In this document: positions 1 to 64,000 of the stretch, in pieces | How the letters are laid out: each line of letters starts with the position of its first letter | Numbering within the stretch: the stretch's first letter is position 1 | NCBI GenBank assembly: GCA_949372655.1 | Contig: CASIAI010000001.1 | Coordinates: 263,279 to 327,278 of the forward strand | Length of the DNA stretch: 64,000 nt | DNA from: Candidatus Poseidoniaceae archaeon | GTDB lineage: Archaea; Thermoplasmatota; Poseidoniia; Poseidoniales; Poseidoniaceae | Direction: 5' to 3' | Notes under the pieces: generated by a model | What the model saw: only the letters and a program-made list of their open reading frames with translations | What the model was told of the DNA's origin: nothing | Database searches by the model: none | Made by a program: the position numbers and the translations under genes

Positions 1-2
1 CC

Positions 3-296
3 AGAGTACATCCTGTAGCAAAAGCCAATTTAGCAATACTAGGAGTAACTTCAGCAAGTGAATTAGCAGGAATTATCTGCGCAGCAGGGCTTGCTCAAAA
101 CCTTGGAGCGCTTAGAGCCCTTGCAACAAATGGAATTCAAGCAGGCCATATGAAACTGCATTCAAGAAATATGGCTGTTAGTGCAGGGGCAGAAGGTGAA
201 GAGATAGAATTGGTAGCTGCAAAACTACAATCACACATCGGTCCAAAAACACAAACGGTTGTACAGAAAATCCTTGAAGAGTTAAGAAACTCTTAA
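3..296 (+). CDS. hmgA: HMG-CoA reductase, class II type (C-terminal part)
   Basis: Only the last 97 codons are in the window; the 5' end lies upstream. The enzyme reduces HMG-CoA to mevalonate, the committed step of isoprenoid lipid synthesis. The visible C-terminus reads [20 protein letters not shown], then [20 protein letters not shown]. This resembles the class II (Pseudomonas mevalonii-like) enzyme, whose catalytic His lies in the GIQxGHMxLHxRN segment, rather than the class I enzymes of eukaryotes and many archaea. It ends one base before the convergent scpB stop codon. The family call is secure; assignment to class II rests on this C-terminal stretch alone. Confidence 0.9.
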
Positions 297-297
297 T

Positions 298-876
298 TCA
301 CTCTTCTTCGAAACTCAAGGTTGACTGCACTGAACCTTCAGCTTCACCTTCTTCTTTGAGAACTTCTTTACCAACTAAGTCATCTAGTAGCCCAGTATTT
401 TGAACCTGTTCTCTAAACCAAGCCTTCACTTTCTTTCTGTCTGTATAAGGACAACCAAAGGCTTCTGAAAAGCGCCTAGTAGTAGTTAATCTCCTAGTAT
501 TGCCATCTTTTCGGCGATCTATCATACCGTATTGAGCAAGTTCCCTGACATAGTCATATGCTTTTTGACCTAGAAATTCTATCAATCTGGATTGGGGCAT
601 AGGTTGGTGATAGGCAATTAGTGATGCTGCTTTGAGAAGTTTCTTTGGAATCTCTGTCTTAGCTTCTTTTGGAAGATGGTCAGCTATATCGGGCTTCACT
701 TCAATAGCCCAACGGTCACCAACTTCTGCTATCTGTAATGCTCCACCTCTTCTCCTCTTGAGGGTCGCCCTCAAAGAATATAATGAGTCTAACATTTCAT
801 CCTCATCATAACCTAATGAGGCGCTCAACTGTGAAAGAGTCATAGAACGTCCAGCGCCAAAAAGGGTCGCTTCCAA
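298..876 (-). CDS. scpB: Segregation and condensation protein B (ScpB)
   Basis: ScpB is a winged-helix protein that dimerises and binds the kleisin ScpA in the SMC condensin complex. Seen here: an N-terminal EATLFGAGRSMTLSQLSASLG segment matching the usual ScpB start region, a central ALQIAEVGDRWAIEVKPD block, and a second winged-helix segment AYDYVRELAQYGMIDRRKDG. The acidic tail (KEEGEAEGSVQS) is poorly conserved in the family. The start is uncertain. The TTG at 876 falls inside the conserved first helix, and the frame is open back to the scpA stop with no ATG, GTG or TTG further upstream, only ATT/ATA codons after a GGGG-type ribosome binding site. It is third in the smc-scpA-scpB operon. 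Confidence 0.85.
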   Translation of the reverse strand: MEATLFGAGRSMTLSQLSASLGYDEDEMLDSLYSLRATLKRRRGGALQIAEVGDRWAIEVKPDIADHLPKEAKTEIPKKLLKAASLIAYHQPMPQSRLIEFLGQKAYDYVRELAQYGMIDRRKDGNTRRLTTTRRFSEAFGCPYTDRKKVKAWFREQVQNTGLLDDLVGKEVLKEEGEAEGSVQSTLSFEEE

Positions 877-915
877 AAGTGTATCTAATTGTATTTCAGT
901 AATGTCAACAACCCC

Positions 916-2121
916 TTACTCGACCAACCATTCATGGTTTTGGAAATCTTCTTCTTTATCAGTAGCCTCTATTATTGGAATTCCCTGAGGTTCTTCACTT
1001 TCTAATTCAAGTTCTTTTGCCTTTCTTTCAGTTTCTTCTATTAGCCTAATTTTCTCTGCCCTTTTCTTGGCAAATTGTACTGAACCTGAATCTTCATTTT
1101 GTGAATCAATACTTTGCTTTTCATCCAATTCATCAATCGCATCTTTTACCTGTTGGAAGTCCTCTAATTCCGGCCATAAGTCCTCAAGCATAATATCGCC
1201 CTCTGGAGCAACTTCTTGACTGATAGAAGCAAAACCTCTATGAGTCAAAAATAACCCAGCAATAAAAGAAGTAACTTTTGCTTCATCTTGATAACCTTCG
1301 GGGATTACTCCAAACTTTTCTTCCAATATAGTTCTTAGATGAAGTTTAACATTTTGAACAGGTACTTTGTGACTTTCACTCTCAATACATGCTCTTCTTA
1401 GAGCAGACCAGCATCTTCCAATGTCACCTTCTAAATCTTCGTTATGCATTCTTCCGCCAATATTCTCTAAATAATCTTTTAATTCTTCTTGGTGGGCAAT
1501 CCTATTCTCTTCTCTTAGCCTAAGGCCTTCTGCATCATCAGCAGCGTCTTTGAAAGCAGAAAGTAACTCGCCTAGGGTTACAGGCCTTCCTTCCTCTCTT
1601 CGAACTCTTTCACCAAATAATGAGGGCAAGATGTCATCTGCATCTCCTTGAAGAATAGAATTAGTGAATAAGAACGCTTCATCATCGTATTCAGACTCCC
1701 ATCCAAAGTCAAATCCTTCATCCCACTCTTCTTCCTCATCAGTCCTTTGAACTCTGTCAAAAAGGTCTATGGCTTGATGGTGTAAAACTTCCCAAGAAAG
1801 GCGGATTAATCTACCACATGCTGGGAGGTCGAGGTTGTTAGAATTATTCTTGACACGCTGTGTGAAGAATTTTAAAAATTTAGATAGATCGATATTCCAA
1901 GCATCCAAGTCTTCTTCTCTAACAAGCGATAAAACAAGGGCTACAGAGCGGTCGAAAGGGTCCGACAAAGACCTAAACTCAGCTTCTTCTGTTTCTGCAA
2001 TCGAAAGAATCCTATCTGCAAACAATTGTGCTTCAGCGGTCTCTTCTCCGGATTCAATTAGTTGATTAATAACATCCTGCCTAAGGAACCATTTGTCCAA
2101 AACTGCTTGTTGTTCAGCCAA
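916..2121 (-). CDS. scpA: Segregation and condensation protein A (kleisin ScpA)
   Basis: ScpA is the kleisin that bridges the two SMC heads. The N-terminal SMC-neck-binding domain is visible around residues 50-125 (FDRSVALVLSLVREEDLDAW, then LDLPACGRLIRLSWEVLHHQ). The C-terminal winged-helix that contacts the SMC cap is around residues 275-305 (SFIAGLFLTHRGFASISQEV). At 401 aa it is longer than the roughly 250 aa typical of bacterial ScpA; the extra length is acidic linker and an acidic tail. Translation starts at TTG 2121, chosen because GAGGTGG lies 5-6 bases upstream, and the gene begins 9 bases after the smc stop. Translational coupling with smc is likely. Confidence 0.85.
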   Translation of the reverse strand: MAEQQAVLDKWFLRQDVINQLIESGEETAEAQLFADRILSIAETEEAEFRSLSDPFDRSVALVLSLVREEDLDAWNIDLSKFLKFFTQRVKNNSNNLDLPACGRLIRLSWEVLHHQAIDLFDRVQRTDEEEEWDEGFDFGWESEYDDEAFLFTNSILQGDADDILPSLFGERVRREEGRPVTLGELLSAFKDAADDAEGLRLREENRIAHQEELKDYLENIGGRMHNEDLEGDIGRCWSALRRACIESESHKVPVQNVKLHLRTILEEKFGVIPEGYQDEAKVTSFIAGLFLTHRGFASISQEVAPEGDIMLEDLWPELEDFQQVKDAIDELDEKQSIDSQNEDSGSVQFAKKRAEKIRLIEETERKAKELELESEEPQGIPIIEATDKEEDFQNHEWLVE

Positions 2122-2130
2122 AATACCACC

Positions 2131-5100
2131 TCAAAGTTCCTCTTCTGAATCTAATATCTCCGGCAAATCAATCTCTTCTTCAAGTATTTCTTCGGATAAT
2201 GCTTCTTTCAAGTCTTGCAGTTCTTGAATGTCTTCTGTCAGTTCAGCAGTTCTTTCTCCAAGCCCTTGCATAGTAGAATCTTCGTTCTCTTGAGGCTGGT
2301 CATCGATGATGTGATTCAGTAATCCACCTAGACTCTTTGGCGGAGATAATGCTTCAGGAACGGTCGGCATATCAAACTCGACTTGTTGAACTTCATCTCT
2401 CCTCAATGCATTCATTTTAGCAATCTTCTCAGCTTCTTCTTCCGCCTCAGCACCTAACTTTATGGCTCTTTCTCTATCGAAATCGACAATTCTACGACTA
2501 CAACCATCGCCACCATGAGTGATGCCAATGTGATGGTCTGCAAGTCGAAGAGATACTTTTCTTAGAGTGACCATGATAAATTGTGCATTCTTACTTCTTT
2601 GCCTGCACATCTCGGCAATTCTTTCGGCGTTTGTAGCGTCTAGATTTTGATCAACTTCATCGAAGTAATAGAAAGGACTTGGGTCATAATCTTGAATTGC
2701 GAAGATAAGAGCCAAAGCAGCCATAGATTGTTCTCCCCCTGAGAGTTGAAGTCTACTTACCTTGGAAGACTTTCCTTTTGGCTTGGCCCATAACTCCAAA
2801 CCACCCTTGAATGGCTCATCGATATTCTCTAGATATAGTTCACCTCTGCCTCCATCGCTAAGTACATTATATGAAACCTTGAAATTCTCATTTACTTTAT
2901 CGAGGACTTTTAGTAGCCTCTCTTTTCTTTGAGTTTCTAATTTTTCCGTGACGTCGATAAGAGATGACCTACGCTTCTGTAATGTCTTGAAATCATCTTT
3001 CATTTCATTCAGCCTAGATTCGCAAGTCTCAAACTGTTCAATCGCTAACATATTCACTGGCCCGTAAGCTTCCATTCTTCTTTCGAGGGAACGAACCTTC
3101 TTTTCTGATTCACCGACTGAAGGCAGAGTAATATTTACCTCAGCAGGCTGAATTCCCGCATCATTCATCTCATACAGTAATTCTGAGAGTGCTGTTTCCT
3201 TAGTAATTAGAGAACGCCCTACTTCATCACTCATTCTACGCCTCGACTGAGCATCGGTGGCTTTCTGAGTAAGTGAAGTTCTAAGACTCGCTCTTTCATC
3301 GACTAGTTCTAGCCTTTCATCCTCTAAACCTTTGTTCTCTTCCAAAAATTCTGAGAGTTCTTCTTGCCTCTCTTTTAATTCTATAGAGTCAGTGCTAATA
3401 GACGATTTTAATTCTCCGACCAGTTCGGTTCTTTTACTAATAGACGTCTCAATGGAGCCGATTCTAGAACGATTCTCCTCAACTCTTTGGCTTAATAAAT
3501 CTTGATGACTACTACCGCTTTCCAAAGCGGCTTCAGCCTTAGACTTGAGACCTTCAGCATCTAATCTCTTCATTTGTGCCGAGTGCATTCTATCTTTCAG
3601 ATGACTTGGACTTGCTAATTCTACTGCCTCTCTAGCGGATATGCAATTGGCTTCCATTATCTCAAATTGGTTTTGTGAATTATCTAATTCACCGAGATTG
3701 GCTCTAGCCAGCATCTCAAGTTCATTCAATTTTTTCTCAATATCTGCAACTGCACCTAGAGATTTATTATGCGCTGATTTGGCTTGCTTCATCTCAGCAC
3801 GCCATTCTTGTAGTTTCACTGCATCGTCGCCATCGGAAAGTTCGTTGATATTTACACGAATAATTTGTTGTTGCCTTCTAGACTCTATAAGTGCTGCAGA
3901 AACTGTATCTGACATCAATCTAAGTTTCTCGACTTCTCCAGAAAGTTTCTCAACTTCAGAAGCGCCCTTTATTCGGCCACCAAAGGACACTGACATCTTT
4001 CGCTTTGAGCCTCCGACCATGGCACCTCCTGCTTCGGTTACATCCCCTCTTAGAGTCACTAAACGAATACCGCCCATGTGAGACCTAGCAGTAGACATCG
4101 AATCTACAATCAAAGTATTTCTCAAAACAAACCTTATCGCTATATCGATTTTAGGATCATAATCTAATAATTCATGGGCAAAACCAATGACTCCAGGTTT
4201 CTTGGAAACCATCACTGCTTTACCAGCAGCTCTTGTATTTGTCAATTTATTTAGTGGAAGGAATGTTGCCCTTCCAGCTCGATTTTCTGCTAACCATCTA
4301 ATCGCTTGAGCTGCGACTTCATCACTTTCTACAACTAGGGAAGTCATACCTCCGCCGATTGCGGTTGATAATGCTGATTCATGAGAGTCGTCTACAGGAG
4401 CACATAGCTCTGCTATAGAGCCGATAATACCTCTCAGTTCACCTCTATCTCTCGCTGCAATAATAGCAGCAGCCCCTCCAGCCATTCCCTTTGAACCACT
4501 AGAAGTCTCCATCTCTGACCTTGTTCTCTCAAGTTTTCTTTCTGTCTCTCTAAGTTTAGATTCTATTACTTGAGACTCCTCAACTAGATTTTGTTCGGAA
4601 TTCTGAGCGGCCATGAGCCTTCTAGATAGTTCACCACGGTCTTTATCTGCAGATTTGCCTGACAGTTCTTCCCCTTGAATTTCTAGTTCTCCCAAGGCCA
4701 GTCTTGCTTCTTCAGACGAATCTTGAACTTGAGATAATTGTTCTGAAATCACTTCGGCTTGTGCGGCTGTTCTATCGACTTCACTTTGTGATTCTGCTAG
4801 TTTACCTCGTGCATCTTCAAGTTGTTTAATCGCCTTAGAGAGAGACCTAGATAATTCTGCACTTTCATCATTTGATGATTCCATGATCTTGGTAATCTCT
4901 ATCTCTTCAGATTCGGCTTCTTTGAGGGCTTTTCGAGAATCTTCTAAGTCTTGCTTTGCCGATTCTAGAGAAGCGGTGAATTCTTCCAGTGAAATAATGG
5001 CGGACTCCAACTGAGACTTCAATGATTCAAGTTCCAATTTATCCTCAGAGTTATTCGTAATAGCATCTTCCACCTTATCCTTATTGCCGTCTATCTTAAG

Positions 5101-6033
5101 ATGTAAATCGTAAATTTGTTTGTTAAGGCCATTAGAATCGCCCCCCATTAATTCTTCAATTTGCTTCTGAAGAACGCCTATTTGATCTTCCAAGGCCATC
5201 AATACTTTGGCCCCTTCCTTAACTTCTGATTCCAGTAAGTTGGCTTCTTCCAAATACCGAGTTTGTTCACCTAGTTGGTACTCTTTCTCTGCCAGTTGAC
5301 TGGCATAATTAGATTGGTAAGCAGTAACCCTTGCTTGGTTTAATTCATCAGCTAAATCTTTTGCCTTGAGCGCAATATCCTTTTCTTTTCTGAGATCTTT
5401 TAGTCGAACTTTCTGCTCTTCTTCAAGTAGCCCAATTCTTTCAATATAATTTTCTACATTTTCTTTTTGCTTGTCTGCTTTTCTAATCTCCTCATCATAT
5501 GAGGTGACACCTGCGACGCTATCGAGAACTTTCCTTCTCTCCTTAGAAGTCATTTTTGCAAGGCTAGCAACGTCTCCTTGTAGCACTATATTGTAACCGT
5601 CAGGCCTAGCATTTGCTGCTCCTAGAATCCGGTGGAATGACTTCTGAGTACTCTCTTCCCCATCTAGAAGATACTGCGTAACAACATTGTTAGACTTGGT
5701 CAATCTAATAGAACGAGTCATTCTAACTTCATCAGAATCAATTGGCAATCTCCTCCTGCTAGTCGAGAGCACTGGATTTGCAAAAATAAGCGTCACTTCA
5801 CAGGCACGAGCTGGTTTGGAATTCTTCCCTCCATTGAAGATTAAATCCTTAGAATTTTGTGCTCTAATCGTCTTATTAGAACGTGGACCTAGAACGAATT
5901 GAATCGCATCGCCACAATTGGATTTACCTGAGCCATTAGGCCCTGTAATAGCAGTGAATCCTCGGTCCAGAGGAATCATCACTTCCCCCTTGAATGACTT
6001 AAAATTAGATATCTCAATTGCTTTTAGGTACAT
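2131..6033 (-). CDS. smc: Chromosome segregation ATPase SMC
   Basis: SMC forms the ring-shaped ATPase that folds and segregates the chromosome. From the chosen start, the Walker A GPNGSGKS is at residues 31-38, followed by a long coiled coil, a hinge at about residues 530-680 with the Gly-rich IGGGMTSLVVESDEV segment, and a second coiled coil. The ABC signature LSGGEQ is at about 1097-1102, followed by Walker B FYYFDEVDQNLD. I chose ATG 6033 over ATG 6039 because GAGGG is correctly spaced only for the former. The protein is about 1300 aa against the usual 1150-1200. The extra roughly 110 residues form an acidic C-terminal tail beyond the ATPase head. It heads the smc-scpA-scpB operon. Confidence 0.97.
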   Translation of the reverse strand: MYLKAIEISNFKSFKGEVMIPLDRGFTAITGPNGSGKSNCGDAIQFVLGPRSNKTIRAQNSKDLIFNGGKNSKPARACEVTLIFANPVLSTSRRRLPIDSDEVRMTRSIRLTKSNNVVTQYLLDGEESTQKSFHRILGAANARPDGYNIVLQGDVASLAKMTSKERRKVLDSVAGVTSYDEEIRKADKQKENVENYIERIGLLEEEQKVRLKDLRKEKDIALKAKDLADELNQARVTAYQSNYASQLAEKEYQLGEQTRYLEEANLLESEVKEGAKVLMALEDQIGVLQKQIEELMGGDSNGLNKQIYDLHLKIDGNKDKVEDAITNNSEDKLELESLKSQLESAIISLEEFTASLESAKQDLEDSRKALKEAESEEIEITKIMESSNDESAELSRSLSKAIKQLEDARGKLAESQSEVDRTAAQAEVISEQLSQVQDSSEEARLALGELEIQGEELSGKSADKDRGELSRRLMAAQNSEQNLVEESQVIESKLRETERKLERTRSEMETSSGSKGMAGGAAAIIAARDRGELRGIIGSIAELCAPVDDSHESALSTAIGGGMTSLVVESDEVAAQAIRWLAENRAGRATFLPLNKLTNTRAAGKAVMVSKKPGVIGFAHELLDYDPKIDIAIRFVLRNTLIVDSMSTARSHMGGIRLVTLRGDVTEAGGAMVGGSKRKMSVSFGGRIKGASEVEKLSGEVEKLRLMSDTVSAALIESRRQQQIIRVNINELSDGDDAVKLQEWRAEMKQAKSAHNKSLGAVADIEKKLNELEMLARANLGELDNSQNQFEIMEANCISAREAVELASPSHLKDRMHSAQMKRLDAEGLKSKAEAALESGSSHQDLLSQRVEENRSRIGSIETSISKRTELVGELKSSISTDSIELKERQEELSEFLEENKGLEDERLELVDERASLRTSLTQKATDAQSRRRMSDEVGRSLITKETALSELLYEMNDAGIQPAEVNITLPSVGESEKKVRSLERRMEAYGPVNMLAIEQFETCESRLNEMKDDFKTLQKRRSSLIDVTEKLETQRKERLLKVLDKVNENFKVSYNVLSDGGRGELYLENIDEPFKGGLELWAKPKGKSSKVSRLQLSGGEQSMAALALIFAIQDYDPSPFYYFDEVDQNLDATNAERIAEMCRQRSKNAQFIMVTLRKVSLRLADHHIGITHGGDGCSRRIVDFDRERAIKLGAEAEEEAEKIAKMNALRRDEVQQVEFDMPTVPEALSPPKSLGGLLNHIIDDQPQENEDSTMQGLGERTAELTEDIQELQDLKEALSEEILEEEIDLPEILDSEEEL

Positions 6034-6089
6034 TACCATCCCTCATTCGGAAAAATATCTCCGACCTTATCAGGGTCATCGGGAATCTA

Positions 6090-6129
6090 GGGGTATTAAA
6101 CTATGCGAGGCATTAGAACTCAATACCCC
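6090..6129. repeat. Perfect 8-bp inverted repeat upstream of smc
   Basis: GGGGTATT at 6090-6097 is repeated as its reverse complement AATACCCC at 6122-6129, with a 24-base spacer. It lies in the 134-bp region between smc and the upstream membrane-protein gene. It could form a hairpin in the smc leader or serve as a two-fold-symmetric operator; the sequence does not decide between these. Confidence 0.5.
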
Positions 6130-6167
6130 GTTTTTGATAGGCCTTGAAAGTAGCCGAAATGGGTGAA

Positions 6168-6944
6168 TCAAATGATTCCTGTAAAGCCGCATTTCTTACA
6201 ACCCCCGCCTTTACAATAGGGGCAAGTAGCTTTTACCTTGATATTACTTTTACTTCTTGACATTGAAAGTCTTGAATCTCTATTCATTAATGGAGACCTG
6301 GCCACTCTTTTTTGTTTACCTTGGAGCTCCTCTAACGGTCTAGCGGTTGTTCCGAATGTCGACCGGAATTTTTCTGCAACTTCACGTCTGTTTTCTAATC
6401 TATCATGAGTTTGTTCGATGGCTTCAGCCTCCCAATATTTAGGCCCCCGCATCAAAAACGCTCCAAGGACTGCAAGTCCAATCTGGACTAACATTGGTGA
6501 TACGTCAAAAGGAATTAGAGTTGCTATTCCTTCTGAACCCACTGCAGTTGGGAGTAACTTCAATCTATCAATAATGGCCAAGCCAAAGAATGCACACCCG
6601 GTGGCAAACATTATTTTTCTAATTCTTTGCGCCCAAATACCTTTTTGTGGTAATTTTAACTTTCCAACCATCAAAATGAATATCCCTTCACCGAGAAGCA
6701 AGAAATCGGCCCCATTCCATTCACCTACAGGCCCTAAGCAAAAACTATCATTGCCATCTGCAAGTTCTTTTTCTATTTCAGATAGAGCACAATGCGGCTC
6801 CAACATCTTCATAACATCTAATTTCGAAGGTTCTGCACCATCGATTATTTCAGGAGCGATTAGTCCAAATTGAACGTTGACAAAGACAAATAAGGCCATA
6901 GAAAGGCCGATTATTGTTGCCAAATTACGCCTAATAGCCCCCAT
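6168..6944 (-). CDS. Membrane protein with C-terminal zinc ribbon
   Basis: No family is recognised. The predicted 258-aa product has about four hydrophobic segments: near residues 8-30, 80-95, 108-128 and 145-165. A basic cytoplasmic-looking tail follows and ends in a four-cysteine zinc ribbon, CPYCKGGGCKKCGFTG. Residues between the first two segments (LEPHCALSEIEKELADGNDS and onward) are probably extracytoplasmic and contain two further Cys. ATG 6944 was preferred to the upstream ATG 6968 because the latter only adds MYPHCRCN before the basic MGAIRRN start. It is the first gene of a minus-strand run leading into smc and is divergent from nadB. Function is unknown; metal binding by the ribbon is inferred from the CxxC pairs. 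Confidence 0.7.
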   Translation of the reverse strand: MGAIRRNLATIIGLSMALFVFVNVQFGLIAPEIIDGAEPSKLDVMKMLEPHCALSEIEKELADGNDSFCLGPVGEWNGADFLLLGEGIFILMVGKLKLPQKGIWAQRIRKIMFATGCAFFGLAIIDRLKLLPTAVGSEGIATLIPFDVSPMLVQIGLAVLGAFLMRGPKYWEAEAIEQTHDRLENRREVAEKFRSTFGTTARPLEELQGKQKRVARSPLMNRDSRLSMSRSKSNIKVKATCPYCKGGGCKKCGFTGII

Positions 6945-7032
6945 ATTACAACGACAATGAGGGTACATGATAGTGATATCGCTTCACAATAGTTCAAATG
7001 AGGGAATCTTTACCGCCTATTAGAGGGGTTTT

Positions 7033-8652
7033 ATGGCTCACATAATCATCATCGGAAGCGGCATTGCTGGATTATTTGCTGCTTTGAAGATAGCCGACTC
7101 AGGTAACGAGGTAACTGTAATCACTAAACAGAGACTCAAAGACTCATCAACAAATTGGGCTCAAGGCGGAATTGCAGGAATTCTTGATAAAACAGACATA
7201 GCAGGAATAGATTCTCACATTCAAGACACCCTAAATAGTGGGGATGGAATGTGTGATGTGAACGTCGTAAATGAAGTTATTAATCGGGCTAGTGAATGTA
7301 TTCACGAATTATTAAAAATTGGAGTACGTTTTGAAAAGAACGATTCCGGGAATTTTCGATTAGCGAAGGAGGGAGGACATTCTTCAAGACGAATTCTTCA
7401 CTCAAAAGACGCTACTGGGAAAGAAATTGAAAGAGCTTTAAGCAATGCAGCTAAAAAGCATCCCAATGTTAGTTTGAATCCAAATATGCTCGCAATTGAT
7501 TTAATTCAAAAAGAACATCAAAATCCAAGTGCTGGGATTTCAGGAGTATGGTGTTTAAATCAAGAAACCAATAAAGTGGAAACCTTTTCGGCAGACTCAA
7601 TAATTTTAGCGACGGGAGGAGTTGGTCAATTATGGACACAGACAACAAATCCAAGTGTGGCAACTGGAGATGGACTTGCCATGGCTTGGAGAGCGGGAGC
7701 GAATGTTAAAGATATGGCATTTATTCAATTTCATCCAACCGCACTATCTATCTCAAAAGACAGACCATTCTTGATAACTGAGGCTTTACGAGGAGAAGGT
7801 GGAGTCATTCTAGACAAAAGTGGACTAAAGAAATGGATAGATGATTGTGATGAATGTATTAAAAATAATATTGACTCACCATTACCGGATAAATATTCTT
7901 TCATCTTGGAATTCTCTCCACTAGGTTCAATGGCTACAAGAGATATTGTCGCCAGGTCGATAGATATAAATCTCAAAAAAACTGGAGATAATAGTGTGTT
8001 CTTAGTCACTTCACACCTCGATAGTAAGCATTTACAAGAAGAGTTCCCAAATATACAATCCCGATTAAACCGCCATAATCTGAAATTAGGAATCGACCAC
8101 CTACCAATCGCTCCTGCAGCACATTACATAGTCGGAGGTCTGGATGTTGATAATTTTGGAAGACCTATGCTAAGAGAAGAAAACAAGATAATACCATCAC
8201 TTTATGCCATTGGAGAAGTGGCTTGTACCGGTATGCATGGAGCAAATAGACTGGCGTCTAACAGTTTACTTGAAGCGGTTGTGTATGCAGATAAAGCCGC
8301 CAACCATATAATTGAAAATACCCCTATTTATGAAGAAAAAGAATCACCTGAATGGAGAGAAGAAGGGTTAGATTCCTTAGTTGAGCATGCTCCAATTGTC
8401 AATGATTTGATGTTACTCCGCTCTACTATGTCTCAAGAGGTTGGAGTTGTTAGAAGGTTTCAACGTCTAGAAAGAGCCTCAAGAAGGTTAGAACTTCTTG
8501 GTCAAGAAGTTGATCTAATCTGGAGAAGTTCCCTAGCGAGTAGAGAGATAGTCGAATTAAGAAATTTAATCTTAGTTGGTCAATTAATCACTTTTGATGC
8601 ACTAGCAAGGACTGAAAACAGAGGCTTGCACTATAATTCCGACTTATCATGA
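7033..8652 (+). CDS. nadB: L-aspartate oxidase (NadB)
   Basis: NadB is a flavoenzyme that oxidises L-aspartate to iminoaspartate, the first step of de novo NAD synthesis. The N-terminal FAD-binding GSGIAGL is at residues 8-14, followed by SSTNWAQGGIAG at about 38-49. The FIQFHPTAL active-site segment is near residue 235. The late FAD motif GMHGANRLASNSLLEAVVYA is at about 398-418, and an RxxQRLERASRRLELL helical tail follows. The length of 539 aa is normal for NadB, and the TNWAQGGIAG and HPTAL signatures separate it from succinate dehydrogenase flavoproteins. GAGGGG sits upstream of the ATG. It is transcribed alone, and its stop overlaps that of the convergent panE-like gene. Confidence 0.95.
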   Translation: MAHIIIIGSGIAGLFAALKIADSGNEVTVITKQRLKDSSTNWAQGGIAGILDKTDIAGIDSHIQDTLNSGDGMCDVNVVNEVINRASECIHELLKIGVRFEKNDSGNFRLAKEGGHSSRRILHSKDATGKEIERALSNAAKKHPNVSLNPNMLAIDLIQKEHQNPSAGISGVWCLNQETNKVETFSADSIILATGGVGQLWTQTTNPSVATGDGLAMAWRAGANVKDMAFIQFHPTALSISKDRPFLITEALRGEGGVILDKSGLKKWIDDCDECIKNNIDSPLPDKYSFILEFSPLGSMATRDIVARSIDINLKKTGDNSVFLVTSHLDSKHLQEEFPNIQSRLNRHNLKLGIDHLPIAPAAHYIVGGLDVDNFGRPMLREENKIIPSLYAIGEVACTGMHGANRLASNSLLEAVVYADKAANHIIENTPIYEEKESPEWREEGLDSLVEHAPIVNDLMLLRSTMSQEVGVVRRFQRLERASRRLELLGQEVDLIWRSSLASREIVELRNLILVGQLITFDALARTENRGLHYNSDLS

Positions 8653-9579
8653 ATTAATAGATTTGATTAATTCAGTCAACATATTATTTCTTGGAGTTGC
8701 AATTCCGTACCTTTCTGCTCTTTGTACAACTACTTGGTTTAGAAACTCTATTTCAGTAGACCTGCCTTTCTTTACATCTTGTAACATACTACAGAAGTTA
8801 TTTGATGTTGATTTAATAACTTCATGTAATCTAGAGTTCAGTTCTTCATCCGAAGGTAGATTTACTCTTTCCTGCCTTGCAATATTAGCCCCTTCTATCA
8901 TTATCGAGGAACATAATTCGAATAGATTAGATTGTAATAGAAATCCATTTTCGCATCCTATCAAAGCAGCCACAGGGTTAATTGCAATGTTTAGTAAGAC
9001 TTTGCTCCACACTAATTTTCTTCCATCATCTTCCCATTTAGGGTTCAATCCTGACTCTGAAAGAAGATTCATTACTAATTTTGCTTCGTTTAATCCTGGT
9101 CCTTCACCAAATTGACCTATCGAGATATTACCTCTACCTGCCCAATTTACAATTCCTGGTGCAGGCCTCCAAGCGCCATGTGATATCGATGCTGCAAATA
9201 CTCGATGAGGTCCGAAGAAATCCATACACACCTCTACATGCCCAAGTCCATTACTTAAACAAATCACTTTAGAATTTTCATTCAATAAATTTATTGATTT
9301 CTCCATAAGAGATACTACGTCATTAGCCTTACAGGTAATGAATAAAATATCAATTTGTTTTTCCAAGCCGGTGTAAAAACCCACTTCATCTAAAGAAATA
9401 ATCATTGATTCATCTTTGATAGTAAATGAATCTAAGCCTTCAACCTCAATGCCATTTAGTGCCATTGCAGAACCATGCTCCCCTCTGGCATGTATCAAAA
9501 TATTATCAACACCATAATTAGAAATCTTAGCAGCAATCAAAGAGCCGATTGAACCGGCTCCCAATATAGCTACATTCAA
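8647..9579 (-). CDS. panE: Ketopantoate reductase family protein (PanE/ApbA)
   Basis: The family reduces 2-dehydropantoate to pantoate with NADPH in coenzyme A synthesis. The Rossmann motif GAGSIG is at residues 7-12. A catalytic-Lys region is visible in DDGRKLVWSKVLLNIAINPV, with the family's Asn/Asn-Pro pair. The C-terminal KGRSTEIEFLNQVVVQRA helix is the usual substrate-domain signature. I place the start at TTG 9579, which has GAGGT 7 bases upstream and lies just after the stop of the preceding gene; the longer frame would intrude into that gene. The product is 310 aa, typical of the family. Its terminal TCATGA is shared with the nadB stop on the other strand. Substrate specificity within the family is not proven by sequence. 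Confidence 0.88.
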   Translation of the reverse strand: MNVAILGAGSIGSLIAAKISNYGVDNILIHARGEHGSAMALNGIEVEGLDSFTIKDESMIISLDEVGFYTGLEKQIDILFITCKANDVVSLMEKSINLLNENSKVICLSNGLGHVEVCMDFFGPHRVFAASISHGAWRPAPGIVNWAGRGNISIGQFGEGPGLNEAKLVMNLLSESGLNPKWEDDGRKLVWSKVLLNIAINPVAALIGCENGFLLQSNLFELCSSIMIEGANIARQERVNLPSDEELNSRLHEVIKSTSNNFCSMLQDVKKGRSTEIEFLNQVVVQRAERYGIATPRNNMLTELIKSINS

Positions 9580-9589
9580 TTTATCAACC

Positions 9590-12157
9590 TCACATATAAC
9601 TTCCAAGATAAATGTATACTTGGCCATCTTGATGGTCCAGTCGCATTGTTGAAAAGGTACTATTAGATGGTGAAAAGTCGAAATTATTGACACCTTGTTT
9701 GAGGGTCGAGGTTGATTCTAGTAGCATCCATTCCTCTGCCCCATCCCCTAAAGTAGTCTGGATAATATTAATTGGAATCGATTCATTGGAGGGGTTATAA
9801 ATCTCAAAGTCTGCCATTTCTGGATGTAATAAAGTCCCATTCATTGCCGCAGCCCAAATATTTGTCCATAACCGATGCATAACTCCTTCACGAATCAAAA
9901 CCAATTCAGGTCCCCTTTCTACTGATACATTAGTTTGAGGAAGTGGGTGATTTGGATTTGCACATATTGAGAGTTCATTAGAATCTGGAACCTTTAGAAT
10001 AATCGAAGTATTTTCTTTGATGCTAGGGATCTGTGCAATATCTCTATATTCCATATCCCAAATCCATGACTCATTTTCACTTGATGGCTTAGCAGGAGTA
10101 CTTACTTTTGGATCTAGAGCGCAATACTCTGTCGAAGTCGATAATATTTGGCCAGGACTCATTACTATACCCCAGCCTGAGACATTCGAGTCAGATATTT
10201 CCCACCCAGTTGAAGGAATTATGGCTCTGTTAGAAAGGCTCGGCTGACCTGGGAGGAAAATCGATTCACCCAGTTTAATTGTATTCAATTCGGTTGACCT
10301 CATCAAAATTATAGCGTCTTGACCACGTATACAAAGGGAATGAACTCCAGACTCTAATACGGTCTCTAGGCCTTGTTGCCCCTCAATCCAGTACATACGG
10401 GTTTGGAATTGAATTGATGAAGATTGAGGGAAAGACACATTTACTGGTTCGTCAGAATCTATAGAAAAAGATGCACATCTTTTAATTTCCCCATTGGAAT
10501 TTATTAATTCCCAATCAGACAAAGGATATGCCGGTAAGTCTGGATAAGCAAGTATAGTATCAAATTTAGCAACTGAATCAATGTATGTGATTAGATAGAA
10601 TTCTTCTGCCACCGGCTCAAAGTTGGAAATATTCCATGTTAAGTTAAGATAGACTGAAGAGCTTTTTCCAGGTAATATATCATCACCACAACCTAATTGT
10701 TCAATAGAAATAGAATCGTCATCACTACAAATCCAATTAACTTCCCAATTATTGGAAACAACCCCATCTAGCCTTGCTAAATCAAGCGACCAATGTTGGG
10801 TTATCGCTGAAGGATTAATCACTTCAACTTCCAAGTTACCGTACCAGGCACCTTCTTCTTCTATTATCTCAAATTGATCATCGAACTTATATTCAATTGA
10901 TTCATCCCAGTTTTCATCCATAGTAAAAGGCGTCTGACTTGGTAAAGAAATCATAAAAATTAGGAATAAAACCATGCCTATTCTAGAAACAGAGGTTGGC
11001 TCTATCCCTTTAGCTTCATCCAGAACTATTGGTACTCTTTTATCCGAACCCATAAATAAAAGTAAAGGGATTATTACACCTAATATTGGCAACCAAATAG
11101 TAAATCCTTCAAATGCTCCAAACATCCACGCAAATACTAGAATAATCATGAATAGGAAGAATTGGTTAGATGAGTTACGAGCATTATCTAAACCAACTCG
11201 AGCTACGAGTATACGACCTCCTGGGAATGTCGGTATTGGAAGAAGTGATATCCATCCATAGAAACACAGTAGAGTTCCTGCTTTAGTAAATGGATGAGCC
11301 CATAATAGCCTTACCGACATATCGTCAAAAGAGGCTATGCTGATTAAATTGACTAATAATGGGGAATCTGAAACATATTGCATCGAGGTTATTTCTACAA
11401 ACTCTGGAGTCATGAATAGCCCCCATATCCACAAGATTGTTCCAAAAGAAATGAAAATTAAAGGTACTGATAAGGATACCCAACCTAGAGACTGACGGTT
11501 CTTCCATGGCCTTGCATCCATCCGAGGTAGTGATGGAATAAGTAGTAAGCCAAAAGGCCAAATCAAGTATGATTTAGATAAAACTCCTAAACTGAATAGG
11601 GCAATTGTTGGCTCTGGAAGCGGAAATAGATGACCTACACGAATTCCATAACTTTCGGCCCATTTCTTTTGAATAAAGGAAGCAGCCAGCATAATTGAGA
11701 TTACTGGCAAGGCATATCCAATAATAGCATCAATCAAAAGAGACTCATGGAACCATCCGCCGTTTGGAATTGCTCCTTCCATCCAATACATCCCTGCCAA
11801 GGTCAGAGATATCGCAGTCAATGACCACATAGTCAGCAAACTCTTGGCCGATGGGAATTGCCTCTCGGGAAGAGGTAGAACCTGTAAAATCCAAGGATCT
11901 CCAAAATCTAATTTTATCATCCAACCTAACTTTTGCAAGTACCCATTGGCCTCATCTACAGATTCATGAACATCTTGCTCTTCTTTTGCATCTGCTTTCC
12001 AAACAGGCCACCGACTCCCACCTATTTCTCCATAAAGGTGGAAATATCTCTTGAGAATTGATTCTAATAGTTGCTTTTGATTCCAAGATTTCTTTTGGGC
12101 AATCAATTGTTCGACATCTTTCGAATCGTCGTTCGCGGCATCACTAAGACTTGACAT
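9590..12157 (-). CDS. Site-2-protease-like (M50) membrane protein lacking catalytic residues
   Basis: The 855-aa protein has a soluble N-terminus, about 6-8 membrane segments to residue ~400, and a ~430-residue domain after TMDENWDESIEYK that looks extracytoplasmic. The membrane half follows the EGY-like M50 layout: PWILQVLPLPE, a hydrophobic stretch, SYGIRVGHLFPLPEPTIALF, and HPFTKAGTLLCFYGWISLLP leading into TFPGGRILVARVG. In active enzymes the first block is preceded by HExxH and the last contains LDGGH. Here the HExxH position reads ASFIQ (about 159-163) and the second motif reads PGGR (312-315), so both sets of zinc ligands are missing. I infer a non-proteolytic pseudoprotease fused to a β-rich surface domain. 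A GAGGAAG ribosome binding site precedes ATG 12157. Confidence 0.7.
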   Translation of the reverse strand: MSSLSDAANDDSKDVEQLIAQKKSWNQKQLLESILKRYFHLYGEIGGSRWPVWKADAKEEQDVHESVDEANGYLQKLGWMIKLDFGDPWILQVLPLPERQFPSAKSLLTMWSLTAISLTLAGMYWMEGAIPNGGWFHESLLIDAIIGYALPVISIMLAASFIQKKWAESYGIRVGHLFPLPEPTIALFSLGVLSKSYLIWPFGLLLIPSLPRMDARPWKNRQSLGWVSLSVPLIFISFGTILWIWGLFMTPEFVEITSMQYVSDSPLLVNLISIASFDDMSVRLLWAHPFTKAGTLLCFYGWISLLPIPTFPGGRILVARVGLDNARNSSNQFFLFMIILVFAWMFGAFEGFTIWLPILGVIIPLLLFMGSDKRVPIVLDEAKGIEPTSVSRIGMVLFLIFMISLPSQTPFTMDENWDESIEYKFDDQFEIIEEEGAWYGNLEVEVINPSAITQHWSLDLARLDGVVSNNWEVNWICSDDDSISIEQLGCGDDILPGKSSSVYLNLTWNISNFEPVAEEFYLITYIDSVAKFDTILAYPDLPAYPLSDWELINSNGEIKRCASFSIDSDEPVNVSFPQSSSIQFQTRMYWIEGQQGLETVLESGVHSLCIRGQDAIILMRSTELNTIKLGESIFLPGQPSLSNRAIIPSTGWEISDSNVSGWGIVMSPGQILSTSTEYCALDPKVSTPAKPSSENESWIWDMEYRDIAQIPSIKENTSIILKVPDSNELSICANPNHPLPQTNVSVERGPELVLIREGVMHRLWTNIWAAAMNGTLLHPEMADFEIYNPSNESIPINIIQTTLGDGAEEWMLLESTSTLKQGVNNFDFSPSNSTFSTMRLDHQDGQVYIYLGSYM

Positions 12158-12230
12158 ACGACTTCCTCGGTATCAACCTGTGAGTCCTTCCCTACTTTAA
12201 CCATCGGCGGATAAATGATTAAAATTATAA

Positions 12231-12848
12231 TCACTTGTTCTTGAAACGCTTTAAACGGAATGTCTCTTCTCTTTCCATTTCTTCAAGACGTAGTTGTATA
12301 AACACTCTCGCCTCTTCAAGTTCTGGTATCACTTTGAATTCAAGGGCATTTACACGCCTCTTCGTTGCTTCTATTTCTTCTAAAAGCCTCTTCAGTGTGG
12401 CTTCCATCTCAGAAGCAGTTACGATTTTCCCAATCAAGTTACTAAAGGATTCTCCAGCCTCATCGATATAAGGAGAAGAACCTATGTAACCTACTCCTCT
12501 TTCTTTGAATGTCGATTTCAAATTAGAACCGCTAACGCTAGGAACAACAACTCCCATGATATTTCGTCTTTCTACCTCTACTTCAGGGTGGGCACTATTG
12601 GCTATTGCCGTTGCTCTGACTGCCAATCCACCTTCGATAGCATTTGCCAAATCGATTCTTTGCTTAGCCAAACGATAAGATTCTGTCAAATCACGCTTTG
12701 CTTCAATCATCTTTGACAATAATTGACGGAATTCATGAAACAAACCATCTCTCTTCATTTTCAGAAGTTTATATCCATTCTTGGTTTGTTTAATCCTAGC
12801 CTTGAGCTTGATTAGTTCACTTCTTGTTGGTTTAATGTCCAAAGCCAT
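12231..12848 (-). CDS. atpD: A-type ATP synthase subunit D (central stalk)
   Basis: Subunit D is the coiled-coil axle that rotates inside the A3B3 hexamer. The N-terminus DIKPTRSELIKLKARIKQTKNGYKLLKMKRDGL and the C-terminal helix, rich in KRRVNALEFKVIPELEEARV, are the two halves of the antiparallel coiled coil characteristic of V/A-ATPase subunit D. At 205 aa it matches the usual length. GAGGTG lies 7 bases before the ATG. It is last in the operon order H-I-K-E-C-F-A-B-D. Confidence 0.95.
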   Translation of the reverse strand: MALDIKPTRSELIKLKARIKQTKNGYKLLKMKRDGLFHEFRQLLSKMIEAKRDLTESYRLAKQRIDLANAIEGGLAVRATAIANSAHPEVEVERRNIMGVVVPSVSGSNLKSTFKERGVGYIGSSPYIDEAGESFSNLIGKIVTASEMEATLKRLLEEIEATKRRVNALEFKVIPELEEARVFIQLRLEEMEREETFRLKRFKNK

Positions 12849-12872
12849 GAAAAATCACCTCAATTATCGTAT

Positions 12873-14252
12873 TCACTCTCTGTTCTCGGGATGATACTTT
12901 TCAATCCACTTTTGGTCAAGACGTACTAGATACTTGGTATCAATAGATGACATCAAAGACCAGCAAAGGTCTAGTGTTTCTTCTATAGAACGGTCTTCAT
13001 CTCTAGTTTGCCTTAGGAACTTATCTTCAAAGACACCGGAGAAAACAAGTAATTGCTTGTCACGCTCATTCAAAGCATCTTCACCAACAATGGCAACAAG
13101 TCCTCTCAGTTCACGACCCTGAGCATAAGCTGCATACATTTGGTCAGATACTGATTTGTGGTCTTCTCTAGTAGTTTTCTCACCAATACAGGAACCCATC
13201 AAACGAGACAATGAAGGTAATACATTGATCGGTGGATAAATTCCTTGTTGGTGCAATTCACGAGAAATTACAATCTGTCCTTCAGTAATATATCCTGAAA
13301 GATCAGGGATTGGGTGAGTAATATCATCACCAGGCATTGTTAAAATCGGGAATTGAGTAATTGAACCCTTCTTACCCTTAACAATTCCAGCACGCTCGTA
13401 AAGCATTGCCAAATCTGTGTACATATATCCTGGGTAACCTCTCCTACCTGGAACTTCTTCACGTGCTGCCCCAATTTGCCTCAAAGCATCACAGTAGTTT
13501 GTCATATCAGTATAGATGACCAAAACGTGGTAATCTTTCTCGAAAGCCAAGTACTCTGCTGCTGTCAAAGCAAGACGTGGAGTAATAATCCTCTCAACCG
13601 CAGGGTCGTCTGCAAGGTTAACAAACAGTACTGCATTCTCTAGAGCGCCGGTTCTTTCCAAATCAGAACGGAAGAAATTATATTCTTCAGCAGTAATTCC
13701 CATAGCACAGAATACTACAATAAATTCTTCATCTGAACCCTTTAGTTTTGCTTGACGTGCAATTTGTAGAGCGATATCATTGTGAGGAAGTCCTGATGCG
13801 GAGAAAATTGGAAGTTTCTGTCCACGAACAAGTGTTGTACAACAGTCGATTGCTGAAATTCCTGTTTGGATGAAATCGTGAGGACTTTGACGGCTATATG
13901 GATTGATAGCTGCCCCAATAATATCTGCCTTTTCATCAGCAACAATTTGTGGTCCACCATCTCTTGGTCTACCTGCTCCATCGAGGATTCTTCCTACAAG
14001 TTCAGTACTAACTGGAAGTTTAAACACATCCCCCATGAAAGTAACTCCTGCTTCTCTGTCAATCTTTGCAGTACCTTCGAAAACTTGAACGATGACTAAG
14101 TCATCTGAGGTATCGAGTACTTGTCCGTTCTTGATTGTACCATTGGATAATCTCAAAGTAACAATTTCACCAAATGCTACAGGCTCAGTTTTATTCAAAA
14201 AGACCAATGGTCCCTTAACGTCAGTAATTGTTCTGTATTCTTTTCCACTCAT
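12873..14252 (-). CDS. atpB: A-type ATP synthase subunit B (regulatory)
   Basis: Subunit B is the non-catalytic nucleotide-binding partner of subunit A in the A3B3 head. The sequence is the standard B type: [20 protein letters not shown] at the start, and [20 protein letters not shown] in place of a full Walker A. The conserved [41 protein letters not shown] and [17 protein letters not shown] blocks follow. The length of 459 aa is normal. A GGAGGG ribosome binding site precedes ATG 14252, and 11 bases separate it from the atpA stop. Confidence 0.97.
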
Positions 14253-14263
14253 GTTTATCCCTC

Positions 14264-16003
14264 CTAGTTCTCCTCTACCGTATTGGCGATTTCTTCATTC
14301 ATTGATTTTATCATTCCTTCGATGGTATCGATATATCCTTTCTCGAACCTTCCTCTCATCAAGTCGGTTCTTGCTGGGATGTTTACGACATCGTTTAGTT
14401 GTCCGCCATTAGCCATTGCAGACTTAGCAGCATCTTGGAAAGATAGGATGGCTTTAGCCATCTTATATTGCAAATGGATGTCACAGTATGCATCGACTTC
14501 GTGGAAACCATTCTGTTGTAAGAAGAATTCACGAATCATTCTTGCGACTTCAAGAGTTAATTGCTGGTCGACTGGTAGAGCATCAGAACCGACCAATTGT
14601 ACAATCTCTTGTAATTCAGCCTCAACCTGTAATAGACCGCTAATCTGTGTTCTTACTTCAGGGAAGTCTTGGGCTATGTTATCTCTAAACCACTGGTCAA
14701 GACTCTGTGGATAGAGTGAATAAGAATTCAGCCAGTTAATCGCAGGGAAGTGTCTCTGTCTTGCAAGACCTGCATCCAGACCCCAGAATACCTTGACAAT
14801 TCTCAATGTTCCTTGAGAAACTGGTTCAGATATATCTCCACCTGGTGGAGATACTGCACCAATAACTGTTACTGATCCATCATCACCATTCAAAGTTTCA
14901 ACACGACCTGCTCTTTCGTAGAATTCTGCAATTCTTGAAGATAAGTAAGCAGGATATCCTTCTTCACCAGGCATTTCTTCAAGACGTGATGAAATTTCAC
15001 GCATTGCTTCTGCCCATCTGGAAGTTGAGTCAGCCATCAAAGCCACATCATATCCCATATCACGGAAATACTCAGCGATGGTAATTCCAGTGTACACAGA
15101 TGCCTCACGAGCAGCAACAGGCATATTGGAAGTATTAGCAATCATAACGGTTCGTTCCATCAATGGCTTGCCGGTGTTCGGGTCAATCAGGTGAGGGAAC
15201 TCATCAAGAACTTCAGTCATCTCGTTTCCTCTCTCACCACATCCAATATAGACAACAAGTTGTGCATCGGAATATTTTGCTAACGATTGTTGTGTAACTG
15301 TCTTACCAGACCCAAATGGACCAGGGATTCCAGCTGCTCCACCTTTAGCAAGTGGGAACAGGAAATCAAGAATCCTCATACCAGTAACTAGTGGTGTGTC
15401 AGGAGCATACTTTTGTCGATAAGGACGAGGAGTTCTGACCGGCCACTTCTGCATCATTTGTAATTCAGAACCATCATCGAGTACACAAACGGTTTGAGTT
15501 ACATTGAAATCTCCTGATTCAATTGACTTTACTTTTCCGCTCATGCCTGGAGGTACCATAATTTTGTGAACTATAGTCTCTGTCTCTTGGACATTTCCGA
15601 TTACTTGTCCGCTTTCTAACGAGTCACCTTTTGCGACTATAGGTTCAAACTTCCAAGTTCTTTCTAAGTCGAAAGCGTCTGCATCGACTCCTCTAGTAAT
15701 GAATACTCCCATTACTTCTTCAAGAGTTGCCAGTGGTCTTTGGATTCCATCATAAATCTGGGTCAAAAGACCTGGACCCAAAGATACTGAAAGTGTTTCT
15801 TCAGTATTCAAAACGGGTTCACCTGGTCTAATTCCTGACGTATCTTCGTATACTTGAATTACCGCTTTATCACCGTGTAATTCAATTACTTCGCCCATTA
15901 GTCCTTCTTCGCCAACTCTAACGACGTCGTACATCGCTGCTTTCATTCCAGTTGCGGTCACAACAGGACCGGATATTCGATATATTACTCCTTCATTACT
16001 CAT
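14264..16003 (-). CDS. atpA: A-type ATP synthase subunit A (catalytic)
   Basis: Subunit A carries out ATP synthesis or hydrolysis. The P-loop GPFGSGKT is at residues 228-235. The [15 protein letters not shown] catalytic glutamate region, [20 protein letters not shown] and [20 protein letters not shown] are all present. The ~90-residue non-homologous bulge that distinguishes A from B ([18 protein letters not shown] and onward) precedes the P-loop. The 579-aa length is typical and no intein is inserted at the P-loop. GGAGG is upstream of ATG 16003. Confidence 0.98.
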
Positions 16004-16031
16004 ATTTTTTCCTCCATTTTTTGTTGGAATA

Positions 16032-16331
16032 TCATTTCCATAAGTCGACTCCTATTGCCTTACGAATTGTATCACGCAAGGTTGTATCCTCTTCTGTACC
16101 AATTCCAAGTACAGTAGGGGTTACTGATGCCGAAAGCCTGTTTCTTAAGCGATCTGGCAATGCTGCAAGTATTGCGGAGTCGATAACCACAATACCTACA
16201 TTTTTATCATTGAGAAGAGATTTCAGGGATGAAGCCATTTCATCATCATTCTCAGGATTAGTTATATTTGAGATTCCAGCAAGCTGGAATCCTAAAGTGA
16301 ATTCTGGTGAACCTATTACTGCTAAATCCAT
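16032..16331 (-). CDS. atpF: A-type ATP synthase subunit F
   Basis: Subunit F is a small CheY-like Rossmann-fold protein attached to subunit D in the rotor. The 99-aa sequence begins [20 protein letters not shown] and has [20 protein letters not shown], matching the family β-α pattern. AAGGTGGAATT precedes the ATG. Its place between atpC and atpA is the standard archaeal order and supports the call for such a short protein. Confidence 0.92.
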
Positions 16332-16341
16332 AATTCCACCT

Positions 16342-17376
16342 TCACATTATATGTGCCTCTAACACATCTTCAGGTAGACCAGCAAGCCTACCTCTAACTA
16401 TAATTCTTAAATCTGCAACCTCTTGAACTTTCATACAAATGTAGTGAATAATCGGTAATGCGGATACAGGATGTAAATAACTCATTCTTTGCATGAAATT
16501 ATGCTCTTGGTTCTTGAACCAAGTGATCACAGGATCTAAGCTTCTAACTGACTTAGACTTCGAAATAAGTTGTTCGAATTCGGCAAAGTCAAACTTACTA
16601 GAAGCCCTCAATATATCCATCATAGAGTCCTTTCCACCGGCAGCAATGGATGAAAAGGCGCTACTAGGTATTAGTTTGCCACCAGAAATTAATAATTCGG
16701 AAATTTCTTCCGAATCTATACCTACTGATTCAGCTTCTAATATATTCAAGATATTTCGATGGTCAATTTCCATACCAAGATAATTCCTAAGATATCTGGT
16801 TGAAGGTTTAGTTGACGATAGTGACTTGATTGCATGTATGAAGTAGTGCCTATCCAAGGCATCTTCATACTCGGAAAGTCTGGCATCCTCTGGCAGAGCC
16901 ATCAAGGAAGAGCCAAACGACTTCCTACGCATTTGAGTGACTGCAGAGCGTAAATCATCGGAATTCTCGATTATCTTAAGCCAAGGGGTATTAATTTGGT
17001 TTAGTTCAGGTAATATTGAGTGTGAGACTTTATCCAAGTCTACATCATTCATTACCGCTCGTAAAACTACCTTTGCATTTTGATATTCAAATCTGGAAGT
17101 ATAAACTTCTACCAGTGATTTAACTTTGCCAGTACACATCGAAACTATCTCTTTAAGTTCCGCCTCAAGGTTATGAGTCAGTGCGGCTTCAACTAAGTCT
17201 CCACCGTTAAATTTACCAGCATACAAGTTTATTTCATCGGCATAACCAATGTTACTTACAGCTACAGTCAACTGATCTGGTGATTGGTGAATCAATTGAC
17301 GCATACGCGTCAGATCTGCAAGTTTATTTCGACGGGATTTAGCCCTCGAAGCAACATAAGCAGTATTACCAAGCAC
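16342..17376 (-). CDS. atpC: A-type ATP synthase subunit C (d-type)
   Basis: Subunit C (homologue of eukaryotic V-ATPase d) links the central stalk to the c-ring. The ~344-aa helical sequence opens with YVASRAKSRRNKLADLTRMR and has repeated segments such as KVVLRAVMNDVDLDKVSHSI, as in AtpC/NtpC. It ends RIIVRGRLAGLPEDVLEAHI, a conserved family end. I chose the GTG at 17376 because AGGTG lies 6 bases upstream; the upstream GTG at 17385 is part of that ribosome binding site. The start region lies within about 10 bases of the atpE stop. Confidence 0.93.
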   Translation of the reverse strand: MLGNTAYVASRAKSRRNKLADLTRMRQLIHQSPDQLTVAVSNIGYADEINLYAGKFNGGDLVEAALTHNLEAELKEIVSMCTGKVKSLVEVYTSRFEYQNAKVVLRAVMNDVDLDKVSHSILPELNQINTPWLKIIENSDDLRSAVTQMRRKSFGSSLMALPEDARLSEYEDALDRHYFIHAIKSLSSTKPSTRYLRNYLGMEIDHRNILNILEAESVGIDSEEISELLISGGKLIPSSAFSSIAAGGKDSMMDILRASSKFDFAEFEQLISKSKSVRSLDPVITWFKNQEHNFMQRMSYLHPVSALPIIHYICMKVQEVADLRIIVRGRLAGLPEDVLEAHIM

Positions 17377-17385
17377 AATAATCAC

Positions 17386-17949
17386 CTAACCAAACAATAT
17401 CGAGTTCACTGAAGACAGTGAATCATTCCAAGCATTTTCTAAAAGGGTATCAAATCTCATATCATATGAAATCGAACCATCAGGTGCTTCAAGGATAAAA
17501 CCTCCAAGTCCATCAACTGATTCTCCAACTTTTCTTTTGCCGCTAAGCCCATCTAGAGCTTTACGGTCAACTTCTACTGGTCTTATGATATAATCAGCAC
17601 CAGCCATTTTTCCAGCATTGGTCATCATAGATTTTAGCATACTAGCCCTGCCTTTGAAGCCAGGGTCTGCTAATTGTTCTCTAACAGAATCATGAGTAGC
17701 ATCCAAGACTTTACGCCTAGCGATCAAAATTTCTTTTTGATTTGCTTGGCGAGCGCTCGCGACTACTTCTCTTGCGATTTGAACAGATTCTCTTTCTGCT
17801 CTAACATCTGCTTCACTACGAATACTCTCTGCTTTACTTTCTGCCTCAGATAAAATCTCATCGGCTTCGGCTTTAGCTTTCTTGATTATCGCTTTCGCTT
17901 CAGCAGATGCTGAAGCTGCGATATCCTTTGCTAATGTTTCTAGTGTCAT
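17386..17949 (-). CDS. atpE: A-type ATP synthase subunit E (peripheral stalk)
   Basis: Subunit E pairs with subunit H to form the peripheral stator stalks. The N-terminal half is an Ala/Glu/Lys-rich right-handed coiled coil (AEAKAIIKKAKAEADEILSE). The C-terminal globular part has GADYIIRPVEVDRKALDG and LGGFILEAPDGSISYDMRFD, the latter close to the family motif GGvilts.dG.i...nTfe. ATG 17949 is preferred over the in-frame TTG at 17964 because GGAGGAAATTAAG precedes it. The product is 187 aa, of normal length. Confidence 0.93.
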   Translation of the reverse strand: MTLETLAKDIAASASAEAKAIIKKAKAEADEILSEAESKAESIRSEADVRAERESVQIAREVVASARQANQKEILIARRKVLDATHDSVREQLADPGFKGRASMLKSMMTNAGKMAGADYIIRPVEVDRKALDGLSGKRKVGESVDGLGGFILEAPDGSISYDMRFDTLLENAWNDSLSSVNSILFG

Positions 17950-18010
17950 CTTAATTTCCTCCAAATACCTTTCGAGACCCTACCTTAAGTAGGGTTTCGA
18001 AGGAACTTCC

Positions 18011-18331
18011 TCATTGAAGGAAGAGCGGCAATGCACCAAGAATCACGATTGATTCTGGCAACGCTGTAAAGATAAGCGCGACACCGAACTTGCTTCCATC
18101 TTCAGCAAGCATTCCGACAGCAGCGCTACCAATAGCAGCTTGGGAGAAACCAGCGCCAATGGCCGCAAGACCAAGTGCTAGTCCAACACCGATCATGCCG
18201 ATGTCTCCGTTTATGTCGTTCGAATCGTCGTCGGTTGCTGCATCTTGTGCAGCGGCACCTTGTGCGACCAAGGTAAGTACCAACAGTACGATCAGTGTTC
18301 TTAGGCTCATTTTCAGGGTATTATTATTCAT
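18011..18331 (-). CDS. atpK: A-type ATP synthase proteolipid subunit K (c-ring)
   Basis: Subunit K oligomerises into the rotor ring that carries the coupling ion. The 106-aa product has a hydrophobic N-terminus (residues 9-23) ending AQGAAAQ, which looks like a cleavable signal peptide. An acidic linker DAATDDDSNDINGD follows, then two membrane helices. The ion-binding carboxylate is E93 in TALPESIVILG. TM1 carries Q64 in GFSQAAIGSAAV, next to the conserved AEDGSKFG loop. Q in TM1 with ES in TM2 resembles the ligand set of Na+-binding c-subunits, but this is suggestive only. GGAGGTAG precedes ATG 18331; the longer ORF to 18346 would include the ribosome binding site. It sits between atpI and atpE. 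Confidence 0.94.
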   Translation of the reverse strand: MNNNTLKMSLRTLIVLLVLTLVAQGAAAQDAATDDDSNDINGDIGMIGVGLALGLAAIGAGFSQAAIGSAAVGMLAEDGSKFGVALIFTALPESIVILGALPLFLQ

Positions 18332-18361
18332 TTTTGCTACCTCCATTTATTGTCCAGTGGA

Positions 18362-20686
18362 CTATGATTTACCCTCAACGTGTAGGGTGCGGCCGCCAAG
18401 CGGCGCAAAAGCGCTGCCCGAGCCATCGTAAAATTTGCCCATCCATTCTACAAAGTGTAGACGGACGGCGTGAATAGTAGGGGAAAGTATCCCGAGTGCT
18501 ATAGCGAATAACTGAATTAGAATAAATAAAACGACGCCTAAGAGTAAAGATATTATGTCACCAGAATCAATTGCGGGGCCTATTTTATCCCAGCCCATGG
18601 TTATGGAAACTTCTGCAATTTTAACACCAGCAACACCGACTCCCATTATCCTGAGGTATGAAAGCGTGTTAGCAAGTAGGCCAAACGTTTCTATTGGCCC
18701 CATGATAAGTCCTCCAACCCATCCAAACTTCTCGTAGACAGCAAGACCAACTATCAGACTTGCAAGTCCAATAATAATTAAGAAAGTCCAAATTTGTATC
18801 TCGAACAACCCATTATAGTCCATAACCATGTTTCTAGCCTGTATTGAACCACCGGTTAGAATCAGTATCCAAGAGCCTTTCTCAAAGTATGCCGCTGCTG
18901 CGCCATGTGCATTGTAAACAGTCACAAGTCCGATTACTAGACCGAGGAAAATATGTGCAATTCCTATGTATACTGACAGGACTACATACTCTTGTAAGCC
19001 ATGGCCAGGGCTTGCTCTATGGAATGGCATATGCAAGCCACCTAGATTGAGCACATCTGCAATTGCATGAGGGACATGTACGTTAGCATAAGTCCAATCA
19101 TAGAAGAAATCGAATGGGGAAGAATTACCTAGCCGACCAGTATCATCCCAAACGAATCCAAATCCTTCAGCGAAAATAATTCCCCAAATAATACACCATA
19201 CACCCATCCACTTGAGTATAGTGATACCATTTTGCGCCAATGGGTCTTTTGCGAATGGTTTGGAGCCCAAGAACGCGGCTAGTAGGTAAATTAGTAGACC
19301 ATACCCCCAATCTCCTAAAATCATGCCATAGAAAAGAGGGAAAGTCATCATCAAAAGCATTGAAGGATCATATGTACCGTATTTCGGCCTTCCAACTAAG
19401 TCGACCAAAAGTTCGAATGGTTCAGTCGCCTTTCCGTTAACGAATTCAATCGGTGGGACTGCGTCATCATGATGTGAATGAGAGGTTGAAGAAGAAACAC
19501 CTGCTAGGGCAATGTCTAATTCAGGTAAGTTGATTTTTCCATCCTTATTTAAGTCTATAACTGAGAGGAACTTTGCCAAATTCCAAGGAGGTAAGTCCTC
19601 TATATTTGCTGCTTTCAAGGCACTTTCGATTTCTTTATACTCTAGGTGCCCTGAATCATCAAGGTCCATCGATTTGAAAAATTGGAAGACCGTCTGATTT
19701 GAAGATTCGAGATAATCGGAAAGCATTACCAATTCTTCGGGATGCTTTTCCTCTTCCTGCTCTTCTTCATGGTGGTGGTGGGAATCTACGTACTCTTCTA
19801 TGGAAACGTGAGATGCACATTCAGAAAGTGCTGCTCTAACTTCATCTTCCTTATTCTTTGGAATCCATGCATCGAGAGCAAAAGCTTGATTACTGACTGC
19901 TACCAAAGTCGGTGCAGTGAATATTTGTTCTTCTCTTTCGAGGTGCTCCTTGACTCTAACAAGGTCTGACCCCTGTGAGTTTGTCCAGGTTTCAAGAGAC
20001 TCGGATGCACTATCTCTCTTAGAGTGAAGTCCTGAAATGGAAGTATTAATTTCTCTAATTCTCTGACTAGGAGTCCCTTCGCCGCTAGGAATCTGAACTG
20101 CTTTAGACCCTAGTTCTGCCAGAGCAATTTGAACTGCTGCGCCATCTTTTGGCTGACATGCAACTGCGATTATACCCTTGGAAACTTTAAGTTCAATATC
20201 TTTGATTATATCACTGAATACTGCTTGGGCTTTAGAAGCCTTACTCGTTTCCGACAAGTAGATTTCCACACCCTCATACCCAGACATCAATTCTAGAGGG
20301 ATGTCTAGAGGAGCAACTCTTGAAAGCGCCTTAAGTTGCTCTTCAAGAGAGGTTATCTCAGAATCACAATCTCTCATGAGTTCAATAAATCCAAGAGCTT
20401 CATCTACTTTAGATTCAAACCCAGCAACCATACCAATGATATTTTCACGAGAGGTTGGCCCATCCATGTTTATGGCATTAACTTCGGATTGAAGTGATCT
20501 AACCTTTGTAAGTAATCTACTGACTATCTCGGAATTATCGCTTTTTATTGAAGAACCAATCCCGATGCCATCTTCGAAGTTACTGTATTCTTCAATATGG
20601 ACGCAACCGAGATTGGTGCATTGGCGAATAACTTCTTCCAATTTACCGACTGGTGCAGCGACGGTTAATCGGGACATTTCAAGCAT
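18362..20686 (-). CDS. atpI: A-type ATP synthase subunit I (a-type) with inserted EF-hand pair
   Basis: Subunit I is the membrane stator that forms the ion half-channels against the c-ring. The soluble N-terminal half has the usual αβ lobe, coiled coil and second lobe (ALDAWIPKNKEDEVRAAL near 270-287). The membrane half starts at PFELLVDLVGRPKYGTYDPS (~423) and keeps the conserved FYGMILGDWGYG and LSYLRIMGVGVAGV, with the channel arginine. Between the halves is an insert of about 110 residues, 302-412: SHHHHEEEQEEEKHPEE, two EF-hand helix-loop-helix units, then TSHSHHDDAV. The loops DLDDSGHLEYKE (341-352) and DLNKDGKINLPE (378-389) have all canonical ligand positions. At 774 aa it is longer than the usual ~650-700. 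GAGGTG precedes ATG 20686. Confidence 0.96.
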   Translation of the reverse strand: MLEMSRLTVAAPVGKLEEVIRQCTNLGCVHIEEYSNFEDGIGIGSSIKSDNSEIVSRLLTKVRSLQSEVNAINMDGPTSRENIIGMVAGFESKVDEALGFIELMRDCDSEITSLEEQLKALSRVAPLDIPLELMSGYEGVEIYLSETSKASKAQAVFSDIIKDIELKVSKGIIAVACQPKDGAAVQIALAELGSKAVQIPSGEGTPSQRIREINTSISGLHSKRDSASESLETWTNSQGSDLVRVKEHLEREEQIFTAPTLVAVSNQAFALDAWIPKNKEDEVRAALSECASHVSIEEYVDSHHHHEEEQEEEKHPEELVMLSDYLESSNQTVFQFFKSMDLDDSGHLEYKEIESALKAANIEDLPPWNLAKFLSVIDLNKDGKINLPELDIALAGVSSSTSHSHHDDAVPPIEFVNGKATEPFELLVDLVGRPKYGTYDPSMLLMMTFPLFYGMILGDWGYGLLIYLLAAFLGSKPFAKDPLAQNGITILKWMGVWCIIWGIIFAEGFGFVWDDTGRLGNSSPFDFFYDWTYANVHVPHAIADVLNLGGLHMPFHRASPGHGLQEYVVLSVYIGIAHIFLGLVIGLVTVYNAHGAAAAYFEKGSWILILTGGSIQARNMVMDYNGLFEIQIWTFLIIIGLASLIVGLAVYEKFGWVGGLIMGPIETFGLLANTLSYLRIMGVGVAGVKIAEVSITMGWDKIGPAIDSGDIISLLLGVVLFILIQLFAIALGILSPTIHAVRLHFVEWMGKFYDGSGSAFAPLGGRTLHVEGKS

Positions 20687-20695
20687 AATTACACC

Positions 20696-21007
20696 TCAAA
20701 ATGTGGTCATCGTATCTAAAATTGATTTTACTGCTTTATCTAAATTCTTAGATGCATTGGACTCTATGTTCTCAACTTCCTTTGAACCAGTCTTTTGGAC
20801 TTTACTAGCCTCTTTATCGGCTCCTTCTCTTGCCGTATCAAGCTTCACTTGTGTATTTGATAAAGAATCGTCTGCTGCACTTGCAACAATTTCGCTAGAT
20901 TTCTTCCTAGCATCTGATAAAATTTTGGATGATTCACTTTGCGCATCAGCCAGTTGCTTCGCTGCTTCGCGCTCGGTTTGCTTGATTTTACGAAGAACGT
21001 CGGACAT
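20696..21007 (-). CDS. atpH: A-type ATP synthase subunit H (peripheral stalk)
   Basis: Subunit H is a ~100-aa coiled coil that pairs with subunit E. The sequence SDVLRKIKQTEREAAKQLAD, followed by long heptad-like Ala/Lys/Glu/Ser stretches, fits AtpH/AhaH, and it occupies the standard first position of the operon. The start is ambiguous. AGGTG is 6 bases before TTG 21013 and 12 bases before ATG 21007; I give the ATG, and the TTG would add only two residues. Its stop lies just before the atpI ribosome binding site. Confidence 0.85.
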   Translation of the reverse strand: MSDVLRKIKQTEREAAKQLADAQSESSKILSDARKKSSEIVASAADDSLSNTQVKLDTAREGADKEASKVQKTGSKEVENIESNASKNLDKAVKSILDTMTTF

Positions 21008-21037
21008 ACCCAAGTAAATCACCTATATTTCTCCGTA

Positions 21038-21100
21038 TTATAGGGGGTTTATCAGTGTAGTGATTGAACAACCTTTCATTTCCAATCCAAATATTGGCAT
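21038..21100 (-). CDS. Possible 20-residue small protein upstream of atpH
   Basis: An ATG at 21100 opens a 20-codon frame, MPIFGLEMKGCSITTLINPL, ending in TAA at 21038-21040. It lies 15 bases after the methyltransferase stop and 30 bases before atpH. The leader TTTGAGGACTTAAT-ATG is nearly the same as the one at the methyltransferase start, TTGAGGACTCAAT-ATG, with identical spacing. That makes a translated ORF plausible, but a peptide this short can arise by chance. It could act as a leader peptide, or the repeat may simply reflect a common ribosome binding site. Function is unknown. Confidence 0.35.
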   Translation of the reverse strand: MPIFGLEMKGCSITTLINPL

Positions 21101-21115
21101 ATTAAGTCCTCAAAG

Positions 21116-21862
21116 TTACTGTTTTGGCTTGAAAGCCCTGAACCTACTCGACATACCAAATGGAAGAAGTAATCTCCCTTGAACGTCTTCGAAGCCCACT
21201 TCTCTCATCACTTTCCTGTAATATCCATTTGTCCCATAATGAGAATATGTACGAGCCAGACCTTTCCAAGGGTGGTCTTTCTCTTTAGTGATTACCCGAG
21301 CGATGAGTTGCACTATTGTCGCCATCCATATTCTGCCAGCTAACCCATGGAACCAATTGGCTTTCCCAGCATCACAAATCACTAACCGACCGCCTGGTTT
21401 TAGTACTCTGAAAATTTCTTCAAGGCCTTTCTTCTTATCTTGGAAGTCTCTAAAAGAAAATAAACAAAATACACGATCAAAGGTATCATCCGGAAGAGGT
21501 ATTGATTCTGCAATAGCCTCAACATACTGAGCCGGCTCTTCACCCCTGGCTTTCCTAGCAGAATCAACTCGTTTCTTAGCCACCCTTAGCATTTCTGCTG
21601 ATGGGTCTAAACAAGTGACATCCAAACCGACTAGATCTTCAGCAAAAGAACCAGGCCCGCATCCTACTTCTAGAACCTTCATTCCATCTTCAGCATGACC
21701 TCGAACGTTTCTCCTCCAGACTTTGTCTTGCCCGAAAGTCATCCATCGGTTCACCCTATCATAGTGCGGAATTGATTGCTCTAACTGCTCTTCTAATTTT
21801 GTCCAAGCACCTAAATCAATGCCTGAAGGGTCGTATCCGCCCGTAGAACTCCTATCCGACAT
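21116..21862 (-). CDS. SAM-dependent methyltransferase, UbiE/MenG-like
   Basis: This is a class I SAM methyltransferase of 248 aa. Motif I is VLEVGCGPGSFAEDLVG (about residues 62-78). The acidic residue ending β2 is in LDPSAEMLRVAKKR. FDRVFCLFSFRDFQDKKKGL and EIFRVLKPGGRLVICDAGK follow, the latter being the motif shared by UbiE/COQ5 C-methyltransferases. Quinone methylation would suit a gene placed just before the ATP synthase operon, but the substrate cannot be read from sequence. It lies 55 bases downstream of the KaiC-like trio on the same strand, with GAGGA before ATG 21862. Confidence 0.75.
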   Translation of the reverse strand: MSDRSSTGGYDPSGIDLGAWTKLEEQLEQSIPHYDRVNRWMTFGQDKVWRRNVRGHAEDGMKVLEVGCGPGSFAEDLVGLDVTCLDPSAEMLRVAKKRVDSARKARGEEPAQYVEAIAESIPLPDDTFDRVFCLFSFRDFQDKKKGLEEIFRVLKPGGRLVICDAGKANWFHGLAGRIWMATIVQLIARVITKEKDHPWKGLARTYSHYGTNGYYRKVMREVGFEDVQGRLLLPFGMSSRFRAFKPKQ

Positions 21863-21917
21863 ATTGAGTCCTCAAGGCTGACCTCTTTGGACATATCGTT
21901 TTCCAAGCAACTCTTAA

Positions 21918-22721
21918 TCAAGCGATACGCTCGACTGTTTCTGGAGTAATACCTTCTTCTGGAGTCACTCTGAAAACTAGGATCTTCAAATTTTCAGGAG
22001 CATTTCTGAACTTCGAGACAATCATAGATGTTTCAAAGTCAGTACCTATAGTCCTAACTTGGAAAGATAGCACCATATCAGCAATAGATGCAAGTTCTTG
22101 CTTTATCAAGGGTGAAAGACCATCTGTAGAAACCGAAATCAGAATTAGACCCCTGTATAATTGTGCATGTGCTTGTAGCATCCTTACCATTGCAACTACC
22201 CTAGCAGGGTCTTCTCTTTGAAGGAAGAAATCAAGACTGTCAATTACTGCTCTAAAGTAAGGCCCCAAAGCCATAACTTCATTTGTCACTTCGGTCAGAT
22301 AATCTTGCGTCACATCATCGACAAATCTTGTTTGAGCTAATCTTTGTATGTCTTCAAGTCTGAAACCTTCTAATCTATACCTACTAGCGAGTAATTCTTT
22401 TTCTAAAACATTGGAATTATATTCTTCACCGATAGTCCTAACATTGATGTCTAAAGGCCAACTATATTTTTGGAAAATCCTAACAATTTCCGCTTGACCC
22501 TCGTTGGTTGAAATATATAGGGTGTTTTCTGACTCTTCTGCAGGTGAAACGAATTGTTTAGCAAAAAGTTCACTTCCAGAACCCGTGTCAGTAAATGCGA
22601 TCATTGTGAACCCTCTAGGAACTCCACCATGCATTTCATTATCGAACTTTGGAACACCGAATGAGCCCACTGAGCCAAAGAACTTTTCATCTTCTTTATC
22701 GAACTTGAATTCTGTTGCCAT
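21918..22721 (-). CDS. RecA/KaiC-like ATPase-fold protein with degenerate P-loop
   Basis: The N-terminal half follows the KaiC pattern: FGVPKFDNEMHGGVPRGFTM, then FTDTGSGSELFAKQFV where a Walker A would be. The P-loop Lys is replaced by Ser, so ATP hydrolysis is doubtful. A Walker-B-like YFRAVIDSLDFF and a following LYRGLILISVSTDGL strand complete the RecA-like core. The C-terminus FRNAPENLKILVFRVTPEEG resembles the end of KaiC domains. ATG 22721 was chosen for the GAGGTG 6 bases upstream, giving 267 aa. It is the third of three adjacent, related genes. Binding to the intact paralogue as a regulatory subunit is inferred. Confidence 0.65.
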   Translation of the reverse strand: MATEFKFDKEDEKFFGSVGSFGVPKFDNEMHGGVPRGFTMIAFTDTGSGSELFAKQFVSPAEESENTLYISTNEGQAEIVRIFQKYSWPLDINVRTIGEEYNSNVLEKELLASRYRLEGFRLEDIQRLAQTRFVDDVTQDYLTEVTNEVMALGPYFRAVIDSLDFFLQREDPARVVAMVRMLQAHAQLYRGLILISVSTDGLSPLIKQELASIADMVLSFQVRTIGTDFETSMIVSKFRNAPENLKILVFRVTPEEGITPETVERIA

Positions 22722-22731
22722 AAATTTCACC

Positions 22732-23322
22732 TCAATGTATTACGACTTGCCCTCTGTCAATTAGGTCAGTACAATATAAATCTAAATTTGATAATACTAA
22801 TGGAGGCGTTTGATCTGGTACATTGAGAATAACAGTTAGTACTTCTTGTTGCCTAAATGTGTTAATGAAAGTATGAAGATATTCTGCTAACATTCTATCC
22901 TCATTGTAAATCGCTAAAGAATTAACACTGTCTAGGAATATGAAATTACGCTCGCTATCTGTTGTTTTAAGAATATATAATGTCCTTAGAAGTACGGATT
23001 CTAGCATAATTGGGCTATCTACAAAATGAATATTCGAATAAGGCACAGTAGTACCACCTAAAATTCCTGATGAAACCAAATCAATAAATTGGATATGAGA
23101 TACATCGACGCCAATTGCTTCGAATCCTTTGATAACTTCAGCAGCGCCTCTACTGGCACTAATGTAAACTCCGCTCATCTCAAACATTTGAAGCAAAGGG
23201 ATCATTGTACTTGCTGTGACCATGAAGGCATTCGAATTGCCACAACGGACTTGGACTGCGCTATTTAGTGAAACTTCAGTCAATTGGTCGGCAATACCTT
23301 GATCTAAATCGAACATATTCAT
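22732..23322 (-). CDS. Truncated RecA/KaiC-like protein without Walker A
   Basis: This is a ~196-aa protein with the strand order of the RecA fold: VQVRCGNSNAFMVTASTMIP, then GVYISASRGAAEVIKGFEAI, NFIFLDSVNSLAIYNEDRML and VLTVILNVPDQTPPLVLSNL. The FLDSVNSL segment sits where KaiC proteins have Walker B, but no GxxGxGKT is present. The start is placed at ATG 23322, where ATGA overlaps the stop of the upstream KaiC-like gene; ATG 23331 is the alternative. Tight coupling with its two neighbours suggests one complex. The family assignment is by fold pattern and neighbourhood, so confidence is moderate. Confidence 0.55.
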   Translation of the reverse strand: MNMFDLDQGIADQLTEVSLNSAVQVRCGNSNAFMVTASTMIPLLQMFEMSGVYISASRGAAEVIKGFEAIGVDVSHIQFIDLVSSGILGGTTVPYSNIHFVDSPIMLESVLLRTLYILKTTDSERNFIFLDSVNSLAIYNEDRMLAEYLHTFINTFRQQEVLTVILNVPDQTPPLVLSNLDLYCTDLIDRGQVVIH

Positions 23323-24101
23323 GCACCCCATCTATTGTGAGTATCGCTTACTGCGCCCCACTTGAGCATTGGTGTCAACATGACTCCTAAAGGAGTAAGT
23401 TCAATGGCATGCTTAGCCCTACTGTGAGAAGTACCTCTCATCTTAACTACCTGCAAGAACCGTAGCAAGTGACCCATCCTTTCGACATCGCCAAGAACGA
23501 TAATACCATCCGCAATCGCCTCTTCCACCCCAAAAGAAGACCAGTGAGCATTCTCTGTAGCGGAGGTGATTTCTGCAATCAAAATTGTTGTACACCCTAA
23601 TGTCGCTAATTTCTTACCTAATGTGAACAAAAAGTCTCTAATCAATTGTTCAGATTTAATCTTATAACAAAGAGTAGTTACAGAATCAATAACCAACCTC
23701 GTAACTCCGATTGTGTTTACGATATCTACAATTGCTTTGATTAATGAGTGGACATCGTCTAAATCGAAAGAAGATTTTTCTAGGCCAAGCCATGAATATA
23801 GTACGTCCATATCGAATACATTTATCAATCCCGAATCTACCATTTTTACATCGAAGAATTTGAATTGCCTGATATTCTCAAGTAACTTAACCGACGGCTC
23901 TGTTGCTGTAAAATGAGCACATGCCTCGCCTGAATCAGCACCTCGAACTAAGAATTCCATACCCAGTGTTGTTTTACCTGAACCACAAGTTCCAGATGCC
24001 AAAACGGTTGAACCATATGGAATTCCACCCCTTAGAATTTCATCTAAACCATGCACACCTGTTATGCATCGGTCTCTGGAATATTGGCCGGCTGGTTGCA
24101 T
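23319..24101 (-). CDS. KaiC-like RecA-superfamily ATPase
   Basis: A single KaiC domain of 260 aa. Visible features are TGVHGLDEILRGGIPYGSTV, Walker A GTCGSGKT at residues 37-44, Walker B TRLVIDS ending near 140, and LGCTTILIAEITSATE. Of the catalytic glutamate pair of KaiC only the first is retained (FTATEPSVKLL, E68). The C-terminal block DGIIVLGDVERMGHLLRFLQ leading to VKMRGTSHS is typical of archaeal KaiC-like proteins. It is the first and only fully equipped member of three consecutive RecA-like genes. Such ATPases regulate archaella, signalling or gas vesicles in other archaea; no such partner is adjacent here, so the role is open. Confidence 0.8.
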   Translation of the reverse strand: MQPAGQYSRDRCITGVHGLDEILRGGIPYGSTVLASGTCGSGKTTLGMEFLVRGADSGEACAHFTATEPSVKLLENIRQFKFFDVKMVDSGLINVFDMDVLYSWLGLEKSSFDLDDVHSLIKAIVDIVNTIGVTRLVIDSVTTLCYKIKSEQLIRDFLFTLGKKLATLGCTTILIAEITSATENAHWSSFGVEEAIADGIIVLGDVERMGHLLRFLQVVKMRGTSHSRAKHAIELTPLGVMLTPMLKWGAVSDTHNRWGA

Positions 24102-24163
24102 GGGGAACAGTTAGGCTAAATCGCTTAGGTTCATGAAGCATGCGCCCGAGTCCAAAGTCAACT

Positions 24164-24180
24164 ATACTCTTAAAAAATAT
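24164..24180 (-). promoter_or_regulatory. Possible T-rich terminator / TATA element
   Basis: Reading the minus strand, TAATATTTTTTAAGAG follows the stop of the lamin-tail gene and precedes the KaiC-like gene by about 65-75 bases. A T6 run suits archaeal termination, and TTTTTTAAG suits a TATA element with transcription beginning around 24140. Assignment is by composition and position only. Confidence 0.3.
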
Positions 24181-24188
24181 TAGTTTGC

Positions 24189-25265
24189 CTAATTCCCAGG
24201 GCTGGATTGATCAGGAATTGACCAATCATTAGAAGAAGCTGGCAAGTCACCATTCCACTCCAATGTTTGCCCTGGAGTCAAGAAAAACCCGGTATCTCCG
24301 CCCCATTCGACTCTAAACATTTCCACAGGACGATATTCGGATAATTGAGTATAACTCAATTTTACAATCCCAGCGCCATCATCGAGAGCATTTATCATCC
24401 CCACGCCTAAAAACCCAGATTGCCCTAAATCTATAATATGTGTAGCATTACCTATTTGTTGAGATATCTCATCCCCTGTAAAGATTGTAGTAGAATGACC
24501 AACTAATACCCCCTCCTTAAGCAAAAGATTAGAATCCGCTGAAGGTGATGTATGAGTAAAACTCCAACCTTCAAGAGAGATTGCAAAATCATTTGGATTT
24601 GAGACTTCAATCCATTCCGGACTGCCTGAAACCGACCTTGGACTTATCTCTGTAATATACAAGGCATTAGATTTCCTACCACCATCATGTACTTCTAAAA
24701 TCAACTGTATCTTTTCCGAGCCATCTTGGAAAGTAACTGAGGCGCTAGAAGAAGTTTGAGCTGTATTCCGAGGAGTACCCCCCTCGAATAATATCAAATT
24801 AATTCTCGAAGAATTATCACTTTCTGTAACCTTAATTTGAACATATAAACTTAATCCTTCATCCAAGCCTAAACCTTTAGCCATCCCATCCTCAGTTACT
24901 TTAGAAAGTGAACTAACTCTATCAAAATCGAGCATCCCGTCCTGCATTAGGCCAACTTGAACTACTCCTTTATCCAAATCACTTGCGTCTATCTCATGCC
25001 AGTCTGATGTTGCATTTTGATAATCTAAATTTAACCCCAATATCGGAACAAACCAACCGCTATTGGAGGTCATCCGGTCTAAACCATTGTATGCTGCACG
25101 GTCTATTCGATCTACTGAAGTGTCATTAGAGCCCATTTCTAGCTGAGCCAATGATAGAAAAGCAGTTAGTATCATCAGAAATAGAGTGAAGGCGGAAAGA
25201 AATTCAATTACTGCTGTTAAGCCACCCTCATTTCTTTGAAGAGAATGAGTAGCCTGCTTGCGCAT
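24189..25265 (-). CDS. Pilin-like, lamin-tail-domain surface protein
   Basis: The 358-aa product starts MRKQATHSLQRNEGGLTAVI, followed by a hydrophobic stretch to about residue 41. This is the organisation of archaeal pilin-like (class III signal) N-termini, although the cleavage motif is not a perfect match. After a ~150-residue middle region, residues 201-305 form a lamin-tail domain: YITEISPRSVSGSPEWIEVS, NPNDFAISLEGWSFTH, and LVGHSTTIFTGDE. The C-terminus WSIPDQSSPGN also fits that family's ending. LTDs occur in many secreted bacterial and archaeal proteins. The combination suggests a β-sandwich displayed on a pilus-like or membrane anchor. It is divergent from the 994-codon surface-protein ORF. 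Confidence 0.65.
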   Translation of the reverse strand: MRKQATHSLQRNEGGLTAVIEFLSAFTLFLMILTAFLSLAQLEMGSNDTSVDRIDRAAYNGLDRMTSNSGWFVPILGLNLDYQNATSDWHEIDASDLDKGVVQVGLMQDGMLDFDRVSSLSKVTEDGMAKGLGLDEGLSLYVQIKVTESDNSSRINLILFEGGTPRNTAQTSSSASVTFQDGSEKIQLILEVHDGGRKSNALYITEISPRSVSGSPEWIEVSNPNDFAISLEGWSFTHTSPSADSNLLLKEGVLVGHSTTIFTGDEISQQIGNATHIIDLGQSGFLGVGMINALDDGAGIVKLSYTQLSEYRPVEMFRVEWGGDTGFFLTPGQTLEWNGDLPASSNDWSIPDQSSPGN

Positions 25266-25388
25266 GTCAATGGTAAGCGAGAGTAATTGAAGAGGTTGCC
25301 GATTGACATATAGGATTGGGTATGATTTTGAGCGTTTTTTGCTAATTGGAAGCGATGAGTCTTTGAATGTTCAATGAGAGGAAGGTGT

Positions 25389-28358
25389 ATGAGTGCGAAC
25401 TCTAATCGTGAAAGTGGCAACGGAAAAAGTTGCTTCACATTCGTATTTTTACTACTATTTAGTTCTCTATCAAGTATAGCCATGGTGCCAAACAGCGAGG
25501 CTGCTGCCGGTGGAGATTTAGCAATTTTAGGAACTGTTTATCCTCCAGAAAATACTTGGATAGCCGCATATGATTCCATTCTGTTTGAAATAGAAATTGA
25601 AAATCGACATGCATCACCTTCACAGTCTGGAAGAGTATTAGACTGGTATGTTTGTGAAGGCATGAAGAATTCGAATGTTTGTATAAGTACGAGCGTGGAT
25701 GATGGTAGTATTACTGTGACTTCAATTTTACCAGGCTTGGTGGAAACATTCGTATCCTCTACTTACTTCAACCCTAACGGGTATGATGGTAACATGACTA
25801 TCGTCTATAAATTTGACCAATTTGATTTTGATTCAAACAATGACGAATATAGCTTCATAGTAAACTCAACTACCAAATATATGGATATTAAAATAGACAG
25901 CGATACAACCATTCTAGGTCAAATAGAAAATCCGGCAATTTATGAAGACCAAATAGTGATTAATTCAAATAAAACTTATTCCTTTGACTTTGAAGGGTTT
26001 TCTCATTTATGCGGCACATGTCAAATTAACACTAGTTTAGGATGGGAGTTATGGGACTTGACCTTGGAGAATAAAATATCAGAATCATACATCAATTACT
26101 CATCCTTCCCAAAGTATGGATATTACAAACCTTTCACTACAGACTTACCAGATTTCACGCATAACGGTACTGGTGAATTCATAATAAATTATGGAGTATT
26201 TAACTCATCAGGATCACCGAATAATGATATGATTTTAGAAAATAATCTAAACCAAGAATATATCGTAATTAACGATGAGATTGATTTACAAGTCACTCAA
26301 ATGAATCCATCACACAATCCTTCCTCTGCTGAATATTACTTTGGAGAAAGTATGGTCACTTCAATAATACTTAATAATGGTAATAAATCAATTCATAATT
26401 TGACTGTTTCAATGGAAGTTTATGATGCAGTAAGCGAGTTACAATTCAACGATAGTTGTAATATTGAAGTAATTCACCCTGGGAATTCATTAACCTGCTA
26501 TTTCGATATCTATACTAGCGGAGATTTCCTTGATATAGTAATTTTAATCCCAACTATTACCGAAGATGGTACTGATTATGATTCTACAAATAATTTTCTT
26601 TCTGAAAATACAGAAATTATAATCCCTTCTCTTAGTGGGTACATTGTTAATAATGATGCCAAGCCTTGGTACACAAACATAGACCAGATTAGTCTGACTG
26701 GTAGTGCTAATTTATTTGCCCCGGGGCCTATTAATTATTCTTGGTGGTATGCCGGGATTATTAATCTAGGATATGGTAAAAATATCACTCTAGATACTAG
26801 CCAACTGGGGTTAGGAGAGCATGTGATAAGGTTGACTGTTCGTGATATATTTGGCAATACTGAGAATATATTTGAAGTAATAAATGTATATTTTTACTCT
26901 GAAGAAGATAAGTCTCCTCAATATATTTCGTCGGGAGTTACTACAGAAGAATCCATAGTAGTAACAAATTCAATGCTACCTATAATTGGAGAATCATATG
27001 GAGTAGGGAATGGAAAGTCTCCGCTTCTTATTATCTCATTTGATATGATAAGAGAAAGTGATAATCAGACCCTTTTCACCGGTTCAAACTGGATGGATAT
27101 TGAGCTAAATACTTCTTATCTGCTACTTGACTCAATCCCGTTTAATTCCTTAGAAATACGAGTATTAGATAACTTTGAAGATACATCATGGGACCAGTTT
27201 GAAGGTATGCCACCTGTACTAAACTCTGAAGAAGAAAATATTTCTTTAAGAATCTTTACATCCCTTACTATACTTATCATAGGAGAAATGAATACTCCTG
27301 AAGTTGAAGCAAATAACTTCACGACGTCACTGGCAGAAGGTGGCAAATTTAGATTGGACTGGACACCATCTGGCGATATTAATAATGATTACATTGGGGG
27401 ATGGAACATCTATCAATTAGAACTACCTGAAACAGGAGGGACTGTGTTTCCTTCATCTAATCAAGCATTCAACCAGTTGGTTTGGGATGATTTGATAGCT
27501 AACTCCTTTAGAATATACCTACCAATCTCAGAGAACCATTGGAACGACCCTACAAGACTAGAAGATGGTTTATGTTCATCATATGCGATTGTACCAGTAG
27601 ATAGGCAGGGAAATGCCTATTTTGAAAATGCTAATGTTACTAATGATGAAGAAGGTAACGGTACATATATTTGCGGCGATAACAACCCTCCTTCCTCTTC
27701 TATTATTCAATTCAATAATAATTGGGAGTTTACTAATAGTAGCGACTGTTTCAAGATAGAAAATGATTGGTCAATGTGTTATTCAGTAGGACTTACATGG
27801 ACCTGGCCTGAACATGAAATCGATGGAAATATTACATGGAACCTATACAGAATTGAACAAGATCCAAATGGTATTGATATTTCCTTGATAACTCCAATTT
27901 GGGCAAATATTGAAGCCATTCCAATGCAATCCGCCAACTTTACTCAGCATGGTTGGGAGGATAATGGAATTAGACCACAAAGGACTTACTATTACATTCT
28001 AACACCAGTAGATTGGGTCGGCAATGAAAAAAGTATCATACAATATCCCTCGCCAAATGTTGAAAGAGTTTACATTGAAGATGACTGGTGGTCTTACTAC
28101 CAACATCTAATTCCTCTACCACCTGAATTAGAAGACCCACCCCTTGGAAACGAGTGGCTAGGAAACTTCAGTGAGAGTTTAGAACAAGATGAATTCAAAT
28201 ATGCAGGAATTGTTGTTTTAGCAACTCTTTGTATGAGCATGATATTGCTTCCACTAATATTGAAGAAGCGTAAGCGATTAAACCGAATTATTAAGTCTAG
28301 AAATAGACAAAAATTGGCTAACTCTATGGCCGATGAATTTGATGACTTCTTCGACTAA
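25389..28358 (+). CDS. Large cell-surface protein with signal peptide and C-terminal anchor
   Basis: About 989 aa. A signal peptide (KSCFTFVFLLLFSSLSSIAM, then a cleavage-like EAAAG) is followed by β-rich repeats. These include segments like ITSILPGLVETFVSS and VTSIILNNGNKSIHNLTVSM that look like CARDB or other Ig-like folds. Many potential N-glycosylation sequons (NxS/T) are present. Near the C-terminus a single membrane helix (YAGIVVLATLCMSMILLPLI) is followed by a basic KKRKRLNR stop-transfer and an acidic cytoplasmic end. ATG 25389 follows AGGAAGGTGT, better than the in-frame ATG 25374. No enzymatic motif is recognised; a structural or adhesive surface role is inferred. Confidence 0.7.
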   Translation: MSANSNRESGNGKSCFTFVFLLLFSSLSSIAMVPNSEAAAGGDLAILGTVYPPENTWIAAYDSILFEIEIENRHASPSQSGRVLDWYVCEGMKNSNVCISTSVDDGSITVTSILPGLVETFVSSTYFNPNGYDGNMTIVYKFDQFDFDSNNDEYSFIVNSTTKYMDIKIDSDTTILGQIENPAIYEDQIVINSNKTYSFDFEGFSHLCGTCQINTSLGWELWDLTLENKISESYINYSSFPKYGYYKPFTTDLPDFTHNGTGEFIINYGVFNSSGSPNNDMILENNLNQEYIVINDEIDLQVTQMNPSHNPSSAEYYFGESMVTSIILNNGNKSIHNLTVSMEVYDAVSELQFNDSCNIEVIHPGNSLTCYFDIYTSGDFLDIVILIPTITEDGTDYDSTNNFLSENTEIIIPSLSGYIVNNDAKPWYTNIDQISLTGSANLFAPGPINYSWWYAGIINLGYGKNITLDTSQLGLGEHVIRLTVRDIFGNTENIFEVINVYFYSEEDKSPQYISSGVTTEESIVVTNSMLPIIGESYGVGNGKSPLLIISFDMIRESDNQTLFTGSNWMDIELNTSYLLLDSIPFNSLEIRVLDNFEDTSWDQFEGMPPVLNSEEENISLRIFTSLTILIIGEMNTPEVEANNFTTSLAEGGKFRLDWTPSGDINNDYIGGWNIYQLELPETGGTVFPSSNQAFNQLVWDDLIANSFRIYLPISENHWNDPTRLEDGLCSSYAIVPVDRQGNAYFENANVTNDEEGNGTYICGDNNPPSSSIIQFNNNWEFTNSSDCFKIENDWSMCYSVGLTWTWPEHEIDGNITWNLYRIEQDPNGIDISLITPIWANIEAIPMQSANFTQHGWEDNGIRPQRTYYYILTPVDWVGNEKSIIQYPSPNVERVYIEDDWWSYYQHLIPLPPELEDPPLGNEWLGNFSESLEQDEFKYAGIVVLATLCMSMILLPLILKKRKRLNRIIKSRNRQKLANSMADEFDDFFD

Positions 28359-28363
28359 CTGAA

Positions 28364-28450
28364 TGGCGCGGCAGGGGAGATTCGAACTCCCGAGGTGAAA
28401 CACCACTGGATTAGCAATCCAGCGCAATGGCCAGGCTATGCGACTGCCGC
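28364..28450 (-). tRNA. tRNA-Ser (anticodon GCT), CCA encoded
   Basis: On the minus strand the 7-bp acceptor GCGGCAG pairs with CTGCCGC. The anticodon stem-loop is CTGGA-TTGCTAA-TCCAG with anticodon GCT, reading AGC/AGT serine codons. A long variable arm (TGGTGTTTCACC region) is typical of type II tRNA-Ser. The T-arm GGGAG-TTCGAAT-CTCCC is intact. The discriminator is G and CCA is encoded at 28364-28366. No intron is seen. It lies 5 bases after the surface-protein stop, on the opposite strand. Confidence 0.96.
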
Positions 28451-28497
28451 AGTAAACCTCGCCACTTTCGATTAAGTCATGAATATGACGGTCGAGA

Positions 28498-28506
28498 CTT
28501 TTTAAC
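28498..28506 (-). promoter_or_regulatory. Putative TATA box for tRNA-Ser
   Basis: GTTAAAAAG on the minus strand lies about 48 bases upstream of the tRNA 5' end, just past the ctaB stop. Initiation about 25 bases downstream would give a short pre-tRNA leader containing the small inverted repeat GTCAT-GAAT-ATGAC (28476-28489). Assigned by sequence resemblance and position only. Confidence 0.35.
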
Positions 28507-28509
28507 TTT

Positions 28510-29535
28510 TCAGAGGTCTAATGGACCGAGCCAACCCAATAAATCGGGTGGAATGATACAAATTATGACTAAAAGAATGAACATCCAACCAAGATAATAC
28601 AGTGAACGGAAAAACGATTTAGCGGCCTTGGGCATTCTACCGTTATTATCGAACTCTTCAGTAGGGTCTATTTGCCAAACTGAAATAGAATACCAAATAG
28701 TTAGGCCTCCTGCGATAAATGACCAGAGTAGAGGGAGGCCAGATTCAGGCCAAAAACAAGGCACTGAACCTAATAGTAATAATAATAAACAATATATTTT
28801 TGATTGGAAAATTGTATATTCAGCCCCTTTTACTTCATTCATCATAGGAACTTTTGCTTTCCCATATTCTCCTGAACGATATAAGGCAAGGGCCCAAAAG
28901 TGCGGTGGAGTCCACAAGAAAATCAGTGCAAAAAGCATCCATGGTATCGCCGAGCCTAAATCGAAGGGGTTTAGGTTATTCAATGAATCACCGGCTGCAC
29001 CTGCCCACCCGATCAAAGGAGGAGTAGCCCCTGCAATTCCCCCTATTACGATATTTTGTGGAGTTCTTCTCTTCAACCACATTGAATAAATGAATACATA
29101 AAAAAATACAGAGAAAAACGACCAAAATGCTGCTTTCCAGTGTAATAAAAAGAATACTGAAGAACCTGTCACTGAGATTATTATCCCGAATATGAGTGCC
29201 CCAACAGGAGAGATATGGCCCTTAGGTATCGGTCTGTTCTGAGTTCTTCTCATCAGGACATCAATATCTGCATCATACCACATGTTAATCGAATTTGAAC
29301 CTCCGGCGGATAACGTACCTCCGATTAACGTGATAAAAATGGTAATTGAAGTATCAGTCCAAGTTCTATCTATTTCGAGCAAACCATGCCGAGATAATAG
29401 GTCGTGTACTAAGATAGCACAAACCGCAGTAATCTGTAGTAAAACAATCACTCTTAGCTTCATCAATTGGATAAATACTGTTATCCATCCAGGGTGAATA
29501 TCGGCATCCGAACTTGGAGTGATATCCTCAGCCAT
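28510..29535 (-). CDS. ctaB: Protoheme IX farnesyltransferase (heme O synthase)
   Basis: This UbiA-superfamily prenyltransferase attaches farnesyl to heme B to make heme O for heme-copper oxidases. The prenyl-diphosphate motif is NSINMWYDADIDVLMRRTQN, followed by RPIPKGHISP, as in CyoE/CtaB. A later MLFALIFLWTPPHFWALALY and SGEYGKAKVPMM contain the second conserved region. About eight or nine membrane segments are visible. ATG 29535 was chosen because GAGGAG lies 8 bases upstream, giving 341 aa. The start overlaps the end region of ctaA, so the two are probably co-translated. Presence of both genes implies a heme A- or O-containing terminal oxidase. Confidence 0.95.
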   Translation of the reverse strand: MAEDITPSSDADIHPGWITVFIQLMKLRVIVLLQITAVCAILVHDLLSRHGLLEIDRTWTDTSITIFITLIGGTLSAGGSNSINMWYDADIDVLMRRTQNRPIPKGHISPVGALIFGIIISVTGSSVFFLLHWKAAFWSFFSVFFYVFIYSMWLKRRTPQNIVIGGIAGATPPLIGWAGAAGDSLNNLNPFDLGSAIPWMLFALIFLWTPPHFWALALYRSGEYGKAKVPMMNEVKGAEYTIFQSKIYCLLLLLLGSVPCFWPESGLPLLWSFIAGGLTIWYSISVWQIDPTEEFDNNGRMPKAAKSFFRSLYYLGWMFILLVIICIIPPDLLGWLGPLDL

Positions 29536-29540
29536 AAAGT

Positions 29541-30608
29541 TCACTCCTCGACTAAGTTTATATTATTTGATAACAATGATAGTCTAATCATGAAGGTACA
29601 AACTAGAGACATAAAGAAACAACTAACTCCGCCAACTAAATGTAAGAGAGAAATCCATTCAGGGAAGTCACCAGATTTTGCAAAAATCAAATAACTGGCA
29701 CCTATCATTAGATTTAGAACCCAAAGTCCACCGGTGTAGAATAAGAATTTTACATAAACTTCGGATTCTGGTGAATCTTGATTATCCTTCTTAACCTTCA
29801 GAATTGAAGCGATTAAGATTAATCCAATAACTAAAGCCCCTATTCTGTGAATCATCTGTATAAGAACTCCTGGCTCCTCCAATGAAGGCACTACTGAACC
29901 ATTACATTTGGGCCATCCATTTGGGAAGCCGACTGAACATGATTGATTATACTGGCCTCCTGCTGTCGAAGAAACCCATGCCCCTAAAATGAGTAAAAAT
30001 AATACTGATCCTGCAATTGCATCGAACCTCTTTTTGTTATTATCAATAAAATGTTTAGATGTTGAAAGAAAGCCCCATCTAGCGCCTTCTTTAACCTTCA
30101 TAAGTAAAAATTGCCAGATGATTGATACTGAGAAAATACAAGCCAAAGAAAGGTGTAAAGCGACTGTCCAATCAGCATTATCAAAGTACACTGTAGTTGC
30201 TCCTGCTGTTGCTTGTATAAGCAATAATGTTGCAATAAAAATAGAAGAATGATAATTTGATTGGCCATAAATATCTTTCTTCTTCTTTGCAATGAATATA
30301 TTAGCGACTATGGGAACTGCAATTATTGCTACCAGTAAGCGGTGAACCCATTCTAAAAATATTTCAAAAACAGTATATCTGTGAAATTCACCTCTTGAAT
30401 CAATTTCATCAGGGTTTTCGTCCCAATACTGTTCCTGTTCATCTGGAGATACATCAAACCCATATGTACCAAAGCACTTAGGCCAATCAGGACAAGATTC
30501 TCCTGCATCATTTATTCTAATGGCGCCTCCAGCAACTATAATCAATAATGCCATTGATAAAATAACCAACGGTAATGTTGATGGGCGTCGCCACCAAGCA
30601 GTGTCCAT
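29541..30608 (-). CDS. ctaA: Heme A synthase (CtaA/COX15 family)
   Basis: CtaA oxidises the C8 methyl of heme O to the formyl group of heme A. The 355-aa product has the family start LVILSMALLIIVAGGAIRIN, then ESCPDWPKCFG. Conserved His are in the FLEWVHRLLVAIIA and MIHRIGALVIGLIL helices, with a further pair in HLSLACIF and LLHLVGGVS. Cysteine pairs flank CSVGFPNGWPKCNG. I chose ATG 30608, which puts 12 residues before the first helix; longer alternatives run into the divergent gene. No ribosome binding site is well placed, so translation may be leaderless. It is followed immediately by ctaB. Confidence 0.9.
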   Translation of the reverse strand: MDTAWWRRPSTLPLVILSMALLIIVAGGAIRINDAGESCPDWPKCFGTYGFDVSPDEQEQYWDENPDEIDSRGEFHRYTVFEIFLEWVHRLLVAIIAVPIVANIFIAKKKKDIYGQSNYHSSIFIATLLLIQATAGATTVYFDNADWTVALHLSLACIFSVSIIWQFLLMKVKEGARWGFLSTSKHFIDNNKKRFDAIAGSVLFLLILGAWVSSTAGGQYNQSCSVGFPNGWPKCNGSVVPSLEEPGVLIQMIHRIGALVIGLILIASILKVKKDNQDSPESEVYVKFLFYTGGLWVLNLMIGASYLIFAKSGDFPEWISLLHLVGGVSCFFMSLVCTFMIRLSLLSNNINLVEE

Positions 30609-31566
30609 GGGTAGACGGGAGGGTACACCCCTTTTCAACACATGCCCGCATGCATATGGATTTGCTAAACTTAATTTTTCAACGAAAATATTAGCCATAT
30701 TTCTAATTCTTACGATGATGCCTATTGTTGGAACTGCAGAGGACGCCATCAATACAGAAGAAGAAGTGTTACTAGACGTACACATACTTGATTCGACATG
30801 CTTGACTGAAGGATCTTGTAATTCGTGGAGGGCGATAAATCTAATCGAATATTTTGGGGCTGACTGGTGTGAACCATGTAAAGAAGTCGAGGATGAGATA
30901 AGTAAAATAAACTCGAATCAATCAGTAATAATTCAACATCACCCTTCACCTAGTGACAACACTTTCTTCAAACAATCCAATATGAAATTTGAGAACCAAT
31001 ACAGATTACTATTTATTCCGTCTATTGTGATAAATGGTAATTCTTTACTAACTGGCTCTAGTCAAGCCCTAGAGATAAATCAAGCTCTTGAAGAGCAGAA
31101 TCATACCTTTAGCGGGATTTCAAACATAAATTATCAGAATGGAACTTTATTCTGGAACGCTACTGGAGGGTATAACCTTAATATCTGGAAATTACAAGAA
31201 ACAAAGCATGAATTTGAAAATTATTCACATACTAATTTAGCGACTTCTCTTCTATCATTTAAATCCGAAAACAACTCTGCCAATATTTCTGAATGGTTAG
31301 AAAACTGGGACGGCCGTTTAGTGTTCATGTTAGAAGATATTGGGCCGGCTAAATTAGTATCAGCATCATCGCAGCCCACCGGTAATTTTGATTTCAATGA
31401 TGATGAAAATAAGCAACTCAATGAATCAATAATAGAAAATATTAATCCATCAACAATCGCTATAATAACCGGCTTAATTCTATTTGCGATACTTCTTCCA
31501 GCCCTAATTATGTTCCAGGGATTACGAAAGTTCGAATCGGATAAAACTCTTGATGAACAAGAATAA
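30607..31566 (+). CDS. Membrane-anchored thioredoxin-like protein
   Basis: The product is about 319 aa. A hydrophobic signal (KILAIFLILTMMPIVGTAED) precedes an extracytoplasmic thioredoxin fold with the redox motif in YFGADWCEPCKEVEDEISKI (CEPC). A cis-Pro-like loop follows in LLFIPSIVINGN. After a ~120-residue extension, one membrane helix (IAIITGLILFAILLPALIMF) anchors the C-terminus. No ATG, GTG or TTG lies between ATG 30607 and the signal core, so the start is ATG 30607 (or 30520). That ATG is the complement of the ctaA start inside one CCATGG. A role in cysteine or copper-centre maturation of the oxidase is inferred from the neighbourhood. Confidence 0.75.
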   Translation: MGRREGTPLFNTCPHAYGFAKLNFSTKILAIFLILTMMPIVGTAEDAINTEEEVLLDVHILDSTCLTEGSCNSWRAINLIEYFGADWCEPCKEVEDEISKINSNQSVIIQHHPSPSDNTFFKQSNMKFENQYRLLFIPSIVINGNSLLTGSSQALEINQALEEQNHTFSGISNINYQNGTLFWNATGGYNLNIWKLQETKHEFENYSHTNLATSLLSFKSENNSANISEWLENWDGRLVFMLEDIGPAKLVSASSQPTGNFDFNDDENKQLNESIIENINPSTIAIITGLILFAILLPALIMFQGLRKFESDKTLDEQE

Positions 31567-31646
31567 TCATACTCCAAGGTATGGGGTAGGTTCAAAAACA
31601 GTTGATATCACGGTTGCATGCGACTAACACTCGCAGGTGTCAAATT

Positions 31647-31901
31647 ATGGTTAAACCAGCTAGACTACATACCCGCTTCGAACGTGCCAGAATCATTGGA
31701 GCAAGAGCCTTACAAATTGGAATGGGAGCACCTCTATATGCTGGAGAAGACGACCTTCGCAATGCCTTCAAAGAAGAATTAATTTCCCTTTATGGATTTG
31801 AGGAAGCATCTGTTAGATATGTTTTGGATCCTCTAAAAATTGCTCTATACGAGTATGAGCATGAGTTGATACCAATTGATATCGACCCACATGAAGATTA
31901 A
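31647..31901 (+). CDS. rpoK: DNA-directed RNA polymerase subunit K (Rpb6/omega homologue)
   Basis: RpoK is a small assembly subunit of the archaeal RNA polymerase core. The 84-aa sequence has the family signature [20 protein letters not shown], followed by a C-terminal [19 protein letters not shown]. Between them lies an insertion of about 20 residues ([20 protein letters not shown] and onward), longer than in many archaeal RpoK. AGGTGT precedes ATG 31647, and the upstream frame is dropped. It is convergent with the dioxygenase gene that follows. Confidence 0.9.
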
Positions 31902-31902
31902 A

Positions 31903-32994
31903 TTACTTATTAGAATTAAATCCATAGTATTCTGGATTTATCAAATCAGGTAGATTCTCTCTTTTGACCAAGATAGTTCTTACAGCCCATAAGTCTACAA
32001 AAATTCTGTACTTTAGAGTTGCATCAAGGTAATCTACACCACTCGAGCCACCAGTCCCCATTCTTCTTCCAATCATACGCTCAACCATTCTAGCGTGCGA
32101 GTTTCTAAACAATAACATAGATTGTTCAAGTTCCACAAAAGAGTCAATTAAGGTTCTAGGCCATGAGAGTAATGGTAACTCTCTGTAAGATTCAATAAAC
32201 AATAGACCAGCTCTAGAGCGATTAACTAAACCTTCAGGTCTTAGGAAACTTTCTGCTTGAATTAAGGATGCTTCCATTCTTGGCCTAACTTGTGATTCGA
32301 CACCATGACCAATCTCGACAATATGAGAAATTACTGACTCTGTATGTTCTTTCATTGCAGAAATATGGCTATCTACGAATTTTGATACGACTTCCGAATC
32401 ATGTTCATCATTTTGCATAGAACCGTTAATAGGAGTTCTAGATAACCAATCATCCAAAGATTCTCTAATTGAAGGTTGGTTGGAAACCATTTCAAAGTTT
32501 TCAAGAGCATCTGTTGAGATTTTACCTTCTTCAGCAAGTTTCCTCATATGCTTTAGTGGGTTCATACCCCCATGTGTCTCGTGTTCTAAACCTAAGAGCA
32601 CTTCTAGTTCTCTCATTTGCCAAGATTCGAAACCTGAAGAAGTACCCAGACGATCTCTAAACGATAAAAACTCTTGAGGAGCAAGCGTTTCCATCACTTT
32701 CCATTGTTGAGACATCAAATTGAAAATTGAAGTGACTCTCTCTAAGTGGTGTACAAGTTTTGGCATAACCTTTTCTTCTACCCCATCCGAATTCAAAATA
32801 GCATGAGCATGCTTCAATTCCGACAAAATAAGTTTGAACCATAATTCAAATGCTTGATGAACAATTATGAAATGCGTTTCATCATTGCATGGTTCTGGAA
32901 GATAACCATCTGGGCCTTCTTGTAACTGCAATAATTCCTCGAGTCTTAGATACCCTCCATAGGTCATCCTCTGCCCTGATGGTACTTCTGCCAT
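31903..32994 (-). CDS. kynA: Tryptophan 2,3-dioxygenase
   Basis: A heme enzyme that opens the indole ring of tryptophan to N-formylkynurenine. The 363-aa protein begins with MTYGGYLRLEELLQLQ, followed by DETHFIIVHQAFELWFKLIL, where the distal His and substrate-contacting Phe/Tyr lie. The proximal-His segment HARMVERMIGRRMGTGGSSG is near the C-terminus, as in bacterial TDO. ATG 32994 matches the family N-terminus; upstream codons are not conserved. No kynureninase or formamidase gene is adjacent. It may serve tryptophan catabolism or NAD supply; nadB in the same window provides the aspartate route instead. Confidence 0.93.
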   Translation of the reverse strand: MAEVPSGQRMTYGGYLRLEELLQLQEGPDGYLPEPCNDETHFIIVHQAFELWFKLILSELKHAHAILNSDGVEEKVMPKLVHHLERVTSIFNLMSQQWKVMETLAPQEFLSFRDRLGTSSGFESWQMRELEVLLGLEHETHGGMNPLKHMRKLAEEGKISTDALENFEMVSNQPSIRESLDDWLSRTPINGSMQNDEHDSEVVSKFVDSHISAMKEHTESVISHIVEIGHGVESQVRPRMEASLIQAESFLRPEGLVNRSRAGLLFIESYRELPLLSWPRTLIDSFVELEQSMLLFRNSHARMVERMIGRRMGTGGSSGVDYLDATLKYRIFVDLWAVRTILVKRENLPDLINPEYYGFNSNK

Positions 32995-33081
32995 GACACG
33001 GCATCGGCTCCTAAGACTTGAACTCTTCACTACAAAACATCTATTGCCGCTGATTAATAACTCATCAAATTTATTCAAAAA

Positions 33082-33098
33082 AGGAAAAAAAATACATA
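33082..33098 (+). promoter_or_regulatory. Putative TATA region for purP
   Basis: An A-rich stretch ending AAAAAATACATAA lies about 35-45 bases before the purP ATG, in the 136-bp divergent region between kynA and purP. A 5-bp hairpin, GGGGT (33108-33112) with ACCCC (33121-33125), falls near the expected transcription start. Identified by composition and spacing only. Confidence 0.3.
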
Positions 33099-33130
33099 AT
33101 GCTCATAGGGGTAATACAAAACCCCTCGAC

Positions 33131-34243
33131 ATGGGCGTAGATACTGACTTATTGGCAAGTTGGCTTGCTGGCTACGACAAAGACAATCTCACAATAGGGG
33201 TTGTTGCTTCCCATTCTTCACTACAAATCTTACATGGGGCTAGAAAAGAGGGTTTTCGTACTCTTGGTATCGCAGTTGGAGAGAATCGAAGAAGATTCTA
33301 CAAAGCCTTCCCCGGAGCAGAACCAGATGAATGGCTAATGCTAGAAAATTATAGAGAAATGCTGGACTATGCAGAATGGTTTAGAGAGAGGAATGTGATA
33401 ATCATACCTCACGGCTCTTTGGTAGAGTATTTGGGAGCTACAAATTATAAAAGTCTCCAAGTCCCAACATTCGGCAATAGAGGTATTTTACATTGGGAAA
33501 GTAGTAGACATCGACAGAGACTATGGTTAGAAGATGGGGGCTGTGATATGCCTAAAGTTTTAGAAGACCCTCACGATATAGACGGGCCAGTTATTGTCAA
33601 ATATGCAGGAGCTAAAGGAGGTAGGGGCTACTTCATTGCCAGAGACTATCGAGATTTTAGAAGAAACGTGGATATCGAAGAAGAATTCACCATACAGGAA
33701 TATGTTCTAGGGTGTAGATATTATCTGCACTTTTTCTTTGACCCTACGGCGGATGATGGTTTTCAAGTCCAAGGGAAGAAATCAAATGCTGGTAAGAACT
33801 TAGGTCGCTTAGAATTATTATCGATGGATAGGCGTGATGAGTCAAATGTCGATGAATTTTACAAACTAGGTTCATTAAGGGACTTAAGAGAAATGAATTT
33901 GGAGCCTTCTTTTGTTGTTACTGGCAACCAACCTGTAGTAATCAGGGAATCACTATTGCCCAGAGCTTTTGAAATGGCTGAAGGAACTATCGCTGCCTCT
34001 TATGAATTAGAAGAAGGAAGCCGAGGAATGATCGGTCCATTCTGTTTAGAAACAATCGTTACAGATAAATTAGAATTCAAGGTTTTTGAGATAAGTGCTA
34101 GGATAGTAGCTGGCTCAAATCCATTTGTTGGAGGTTCTCCATATTCAGATATCAATGAAGAAAGGATGTCTACTGGAAGAAGAATTGCTCGTTCGATTAA
34201 GAAGGCATGTGACAGCGACAGACTTGATGAGATTCTATCTTAA
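33131..34243 (+). CDS. purP: FAICAR synthetase PurP (archaeal purine synthesis)
   Basis: PurP is an ATP-grasp ligase that uses formate to convert AICAR to FAICAR, replacing the folate-dependent PurH step in many archaea. The N-terminus IGVVASHSSLQILHGARKEG leads to IIPHGSLVEYLG. The ATP-grasp core has GPVIVKYAGAKGGRGYFIA. FTIQEYVLGCRYYLHFFFDP and FEISARIVAGSNPFVGGSPY (Mg2+/ATP-binding) follow. The length of 370 aa matches PurP. ATG 33131 is preferred to the in-frame upstream ATG in the dioxygenase overlap, since the family starts here. Confidence 0.95.
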   Translation: MGVDTDLLASWLAGYDKDNLTIGVVASHSSLQILHGARKEGFRTLGIAVGENRRRFYKAFPGAEPDEWLMLENYREMLDYAEWFRERNVIIIPHGSLVEYLGATNYKSLQVPTFGNRGILHWESSRHRQRLWLEDGGCDMPKVLEDPHDIDGPVIVKYAGAKGGRGYFIARDYRDFRRNVDIEEEFTIQEYVLGCRYYLHFFFDPTADDGFQVQGKKSNAGKNLGRLELLSMDRRDESNVDEFYKLGSLRDLREMNLEPSFVVTGNQPVVIRESLLPRAFEMAEGTIAASYELEEGSRGMIGPFCLETIVTDKLEFKVFEISARIVAGSNPFVGGSPYSDINEERMSTGRRIARSIKKACDSDRLDEILS

Positions 34244-34254
34244 ACTAGACTAGA

Positions 34255-36162
34255 TTAATCCTCTTCGCCCAATTCTTCTGCTTTCACTTCTTGTAGTTCA
34301 ACTGCTGGTTCAGTCTCATCGCTAGATGAAAGTAATTCTTCTAGGGAGACAGAACCATCTCCATCTACATCCGCTTTTTGGTGGATTTGAGTTGCTTCTT
34401 CCAATGACACGCCTATGGCTTGTGCGACATCTTCAATCGAAAGTTCATTACTACCTTCTGGACCTTCAAAGGCTTGTGAAAGCGCCTTCATTTGTTGTTT
34501 AAGTTCTTCCACTTTATCATTTCTCTCCTCAATAGTTGGGACATAAAATTGAGCTATGAGTTTGATAGAGTCTCCATGAGACAACTCACCATTAAATTCA
34601 AGCATATCTCCAATATTATTTACAATCACTTGGAACTTAGTAGGGTCTTTGGCTCTTCTCTTATTGTGCTTTTTATAATGATGAACGTAGACCTGATATT
34701 CACCAGGTTGAGCTGTATTATCATCCCAAACAATGTTCTCTACAGGTTTCTTGGTTTCTGGCCTTACATTAGCATCAACATCTAATTCACCACCACACGC
34801 AGATATCTTATTTCCGCCATGAATCCTCTCACCTGAAGGGCAAACAACGTGTAAATCTAAGTCGTTATAATTATTCCACATCAATGAAACTTGAACATCC
34901 CCTGAACGAGCACCTTCTCTTTCGAGTCTTTGCTGTAATTCTGACATTGCATTTTCTGCTGCCTGCCTAGATTCCATTTCTTCTTGTTGCCTAGCCGACT
35001 CTACTTCAGCCATTCTTTGAGTTTCAACGTCTGCCAATTCAGATTGTCTTTGATTTTCTTCTTCAGCCCGTTGATTCTCTAACTTCTCAGATTCTTGTGC
35101 TTCTTCTCGCATTTTTAATTCCATTTGGTTTTTAGCATAATCCTCTCGCTCTCCTCTTTCTGGAACCTCAAATTGACAAACCAACTTAATCGGGTCGCCA
35201 TGAGTTAATTCGCCATGGTATTCTCTAAAGTCACCAACATTATTGATAATAATTTGGAATTTAGTTGGATCACGAGTTCTTCGCTTTTTATGCTTCTTAT
35301 AGTGATGCGCGTACACTTGATATGTACCCGGTGTGGCTGAAACTCCCGGCCAAACAACATTCTCGACCGGTTTCTTAGTCTCTGCCCTAACATTTGCATC
35401 TACGTCTAATTCTCCGCCACATCCTGAGATTTTATTTCCACCATGGATTCTTTCTCCTGAAGGACAGACTACGTGAAGGTCCAAATCATTATAATTCTCC
35501 CACATAAGCGAAATTTGTACATCTCCACTCATTGCTCCTTCTCGAGAGAGTCTCTCTTGTAATTCGGCCATAGCCGACTCAGCAGCCGCTCTTGATTCCA
35601 TTTCTTCTTGTAATCGGGCTGATTCTAATTCTGCAAGTCTGTGTTCTTCTAATGCAGTCATTTCAAGTTGGCGGAGTTCTTCTTTTTCAGTCTCCAAACG
35701 AGCTTCTTCTTCTTCTCTATTACGAGCGACTCTTGCATCTTCTTCGAGACGTTGCCGCTCCGCTTCTTCCTCTTCAATCCGCTTACGATTCTCATCTTCT
35801 ATTCGACGAGCTTCTTCATCTTTAGACCTTCTACGATCTTCTTCACGGCGAAGAGTTTCTCTTTCTGCTTCTTCCTCGATTAGGCGTGCTTGTTCAGCAG
35901 CCATTCTTTCGGCATCTTGAACCGCTAGACGAGAATCGATTATTTGTTGGCGCCGCTTCCGATTTTCAACAACCGCTAGTTTACGGTCAATCTCTTGCTT
36001 AGTTTGTCCAAAACTAGGACTACCTGTGCCCTGTCTAAGTCCTTCTGCAGACATCCCTGGACGCATGTTCAGTTTGGCATCTGTTCTAACTAGAATGTAC
36101 CACATACCTAGTAAAAAACCGCCTCCCATGAGAGCCATTACACCCAAAGAAGCCGTATCCAT
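34255..36162 (-). CDS. Membrane-anchored coiled-coil protein with two DUF2135-like domains and an EF-hand
   Basis: The ~635-aa protein starts with one membrane helix (SLGVMALMGGGFLLGMWYIL). A long Glu/Arg-rich coiled coil follows, then two copies of a unit ending in a β-domain: VQISLMWENYNDLDLHVVCP and VQVSLMWNNYNDLDLHVVCP, each with GERIHGGNKIS and a later YQVYxHHYKKHxKRR. The β-domain resembles DUF2135/YfaP-type domains. The C-terminus carries one EF-hand loop, DVDGDGSVSLEE, before an acidic tail. GGGGTT precedes ATG 36162. It stands alone between purP and the divergent shikimate operon. A Ca2+-responsive cell-envelope or scaffold function is inferred; no enzymatic motif is seen. Confidence 0.7.
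   Translation of the reverse strand: MDTASLGVMALMGGGFLLGMWYILVRTDAKLNMRPGMSAEGLRQGTGSPSFGQTKQEIDRKLAVVENRKRRQQIIDSRLAVQDAERMAAEQARLIEEEAERETLRREEDRRRSKDEEARRIEDENRKRIEEEEAERQRLEEDARVARNREEEEARLETEKEELRQLEMTALEEHRLAELESARLQEEMESRAAAESAMAELQERLSREGAMSGDVQISLMWENYNDLDLHVVCPSGERIHGGNKISGCGGELDVDANVRAETKKPVENVVWPGVSATPGTYQVYAHHYKKHKKRRTRDPTKFQIIINNVGDFREYHGELTHGDPIKLVCQFEVPERGEREDYAKNQMELKMREEAQESEKLENQRAEEENQRQSELADVETQRMAEVESARQQEEMESRQAAENAMSELQQRLEREGARSGDVQVSLMWNNYNDLDLHVVCPSGERIHGGNKISACGGELDVDANVRPETKKPVENIVWDDNTAQPGEYQVYVHHYKKHNKRRAKDPTKFQVIVNNIGDMLEFNGELSHGDSIKLIAQFYVPTIEERNDKVEELKQQMKALSQAFEGPEGSNELSIEDVAQAIGVSLEEATQIHQKADVDGDGSVSLEELLSSSDETEPAVELQEVKAEELGEED
34528..35013 (-). repeat. 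Internal duplication, copy 2 (coiled coil + DUF2135-like domain)
   Basis: Codons from MAEVESARQQEEMESRQAAE through the domain end at FYVPT form the second copy of a 486-bp unit. It corresponds residue by residue, with few substitutions, to the copy at 35152-35637. The duplication includes part of the coiled coil as well as the β-domain, so it is a duplication of a whole segment rather than of the folded domain alone. Confidence 0.7.
35152..35637 (-). repeat. Internal duplication, copy 1 (coiled coil + DUF2135-like domain)
   Basis: Codons from LAELESARLQEEMESRAAAE through the domain end at FEVPE form the first copy of the duplicated 486-bp unit in the membrane-anchored coiled-coil gene. Both copies keep GERIHGGNKIS, CGGELDVDANVR and HHYKKH. 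Confidence 0.7.
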
Positions 36163-36319
36163 GACAACCCCAAGCCGAACATGTCTATTGAAGCATCGGT
36201 CAAAAGTATAGATTTTCAACTCCTAAAAAGTAATAATCTAGTAGTTTGAAAAGAAATTCTATTGTAATTTACACTGATTCAAAGCAAAGCATTGAGAGGG
36301 AGGAACTGTTCGCATTATC

Positions 36320-37117
36320 ATGAGCAAAGGGGAACTATTGTCAAAGATACTACCTAATGGGCGTGGAGTTTGGATACCTATAGACCACGGTGTTTCAGAT
36401 TATCCAGTTGAGGGTTTAGTAGATTTGGAGTCTACAATAAAGTCACTTATTTCTGCTGGAGTTGATGCAATTATCGCACATAAAGGATTAGTAGATTATT
36501 ATAGTAAGCTATGCGAAAACTCGAACACAAGTATGGTCATTCACCTCTCAGCATCAACTAGGCATGGAGGAAAGGAGTCAACAAATAAAGTCTTAGTCGG
36601 TGGAGTTGATGAAGTTCGGCAAAGAGGTGGAATCGGCGTTTCCTGCCAAGTTAATATGGGTAGTGAAAAAGAACCTGAGATGATGGAGAGAATGGGTGAA
36701 ATTAGTCGACAAGCACTGCTTCACGGACTTCCGATGTTTGGCATGGTCTATGCAAGAGGCCCAAACTTGAATGTTATGAAAGATGATTCAACAAAAGGTA
36801 ATGCTCATGCTGCCAGGTTAGCATTTGAACTCGGTTGCGATGCTGCCAAGACAGTTTGGACTGGCGATAAAAAAAGTTTCGCAAAAATAACAAATGCAGT
36901 ACCAATCCCTCTTCTAGTAGCAGGAGGCCCATCTACAGGAGATAGTCGGGCAATCTTAACAATGATTCGGGATGCATTGGACGCTGGTGCTTCTGGAGTT
37001 TGTATGGGAAGGCAGGTATTTGGACATCCTCAAGTCGAATCTATTGCTAGAGCAATAGTTATGTTAGTACACCAAGATGCTTCGGTTGAGGAAGCAATAA
37101 GGGAATGTTCTTTGTGA
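36320..37117 (+). CDS. ADH synthase (2-amino-3,7-dideoxy-D-threo-hept-6-ulosonate synthase)
   Basis: A class I (DhnA-like) aldolase that in archaea joins a sugar-phosphate-derived unit to aspartate semialdehyde, starting the alternative route to dehydroquinate. VWIPIDHGVSDYPVEGLVDL is the family phosphate/active-site start. ELGCDAAKTVWTGDKKSF contains the Schiff-base Lys, and PIPLLVAGGPSTGD is followed by GASGVCMGRQVFGHP. At 265 aa it is typical of the family. GGGAGGAACTG precedes the ATG. First gene of the aromatic operon; the adjacent DHQ synthase II strengthens the assignment over fructose-bisphosphate aldolase, a paralogue with the same fold. Confidence 0.92.
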   Translation: MSKGELLSKILPNGRGVWIPIDHGVSDYPVEGLVDLESTIKSLISAGVDAIIAHKGLVDYYSKLCENSNTSMVIHLSASTRHGGKESTNKVLVGGVDEVRQRGGIGVSCQVNMGSEKEPEMMERMGEISRQALLHGLPMFGMVYARGPNLNVMKDDSTKGNAHAARLAFELGCDAAKTVWTGDKKSFAKITNAVPIPLLVAGGPSTGDSRAILTMIRDALDAGASGVCMGRQVFGHPQVESIARAIVMLVHQDASVEEAIRECSL

Positions 37118-37126
37118 GGTGGTTTT

Positions 37127-38152
37127 ATGGAAGTTTGGCTTGATTACCGCCAATCAAAAGAAGGCAGTATTCTATTTAGCGAAAAATTTGATAAAGTAAT
37201 ATCTGAAACTCCACACAGCGATTTGGCGACCCTCGTTTTTTCTAATAATTCTGTTTATTTGGATAGTAAACTAATCGGTACTGCTGTCCTAATCTCGGAT
37301 TTAGAAAGTCAAAATGAGGCAAGGAAATTTGTAGGTAGTGTTGCTTGGATTGTTTTAGAATTTGAAGATTGGTCGATGATTCCAATCGAGAACTTAATTG
37401 CTGCATGTCAAGGTACTCCAACAAAAATCGCTGCTAAAATTAGAACTCCTGAAGAAGCACAGGGTGCTGGTTTTGCACTAGAAACAGGAGTAGATGCATT
37501 GATTGTTGACGACCAACAAGATATGATTGATGCAGCCTTTATAATCAAATCACAAAGAGGTGAGATAAACTTTAATCAAATGGTGGAGAAAAAGGAATCA
37601 GATACCTTAGAAATAATATCTCATCAAATTATGTCGATAGAACAAGGAGGGATTGGTGAGAGATATTGTATTGATTTGACTTCTTTACTTTCGGTTGGAG
37701 AAGGCATGTTAATTGGTTCTTCGGCCTCAAGTTTAGTTTTAGTACATGGTGAAACATTAGATTCAGAATTCGTACCTCAAAGGCCATTTAGAGTAAATGC
37801 TGGACCTCCTCACTCCTATGTAATGATGGCTGATAGAACTACCAAATATATTTCAGAGTTAAAAACTAATGATTCTGTTCTGATTTCCAATCCTAATGGA
37901 ACTACAAGAATAGCAACTATTGGGCGGCTGAAAATTGAAAGAAGACCGTTTTTAGCCCTATATTGGCATAACCTTTTTGATAAACCGTCTTCCATATTCC
38001 TTCAACAGGCGGAGACCGTGCGATTGATTAATTCCTCTGGAAACATGAAATCTGTCACTTCACTGAAAATAGGTGACACAATTCTTGGCTGGAACGGAAA
38101 AGGTTCTAGACATATAGGAGAATCGATTAACAGCAAAGTAGAAGAGAGGTGA
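37127..38152 (+). CDS. 3-dehydroquinate synthase II (archaeal type)
   Basis: The NAD-dependent enzyme that oxidatively deaminates ADH and cyclises it to 3-dehydroquinate. The family blocks IGERYCIDLTSLLSVGEGML, IGSSASSLVLVHGETLDSEF, RPFRVNAGPPHSYVMMADR, TKYISELKTNDSVLI and FLQQAETVRLI are all present in the expected order. It is unrelated to bacterial AroB. The 341-aa length is normal. GAGGTGG precedes ATG 37127, 9 bases after the ADH synthase stop, so the two steps are translated together. Confidence 0.94.
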   Translation: MEVWLDYRQSKEGSILFSEKFDKVISETPHSDLATLVFSNNSVYLDSKLIGTAVLISDLESQNEARKFVGSVAWIVLEFEDWSMIPIENLIAACQGTPTKIAAKIRTPEEAQGAGFALETGVDALIVDDQQDMIDAAFIIKSQRGEINFNQMVEKKESDTLEIISHQIMSIEQGGIGERYCIDLTSLLSVGEGMLIGSSASSLVLVHGETLDSEFVPQRPFRVNAGPPHSYVMMADRTTKYISELKTNDSVLISNPNGTTRIATIGRLKIERRPFLALYWHNLFDKPSSIFLQQAETVRLINSSGNMKSVTSLKIGDTILGWNGKGSRHIGESINSKVEER

Positions 38153-38157
38153 TATGA

Positions 38158-39057
38158 TTGACGATACTTGGCAGTGGACAATCTCATGGAGCATGTAGTT
38201 TACTTCATGCTGCAGGTACTGGCTATGGCTCAAGTATGGCTCTAGATTTACCTGTGGCAGTTAGATTGTTAGATAGGCCGAGTAAGAGAGACTTAGAAGA
38301 CCCTGATGGTCTTCTGGATTCTGTTATGAAAATATGGGTTTCAAGTGGTTATGATTTACCAAATGGATTAGAGCCAGAACAACTTTTCTGGGCAGTAGCA
38401 TCAAAGATTCCCCCCAAACAAGGACTGAAATCTAGTGCTGCGGTATCTATTGCTGCATTGAGAAGTTTGTGTGATGCTACTGGGATAGAATTGGAAGTTC
38501 ATCGATTAGTAGAGTTATGCGCTCAATCTCAATTTGATGCTGGTGTATCTCTGACAGGCTCTATCGATGATGCATGGGCATGTGCTACAAAAGGGTGGAA
38601 ACTTATTGATGTCAATGCTGAATCCATAGAAAGTGGCGTCATAATGGAAGGAAAGGGGCCTGAAAGTGACGATTGGTTCGTAACAATAGTAGTTAGAGAG
38701 AGGCGAACTAAATCTCCTACTCTTGAAGACTTTCAACCCTTTTTTAATGACTTCCAACAAGCACTTAGTGCAATACAAGAAGGAGACTTACTCAATGCAA
38801 TTACTTGGAATGGCCGAGCAATGAGTGGTGTTCTAGAGGATTTTGATGGTAGAAGAATTTCTAATGATGCATTTGTTAACGGTGCAAGATCTTCAGGTAT
38901 CAGTGGCTCAGGACCTGCTGTGGTAATACTCTCACCATCTATTACTCCTCAGACAGTAAATAGGCTCAAGAGGATTTTCGATAATAAGCAGAAGAAATTA
39001 ACAATTATTGAAACTAAGTTTCTTAATTCTGAAGGTGAAGATGTAGATTCTGACTGA
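38158..39057 (+). CDS. aroK: Shikimate kinase, archaeal GHMP type
   Basis: Phosphorylates shikimate to shikimate 3-phosphate, using a GHMP-kinase fold rather than the bacterial P-loop AroK. Seen: AAGTGYGSSMALDLPVAVRL, the ATP-binding PPKQGLKSSAAVSIAALRSL, and the C-terminal GARSSGISGSGPAVVILS. Length is 299 aa. The start is TTG 38158, with GAGGTG 6 bases upstream; the nearby ATG 38154 is out of frame. Five bases separate it from the DHQ synthase stop. Confidence 0.92.
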   Translation: MTILGSGQSHGACSLLHAAGTGYGSSMALDLPVAVRLLDRPSKRDLEDPDGLLDSVMKIWVSSGYDLPNGLEPEQLFWAVASKIPPKQGLKSSAAVSIAALRSLCDATGIELEVHRLVELCAQSQFDAGVSLTGSIDDAWACATKGWKLIDVNAESIESGVIMEGKGPESDDWFVTIVVRERRTKSPTLEDFQPFFNDFQQALSAIQEGDLLNAITWNGRAMSGVLEDFDGRRISNDAFVNGARSSGISGSGPAVVILSPSITPQTVNRLKRIFDNKQKKLTIIETKFLNSEGEDVDSD

Positions 39058-39109
39058 TTTGCACAACTTCATCAATGAATAGCACTTGGGATGTTTGATA
39101 CACATGCAG

Positions 39110-40186
39110 ATGAGGTTGGGGGAACACCTACAATTAACTCTGTTTGGAACAAGTCATGGACCTTTAGTTGGGGCGTACCTTGAAGGAGTACCAAAAGGAA
39201 TCAGTATCGATAGAATTGAGATTCAAAAAGCCATGGACTTAAGAAAGCCTGGTGGTAAATATGCTAGTAAACGTAAGGAAGCGGACAACGTAGAACTATT
39301 GTCTGGAATTTCAGAAGAAATCACAACAGGTGAAAAAATAGAGATTTCAATAAAAAATAAAGATGCACGTTCATCGGATTATTCATTTATTCCAGACCAT
39401 CCAAGGCCAGGCCATCAAGATATGGTAATGCTAAAGAGAACAAATGGTGAAGCAGACCTTAGAGGTGGTGGAACTTCTAGTGCTAGATTAACTGCACCTA
39501 TTGTCGCAGCAGCAGCAATCATTGAGCCAATACTATCTCGACTAGCAATAAATATCCAAGCACATGTAAGAGCGATTGGAAATATCGAAGCCCGAAGTAT
39601 TAACCAATGCCCAGAAAAATGGGCTAATGAAAGTTGTAAGGAAATAAGATGTAGAGATCCTGATGTTGCTGAGTCGATGATAGAATTAATTCAGCGACAA
39701 AGAAAAAACCGCGACTCCATTGGCAGTAAAGTTGAACTTTGTATCTCAGGACTTCCCTTAGGACTTGGTGAACCTTGGTTTGACGGGATTGAACCCGCAC
39801 TATCTCGAGCCATGATGTCAATTCCTGCAGCAAGAGGTGTTTCTTTCGGACATGGTTTTGAAGTTGTGAAAATGAGTGGTAGTGAGCATAATAGTCCATG
39901 GGGTGGAACAAGTAAAAATCCAATATTGGAAGGTAAAAAGCCTGATGGCGCACTAGCAGGTCTTTCCACAGGTTCCGATTTATTATGCTGTGTAGCCTTT
40001 AAGCCCCCATCTAGTATTGCCAAAGAACAATTGACACTAAATCTAAAAACAAATCAAAAAGAAGTTTTAGCTGTAAAAGGGCGCCATGACCCTGTTTTAG
40101 GACCAAGAGCAGTTTCAGTTGTCGAAGCGATGGCTAAATTAATTATTTGTGATTTAGTAATGAGGGGCGGTTTTTTAAATGAATAA
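39110..40186 (+). CDS. aroC: Chorismate synthase
   Basis: Converts EPSP to chorismate with reduced FMN. Family signatures are LTLFGTSHGPLVGAYLEGVP at the N-terminus, FIPDHPRPGHQDMVMLKR, and DLRGGGTSSARLTAPIVAAA. Later come FGHGFEVVKMSGSEHNSPWG, GLSTGSDLLCCVAFKPPSSI and GRHDPVLGPRAVSVVEAMA. With ATG 39110 the product is about 358 aa; ATG 39104 would add two residues. The gene overlaps the aspartokinase start by 8 bases. EPSP synthase and DHQ dehydratase are not in the window. Confidence 0.95.
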   Translation: MRLGEHLQLTLFGTSHGPLVGAYLEGVPKGISIDRIEIQKAMDLRKPGGKYASKRKEADNVELLSGISEEITTGEKIEISIKNKDARSSDYSFIPDHPRPGHQDMVMLKRTNGEADLRGGGTSSARLTAPIVAAAAIIEPILSRLAINIQAHVRAIGNIEARSINQCPEKWANESCKEIRCRDPDVAESMIELIQRQRKNRDSIGSKVELCISGLPLGLGEPWFDGIEPALSRAMMSIPAARGVSFGHGFEVVKMSGSEHNSPWGGTSKNPILEGKKPDGALAGLSTGSDLLCCVAFKPPSSIAKEQLTLNLKTNQKEVLAVKGRHDPVLGPRAVSVVEAMAKLIICDLVMRGGFLNE

Positions 40187-41504
40187 ATCGACTATTGTTC
40201 ATAAATTTGGAGGCTCATGCCTAAGAGATAATGCGGACTTAGAACAAATCTCTAAAATTATTAGAAACTTTTCAGGTCGTCCAGTGATAGTAGTGTCTGC
40301 ACTATGGGGCACTACTGACCGATTAATGAGAGCCTCAAATGAACCAAAGTATGCTACTCGTTTAGTTGATGACCTTAGGAGGCAACATATTAGATTTGCA
40401 CCCGATATTGAAAAGTCGGATTTAGGTGGACTGTTTGAATCTGTATTATCCGGAATAGAAAAGTCTCTGACTGAAATTTCCAAAAAACTTGACTTACACT
40501 ATCATACTAATACCCTTTTAGCAGCCGGGGAAAGACTTTCTGCATTAGTCGTATCATATCATCTTAGGAAATCTGGTATTGATGCCCACCCTGTCGGTTC
40601 TGAAGATATTGGCCTACACCTTGACGGAATCGGACATGCACAATCTGTTGATATTGAATATTCAAGTAAAAACTTAGACTATGATTCACTAAATGGTATT
40701 CCTGTCATAACAGGATGGTTTGGAGAAGGAAAAGATGGAGAGATCGCTTTGCTCAGTAGAGGTGGTAGTGATCATTCTGCCACTGCTATAGCTAGATTAC
40801 TGGATGCTCAAAAAGTAATTCTTTGGAAAGATATTGAAGGTGTTTTAGCAATTAACCCTAGATGGGGAATTGAAACCAAGGCAATTTCATACCTCGGTTA
40901 TGAGGAAGCCAAGGAACTGACTAGAATGGATGCTCCAATTATTCACCCTTCGACAATGGAGCCAATCTTGGAACTTGGCATTCCAATTGAAATAAGACAT
41001 TTATATCAAAATGAAAGTGGAACTGCCCCTACTACTATTGGTCCTGATATTGTTCAGGGAGATGATATCAAGGCGATAGGATGTTTACGAAGTGTCTCTA
41101 GAATCGAAATTAATACTGATAAAATGGTTGATTCGAGTAAATCATTAGGAGAATTATTAATTCTATTAAATGAGCATGATATCACTTGTTGGTCACTTAA
41201 TTACCAACCAGGTAATATCGAAATTGTAATATCACAAAATGATTTCAATGCAGCCAATAAAATAATTTCAGTACTTTTTGAACAGATTGCAGTTGAGGAT
41301 TTCCCTGCACTTATTTCGCTAATTGGGAATCTGAAGGTAGAACAATTCAAGAATAATTTAAACTCAAGTGCTTTTCTTGAAAGAGACATTTCAGTTCTTT
41401 CTCAAACACCGCATTCAATACAACTATTGTGTGTGAATGAAAATATTTCAGACGTATTAGACCAACTCTCAAATGTAGTTGACTCTAAAAATATCAGATT
41501 ATAA
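40179..41504 (+). CDS. lysC: Aspartokinase
   Basis: Phosphorylates aspartate, the first step to aspartate semialdehyde. KFGGSCLRDNADLEQISKII is the amino-acid-kinase start. LLAAGERLSALVVSYHLR and LLSRGGSDHSATAIARLLDA form the ATP/aspartate sites. VILWKDIEGVLAINPRWG carries the nucleotide loop. The C-terminus (about 300-441) has the spacing of paired ACT regulatory domains, so feedback control is likely. Its start overlaps aroC by 8 bases. Linkage to the ADH route makes sense because aspartate semialdehyde is a substrate of ADH synthase. Confidence 0.92.
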   Translation: MNKSTIVHKFGGSCLRDNADLEQISKIIRNFSGRPVIVVSALWGTTDRLMRASNEPKYATRLVDDLRRQHIRFAPDIEKSDLGGLFESVLSGIEKSLTEISKKLDLHYHTNTLLAAGERLSALVVSYHLRKSGIDAHPVGSEDIGLHLDGIGHAQSVDIEYSSKNLDYDSLNGIPVITGWFGEGKDGEIALLSRGGSDHSATAIARLLDAQKVILWKDIEGVLAINPRWGIETKAISYLGYEEAKELTRMDAPIIHPSTMEPILELGIPIEIRHLYQNESGTAPTTIGPDIVQGDDIKAIGCLRSVSRIEINTDKMVDSSKSLGELLILLNEHDITCWSLNYQPGNIEIVISQNDFNAANKIISVLFEQIAVEDFPALISLIGNLKVEQFKNNLNSSAFLERDISVLSQTPHSIQLLCVNENISDVLDQLSNVVDSKNIRL

Positions 41505-41506
41505 AT

Positions 41507-42430
41507 TCAATCTGCTCTCTTTTCACGGAACCTTTGAAGGTGATTTGGAAGGTTTAGAGCAAATAATCCACCTACTATGCAGAATACAAAGAAGGTACCT
41601 AATGCAACTCCATAAACTGAAATCAACTCAACTGATTCTTCCATCCTAAGGGCAGTATCCGAGGAGAATATACCTACGATTAATGGTAGAATTGTATTTG
41701 CTGAAAGAACAATTATTGCTAGTATTCCTGCTACTATTGGGTTGATAATTAGTGAACGATGATACTTACTAACGATTTTCTTAGGATTCATGACATAGAC
41801 TTCATTGGTTCTAATACTAGTATCTAGCATAGAATACCTAATTACGCCGTTAGCTAATTCAAAGTACATTACCAACAAGACTGCATAAACTACAACTAAA
41901 ATGTTGAGCATTGTTGCGCTATCTTGTAATCCAAATGGATCGCTTGCCAAAGATACTTTGGATGCAGCAAATCTAAGAATCGCTAAAATGAATAATAAAT
42001 TACTGACAAGAGTGTATCTACCATCTCTCTGGAACGTACCCCAGAAGCCAGTACCTGCTGCGGCTGCAATTATCAATAATTGCATGAAAAATGCAAGCGC
42101 TAAGTTTCCTGTAACCATGTACCAAATGGTTCCTTCCGGAGGAGAGACCATGTAGGTCATCAGTGATAAGGCAACTAGAACTCCATAAACTGCTAATTGC
42201 AGGTTCTGTACCATCCTGTCAGGAGCGAGAAACTTCATTTTTGTAACTAAAGGCCCACCTAATAAGCTCTCAACAAAACTAGGAATTTCCACCTTAGGAA
42301 TCGCATCTTTCGGTATGTCAGTACCACTGCCTGATTGACCAGCAAGCTTCTTTCTTGAAGGGGCTGATGAACGAACAGTCTTTCCGTCATATAGGTGACT
42401 TGTATCTCCTGATGGTTTATTTACAGTCAT
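41507..42430 (-). CDS. Polytopic membrane protein of the MoxR-DUF58 operon
   Basis: A 307-aa protein with a soluble Ser/Lys-rich N-terminus (~60 residues) and about six membrane segments: roughly residues 80-100, 105-125, 140-160, 172-195, 235-260 and 272-297. No enzymatic motif is recognised and the family is unknown to me. It starts 11 bases after the DUF58 stop with a strong GAGGTGATT ribosome binding site, so it probably belongs to the same complex. It converges with aspartokinase, 2 bases apart. Confidence 0.65.
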   Translation of the reverse strand: MTVNKPSGDTSHLYDGKTVRSSAPSRKKLAGQSGSGTDIPKDAIPKVEIPSFVESLLGGPLVTKMKFLAPDRMVQNLQLAVYGVLVALSLMTYMVSPPEGTIWYMVTGNLALAFFMQLLIIAAAAGTGFWGTFQRDGRYTLVSNLLFILAILRFAASKVSLASDPFGLQDSATMLNILVVVYAVLLVMYFELANGVIRYSMLDTSIRTNEVYVMNPKKIVSKYHRSLIINPIVAGILAIIVLSANTILPLIVGIFSSDTALRMEESVELISVYGVALGTFFVFCIVGGLFALNLPNHLQRFREKRAD

Positions 42431-42441
42431 AGATAATCACC

Positions 42442-43755
42442 TCAAAATCCTCTTGCTCCTGCAAGTGCGGTGGAAAGAAGCATATCAGGCTCCCAATCCA
42501 TTATGTTCACTCCTAAACCACGAAGTTCTCCAATCAAAACATCTCTTTCTGTTTTCATTACTTCATAACCGGTTCTATCGATCCTCTTAGCATCAAACTC
42601 AAACTCTAGAGATGAAGGAGAAAGAACTGTAACATCGAAGTCTCTTGCTCTAAAGTCTCTTAGAGCATTAACAATAGTCGGGTCATCTTCTAGATTCGAT
42701 AAGAATATTATTGGACTACCTTTATTGATATGTGGAAGAATTCTGTTTACAACTACTTGAAGAGGAATATTTCCTCTAGCGACTGCTCCAGCAAGTTTGG
42801 TTAGAATGACATATAGTTGCTTCTTACCAGTATCTCTGTCAACGCTAACAACTTCATCTCCATAGACAACCACACCTACAGAGTCACGGCGGCCTAGGAA
42901 AAATTTGGCCAATGAGGCTGCTGCTCTAGTTGAATAAACCAAAGCATTTCTAGAAACAGGGCCTGTTTCAGCAACTGCTCTAGAGTCTACAATTATTATC
43001 ACATCGGAAACAGCATCTCTTTCTCTTTCATTAACCATTAATTTACCAGACCTTGCATAAGCAGACCAGTTGATTGCTCTAAATGAATCTCCATCAAAAT
43101 ATTCTCTAAGAGAATAGAATTCTGAACCGGGACCAGGTTGACGTATATTCACTGCACCAGTGAAAATCTTAGGAACTCTAGATTTAACAAAGGTATCTTT
43201 CAAATCTTCCATCTTAGGGAATACAAGGAAATCGTCATAGACATGCATTTCTTTTTCCTTGTGAAATAAACCGAATGGGTCTTGAATTCTAACCGCAACT
43301 GGTCCAATACTGTAAAATCCTCTGAGTGGACATTCTAATGTATATTCAATGAATGTCTCTCTTCTAGGTCCAAGTTCCATTAGAATGTAATTCGAACCTT
43401 CCTTGATTCTCATTACTTCTGGAACTCTATCTCTCACTTCTAAAATCTTAGGTAATGGTGATTCGTTCTGCATTCGCAATGTAACATTTAGTTCACCATC
43501 TTCGAAAAGTCTTGCACTTGATAATTTCCTCATTGCTGAGACACTACTCAGTGCAAGCCCTTCTTCACCGCTCCATTCTTCAGCTCTTCGACCAGATGAT
43601 GCAACATCAGCATGGCCGCCAAATAGTGCAGCCCAAGTCAAGAACACAAATACAACAACTGCAATTGTTACCAACTGCTCATTACGTAGAGTTAGACCTA
43701 GCAAATACATTGCTACGGCCAAACTACCCAACATCGCTGATTTACGGCTCCACAT
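42442..43755 (-). CDS. DUF58-family von Willebrand-A-like protein
   Basis: A 437-aa membrane-associated protein with two N-terminal hydrophobic helices (about residues 8-40). The DUF58 core is FYSLREYFDGDSFRAINWSA, continuing YARSGKLMVNERERDAVSDV, then VIIIVDSRAVAETGPVSRNA, a degenerate MIDAS-like DxR strand. A preceding β-rich half (LYNVTLRMQNESPLP-like) is usual in this family. DUF58 proteins accompany MoxR ATPases and are thought to be their client or partner. AGGAG precedes ATG 43755. It is cotranscribed between moxR and a membrane-protein gene. Confidence 0.85.
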   Translation of the reverse strand: MWSRKSAMLGSLAVAMYLLGLTLRNEQLVTIAVVVFVFLTWAALFGGHADVASSGRRAEEWSGEEGLALSSVSAMRKLSSARLFEDGELNVTLRMQNESPLPKILEVRDRVPEVMRIKEGSNYILMELGPRRETFIEYTLECPLRGFYSIGPVAVRIQDPFGLFHKEKEMHVYDDFLVFPKMEDLKDTFVKSRVPKIFTGAVNIRQPGPGSEFYSLREYFDGDSFRAINWSAYARSGKLMVNERERDAVSDVIIIVDSRAVAETGPVSRNALVYSTRAAASLAKFFLGRRDSVGVVVYGDEVVSVDRDTGKKQLYVILTKLAGAVARGNIPLQVVVNRILPHINKGSPIIFLSNLEDDPTIVNALRDFRARDFDVTVLSPSSLEFEFDAKRIDRTGYEVMKTERDVLIGELRGLGVNIMDWEPDMLLSTALAGARGF

Positions 43756-43779
43756 AGGCTAAAACTCCTGAAATTCGTC

Positions 43780-44931
43780 TCAAACGGTTGGAACTGGTAC
43801 TTCACGAAGAATTGTTTGAATAACTTCTCCGGATTCTAGTCCCTTAATTTGATGTTCTGGCTTTAGGATTATTCTGTGAGCAAGTGCAAGTTCTGCAACT
43901 TGTTTAACATCATCTGGTGTGATGAAGTCACGACCTCTTAGGGCAGCAGCAGCACGTGATGTCTTAAGTAACGCTTGTGAACCACGAGGAGAAGAACCAA
44001 CAAGAACACGTGGGTCTTCTCTTGTACGGGATACAACTTCTACCATGTACATTCTAATTGCTGGGTCGACGTATACATCTTCACAAGCTTGTTGCATTGC
44101 AATAACTCTCTGAGGGTCAGTAATTACATCTACATCAACAGCGTCTTTTCCACGGGTAATACGACGGGATAGAATCTCGTCTTCATCCGCTCTGTCAGGA
44201 TATCCTACAGACATCTTGAACATAAATCTGTCAAGTTGTGCTTCAGGAAGTGGATAAGTACCTTCTTGTTCAACAGGGTTTTGTGTTGCCATTACGAGAA
44301 ATGGTGCTGGTAACTTGTGGGTAACTGTACCAATTGTTACTTGCTTCTCTTGCATAGCCTCAAGCAAAGCAGCTTGAGTCTTTGGTGGAGCACGGTTAAT
44401 CTCGTCAGCTAGTAGCAAATTACAGAACAAGGGTCCTGGCTTGAAAGTAAATTCTCCTTTCTTAGCATCATAGATGTTTGTACCGGTGATATCCGCAGGT
44501 AGCAAGTCAGGCGTAAATTGAACACGCTTGAAATCGCAACCGAGGGCATCGGCAAAGGTGTTGGTCATCAGAGTCTTAGCCAAACCTGGGTAATCTTCGA
44601 AAAGAAGGTTACCACCGGAAAGGATGTTGATCATCACGTTTTCAATAACGTGGACCTTACCGATAATTACTTTCTGAACCTCAGCACTGATTGCTTGAGC
44701 AATAGCGCCTACGGCGGAAAGTCGTTCTCGGACTTCGGGTGTACTCTGGTGCTTCGGCTGGGCCGGAGCGGCCGGTGCTACAGGTGCTGCTGGCATTGGT
44801 GCTGCTGGCATTGGTGCTGCTGGCATTGGTGCTGCTGGCATTGGTGCTGCTGGCATTGGTGCTGCTGGCATTGGTGCTGCTGGCATTCCTGGGTGCGCTG
44901 GCGCGGGCTGGGGTGGGGGGGCTGGTTGCAT
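43780..44931 (-). CDS. moxR: MoxR-family AAA+ ATPase with MPAAP-repeat N-terminus
   Basis: MoxR ATPases act as chaperone-like factors for metal insertion or complex assembly. The 383-aa protein has Walker A in LLFEDYPGLAKTLMTNTF, Walker B in NLLLADEINRAPPKTQAALL, and sensor 1 in FLVMATQNPVEQEGTYPLPE. An arginine-finger region is in VLVGSSPRGSQALLKTSR. The first ~65 residues are unusual: a Pro/Ala/Met low-complexity tail with seven consecutive MPAAP units, encoded by perfect 15-bp repeats. GGAGG precedes ATG 44931. The gene lies between a DUF4350-like gene and DUF58. Confidence 0.9.
   Translation of the reverse strand: MQPAPPPQPAPAHPGMPAAPMPAAPMPAAPMPAAPMPAAPMPAAPMPAAPVAPAAPAQPKHQSTPEVRERLSAVGAIAQAISAEVQKVIIGKVHVIENVMINILSGGNLLFEDYPGLAKTLMTNTFADALGCDFKRVQFTPDLLPADITGTNIYDAKKGEFTFKPGPLFCNLLLADEINRAPPKTQAALLEAMQEKQVTIGTVTHKLPAPFLVMATQNPVEQEGTYPLPEAQLDRFMFKMSVGYPDRADEDEILSRRITRGKDAVDVDVITDPQRVIAMQQACEDVYVDPAIRMYMVEVVSRTREDPRVLVGSSPRGSQALLKTSRAAAALRGRDFITPDDVKQVAELALAHRIILKPEHQIKGLESGEVIQTILREVPVPTV
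44783..44887. repeat. Seven perfect tandem copies of a 15-bp unit in moxR
   Basis: The plus-strand unit GGTGCTGCTGGCATT is repeated seven times without a mismatch, 105 bp in all. Read on the minus strand it encodes MPAAP seven times in the moxR N-terminal tail. The 15-bp unit preserves frame, so copy-number change would only lengthen or shorten the tail. Perfect synonymous-site identity points to recent expansion. Confidence 0.95.
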
Positions 44932-44953
44932 GTATTTTTCCTCCTATATTTTT

Positions 44954-46546
44954 TCAATTACCCCAACGTCGAATCTGGGGGATAATATCCCTCAATTCAT
45001 CGTTGGAGTAGGAACGGTTCGAACTAATCAGTTCGACAAGTCGCGGGTCACGCACCATGTGCATTATTTCCGCTGGGGTTTTTCTAACAAATTCATCTCT
45101 CGTTAAATCATTAAATTGACGAACTTTTGATAAAAATGCTTCTTTAATTCTAATCTGATACTGTGAGGAATCAATTTTCTTAGGCCTTTCTCTAAAGCGT
45201 GTCAAATCAAATATATGGCGCCAGTTTTCTTTTTCTGGTACAACCATTATCGCTATTGCCAATAATGCAAAGAGGTTGAGAATGATCAGCCACTTCAATA
45301 CATTATCACTAGTTAACAAAACAATGGCACCAATCGCTTCTGTAAATGGAGAAGATAGTGCACTTGAAACGTGTCTGCTCTCATCAAATACCAAGTTGAA
45401 TTCTGATGGGAATCTAGTGACAGTTGTAGAAATCTCTTTATTATCAAATTCCATCATATCGTAAATTAATGCTGAAAAATATTGACTGTTACCTCTCCAA
45501 GTAGTATCACCATAAGCGGATGAAAGACCGTCTGAAGAATCCCAGCATGAGTGTGATTCTTCAATCTTATTAGATGAATAGTACTGAGATGTACATTGTT
45601 GCTTACCTGTTTCTTTACCTAACTGCTCATCCCAAAGGTGATTTGCTAAGACAGAATGGTCGGAAACGAATACAATTGAACCTGTAACATCAACTTTACC
45701 ATAGTCATTATTTGGTTGTTCGTCCAGTACATCTTCTACTGGGTAGTCGATTCTGATAATTAGCCCAGTCTTACCTTCTCCAAGAACTGGATTGTTTCGG
45801 TTATTGACATCCATATCATACCTTGCTACAAATGCAGGTGTTGATGCATGTGCTAGAACTTTGACATCTCTATCCTCATCAACATCATCATCCAATACTT
45901 GGATGGCGGTTGCTCTGTGGAAAAGTACCGGCATTCTACAGTTCTCAACTTGTGAATTATCTATATTATTTTCAGAACATGGAATTAATCTTTCATCACC
46001 CATTGTGGTGACATCTCTATTGATACTGGCAGCAGCCCAAAGTTTCCTTTGATCGGGCATTATAACCTCTTCATTTTCATCAGTGACTTCGTAATATTGG
46101 AATGGGTCGACTACAGGAGCGTCGAAATATTTGACGCCAAACTCGGATGCTACTAGTTGAGCATTGGTCGAATTGGCCGCTAATATTACTTTACCGCCTT
46201 TGTTGGTGACAAAATCAAAGATTGCAGATGCTTCAGCCGCATCGAATGGTTTCTCAGGGGCTGCTATAATTAGGATGGTTCGGTGAGGGTCTTTCCAATC
46301 ATTCACCAACATGGGTGTTGACATTGTATTAGCAATTGAGTAGCCTTCTCCATCAGAACCTAGTGTATTTCGCATTTCAGTTAATTGTTGATTAGAAAGT
46401 TCCAAACCTTCTTCATATGGAGAGAAAACTGTATCTTTGTTAAAACTAACCAAACTAATGACAATTATTGAGAGTAAAAGGGAAGAAACGAAACCAACTT
46501 TCAGCCATGTTTCAAGACTGATTTTGGTTTTTATTTCCTCTGCCAT
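44954..46546 (-). CDS. DUF4350-like membrane protein
   Basis: A 530-aa protein with an N-terminal membrane helix (LKVGFVSSLLLSIIVISLVS), a large extracytoplasmic region and a second helix near residue 420-445 (WLIILNLFALLAIAIMVV), ending in a cytoplasmic tail. The segment RTILIIAAPEKPFDAAEASA, followed by IFDFVTNKGGKVILAANS, matches the Rossmann-like N-terminal half of DUF4350 proteins. Such proteins are commonly linked to MoxR and DUF58 genes in archaea and bacteria. It is the first gene of the four-gene operon, 22 bases before moxR. Function of the family is not established. Confidence 0.7.
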   Translation of the reverse strand: MAEEIKTKISLETWLKVGFVSSLLLSIIVISLVSFNKDTVFSPYEEGLELSNQQLTEMRNTLGSDGEGYSIANTMSTPMLVNDWKDPHRTILIIAAPEKPFDAAEASAIFDFVTNKGGKVILAANSTNAQLVASEFGVKYFDAPVVDPFQYYEVTDENEEVIMPDQRKLWAAASINRDVTTMGDERLIPCSENNIDNSQVENCRMPVLFHRATAIQVLDDDVDEDRDVKVLAHASTPAFVARYDMDVNNRNNPVLGEGKTGLIIRIDYPVEDVLDEQPNNDYGKVDVTGSIVFVSDHSVLANHLWDEQLGKETGKQQCTSQYYSSNKIEESHSCWDSSDGLSSAYGDTTWRGNSQYFSALIYDMMEFDNKEISTTVTRFPSEFNLVFDESRHVSSALSSPFTEAIGAIVLLTSDNVLKWLIILNLFALLAIAIMVVPEKENWRHIFDLTRFRERPKKIDSSQYQIRIKEAFLSKVRQFNDLTRDEFVRKTPAEIMHMVRDPRLVELISSNRSYSNDELRDIIPQIRRWGN

Positions 46547-46662
46547 AACTAATCCTTTCCCTTACTAAGCGCTACTAAGACACACCAATAAACGGCGGAA
46601 CTTCTCTCTACTCATAATGCTTGTCCATCAATGAGCGAACTAATACAACGGTTTTTAAGAAA

Positions 46663-46678
46663 CGAGCCGTTTGGCTCG
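46663..46678. terminator. Perfect 6-bp hairpin in the 183-bp gap before the DUF4350-like gene
   Basis: CGAGCC-GTTT-GGCTCG is a perfect stem-loop. On the minus strand it is followed by TTTCTTAAAAA, which could be a termination U-tract for the upstream secreted-protein gene, or a TATA element for the DUF4350-moxR operon about 100 bases downstream. A second T-rich stretch (TTATTTTATGCTTTTTC) lies just after the upstream stop. Nothing else is seen in this gap. Confidence 0.4.
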
Positions 46679-46729
46679 GAGGCTAAAACATGCCCAAAAT
46701 AGGCTGAAAAAGCATAAAATAACACTTAC

Positions 46730-47680
46730 TTATTTTCGACGGAAATACATTGAATTTGCCATAAACAGTACAACTATAATTTCTACAAAGGAAAGGTAAG
46801 GAAGAGAACTAGATTCAGTAAGTTCGATAGAATCATCATCGGATTGTGAATCTTGTGAATTATCTTGGTTGCTATCTTCTGATGAATCCTCAACCGCACT
46901 GACTGCGATTTCAATAATCACGCTGGTAGTTTTTTGATTACCTGATGAATCTACTGAAAGAGTGACTTCGCAAGTTCTATCTGGATGTGCTGAAGATGCA
47001 GTTATTTTCAATTGGGTTTGGAAGTTTTGGCCGACTGTAACTACCTGACCGTCTAACTGGTCAAAGCCTTCAATATCTAAATGAGGGCATGACCTAATAC
47101 TAAACACTGGGCTATCAACTGCATCGTCTGAATTTCCCTTGTTTTCTATATTGAAATCATACTCGATAGAGGAACCTGCAAACAGTTTCTCCCCTCTGCT
47201 AGTTGCACCAACAACTAACTCATATACTTCAGGAACTGCTATATCTGCTTCGATATTCTGATTGCTTGTACTTTGTTCAAATGAGACTTCATCTGCGTTA
47301 ACTGATATCACCATAGTGCTATTAGGTGAGGTCTGAAATACATACCCATTCTCATTTTTCAATTTTATACTTATTGTTTCATTTGTCGAGGCACTTATTG
47401 TAATACTCTCCTCATAATCTAAATCGATAGGAATATCATCAGAATCCCATTCCACAGTTAATTCTATATTGAGATCTGACATTCTTTGATTATCGATGAA
47501 AATGATTAATTCATCCTCGATATCTTCGCCGTTCACTAAAGCTAGAGTATGGGTTCCATCCATATCTTCATCCCATCCTAATTCCCACGAGGGCATTTCT
47601 AAGTCACCTTGAGCGCCAACGTTTGCACAGCATAAAGGCAAAAGAAACAACAATATAATCAATCCAACTTTAACTCTCAT
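46730..47680 (-). CDS. Secreted, C-terminally anchored protein with CARDB-like domain
   Basis: The 316-aa product has a clear signal peptide (VGLIILLFLLPLCCANVGAQ). Two β-rich regions follow, the second (ELVVGATSRGEKLFAGSSIE leading to YDFNIENKGNSDDAV) resembling CARDB/COG1470-type domains. An acidic Ser/Asp/Gln linker leads to one hydrophobic segment (LSFVEIIVVLFMANSMYF) ending in RRK. It is a type I surface protein with no catalytic motif. It starts 9 bases after the stop of the molybdoenzyme FAD subunit, so it may be cotranscribed with that operon; whether it works with it is unknown. Confidence 0.65.
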   Translation of the reverse strand: MRVKVGLIILLFLLPLCCANVGAQGDLEMPSWELGWDEDMDGTHTLALVNGEDIEDELIIFIDNQRMSDLNIELTVEWDSDDIPIDLDYEESITISASTNETISIKLKNENGYVFQTSPNSTMVISVNADEVSFEQSTSNQNIEADIAVPEVYELVVGATSRGEKLFAGSSIEYDFNIENKGNSDDAVDSPVFSIRSCPHLDIEGFDQLDGQVVTVGQNFQTQLKITASSAHPDRTCEVTLSVDSSGNQKTTSVIIEIAVSAVEDSSEDSNQDNSQDSQSDDDSIELTESSSLPYLSFVEIIVVLFMANSMYFRRK

Positions 47681-47689
47681 ATAATCAAC

Positions 47690-48655
47690 TCATTTAATTT
47701 GCGAAAATGCCCTCTTCACCAAAACTTGTACAACTGAACGACGATAATTAGGTGGAAGTGCTGTATTGTTAACAGGTTTGACGCTTTTTCTTATCGCACC
47801 TGCTAATGCTTTGACCGATTTATCATCCCATCCCTCAGCTATTATTTGGCTTACTTCCTCTTTGTGTTCCCTTGGAATAGATTCAAGCGCAGTTGTTGCA
47901 ACCTTAATCGAACCCTTATCTCCTTCCAGCCATGACACTGCAACCCCTGCTTCGGGGAAATCCCAAGAGTCTCTTACCCTCAACTTCTGATAAGAACCAA
48001 TTCTTTTCATCGAATCCTTAGGTAGTGTAACTTTAAGCAGAAACTCTCCTTTCTCAAGTACATTTTTCTTCATACCATCCAACTGATAGAATTCAGATAG
48101 TGGCATTACTCTCTCCCCATTTGGCCCAATCAGGTGAACTGATGCTCCTAGAACCATAAGAACTGGCGCTATGTCTCCTTGATAAGTAGCCACACATAAT
48201 GTGTTTTGATTAGGGATTACTCTGCAATCTGAGCCTGTTCCACAATCAGCTTTGTGGCACCAGTCTATCGAACGGCGCCAGTCTTCGCTTTGATTATACC
48301 AGAAACACCTTGTATCTAGACATAGGTTACCTCCCAATGTTGCACTTTTACGGATAAGTGATGATGCTACTTTTCCAGCAGCCTCTGCAATCATGGGATG
48401 TACATTTGAACCTTCTAGACTTGAAAGTCTAGCCATACAGCCAATCTCTAGGTTTGAAACTGAGTCTATACCTGGAATATTTGATAGAGATATAACATGC
48501 GGCTTAGTATTAATTCGCCACTTATAGTTCGCTAACAAATCGGTTCCACCAGAGACCCAATCGAAGTCCTCACCCTTCTTGATTAATTCAGCCGATATTT
48601 TACAAGCCTCTTCCACGGTACTGGGGTGGTGTAGGATAAAAGGAGGCATCAGCAT
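47690..48655 (-). CDS. FAD subunit of a molybdenum hydroxylase, HcrB-like with extra Fe-S ligands
   Basis: The medium subunit carries FAD for electron transfer from the 2Fe-2S subunit. The FAD-binding blocks WVSGGTDLLANYKW and KSATLGGNLCLDTRCFWYNQ are present. Between them and CVATYQGDIAPVLMVLGASV lies a Cys-rich insert (RCFWYNQSEDWRRSIDWC, then CGTGSDCRV). This matches the additional [4Fe-4S] loop of 4-hydroxybenzoyl-CoA reductase β subunits, which most xanthine-dehydrogenase relatives lack. Length is 321 aa. The start overlaps the Mo-subunit stop as TAATG. Substrate is not determined. Confidence 0.85.
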   Translation of the reverse strand: MLMPPFILHHPSTVEEACKISAELIKKGEDFDWVSGGTDLLANYKWRINTKPHVISLSNIPGIDSVSNLEIGCMARLSSLEGSNVHPMIAEAAGKVASSLIRKSATLGGNLCLDTRCFWYNQSEDWRRSIDWCHKADCGTGSDCRVIPNQNTLCVATYQGDIAPVLMVLGASVHLIGPNGERVMPLSEFYQLDGMKKNVLEKGEFLLKVTLPKDSMKRIGSYQKLRVRDSWDFPEAGVAVSWLEGDKGSIKVATTALESIPREHKEEVSQIIAEGWDDKSVKALAGAIRKSVKPVNNTALPPNYRRSVVQVLVKRAFSQIK

Positions 48656-51459
48656 TACTTTTCACTCTCCATTTGCCTTTGCTCTTTCTTCAACCATGCT
48701 CTCCCAGCAAGTCCTAACTCTGCTAGTTGTTCTGGGTCTGGCTCTGTAGCCATTCGCCACCCTTCAACTTGGTCTTCCAATGGAATATTTGGGTCAAAGC
48801 CAAACAGAACCCCATTTACGTAAGGAGAAGTATCTTCAGTTTTCTGCCTAGCTAAATCCCGCTTCTTATGTTCTTGAGAGCGCTTCATCAGTGACTTTTG
48901 TAGTTCTATACTCTTGGGTCCATGGGTGAAACGAGGGGATGGAAGTTCCGTTGCCTCCTCTAATTTCAATTTCTTTCTTTTCTTTTCGACGCCTTTGAAA
49001 ATAATATCTGGGGTCAATGGCAAATCATTATACCTAATTCCAATAGCATCGTAAACAGCATTTACAACTGCTGGTAAAATAGGCAATAGAGGTCCTTCAC
49101 CGGCCTCTTTAGCTCCAAATGGCCCTTCAGGGTCACTTGATTCTACGATAATAGGTTCAACATGAGGCATTTCATGGATTGAAGGTATCTTATATTCAAG
49201 TAGATTGGCATTTTGTAAATGACCAGTCCTTCCATAAACCATCTTTTCTGAAAGAACTTGTCCTAGCCCCATGTGGCATGAGCCGATGATTTGTCCTTTC
49301 ACTGCAAGTGGATTAAGTGCTTTACCACAATCGTGTGCTGCCCAAACATTAGTACATTTTATCAAACCTAGTTCGATATCTACGTCTACTTCAGCAACAT
49401 ATGCGGAGAACGAGTAAGCAGGGGCAAGACCGGCAGCAGCACCCTTGTGAACACCACCCATTGGCGGTGAACGATAAGAACCACTCGATATCAATGCCCC
49501 TTTATCTTCCTGCGCTTTATGTAATGCTTGTAAATAAGATACACCGATAGCAGGGTCGTGTTTGTAGTAAATCCTTCTATCGTTAATAATAAGGGTATTA
49601 GGATGGTAACCTAAGATGTCCCAAGCAGCATCGAGGAGTTTCTCTCTTATGTCTAAAGCTGCTCTTATCGCTGCGTTAGCATTCATGAAAGTGACACGGC
49701 TAGAATAAGAGCCCAGATCAACAGGAGATGTATCGCTTTCATGGCTTCTAACATGAATCATTTCGATTGGTAATGCTAATACTTCTGAAACTACTTGTGC
49801 AACCGCCGTCGTAGAGCCTTGTCCAATATCGGCAGCACCTGTATGAACGGTCACTCCACCATCCATATCGACTTGAATGTGAACTGTAGCATGAGGGAAT
49901 CGGTTTGGATCCCAATGAATAGGTAAACCTGAACCAGATATGAAAAATCCACATCCAATTCCAATCCCTTTGCCAAGAGGTAACTTACGGAACTTTTCAT
50001 CCCAATTTGAACCCTCTCTCACTCGTTCAAGTGCTTCTCTCATTCCATTGGAGGTTATTCTAAATCCAGTAATTGTTCTACTATGGGGTGGTAAAAGATT
50101 AGCTAATCTAAGGTCGATAGGGTCGACATTCATTTCTTCAGCCATCTCATCAAGACCTACTTCTACAGCACACCGTGTATTGACTGCACCATGGCCTCTC
50201 ATTGCCCCTGAAGCCGGTTTATTAGTCCAAACTCTCGCACCAGTATAGTGGAATGAACCTAATTCATATGGTGCAGTGGCTAGCACTCCGTTGTAATAGG
50301 AAGTAACGTGTCCAAATGAGGCAAATCCTCCACCGTCTATCAAAGCGTCGATATCAAAACCTGAAATTCTACCTTCATCATCAGCGGTCATCTTGACTTC
50401 GATGTTACTTGGGTGACGTCCACGGTTTATCCAATAAACTTCTTCACGGTCAAAGGTAATTCGTACCGGTCTGCCTGATTTTCTTGCGAGAATTGCAGCA
50501 CACATCTCATGGGGGAAGGGGTCTGACTTACCCCCAAAACCACCACCAACAAAGGTTCTAATGACATTTATTTGATGCATTGGAACATCTAAAACAGTAG
50601 AAAGTGCTCTGTGAGTATAATGTGGAACTTGTTGCGGGGTATACAACTGCAAACGACCATTCGGGTCCCAGTGAGCAACTACAGCGTGAGGCTCTGTAAA
50701 TCCATGATGAACTCCTGCCATGGTCCATTTACCGTGAGATGAAGAAAATGGGTTTTCCACTAATGAACGGTCACCAAATTCTTGGAAGACTCTCTTTTGG
50801 ACATTGGTTTTAGCAAGGTGGTATTTACCTCTCCAGTGAATTGGGTCATCGTGATCTTCAAGTCCTTTCTTTGGATCGAATACTGGCTCTAAGAGCTCCC
50901 ATTCGATTTCAAATAATCCTAGCGCCTCTATTGCAGTAGCCTCATCTACAGCGCTAACACATGCTACTAAATCACCCATGTGACGTACTTTCTCAACAGC
51001 CATTGCATGCTCATCTTTGGTAACTGGCAAAACCCCAAAACTATGAGGTGAATCTGCTCCTGTTGCAACAGCAATGACACCTGGAAGTGCTTCTACTTTC
51101 GAGGTATCAATCGAGATAATTTTGGCATAATGGTGAGGTGAACGTAAAATCTTGCCTATTGATTCATTGGCTAATCTAACATCGTCACCATACCATGCTT
51201 GCCCTGTAACCTTAGCATTAGAATCAACAAGCGGTAGAGGCTTTCCAATCACGGTTCCTGTTCTAATTCTATCATGTATATGAGAACCAGCCGGTTGTGG
51301 CTCTTTACCACCTACAGACTCTGGGATGAAATTCAAATCTCGTTCTTTCATCACTGGATCTGAACCACCAGACCCAGGCGGAGGGAATACCTGCTTACCT
51401 GCAACGCGCTTACCGTCTTTACGCGCTGAATTTGGTTGTTGACGGTATCCTGCAGACAT
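48655..51459 (-). CDS. Molybdopterin-binding subunit of a xanthine dehydrogenase-family hydroxylase
   Basis: The ~934-aa large subunit binds the Mo-pterin cofactor. Motifs in order: NVIRTFVGGGFGGKSDPFPH, RVWTNKPASGAMRGHGAVNT, TVHTGAADIGQGSTTAVAQV, and GPFGAKEAGEGPLLPILPAV with the catalytic Glu. The AYRCSFR-type active-site loop of form I CO dehydrogenase is absent (GAMRGHGAVN instead), so it is not CoxL. The first ~90 residues, before TGKPLPLV-like sequence, and a ~100-residue C-terminal tail rich in Lys/Glu exceed the usual family boundaries. GGTGAT precedes ATG 51459. The substrate may be an aromatic CoA ester, a purine or an aldehyde. Confidence 0.88.
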   Translation of the reverse strand: MSAGYRQQPNSARKDGKRVAGKQVFPPPGSGGSDPVMKERDLNFIPESVGGKEPQPAGSHIHDRIRTGTVIGKPLPLVDSNAKVTGQAWYGDDVRLANESIGKILRSPHHYAKIISIDTSKVEALPGVIAVATGADSPHSFGVLPVTKDEHAMAVEKVRHMGDLVACVSAVDEATAIEALGLFEIEWELLEPVFDPKKGLEDHDDPIHWRGKYHLAKTNVQKRVFQEFGDRSLVENPFSSSHGKWTMAGVHHGFTEPHAVVAHWDPNGRLQLYTPQQVPHYTHRALSTVLDVPMHQINVIRTFVGGGFGGKSDPFPHEMCAAILARKSGRPVRITFDREEVYWINRGRHPSNIEVKMTADDEGRISGFDIDALIDGGGFASFGHVTSYYNGVLATAPYELGSFHYTGARVWTNKPASGAMRGHGAVNTRCAVEVGLDEMAEEMNVDPIDLRLANLLPPHSRTITGFRITSNGMREALERVREGSNWDEKFRKLPLGKGIGIGCGFFISGSGLPIHWDPNRFPHATVHIQVDMDGGVTVHTGAADIGQGSTTAVAQVVSEVLALPIEMIHVRSHESDTSPVDLGSYSSRVTFMNANAAIRAALDIREKLLDAAWDILGYHPNTLIINDRRIYYKHDPAIGVSYLQALHKAQEDKGALISSGSYRSPPMGGVHKGAAAGLAPAYSFSAYVAEVDVDIELGLIKCTNVWAAHDCGKALNPLAVKGQIIGSCHMGLGQVLSEKMVYGRTGHLQNANLLEYKIPSIHEMPHVEPIIVESSDPEGPFGAKEAGEGPLLPILPAVVNAVYDAIGIRYNDLPLTPDIIFKGVEKKRKKLKLEEATELPSPRFTHGPKSIELQKSLMKRSQEHKKRDLARQKTEDTSPYVNGVLFGFDPNIPLEDQVEGWRMATEPDPEQLAELGLAGRAWLKKEQRQMESEK

Positions 51460-51463
51460 AATA

Positions 51464-52066
51464 TCACCTAGCATGACCCGGAGGCATCGATGGTTGATCA
51501 GGACCTTCAGGGTGAGGGTTAGGATGAGGGTTACTCGCAGGTTGAACCGGTTCTGCTTCTCCTCTATGTATCTCAGCAGCAGCCTTGATTGAATCTACGA
51601 TTTGTTGATACCCAGTACAGCGACATAAGTTACCTTCAATCGCACATGAGATTTCTTTATCGGACGGTGAATCATTTTCAGTAAGTAATGCTTGGGCACT
51701 GAGTAAAAATCCAGGAGTGCAGAAACCACACTGTGAGCCTCCATGTTCAGCAAAGCATGATTGGATAGGTGCTAGGTGAGCACCCTCTGAAAGACCTTCA
51801 ACTGTAGTAATTTCACTACCGGCAACCTGTCCTGCAAGGCATAGGCAAGAAAGTCGCGCATCGCCATCGATGATTACAGTACAACAGCCGCAAGTTCCTA
51901 AATCACAACCTCTCTTGACTCCTAAGGTACCAACTTGGTCTCTAAGAACATCAAGTAGGATCGCATTAGATGTAATCAACTCTTCAACAGACTCTCCATT
52001 GACCTTTGCAGACCAAATTTCTTTGGCCGCTTTAGGAGTCATTGGAACATATTCTGTACCTACCAT
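51464..52066 (-). CDS. 2Fe-2S subunit of the molybdenum hydroxylase
   Basis: The small subunit with two [2Fe-2S] clusters. The plant-ferredoxin-type site is GCDLGTCGCCTVIIDGDARL followed by SCLCLAG. The second cluster uses QCGFCTPGFLLSAQALL and GNLCRCTGYQQIVDSI. The 200-aa length includes a Pro/His-rich C-terminal tail (PASNPHPNPHPEGPDQPSMP) not normal for the family. ATG 52066 is chosen; TTG 52078 is possible. It begins the operon small-large-medium, in the same order as CoxS-type gene sets with the medium subunit last. Confidence 0.92.
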   Translation of the reverse strand: MVGTEYVPMTPKAAKEIWSAKVNGESVEELITSNAILLDVLRDQVGTLGVKRGCDLGTCGCCTVIIDGDARLSCLCLAGQVAGSEITTVEGLSEGAHLAPIQSCFAEHGGSQCGFCTPGFLLSAQALLTENDSPSDKEISCAIEGNLCRCTGYQQIVDSIKAAAEIHRGEAEPVQPASNPHPNPHPEGPDQPSMPPGHAR

Positions 52067-52129
52067 GGTTCTCGCCAATCTCGACGTAGGGAAAGATGCA
52101 TATCAATATAGGGTTCAGTTGGCCCATTT

Positions 52130-53719
52130 TCAAGACCTATATTTCACACTTAAAATATCATCTGAGCCAGTATTAGGTTCTACCCAATCCGGGTCGCCTG
52201 GAAGCACCAAACTATCACCTAAACTGATTAACTGCTCCCCTATCGAGTTCTGCTTTTGTTGAAGAGAGTTCCAATCATGCTTGTCGTCTCTCCATATCTT
52301 CCATCGCTTTAGCATCCTCCAACTTTGAACCAATTTAGAATAAAGTTTCAAATGCATTTTTCCAGATATCGGCCACCATACTAGAAATATTAGGAAAACC
52401 AATATAGGATTCAATAAGGTTAATTTAGCCAATAACCAATGCATATTGAGCAATGAATATACTGGGCTAGAACTAGAAAGTAGAAGCCATGTTAGAGATA
52501 ATGAAGCAATTATCCACCACAGGGGGAATAAAATTATTGAAGACATCACTTTCATTGTACCTAGTATAGATTCTGAAATTTTACCCTTTTTTAGATACCA
52601 CATTAGTAAATAATTGGCTTGATACGGTGGCACATTTCCAATAACTGCGCTCCAAGTTACCAATCCTAACATCCAAGCAGCAGACCATATCCAAATAGAG
52701 ATGGCTTTGATGTATCCTAACAGGGATGGCTTCTCAGGTTTTGCTGCAACATCAAATGGAGTCAATCCGATAGATTCTAACTCTGAGAAGTGTTCTATAG
52801 AATCCTTGACAATGCGATCAGACTTCTCCGGTTCGTTCTTGGAAACAAATTCCCAACCTGCACGCATTCTTCTAGCTCCATATACAGACTCTGAATAACT
52901 TGGCTTCTTCAATTTGCCACCACTCTGCTTTATTCTTTCAGCATAAACAACGCTCCTTGCTTTCCAAATCAAATGTCGGTCTTTCCACGAAGTCTTTGAG
53001 TGGCTGGCTCTATTCAATTCTGAATCTATTGAGTTTGTGACCTCTTTAATCCATTCTCTGTCATTAGAATCTTGAACTTCAGAATCTTCGACAAGTTGAG
53101 GAATAGTTGGAAGTTCCATTGGGCGTTCTAAAATAACCGCACCTCTTTCTCTGAACTTATTTGAGTTAGAATAGTGGAGGCCAACTGGAATTACTTTTGG
53201 CTTTGCATTTCCGTATTCCTCTGCTTTTCTTATTGCATCAAGCATGATTCTTGCTGCTCCCGAACGGGCTCTTGACACTGCTGAGCCAGCATGAGTTTTC
53301 CCTTCAGGGAAAAGTAGTAATCTCCCTCCTTGGGCGATTTCGCCACCCACTCTCGAGACCATCTGAGCGTTTTTCTTACGGGATTCCTCCTTGTCCGAGC
53401 TATCTTTAGAACGCTCAATTGGTAAACCACCAGCGGAGCGAATAAGTCTTCCAAGAAGAGGTATTTTGAACAGGGTATGTTTTGCCAACATCGATAATTT
53501 ACCAGGCAGTGATGCATGTAGTAACATTGGGTCAATAAGGCCACTTGGATGCCAGGCAATAAACATCAATCCTCCTTCGGGAGGTAAATTTTCATTATCG
53601 ACAATGTCTAATTCTCTGAACCAAACACTCATCAAAGAACGGGTGAACCTTCTCATCAATCGATAAGTAAATCCCATTTTAGGGTGGCTTTTACCTATTG
53701 GGTCTTTCAACCATCCCAT
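52130..53719 (-). CDS. PlsC-type 1-acylglycerol-phosphate acyltransferase fused to a membrane domain
   Basis: Residues ~20-240 form a PlsC/LPLAT domain: motif I LMFIAWHPSGLIDPMLLHAS (HX5D variant, as in the HPNxxxDP group), motif II GGLPIERSKDSS, motif III LLLFPEGKTHAGSA, and motif IV KVIPVGLHYSN. About 290 further residues include four or so hydrophobic helices (about 335-360, 395-425, 435-460). The domain transfers acyl groups to lysophosphatidate-like substrates in bacteria and eukaryotes. Archaea make ether lipids, so the substrate here is uncertain. It lies on the minus strand, 63 bases downstream of the hydroxylase small-subunit start, which runs away from it. Confidence 0.8.
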   Translation of the reverse strand: MGWLKDPIGKSHPKMGFTYRLMRRFTRSLMSVWFRELDIVDNENLPPEGGLMFIAWHPSGLIDPMLLHASLPGKLSMLAKHTLFKIPLLGRLIRSAGGLPIERSKDSSDKEESRKKNAQMVSRVGGEIAQGGRLLLFPEGKTHAGSAVSRARSGAARIMLDAIRKAEEYGNAKPKVIPVGLHYSNSNKFRERGAVILERPMELPTIPQLVEDSEVQDSNDREWIKEVTNSIDSELNRASHSKTSWKDRHLIWKARSVVYAERIKQSGGKLKKPSYSESVYGARRMRAGWEFVSKNEPEKSDRIVKDSIEHFSELESIGLTPFDVAAKPEKPSLLGYIKAISIWIWSAAWMLGLVTWSAVIGNVPPYQANYLLMWYLKKGKISESILGTMKVMSSIILFPLWWIIASLSLTWLLLSSSSPVYSLLNMHWLLAKLTLLNPILVFLIFLVWWPISGKMHLKLYSKLVQSWRMLKRWKIWRDDKHDWNSLQQKQNSIGEQLISLGDSLVLPGDPDWVEPNTGSDDILSVKYRS

Positions 53720-53774
53720 GTTCGACGGTCGATGTTCTCATTGATTACTACACCGCCTACATATGGCGTTAAAA

Positions 53775-55784
53775 CTACTTTTCTTTGTCTGAAGTACTTG
53801 GAATGTCTGCTTCTAATAACTCTGAACCAGATTCTAAAGGTTGGTCATCAAATAAAATTCCTGTTTTAATAGATTGATTATTCGAGTTGTAAAGAGTAAA
53901 TACTAGCACCAATAAGAATATGATGATCAATGCACTAACTCCTATAATAACGGTTTTAGCATCGATACTTGAAGTGGTTTCATCAGTCACTTCAAAAGCA
54001 CTTTCTGTATCCATTAACATGATGTTAGTAGTAATCAAGGGCGAAGAAGAAAATCCACCAGAGGAATTTGACTTTAAGGCTCTAAACGAGACTGTGTGGT
54101 TTCCGTCTAGTGTAATTCCTGGAAGGTGTTCAAGTTGATGAATAATATCTATAGCTGAAAGAGAGCCGCTATCTGCTCCATGTTCATAACTATGGATATT
54201 AGACCAATCATCTCTTAGGTGATTACTTCTCCACTGAATTGTATGAATACTACTTGCAGATGAACCAGATAGGCCGAAACCTAGACCATCATCCGGGGAC
54301 ATATGGATTCGATTGTCAAGCCCGATTTCAGTAGTAAAATTTAATTCGATAGTATTATCGAATTTATAATCTCTTTCTGCCGCTTCATATACGGAATCAA
54401 GGGCTCGTACTTCCCCATGCCCATAGACGTTATTTTGACGATTCTTAGGGACTAAATCTTCTATGCAAGGTTCATTTGCCAGCATATACTCACATCGTCT
54501 ATATGTTGCTGTTTCTTGCATAATATTTCTAATATCAAATGGAGAAAGGTCAGGGTTTGCTTGTAGCATTAATGCACCAACTCCAGCAGCACCAGGAGTT
54601 GCCATAGAAGTGCCTGACATGTCAGTATATCCATTACCGGTATTGAATGCGACAGACATTACATTTGACCCAACATAAGCGACATTTGGTTTCACTCTAC
54701 CTTCTTCTGTTGGCCCTTGGCTAGAATATACTGCGATTGCAGAATTCTTATCCAACGCACCTACAGTTATGGCATCCTCAGCAGAACCAGGGGTTCCAAT
54801 TTGTGCAGAAACTGCGGTATTTCCTGCTGCAATGAATATAGCGATACCTGACGCCATCATTTCATTAGCATATCGATTAACACTATCTTCCTCAGATGAA
54901 GTCCATTCGATTGCCCCAGGACCTCCGAGACTCATGGAAGCAGCTCGAATATTGAATTTAAACCGATTTTCTACAGTCCATTCCATTCCCGCCATAACTG
55001 TGGCAAAAGAACCCGAACCACCTGCATCCAATACTTTAACACCGACTAAGAATGCTTGAGGAGCCATTCCTATGTGCTCATAAGTTGGTGCTCCAGTACC
55101 GGCAGTTGTTCCGGCACAATGTGAACCATGTCCTTGGTCATCATAAGGAAATACTTCGGTTCCATTTATCTTATCAGCGTTATTTACCGGGTCATAAAAA
55201 CCAATTATCTTGGTATCATTGGTTGAATTATCATCGTCTAAGTCATCCAATCCAGCGTGTGAGCCATCAATTCCAGTATCAATAATAGCAACGGTTGTAC
55301 CTGCACCATCATAACCAGTTTCTTGCCAAACGGAATCTACTCCATGAAGAACTGATGCATCCCCATTTGAGACTGTAAGTAATCCGTCTAGTTCGATCAT
55401 TACTACGCCTTGTAGTTCAGCAGTATCCCATATCTTATTAACTGGGATTCTTCCTGCCAAAGCATCAATTCCTTCCAAAGTCCATTGGTGCTGAAAATTT
55501 ACTTCTCTTTCAAGTAGAGCAATTTCATCTGCACCAGGGGTATGGTCAAAATCGATGATTAGGGGTAATGTATTTTCGTCGTCAAGGAAAATCGGATTAT
55601 CCTTGTGTAATTCTACCATATCGCCTATTCCATTTCCGTTTTTATCGACGGTGGTATCAACCCACCAGCCTTCAGAATCATCAGTATCTTGTGACAATGG
55701 AGCAGGGGCTGCAAATGCGAGCATTGGTAAAACAAGTATGGTCAAACAAAACATTGACATTGTTGCACGGTTGATAATCATCAT
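53775..55784 (-). CDS. Secreted, membrane-anchored subtilisin-like serine protease
   Basis: A 669-aa S8 family protease. The signal peptide is near residues 8-27 (TMSMFCLTILVLPMLAFAAP). The propeptide contains VDKNGNGIGDM, a Ca-binding-like repeat. Catalytic residues: Asp in VAIIDTGIDGSHAGL (~168), His in GHGSHCAGTTAGTG (~220), and Ser in DMSGTSMATPGAAGVGALML (~391). A β-rich C-terminal part is followed by a membrane helix (KTVIIGVSALIIIFLLVLVF) and a short acidic cytoplasmic end. The protease domain is therefore outside the cell and tethered by its C-terminus. MMIINRAT is a plausible start at ATG 55784. Confidence 0.92.
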   Translation of the reverse strand: MMIINRATMSMFCLTILVLPMLAFAAPAPLSQDTDDSEGWWVDTTVDKNGNGIGDMVELHKDNPIFLDDENTLPLIIDFDHTPGADEIALLEREVNFQHQWTLEGIDALAGRIPVNKIWDTAELQGVVMIELDGLLTVSNGDASVLHGVDSVWQETGYDGAGTTVAIIDTGIDGSHAGLDDLDDDNSTNDTKIIGFYDPVNNADKINGTEVFPYDDQGHGSHCAGTTAGTGAPTYEHIGMAPQAFLVGVKVLDAGGSGSFATVMAGMEWTVENRFKFNIRAASMSLGGPGAIEWTSSEEDSVNRYANEMMASGIAIFIAAGNTAVSAQIGTPGSAEDAITVGALDKNSAIAVYSSQGPTEEGRVKPNVAYVGSNVMSVAFNTGNGYTDMSGTSMATPGAAGVGALMLQANPDLSPFDIRNIMQETATYRRCEYMLANEPCIEDLVPKNRQNNVYGHGEVRALDSVYEAAERDYKFDNTIELNFTTEIGLDNRIHMSPDDGLGFGLSGSSASSIHTIQWRSNHLRDDWSNIHSYEHGADSGSLSAIDIIHQLEHLPGITLDGNHTVSFRALKSNSSGGFSSSPLITTNIMLMDTESAFEVTDETTSSIDAKTVIIGVSALIIIFLLVLVFTLYNSNNQSIKTGILFDDQPLESGSELLEADIPSTSDKEK

Positions 55785-55857
55785 TAGGGCCTCATCCTAT
55801 GCAGAGAGCACTAGTTTTTGAATCCATTGTGACAATGTGAAGTCTGGAAAAAAGAAA

Positions 55858-57192
55858 TTAGTCTCTAATTAAAGTTCCTTCTATACCGAAAACTGAATTA
55901 CTCTGTATGGTATTTAGACTTGGATAGGCACCCCAATATGCTTCTCTAGCATCTTGATTAAACTGCATACAAGCCTCTACATCAGCAGCTCTTTGTGGTA
56001 GACTTTCTGTCCCGTTAAGGTGTTTAAGCATTGGCTCAATATTCGACAGGTTAACTAGACCCCATCCAGTTTGAGTACAAGGTAAAACTGGAGATATTGG
56101 CATAGTGCCAGAAGTTGGGTCCCAACCTAAATCAGGATACCAAGCCGAGAGGTTTAGTGCCTCTCTAACTTGAGAATTAGTTATCGACATGTTAGTTCCG
56201 TTTACCAAGAACCCTCCTCTTTCCGCTGATGCACCCGAGCCAGAGTCTCCAAATTCGCCCCTAAGGTTTTCAAGTACAAACGAAATTAATCCTGCAGTTC
56301 TAGGGGTTGCAAATGAAGTTCCTGAAGTTTCATGATATCCATCGATATCATCATGATTTGGTAGTACTTGAGTCCAATCAGCAGAAATATCAGGATAAGA
56401 ACCCGACATGATCTCTTTTTGGTCATCTCCCTCTTCAGCATAACCTGCGATTCCAATAGACCATGGAGGCCCAGCAGTAGCATCTTGAACTGCAGGTGAA
56501 GGGGAATTATCTGCTGCACCGGTATGTAATTTATTTTTCTCTGTCACCGCTACTTTAGTCGCATCTTCAATTCCAGGAACTGGAATTGAACCTATTGCAC
56601 CAAATGAAGTGGTAATAACATCTACTAGTGGTTGGTTAGCAGCCGCTAAAACCGCTTCTGAACTAAACCCCTCAACAAAGAATATGATAGCATTTGGATT
56701 GGCGTTTAGAACTGCTCCAGTTACCGCTGAGCCATGACCATCATTAGGGTCATCAAGAATGAGAATATCACTATCGCCATCAGGTGATGCACCGATAATT
56801 TTAGTGCCGGGGAAATAGACGATATCACTAGCATTTAATGTGTCCCAGCATGTAGTTTTATCAGCATCATACCTCTCTTGCCATGAACCATTGAAAGTTA
56901 GTTCACATACCTTATTGACACCTAACTCATCAAGTAGCCATTGTGGATATGTTTCATTGGTTCTAAAGTGGTCATGATAGACATTTATCCCTGTATCAAT
57001 TGGAGCAATTACCGAAAATGGCCGCCAGCCTGAATCGATGCTAGCCTCCAAAACAACCTCTTCACTTACTTCATCATTATTGATAATAACAAAGAAAATA
57101 GCACCTATAATTAATAATGAAATTGAAACAGCAATAGCCGTCTTAGCATTGCTAATTGGTGGCATCAACTCAGCCTCCAACACCTCGGACAT
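55858..57192 (-). CDS. Second subtilisin-like protease, N-terminally membrane-anchored
   Basis: The 444-aa product starts at ATG 57192 (GAGGAG upstream); the longer frame overlaps oligoribonuclease. A membrane helix at about residues 19-42 (TAIAVSISLLIIGAIFFVII) anchors it by the N-terminus. S8 residues: Asp in IAPIDTGINVYHDHF, His in DDPNDGHGSAVTGAVLN, and Ser in ETSGTSFATPRTAGLISFVL. The oxyanion Asn is likely in the TGAADNSPSPAVQ region. Unlike the downstream protease there is no recognisable propeptide, and insertions separate Asp from His. It is 73 bases upstream of the other protease gene on the same strand. Substrates are unknown. Confidence 0.85.
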   Translation of the reverse strand: MSEVLEAELMPPISNAKTAIAVSISLLIIGAIFFVIINNDEVSEEVVLEASIDSGWRPFSVIAPIDTGINVYHDHFRTNETYPQWLLDELGVNKVCELTFNGSWQERYDADKTTCWDTLNASDIVYFPGTKIIGASPDGDSDILILDDPNDGHGSAVTGAVLNANPNAIIFFVEGFSSEAVLAAANQPLVDVITTSFGAIGSIPVPGIEDATKVAVTEKNKLHTGAADNSPSPAVQDATAGPPWSIGIAGYAEEGDDQKEIMSGSYPDISADWTQVLPNHDDIDGYHETSGTSFATPRTAGLISFVLENLRGEFGDSGSGASAERGGFLVNGTNMSITNSQVREALNLSAWYPDLGWDPTSGTMPISPVLPCTQTGWGLVNLSNIEPMLKHLNGTESLPQRAADVEACMQFNQDAREAYWGAYPSLNTIQSNSVFGIEGTLIRD

Positions 57193-57262
57193 GTTGTCTC
57201 CTCGGGGGGATAATACATCAACACTACGCCCATTTGAAAAGATAATAACCTCTGGATGGTAC

Positions 57263-57802
57263 ATGGCAGAGAGAGAACAGCGAATGGTTTGGATTGACCT
57301 TGAGATGACTGGACTGGATATTGAAAAGGAATCTATTATTGAAATTGCTACAATTATTACCGATGGAGAATTAAATATTCTTGCACACGGGCCCAACGTT
57401 GCCATAACTGTCGATGAAATACTTATTGAAGGGATGGATGAATGGAATACTGCGCACCATTTCGGCAGCGGATTAGTCAATAGAATTAGAGAAAATGGAG
57501 TAGATTTAGCGGACGCTGAACAGATGACTCTAGAATTCTTGAAAAAGTGGGTCGACCCAAATACAGCACCTCTTTGTGGGAATAGTGTATGGAATGATAG
57601 AAGGTTTCTAGAAAAAGAGATGCCAAAAGTAGCAGAATATTTACATTACCGAATGATAGATGTTTCAACAGTTAAAGAGTTAGCCAGAAGATGGTATCCT
57701 GAAGTCGATAAATATCCAAAAAAGGGCGCTCACTTAGCATTAGATGATATCATCGAATCCGTTGAAGAATTGGAATATTTTAGAAATAAAATATTTAGAT
57801 GA
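57263..57802 (+). CDS. orn: Oligoribonuclease (DEDDh 3'-5' exonuclease)
   Basis: Orn degrades 2-5-mer RNA fragments to mononucleotides. The 179-aa sequence has the four motifs: VWIDLEMTGLDIEKESIIEI (D, E), CGNSVWNDRRFLEKEMP (D), and AHLALDDIIESVEELEYF (H, D), with YRMIDVSTVKELARRWYPE between. The length is almost exactly that of bacterial Orn. ATG 57263 is preferred; the frame upstream overlaps the protease gene on the other strand. Orn is mainly known from bacteria and eukaryotic mitochondria, so its occurrence here may reflect transfer. It is convergent with the xdhC-like gene, 1 base apart. Confidence 0.93.
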   Translation: MAEREQRMVWIDLEMTGLDIEKESIIEIATIITDGELNILAHGPNVAITVDEILIEGMDEWNTAHHFGSGLVNRIRENGVDLADAEQMTLEFLKKWVDPNTAPLCGNSVWNDRRFLEKEMPKVAEYLHYRMIDVSTVKELARRWYPEVDKYPKKGAHLALDDIIESVEELEYFRNKIFR

Positions 57803-57803
57803 A

Positions 57804-58670
57804 CTAACGCCAATTAGGTTTACTTGGATCTATATCCTTGAAATTGGACATTATTTGAGCCAGCACTGCAACTGCTATTTCTTCTGGCGACTGTGCCCCT
57901 ATGTTTAGGCCAATAGGACAGATAACAGAATCAAGCATTTCTTGACCAATCCCGATTGCTAATCCCTGCTTCTCAAACTCCTGCCACTTAGAACGGCTAC
58001 CAATCACGCCAATTCTTGGGGCTGATATACCATCTAATTCGATTTTAAGGTTGGAGTATATTTTCAATAAGCCGAGTAATCTTTGTTGGTCTTCACTCCA
58101 GTCATGGCCCAGTAAAAGAATATCCGAGAATTTAGAGGAATCTTCGCTTATCATCGACTCTAGAAAATCATCAACTTCCGAATGATATAGTTGGATAGCC
58201 GAAGGGAATTGTTCACTATTACAGAATTCTTGACGAGTATCGTGAACAGAATATGACCAGCCGAGTAAATCCAGACTATCGGCTAGAGCCTGGGCACAAT
58301 GCCCTCCACCGATTAAAAGAATATGTGGCATAGGAATCATCACTTCGATAGACAGAGTTACTCTGCCCCCGCATAATGAATCAAGTGGTTGTACTTCATA
58401 GCCCTTCGCACCTTTGTTAAGGCCGAATGTTTTCACTTCGCCATATGGATTAGAATATCGGTTAATGAGTTCTTTACAGCGGTCTAAGACTTTCAATTCA
58501 AGACCTGCACCTCCAACGGTACCTACCCACATTGAACCTAAATCACTCATCGCAATTCTAGCGCCGACTTTACCCGGGACGCTTCCAGATGTCTCAATGA
58601 CTGTTGCTAAAACTACCGATTTACGGTTATCGAGGCAATCCAATGCCCAGCGCATAACAGCTGCAGTCAT
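57804..58670 (-). CDS. XdhC/CoxI-family molybdoenzyme maturation factor
   Basis: XdhC-type proteins bind molybdenum cofactor, assist its sulfuration and hand it to hydroxylases. The N-terminal XdhC_CoxI part has VVLATVIETSGSVPGKVGAR and MWVGTVGGAGLELKVLDRCK. LDSLCGGRVTLSIEVM contains the conserved CGG. The Rossmann domain starts at MPHILLIGGGHCAQALADSL, and ends PIGLNIGAQSPEEIAVAVLA, a typical signature. Length is 288 aa. It is cotranscribed with the MobA-like gene upstream and is likely to serve the hydroxylase at 47.7-52.1 kb. Confidence 0.9.
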   Translation of the reverse strand: MTAAVMRWALDCLDNRKSVVLATVIETSGSVPGKVGARIAMSDLGSMWVGTVGGAGLELKVLDRCKELINRYSNPYGEVKTFGLNKGAKGYEVQPLDSLCGGRVTLSIEVMIPMPHILLIGGGHCAQALADSLDLLGWSYSVHDTRQEFCNSEQFPSAIQLYHSEVDDFLESMISEDSSKFSDILLLGHDWSEDQQRLLGLLKIYSNLKIELDGISAPRIGVIGSRSKWQEFEKQGLAIGIGQEMLDSVICPIGLNIGAQSPEEIAVAVLAQIMSNFKDIDPSKPNWR

Positions 58671-58707
58671 GGTGAGGGCAAAGGCTCTTCACACATACTT
58701 TTTCCGA

Positions 58708-59298
58708 TTAAACGGACTCAAAGAATTTAGAATTCAGATTAAGTTTAATCAAATCTTCTTCTGTATCAATATTCAACCCTAGAAGTGGTTCATCAACTTC
58801 AACCTTTTCAAATGAAATTATATCTCGTAAAGGAGTTACTTTTGAAGTGACTAATAGTTTATGTAAGTCACTACCCACTAAAGTTACTGGATGCCCTTTA
58901 ATCCCTTTAGACGATAGACAAGAACTAGTTTCACTATTCAATAATTGAACTATGCTTTCTGCTCTCCAACCTGGTCTGTCCACAGGCGCTAATACAACTT
59001 TCTTGGGCATCCTACCAAGTTCATCTAAAATTGCAGAAAGACCTATTTGAATCGTTCCAGTTCTCCCTTCATTAGGATTAGGGTTTAGAGAAACTTTGGC
59101 CCCATTTGACTCGACAGTGGCCTGGAAAAGGCAATTTTGATTTGTAACAATTACAATCGGTTCACAATTTAATGACTGTAGTTTTAATATGGCATGTTGC
59201 AATAAGGTCTTGCCAGCGATTTGAACAAAGGCTTTGTCCCTACCTAGCCTCTTACTATAGCCCGCTGCAATTATTATTGCTGGATTTTTAGTGGCCAC
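58708..59298 (-). CDS. MobA/MocA-like nucleotidyltransferase
   Basis: The 196-aa product belongs to the MobA-like NTP-transferase fold: IIIAAGYSKRLGRDKAFVQI (the LAAGxSxRxGxxK signature), then AIVIVTNQN-like and VVLAPVDRPGWRAESIVQLL, with the metal-binding Asp. KGIKGHPVTLVGSDLHKLLV, then LNIDTEEDLIKLN, is as in MocA-type enzymes. Pairing with an xdhC-like gene favours a molybdenum-cofactor cytidylyltransferase, which makes MCD for xanthine-dehydrogenase-family hydroxylases. The start is GTG 59298. A 37-base spacer separates it from the xdhC-like gene. Confidence 0.82.
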   Translation of the reverse strand: MATKNPAIIIAAGYSKRLGRDKAFVQIAGKTLLQHAILKLQSLNCEPIVIVTNQNCLFQATVESNGAKVSLNPNPNEGRTGTIQIGLSAILDELGRMPKKVVLAPVDRPGWRAESIVQLLNSETSSCLSSKGIKGHPVTLVGSDLHKLLVTSKVTPLRDIISFEKVEVDEPLLGLNIDTEEDLIKLNLNSKFFESV

Positions 59299-59371
59299 AA
59301 ATCCGTTAGGCAGTGCTCGGCTTTTTTGTTTATCGTTAATGATTAATATAGTGTTGAAAGATTCAAGCCCT

Positions 59372-60115
59372 ATGTCTAAACAAGACCCTGAAAAGCGTTC
59401 GATTGAATTACTGAAAGATATCGCCCAAGGGAATGATTGGTTAGAGGTTCACTTCAGCCTTCCAAACTATATTTCTATGAAAATAAATGGTGAATCTAGG
59501 CGATGGTATCACGCATCAGCTAGGGTAAGAGATGAGACTATGTTCAGCCCCTTTGAAACAGAAATTTGGCATATTGAAGTAAGAGGTGCTGCAAATAAGA
59601 GCGATTTAATCAGAAATAACAAGTATAATGCTGATATTTGTATCAATACAAACGGCCGAGGAAATAAAATGCCTATTGGAGACAGACTTGCAGCATTAGC
59701 ATTATCGTTAAGAAACGATAGAAGAACCGCAATGAGTGTACCTTTATTGGCTCAATTCTTGGTTTGTAAGAGAGATTTTCTACAAGAGGTTATTGTATTT
59801 CAGGAAGAAGGAATTATGACTGAAATAGAAATCGATTCGCAGGCAGAATATTATCAAAGTATTGAAGATGAGAGATATGAAGAAGAAGTTAATGGTGAGC
59901 AAGAACAATATATTTGTGAAAATCCTCCTTTCAGTAATTTTGATGAGCATTACTTAGACCAACCAGACATAGATGAACAAATGTGGCATGATTGGCAAAA
60001 TAGGTTAGAAAAGGCGAAACAAGAATTAGATCTTCCAAATAATTTAGATATCGATGATATCGTTCATACATGGGAAAGGCAAGATGATAAGCGTCATGAG
60101 GACAAAAAAGACTAG
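59372..60115 (+). CDS. Unrecognised protein with acidic C-terminus
   Basis: No family is recognised. The ~247-aa product (ATG 59372; ATG 59339 is an alternative) has a basic or mixed N-terminal two-thirds with RRWYHASARVRDETMFSPFE, EIWHIEVRGAANKSDLIRNN and MPIGDRLAALALSLRNDRRT. A strongly acidic and Gln-rich C-terminus contains QAEYYQSIEDERYEEEVNGE and several Tyr/Glu clusters. There is no signal peptide or membrane helix, so it is probably cytoplasmic. Its TAG stop overlaps that of the convergent acyl-CoA dehydrogenase at CTAG. It is divergent from the MobA-like gene. The N-terminal part could be a nucleic-acid-binding domain, but nothing seen proves it. Confidence 0.6.
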   Translation: MSKQDPEKRSIELLKDIAQGNDWLEVHFSLPNYISMKINGESRRWYHASARVRDETMFSPFETEIWHIEVRGAANKSDLIRNNKYNADICINTNGRGNKMPIGDRLAALALSLRNDRRTAMSVPLLAQFLVCKRDFLQEVIVFQEEGIMTEIEIDSQAEYYQSIEDERYEEEVNGEQEQYICENPPFSNFDEHYLDQPDIDEQMWHDWQNRLEKAKQELDLPNNLDIDDIVHTWERQDDKRHEDKKD

Positions 60116-61260
60116 AAGTGTTTAGTAATCTCTCTTCCAATTATCATCTTCTGTACCTGAGATGAGCCTTCATAAATTTGCATAACTTTAGCACCCCTCA
60201 TCAATCTCGAAACGGGGTATTCTTCAGAGTAACCATACCCTCCAAAGACCTGTACTGCATCTGTTGAAACCTCCATTGCAGTATCTGCAGCGAATCTCTT
60301 TGCATGTGCTGCTGATTCGGTATTCTTGATTCCTGAATCCGATTGTGATGCAGACAACCAAGTCAACATTCTGGAGGCTTCAATCTTAGTCTTCATATCT
60401 GCCAGCATGAATTGTATTGCTTGATGCTTGTGTAAAGGCTTTCCAAAGGTCGTCCTCTCATTCGAATATTGAAGGGCATGTTCGTAAGATGCACGAGACA
60501 AACCAGTAGCATGAGCAGCAATATTGGGTCTACTCAAATCAAATGCTTTCATTGCATTCATCCAACCGCCTGATTCTGTCTCTCCAATCAATTGATTCGC
60601 TGGAACTCTAACGTTATCAAAAATAATTGACCTAGTATCAGAACAACGCTGACCCATATTCATCTCCTTTTTACCTAGCGAGAAGCCTTCTGCGTCTTTT
60701 TCCACAATGAATCCAGACATACCTCGGTAACCGGCTTCAGGGTCAGTTTTAGCGAGTACGAAAAAGAAGTCTGAATATCCAGCCCCAGTAATCCACATCT
60801 TTTCACCATTGATTATGTAGTCCTCTCCGTCTTTGATGGCTGTCGTCTTACACGCTGCAACATCTGAACCTGCTCCTGGCTCAGTAACTGCATATGATGC
60901 TAAAGCACCATCCTTTGCTACCATTCCTAACCATTTCTGTTTCTGACTTTCTGTACCACCTGTAATTATTGGAGCGCAAGCCAGAGAGGTTGCATATGCT
61001 GCTGTAGCAAAGCCAGGGTCGCCCCAAGCTAGTTCTTCATTGACAATTACTTCTTCCATACAACCTAAACCAGGCCCACCATATGCTTCTGGGATGTGTA
61101 AATTCAACAATCCCATCTCATGGGCTTTCATTATTGCCTCTTTAGGGTATAATGCCTCATTATCCCAGTGTTCAGCACTAGGTCTAACCTCTTCAACTGA
61201 AAATTCATGAGCAAGTTCCTTCAACATCTCTTGCATCTCATCTAACTGAAAGTTGACCAT
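60112..61260 (-). CDS. Acyl-CoA dehydrogenase
   Basis: An FAD enzyme that introduces the α,β double bond in acyl-CoA. The 382-aa sequence is a standard short/medium-chain member: AYGGPGLGCMEEVIVNEELA, SYAVTEPGAGSDVAACKTTA, and YIINGEKMWITGAGYSDFFF. Then LRKHQAIQFMLADM-like helices, QVFGGYGYSEEYPVSRLMRG and KVMQIYEGSSQVQKMIIGRE. The Glu in IYEGSSQVQ is the usual catalytic base. No electron-transfer flavoprotein is in the window. Fatty-acid or branched-chain substrate use cannot be read from the sequence. It converges with the preceding hypothetical gene. Confidence 0.95.
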   Translation of the reverse strand: MVNFQLDEMQEMLKELAHEFSVEEVRPSAEHWDNEALYPKEAIMKAHEMGLLNLHIPEAYGGPGLGCMEEVIVNEELAWGDPGFATAAYATSLACAPIITGGTESQKQKWLGMVAKDGALASYAVTEPGAGSDVAACKTTAIKDGEDYIINGEKMWITGAGYSDFFFVLAKTDPEAGYRGMSGFIVEKDAEGFSLGKKEMNMGQRCSDTRSIIFDNVRVPANQLIGETESGGWMNAMKAFDLSRPNIAAHATGLSRASYEHALQYSNERTTFGKPLHKHQAIQFMLADMKTKIEASRMLTWLSASQSDSGIKNTESAAHAKRFAADTAMEVSTDAVQVFGGYGYSEEYPVSRLMRGAKVMQIYEGSSQVQKMIIGREITKHF

Positions 61261-61310
61261 GTAATGCCGAAGGGGAAGTAGGTTAAGATTTAATGGTTGG
61301 AAAAACTATT

Positions 61311-62429
61311 TCAAAAACCAGTGCGTCTTAGATACTCACATATCATTAGGAATACTAGGTATAATGAGATAAGTAAGAGTCCTTCCCATCTTTGAAACTT
61401 ATACGATGTACGCATTAACATTAGTGCTGCTAAAGTACTGATTACTGTTGAAGGAAGTATGAAATAAATAATCATATTTACTCCCTCGGGAGTTATTGTC
61501 AAAGGACTTATGATTGCTGCTGAACCTATGGAAAGTAAGGGGTCTGTAATATTTGAACCGATTAATGTCCCTATCGCAACTCCTTGACTTTTTCGAGCTG
61601 CCATCAATGCAATAGTCAACTCAGGTAGGGAAGTTCCAAGACCTGAAACAGTAGTTCCTATGACTGAATGAGGAACATTGAGTTTGTAAGCAATATCGCT
61701 AGCATAATTTACTAAGTGATGTGCTGCAAAAACGGCTAAGGATAATCCAATTAAAATCATAACAAAATATGCAGTTCCAGTCCAACTAATACCCTTTAAA
61801 TCGTTTACATTGCTATCATCTTCTTCCTTTTGTATTACTTTTCTGTTATACAATAGCCAAGTGATATAGAATAAGTAACTGAAAGATAAGAAGATCCCTT
61901 CTAAGCGTGATAAACTATAATCTGTTAGTAAGAATAGAGATAATAGTAATATGGACAACATCATGACTTGCCCATCTCTTCTTAGCCAAGAAGGTCTTAT
62001 CTCAAGGCCCCTTGATAGAGCCACAATACCGAGAATTAGGGTTATTTGGACTAAAATCGAACCAAGAATCCCGCCTATTGCAAAATCTGCAATTTCTGGG
62101 TTCGAAGAAGAATCCATCGCCGCTGTACTAGTTACTAAAATCTCAGGCAAAGAGGTACCGATAGAAACAATGGTTAATCCAATAACAACTTCTGGAATTC
62201 CACCCCTTCTAGCTAAACCTTTAGCTCCTTCAATAAAGAAGTCTGCAGAAACGACTAGTAAACCTAATGCTAAAGCCAAAATAAACAATGTGATTGGGAA
62301 ACTGTTGGAACCAAAATTAGAAGATAGAGCTTGACTAGCAATTATTCCGATGAATAATGCGCCTAAGATAAGTAGGGTATTGAATTGTAAAAGTTGAGGG
62401 ATACCCATCTCTTTTCTACCCTCTCCCAT
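61311..62429 (-). CDS. Ca2+/cation antiporter (CaCA family)
   Basis: A YrbG/CaCA-type sodium-calcium exchanger of 372 aa with about ten membrane helices. The two inverted α-repeats are visible: IGLTIVSIGTSLPEILVTST and IGTTVSGLGTSLPELTIALM, each with the GTSLPE ion-binding core. Asn and Asp follow in GTLIGSNITDPLLSIG. A first hydrophobic segment (LLILGALFIGIIASQAL) extends the usual YrbG N-terminus by about 40 residues. ATG 62429 is given; ATG 62408 is also possible. It is interesting next to other Ca-binding proteins of the window, the EF-hand AtpI and the EF-hand coiled-coil protein. Confidence 0.88.
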   Translation of the reverse strand: MGEGRKEMGIPQLLQFNTLLILGALFIGIIASQALSSNFGSNSFPITLFILALALGLLVVSADFFIEGAKGLARRGGIPEVVIGLTIVSIGTSLPEILVTSTAAMDSSSNPEIADFAIGGILGSILVQITLILGIVALSRGLEIRPSWLRRDGQVMMLSILLLSLFLLTDYSLSRLEGIFLSFSYLFYITWLLYNRKVIQKEEDDSNVNDLKGISWTGTAYFVMILIGLSLAVFAAHHLVNYASDIAYKLNVPHSVIGTTVSGLGTSLPELTIALMAARKSQGVAIGTLIGSNITDPLLSIGSAAIISPLTITPEGVNMIIYFILPSTVISTLAALMLMRTSYKFQRWEGLLLISLYLVFLMICEYLRRTGF

Positions 62430-62467
62430 AACTCACACGAGGTAGGCTTACTTATTCACGGTTATCA

Positions 62468-62486
62468 TTGAATATATATTATTTTT
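62468..62486 (+). promoter_or_regulatory. Putative TATA box for the aquaporin-family gene
   Basis: GAATATATATTATTTTTAG lies about 40-55 bases before ATG 62523, in the divergent gap to the cation antiporter. Transcription would begin near 62505, giving a leader of about 20 bases. Identified by sequence resemblance and position only. Confidence 0.45.
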
Positions 62487-62522
62487 AGAAAAAAGCATTA
62501 ACCGGAATGAACTCGCGAAGGC

Positions 62523-63134
62523 ATGCTCAAACGCATGAGTGCTGAATTTTTTGGAACGACTATTATGGTTTCATTAGGTTGCCTAAGTATCAAGGCTGGG
62601 TGGTCTAACTTTATGATCGCCTCGACATTTGGAATCGCTGTATTCATCGCAATTCTTTTTTTACGAAATACTAGTGGCGCACACATAAACCCAGCCGTTA
62701 GCATTGCATTCTATAGAACTAATCACCTTGAGAAAAAAGCCCTAGTACCATATATTTCAGCACAGTTAGCAGGAGCGCTAGTAGGTGCTGTTATAGTTGG
62801 GCAATATGGATTTACAAGTTTTAATATCAATATTGGAATAGGTATCTTAATAGAAATTCTAATCACGTTCTTACTAATGCTGGGAATTTATTTTATAATT
62901 TCTAAAACCGACGATACAAGAATTGTTGCTATATGGGTTGGACTAGTCGTTGCCATACTAGCATTCATATTTGGACAATATACAGGAGCCTCAATGAATC
63001 CGGCGAGAACTTTTGGGCCAAATCTTATTTCAGGGGAAATCAGCTCGATTCCGATTTATTTCATATCGACTATTATTGGCGCAGTACTTGCTTCATATTG
63101 TAATGACATGTTTAAAAAGTCTCGAGAAGAGTGA
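62523..63134 (+). CDS. Aquaporin / glycerol facilitator family channel (MIP)
   Basis: A 203-aa protein with six membrane helices and the two half-helices marked by NPA boxes: SGAHINPAVSIAFYRTNHLE and GASMNPARTFGPNLISG. The channel arginine is in NPAR. The helix-5 position where water-selective aquaporins carry His reads Ala here (IVAIWVGLVVAILAFIFGQY), so strict water selectivity is doubtful and small-solute transport is possible. It is shorter than most aquaporins (~230-280 aa), with very short termini. Confidence 0.88.
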   Translation: MLKRMSAEFFGTTIMVSLGCLSIKAGWSNFMIASTFGIAVFIAILFLRNTSGAHINPAVSIAFYRTNHLEKKALVPYISAQLAGALVGAVIVGQYGFTSFNINIGIGILIEILITFLLMLGIYFIISKTDDTRIVAIWVGLVVAILAFIFGQYTGASMNPARTFGPNLISGEISSIPIYFISTIIGAVLASYCNDMFKKSREE

Positions 63135-63182
63135 AAAATAGGAAAGGCATCAATTGATAACTAAGATAATGTTAGCAATTTT

Positions 63183-63428
63183 ATGTCCGAGAAGCGTATC
63201 TTGAGAAAGATGAAAAAACTCGCTTCAAGAATTAACGGCCAGATGGAAACTGTTCGTGACATCATGGATGACCTAGAAATTGAATTCGAACTTCTTCAAA
63301 CACAAATCTCAAAACTGGAATCAAAGAAAGTTAGCAGTGGGCAAGAAGAAGAGTTAGAAGTGGTAGTTGAAGAAGAAGAAATCGATTTAGAGAATACTTC
63401 TTCTGTAACAATTAAGCGAAAGTTCTAG
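63183..63428 (+). CDS. Small acidic coiled-coil protein
   Basis: An 81-aa soluble protein. Residues 4-48 have the heptad pattern of a coiled coil (RILRKMKKLASRINGQMETV, DDLEIEFELLQTQISKLESK). The remainder is highly acidic (EEELEVVVEEEEIDLE) and ends in a basic TIKRKF. No family is recognised. Spacing of 48 bases after the channel gene suggests independent or weakly coupled expression. Confidence 0.6.
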   Translation: MSEKRILRKMKKLASRINGQMETVRDIMDDLEIEFELLQTQISKLESKKVSSGQEEELEVVVEEEEIDLENTSSVTIKRKF

Positions 63429-63442
63429 ATAGAACTTTGACA

Positions 63443-64000
63443 TCAAAGTTCGGATAACTTTTGTTCTAGTTTAGACGCTATAGCGTCTCCAACAGCACTG
63501 CATGAAGCAGTTCCGCCCAAATCATAGGTCAGCAATTTACCTTCCTTAAGATGGTCTTCAACACTTAGTTCGATCAATTTAGAAATTTCCAACAATTCTT
63601 CATCTTGATTTCTACGACCCAACCAATCAGTCATCATCTGAACAGAATTGATAGATGCTATAGGATTGACCTTGTTCATACCAGCATACTTTGGAGAAGA
63701 ACCGTGTACTGGTTCGAAGAAAGCATGGTCATCTCCTATGTTTCCTGAACCAGCCATACCCATTCCGCCTTGTAAAATAGATGCTAAATCAGTTGCAATA
63801 TCTCCAAACATATTCGAAGTAACTACAACATCATAGTGCTCTGGATTTCTAGTGATCCATTGAGTGAAAGCATCAATATATCCGTAATCAGTACTTATTG
63901 ATGGGTACTTGCTAGCCACTTGGTCAAATGTTCTTCTGAATAACTGACAGCCGCGGGTTACATTGCTTTTATCGATGCATGAAACCCTACTGACTCCATC
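63443..64000 (-). CDS. Isocitrate/isopropylmalate dehydrogenase family (C-terminal part)
   Basis: The 5' end is beyond the window, so the 186 visible codons are the C-terminal half. VVVTSNMFGDIATDLASILQ is the family metal/NAD region. GSGNIGDDHAFFEPVHGSSP and NKVNPIASINSVQMMTDWLG are conserved in β-decarboxylating dehydrogenases. Upstream, RVSCIDKSNV contains the catalytic Lys and Asn. The sequence does not settle whether the substrate is isocitrate, 3-isopropylmalate or homoisocitrate. It converges with the coiled-coil gene, 14 bases apart. Confidence 0.88.
   Translation of the reverse strand, partial: DGVSRVSCIDKSNVTRGCQLFRRTFDQVASKYPSISTDYGYIDAFTQWITRNPEHYDVVVTSNMFGDIATDLASILQGGMGMAGSGNIGDDHAFFEPVHGSSPKYAGMNKVNPIASINSVQMMTDWLGRRNQDEELLEISKLIELSVEDHLKEGKLLTYDLGGTASCSAVGDAIASKLEQKLSEL

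What the first reader, a model, noticed from the sequence alone, without database searches (positions are those of the whole stretch)
19451..19783. EF-hand pair inserted in ATP synthase subunit I
Seen: residues 302-412 of AtpI, between the soluble and membrane halves, consist of SHHHHEEEQEEEKHPEE, two complete EF-hand loops (DLDDSGHLEYKE at 341-352 and DLNKDGKINLPE at 378-389) and TSHSHHDDAV. Both loops have D/N/S at positions 1, 3 and 5, G at 6 and E at 12. Known: archaeal and bacterial subunit I / V-ATPase a normally joins these halves by a short linker. Inference: Ca2+ (or another metal held by the His/Glu flanks) could bend or lock the hinge and so gate the rotary enzyme. I know of no described Ca2+ switch of this kind in an A-type ATP synthase.
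Basis: partly seen in the sequence, partly recalled or inferred. Interest (0 to 1): 0.88.

Follow-up and report, generated by a model that had tools for sequence, protein, structure and literature searches.

The report
Calcium-binding module grafted onto respiratory pumps
In abundant surface-ocean archaea, the same small calcium-binding domain sits on the ATP synthase in one genus and on respiratory-chain proteins in others, hinting that calcium may help steer how these cells make energy, which still has to be tested.

Summary
AtpI (window 18362-20686, minus strand, 774 aa) carries a canonical EF-hand pair between its soluble and membrane halves. It is no artefact: 48 of 62 genomes of the genus have it, including a single-contig chromosome. 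It needs one change on the subunit I tree, its Ca2+ ligand positions are conserved in 44 of 44 rows, and it evolves about as slowly as the ion-translocating half.

Two corrections. First, the His/Asp-rich flanks are older than the EF pair: they occur in EF-less relatives, and the pair was dropped into that loop. Second, the pair is not private to AtpI. The same module recurs in NuoL of complex I in the genus Poseidonia, inside an analogous His-rich loop. It also ends NuoJ's second half in a few genomes and a non-catalytic COX1-like membrane protein in most genera of the family.

I therefore read it as a mobile, probably cytosolic, Ca2+-binding module grafted repeatedly onto energy-conserving membrane proteins. 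Most likely it is a tethered Ca2+-dependent docking or regulatory domain rather than part of the AtpI hinge. Ca2+ binding and any effect on activity are inferred, not shown. My searches of an open-licence library found no description of it.

The parts
18362..20686 (-). AtpI: subunit I (subunit a) of the A-type ATP synthase, 774 aa, with an EF-hand pair inserted between its halves
   Evidence: Foldseek best match Thermus V/A-ATPase subunit I 6r0z_N, E 2.7e-18, probability 1.00, but TM-scores only 0.30/0.35
19787..20686 (-). soluble N-terminal half of AtpI (residues 1-300), cytoplasmic by homology
   Evidence: the AtpI model matches 3rrk, titled cytoplasmic N-terminal domain of subunit I, E 3.6e-8
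19739..19786 (-). N-side His/Glu-rich linker (residues 301-316), older than the EF pair
   Evidence: also present in EF-less relatives; low pLDDT
19496..19738 (-). EF-hand pair module (residues 317-397)
   Evidence: Pfam EF-hand_7 over cut-off; ligands conserved in 44 of 44 rows; predicted EF pair
19631..19666 (-). EF loop 1, DLDDSGHLEYKE (residues 341-352)
   Evidence: positions 1, 3, 5, 6, 12 invariant in 44 of 44 EF-bearing AtpI rows
19520..19555 (-). EF loop 2, DLNKDGKINLPE (residues 378-389)
   Evidence: positions 1, 5, 6, 12 invariant and position 3 always D or N in 44 of 44 rows
19451..19495 (-). C-side His/Asp-rich linker (residues 398-412)
   Evidence: low pLDDT
18365..19450 (-). membrane, ion-translocating half of AtpI (residues 413-774)
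   Evidence: V_ATPase_I best stretch 668-763; model matches Thermus Vo subunit a chains
18011..18346 (-). c-ring subunit of the same ATP synthase operon
   Evidence: PF00137, 45.6 bits

Best explanation
The insert is one copy of a roughly 80-residue EF-hand-pair module that the family Poseidoniaceae attaches to energy-conserving membrane proteins. In this genus it was inserted once into an older His/Asp-rich loop of ATP synthase subunit I and kept in the clade that carries it. The same module lies in an analogous His-rich loop of NuoL in Poseidonia, after the membrane part of NuoJ2 in a few genomes, and in the tail of a COX1-like protein in nine of eleven genera (by reading). Proposed mechanism (inferred): the module is a tethered cytosolic Ca2+-binding domain. 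When Ca2+ rises its two sites fill, it exposes a conserved hydrophobic face (the EL.ML..YL helix, F.FF, LPP between the hands) and binds a helix on its own complex or a shared partner, so that pumping or coupling of ATP synthase and respiratory chain follows cytosolic Ca2+. Shown here: presence, homology across hosts, one change on the AtpI tree, ligand conservation, purifying selection. Inferred: Ca2+ occupancy, switching, partner, effect on activity, and for NuoL the cytosolic side.
For: Full ligand sets in 44 of 44 AtpI rows; pooled pN/pS of the insert 0.122 and of the loops 0.064, against 0.106 for the membrane half and 0.210 for the soluble half. One change on a tree of 86 rows built without linker and insert in the family rows, SH-aLRT 97, quick method. 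Same module at 57% mean identity between AtpI and NuoL and between AtpI and COX1-like copies, but about 33% to another EF pair of these genomes; loop 1 positions 1, 3, 5, 12 and loop 2 positions 1 and 12 identical in 73 of 73 modules from four hosts. NuoL copies in 26 of 26 fetched loci of genus g9, none in the 12 NuoL loops read from ten other genera, all with the His-rich loop. NuoJ2 copies in correct synteny. A Na+/Ca2+ exchanger family gene in the window and in 21 of 21 genomes searched, so a Ca2+ gradient could be maintained.
Against: No binding or activity data exist. Seven genomes of the same genus, and every AtpI that I read outside the genus, lack the module, so it is dispensable for catalysis. 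A precedent argues for caution: the EF-hand-like domain of V-ATPase-bound mEAK-7 proved structural, not Ca2+-binding (PMC9263379, passages), though there the ligands are degenerate. EF-hand domains fused to NDH-2 enzymes do not always confer Ca2+ activation (PMC6134880, passages). Not every ligand is fixed in the other hosts: loop 2 position 5 is N in 23 of 25 NuoL copies and T in 1 of 2 NuoJ copies, one COX1-like copy has M for G at position 6 and one has T at position 9 of loop 1, one NuoL copy has E for G in loop 2. The module tree across hosts is poorly resolved and needs four changes for AtpI, so the order of grafts is unknown. NuoJ copies of genus g6 score only 59.5-68.5 bits, next to generic EF-hands, and may be independent. 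The side of the NuoL loop could not be settled by my crude prediction. Both structure models are of middling confidence.
Confidence: 0.5

Rival explanations
1. Constitutive adaptor: the EF pairs stay metal-loaded and act as docking or dimerisation modules that gather ATP synthase, complex I and the COX1-like protein into assemblies; Ca2+ is structural, not a signal.
For: Same module on several membrane complexes with non-ligand positions shared across hosts (E318, L319, M321, L322, Y325, L326, F334, F336, F337, P366, P367, L390 at 90% or more of 73); probably flexible tethers. COX1-like tails in the two cases tested continue into SAP or HHH domains, as an adaptor tail might.
Against: In the genomes that I looked at the module sits on one or two of these hosts, and ATP synthase or complex I often lack it, so a universal assembly role is not met. 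No partner was found.
Confidence: 0.28
2. AtpI-specific gate: Ca2+ or a His-bound metal bends or locks the junction between soluble and membrane halves and so brakes or licenses rotation.
For: The insertion site is the junction; in isolated Thermus Vo the soluble arm swings onto subunit d and stops the rotor (PMC7367684, passages), so this part of the enzyme can control rotation.
Against: Same module on proteins without that hinge; the kink points reported for Thermus are in the coiled coil of the arm (L119, A246), not at this junction; module between low-confidence linkers.
Confidence: 0.12
3. Passive metal or cation buffer, or a nearly neutral graft kept by drift, with His-rich loops binding transition metals or protons independently.
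For: His/Asp-rich loops are older than the EF pair and occur without it in AtpI and NuoL.
Against: Purifying selection, invariant ligands and conserved other positions over deep divergence; present in all 44 rows of the clade.
Confidence: 0.09
4. Assembly chimera or annotation artefact.
For: Most sources are metagenome bins.
Against: Found in a 2.06 Mb single-contig chromosome record CM001443.1 (L062) and in 48 of 62 genomes; continuous frame, codon-level purifying selection.
Confidence: 0.01

Closest known systems
A-type / V-type ATPase subunit I (subunit a), e.g. Thermus thermophilus 6r0z_N
   Same: Sequence family, operon, soluble arm plus membrane half.
   Different: None of the AtpI that I read outside the genus has EF loops in the linker, and the insert profile found no AtpI host outside the genus among the rows that I identified in the cut table of 389 genomes.
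Calmodulin, centrin, parvalbumin, CDPK EF-hand pairs
   Same: Canonical 12-residue loops, E at 12, paired hands; closest solved sequences radial spoke protein 7 and CDPKs; closest folds calmodulin and parvalbumin, though Foldseek E only 0.046.
   Different: Not a free sensor: embedded in or appended to membrane proteins of energy conversion; an extra conserved N-terminal helix EL.ML..YL.
[quoted passage not shown]
   Same: An EF-hand domain fused to a respiratory-chain enzyme, for which Ca2+ activation has been proposed in some (PMC6134880, passages).
   Different: Those are single-subunit flavoproteins (recalled); here the hosts are membrane proteins, three of them subunits of ion-pumping complexes, and several hosts share one module.
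mEAK-7, EF-hand-like protein bound to mammalian V-ATPase
   Same: An EF-hand-like domain associated with a rotary ATPase (PMC9263379, passages).
   Different: Separate protein, ligands degenerate, does not bind Ca2+ according to that paper; here ligands are invariant in AtpI.
Poseidoniales calcium-binding protein families (modules 135 and 45)
   Same: PMC9258230 (passages) notes lineage-specific families with calcium-binding domains in Ca. Poseidoniaceae and Thalassarchaeaceae, possibly signalling.
   Different: The passages that I read do not mention ATP synthase, complex I or an oxidase as hosts; supplements were not readable here.

Membership tests
Subunit I / a of A/V-type ATP synthase | V_ATPase_I profile and place in the atp operon | tested here: met
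   PF01496 100.5 bits, cut-off 30.7; c subunit PF00137 and C subunit PF01992 beside it; H/G-like gene below its cut-offs (22.8 against 28); E, F, A, B named from sequence by eye
Subunit I / a of A/V-type ATP synthase | fold of soluble arm plus membrane half | tested here: inconclusive
   Foldseek 6r0z_N E 2.7e-18, probability 1.00, but TM-scores 0.30/0.35 and a weak model (pLDDT 67.4, pTM 0.37)
EF-hand pair | Pfam EF-hand_7 over its cut-off | tested here: met
   33.7 bits against 30
EF-hand pair | two canonical 12-residue loops with ligands at 1, 3, 5, 12 and G at 6 | tested here: met
   44 of 44 AtpI rows
EF-hand pair | paired helix-loop-helix fold | tested here: inconclusive
   AF2 gives the expected helices, pLDDT 76.1, pTM 0.64; the best Foldseek matches that I read are mostly EF-hand proteins but at E 0.046 and worse
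Ca2+ sensor (calmodulin-like) | binds Ca2+ in a physiological range and changes shape | not testable with these tools
   needs calorimetry, NMR or CD
Ca2+ sensor (calmodulin-like) | acts on a target | not testable with these tools
   no complex prediction or assay available here
Poseidoniaceae module shared by AtpI, NuoL, NuoJ2, COX1-like | matches the insert profile over its length and better than other EF-hands of the genomes | tested here: met
   AtpI, NuoL and COX1-like copies that I read score 72-159 bits, generic EF-hands at most about 59; exceptions: g6 NuoJ copies 59.5-68.5 overlap that edge, and the best match of G130 is only E 1.1e-11
Catalytic haem-copper oxidase subunit I (for the COX1-like host) | six His metal ligands (recalled) | tested here: not met
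   no invariant His in 10 aligned rows; only 1 of 10 members matches PF00115; canonical COX1 exists separately in 8 of 8 genomes

The most novel reading that the evidence does not exclude
Poseidoniaceae archaea evolved a shared Ca2+ control of oxidative phosphorylation: one EF-hand module, grafted onto the cytosolic side of ATP synthase, complex I and a COX1-like protein in different genera, lets cytosolic Ca2+ tune or physically couple the ion-pumping complexes, a prokaryotic counterpart of mitochondrial Ca2+ control reached by domain grafting.
Probability: 0.33. Interest if true: 0.93.

Novelty: new variant of a known kind. Interest (0 to 1): 0.84.

Why it matters
Rotary ATP synthases and complex I are among the most conserved machines of life, and their core membrane subunits rarely accept whole new domains (general knowledge). 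Here one Ca2+-binding module sits on four different membrane proteins, at least three of them subunits of energy-conserving complexes, in one archaeal order of the surface ocean, twice inside analogous His-rich loops. If the module senses Ca2+, archaea have a direct Ca2+ control of oxidative phosphorylation, a regulation thought of mainly for mitochondria. The claim is directly testable with an 80-residue soluble domain.

Tried and rejected
Assembly chimera: rejected by 48 of 62 genomes and by a chromosome record. Lineage-wide His/EF unit: rejected, the His loop is older than the EF pair. EF pair in AtpI of other Thermoplasmatota: the three longest AtpI frames in the rows shown outside the genus (G267, G183, G318) have no EF loops in the linker (a loop-like pattern elsewhere in L111, L173, L177, L179 and L186 is taken as chance). 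The and tables were cut, so this is a sample. Long AtpI of G094/L084 (909 aa): a run of unknown bases, not a second insert. Catalytic oxidase reading of the COX1-like host: rejected; its profile found nothing in the PDB at E up to 1, so its place in the COX1 superfamily rests on L229 alone. Ordering the grafts by a tree of the modules: 82 columns, unresolved. Side of the NuoL loop by hydropathy: inconclusive, 15 segments, 14 against 14 positive residues. The COX1-like tail came out on the positive side in two of three (0 against 14 and 4 against 18; L222 gave 10 against 9, undecided). The XopAW label is a sub-threshold match to its EF-hand part only (24-33 bits against 120) and says nothing beyond EF-hand. 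PMC11237513 (passages) was looked at for gene fusions and held no EF-hand.

Rows dropped before counts: from the AtpI alignment I left out L001-L003 (pieces of the window gene), L005-L033 (same genomes as named loci) and L070, L076, L081, L102, L110 (mistitled, frameshifted or partial), leaving 76 rows, 44 with EF; the His count used 31 of the 32 EF-less rows, one not fitting its pattern. In one search identical modules, those holding X and those under 60 bits were left out.
Full report
1. Observation. The gene is window 18362-20686 on the minus strand, 774 aa, the only subunit I gene found in the assembly, which is 75% complete (three pieces of one frame). Pfam finds V_ATPase_I (100.5 bits) and, at 333-389, an EF-hand pair (33.7 bits, cut-off 30, E 4.9e-8). 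PDB sequence comparison lists EF-hand proteins (60 of 179 matches shown).

2. Where it comes from. Named relatives are mostly Candidatus Poseidoniales / Poseidoniaceae (Marine Group II) or unclassified Euryarchaeota records. In the family 170 of 170 genomes have a subunit I match at E 0.001 or better, some only in part. By my count of the rows, 48 of 62 genomes of the window's genus carry the EF pair inside the AtpI frame. Seven have an AtpI of 692-699 aa without it (G041, G058, G059, G060, G067, G069, G082; five of these sequences were read, the other two judged by length and by the lack of a profile match there). In the remaining seven I did not see the region assembled. One carrier is a single-contig chromosome record of 2.06 Mb (CM001443.1, L062). 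On a tree of 86 rows built without the linker and insert of the family rows, the 44 EF-bearing rows are one side of one branch (SH-aLRT 97, quick method, midpoint root), next to EF-less rows L083, L085-L088, of which four match genomes of the same genus letter for letter over 300 bases. The simplest history is one gain.

3. The flanks. EF-less relatives have a His/Asp loop at the same place (31 of 32 rows counted, mean 8.1 His in 25.9 residues; 44 EF-bearing rows, mean 9.0 His in 40.0 residues with the EF pair removed). His-containing linkers also occur in the sampled AtpI of other Poseidoniales and in some deeper relatives such as G318, and are lacking in others such as G525.

4. Selection. 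In 44 EF-bearing rows, positions 1, 3, 5, 6 and 12 of loop 1 and positions 1, 5, 6 and 12 of loop 2 do not vary, and position 3 of loop 2 is D or N. Over 241 pairs of 75-98% identity, pooled pN/pS is 0.122 for the insert, 0.064 for the loops, 0.106 for the membrane half, 0.210 for the soluble half and about 0.26 for the His linkers. Synonymous sites are near saturation in many pairs, and single close pairs (such as L036/L037) show more change in the insert than in the two halves, so these figures are rough; the ranking of the pooled values is clear.

5. The module is shared. A profile of the insert (A3, 19 rows) was run over 389 genomes of the phylum and over the 62 of the genus. It finds near-full-length matches in other proteins. 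(a) A multi-membrane protein with open frames of 653-863 aa (some cut by the stretch fetched) and the module in its C-terminal tail, read in nine of the eleven genera of the family (g1-g9), seen in g11 only as a profile match, g10 not read. One member (L229, G002) is COX1 by Pfam (37.9 bits, cut-off 34.8); nine others aligned with it are relatives (27-65% identity to the first row) without a COX1 match of their own. The ten rows share no invariant His and a canonical COX1 of 470-495 bits exists separately in 8 of 8 genomes searched, so this is a non-catalytic relative. (b) NuoL of complex I in genus g9: L223 has PF00361 at E 4.8e-64 and passes TIGR01974 (425.6 over 407.5). Loci of 26 of the 30 g9 genomes were fetched and 26 of 26 carry the module; the other four were not fetched. 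I call g9 Poseidonia because AtpI loci of G149, G152 and G154 match records titled Poseidonia sp.. The 12 NuoL loops that I read from ten other genera have no EF pair but the same His/Asp-rich loop. (c) The second half of a split NuoJ: gene order NuoI, J1, J2, K, L. J1 matches PF00499 positions 1-63 (64.4 bits, over its cut-off of 33.2) and J2 positions about 80-146 (24-29 bits, under the cut-off), so J2 rests on synteny as well. J2 frames are 88-111 aa without the module in the seven loci read, and 191-198 aa with it in G124, G126 (g6) and G184 (other family of the order).

6. Are these really one module? Mean identity is 57% between AtpI and NuoL copies (925 pairs, 41-71%) and 57% between AtpI and COX1-like copies (333 pairs, 34-79%), against 33% to the zinc-ribbon EF protein of the same genomes. 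In 73 modules from four hosts, loop 1 positions 1, 3, 5 and 12 and loop 2 positions 1 and 12 never vary; loop 1 position 5 is always S in the module but D in the zinc-ribbon EF protein. Departures: loop 2 position 5 is N in 23 of 25 NuoL copies and T in 1 of 2 NuoJ copies; single copies miss a loop glycine. Conserved non-ligand positions are shared as well. The NuoJ copies of g6 score only 59.5-68.5 bits and could have a separate origin. A tree of the modules is unresolved, so I do not claim an order of grafts; the wide spread of the COX1-like host makes it the likeliest source (inference).

7. Structure and side. The AF2 model of AtpI is weak (pLDDT 67.4, pTM 0.37) but shows two EF hands (helices 317-328, 333-338, 350-359, 370-377, 387-398 with two short strands) between two low-confidence stretches. 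The module alone gives pLDDT 76.1 and pTM 0.64; its best Foldseek matches are calmodulin and parvalbumin at E 0.046. The AtpI model best matches Thermus subunit I (E 2.7e-18, though TM-scores are only 0.30/0.35), and one match is titled cytoplasmic N-terminal domain of subunit I (3rrk), so the AtpI module is cytosolic by homology. For the COX1-like tail two of three proteins show a strong positive-inside bias on the module side, the third is undecided, and the tail continues into SAP (L229) or HHH (L227) in two proteins by Pfam. For NuoJ2 the module lies on the positive side, 4 against 0, in the one module-bearing protein and one without it. For NuoL the crude prediction was undecided; from recalled topology of complex I the loop between the helix with HA(F/M).K and the helix with F.SK faces the cytosol.

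8. How it may work. The common denominator is not the AtpI hinge but a tethered, probably cytosolic EF pair on membrane proteins of energy conversion. Loop 1 (D.D.SG.(I/L).E/D..E) resembles, from memory, the high-affinity CD site of parvalbumin. I think a Ca2+-dependent docking or regulatory domain is most likely (0.5), a constitutive adaptor next (0.28), an AtpI-only gate less likely (0.12). Ca2+ handling is plausible: a Na+/Ca2+ exchanger family gene lies in the window (61311-62429, minus) and in 21 of 21 genomes searched. The enzyme has been proposed to be Na+-driven (PMC6336850, passages), so Ca2+ extrusion and ATP synthesis may draw on the same Na+ gradient (inference). The EF-bearing COX1-like protein was not seen in the window's own assembly, which is 75% complete (rows shown).

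9. Known or new. Searches for EF-hand with V-ATPase/archaea/subunit a, Poseidoniales with ATP synthase, rotary ATPase with EF-hand, EF-hand/archaea/ATP synthase subunit, NuoL with EF-hand, Marine Group II with EF-hand, Poseidoniales with calcium, EF-hand NADH dehydrogenases, histidine-rich linkers and EF-hand with complex I gave no title or start of abstract that describes this architecture; I read passages of six papers and no more. Only open-licence papers are held. The nearest statement is a remark on calcium-binding-domain families in Poseidoniales (PMC9258230, passages). Precedents are EF-hand NDH-2 enzymes (PMC6134880, passages) and the non-Ca2+-binding EF-like domain of mEAK-7 on V-ATPase (PMC9263379, passages). 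I rate it a new variant of known kinds, with a strong case for experiment.

Noticed in passing
window 61311-62429 (-): Na+/Ca2+ exchanger family protein, 372 aa; the family was found in 21 of 21 genomes searched.
   Followed up: partly
window 34255-36219 (-): 654 aa protein with two similar repeats (DLDLHVVCPSGERIHGGNKIS) and a single C-terminal EF-hand (22.5 bits, below cut-off).
   Followed up: no
L229, L227 and relatives (G002, G019): COX1-like membrane protein whose EF-bearing tail continues into a SAP domain (L229) or HHH region (L227); SAP-like ends in L221, L225, L278, L282 and L283 were seen by eye only. A DNA-binding-type tail on a membrane protein is odd.
   Followed up: no
L264-L274, L234, L247, L249, L256, L260: NuoL of all eleven Poseidoniaceae genera read (16 loops) has a His/Asp-rich loop (HHAHHHLHHHDD...) before the helix with FWSK, much like the AtpI linker; a shared proton- or metal-binding role is possible.
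   Followed up: partly
L268, L275, L276, L284-L286, L288-L291: NuoJ is split into two genes (J1 and J2) in the ten complex I loci read from Poseidoniales.
   Followed up: partly
G199 and G203 (other family of the order): Their AtpI is 57% identical in the membrane half to the window's, against about 35-41% in the other listed full-length matches of that family: gene transfer or misbinning.
   Followed up: no
L070 (CALKHD010000188.1): Record titled uncultured Flavobacteriales holds a Poseidoniaceae-type AtpI with EF pair: probably contamination of that bin.
   Followed up: no
G000:C3:140985-144158 (L114): Zinc-ribbon-like protein with seven EF-hand-like loops by pattern, 732 aa; another Ca2+-binding candidate of the same genome.
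   Followed up: partly
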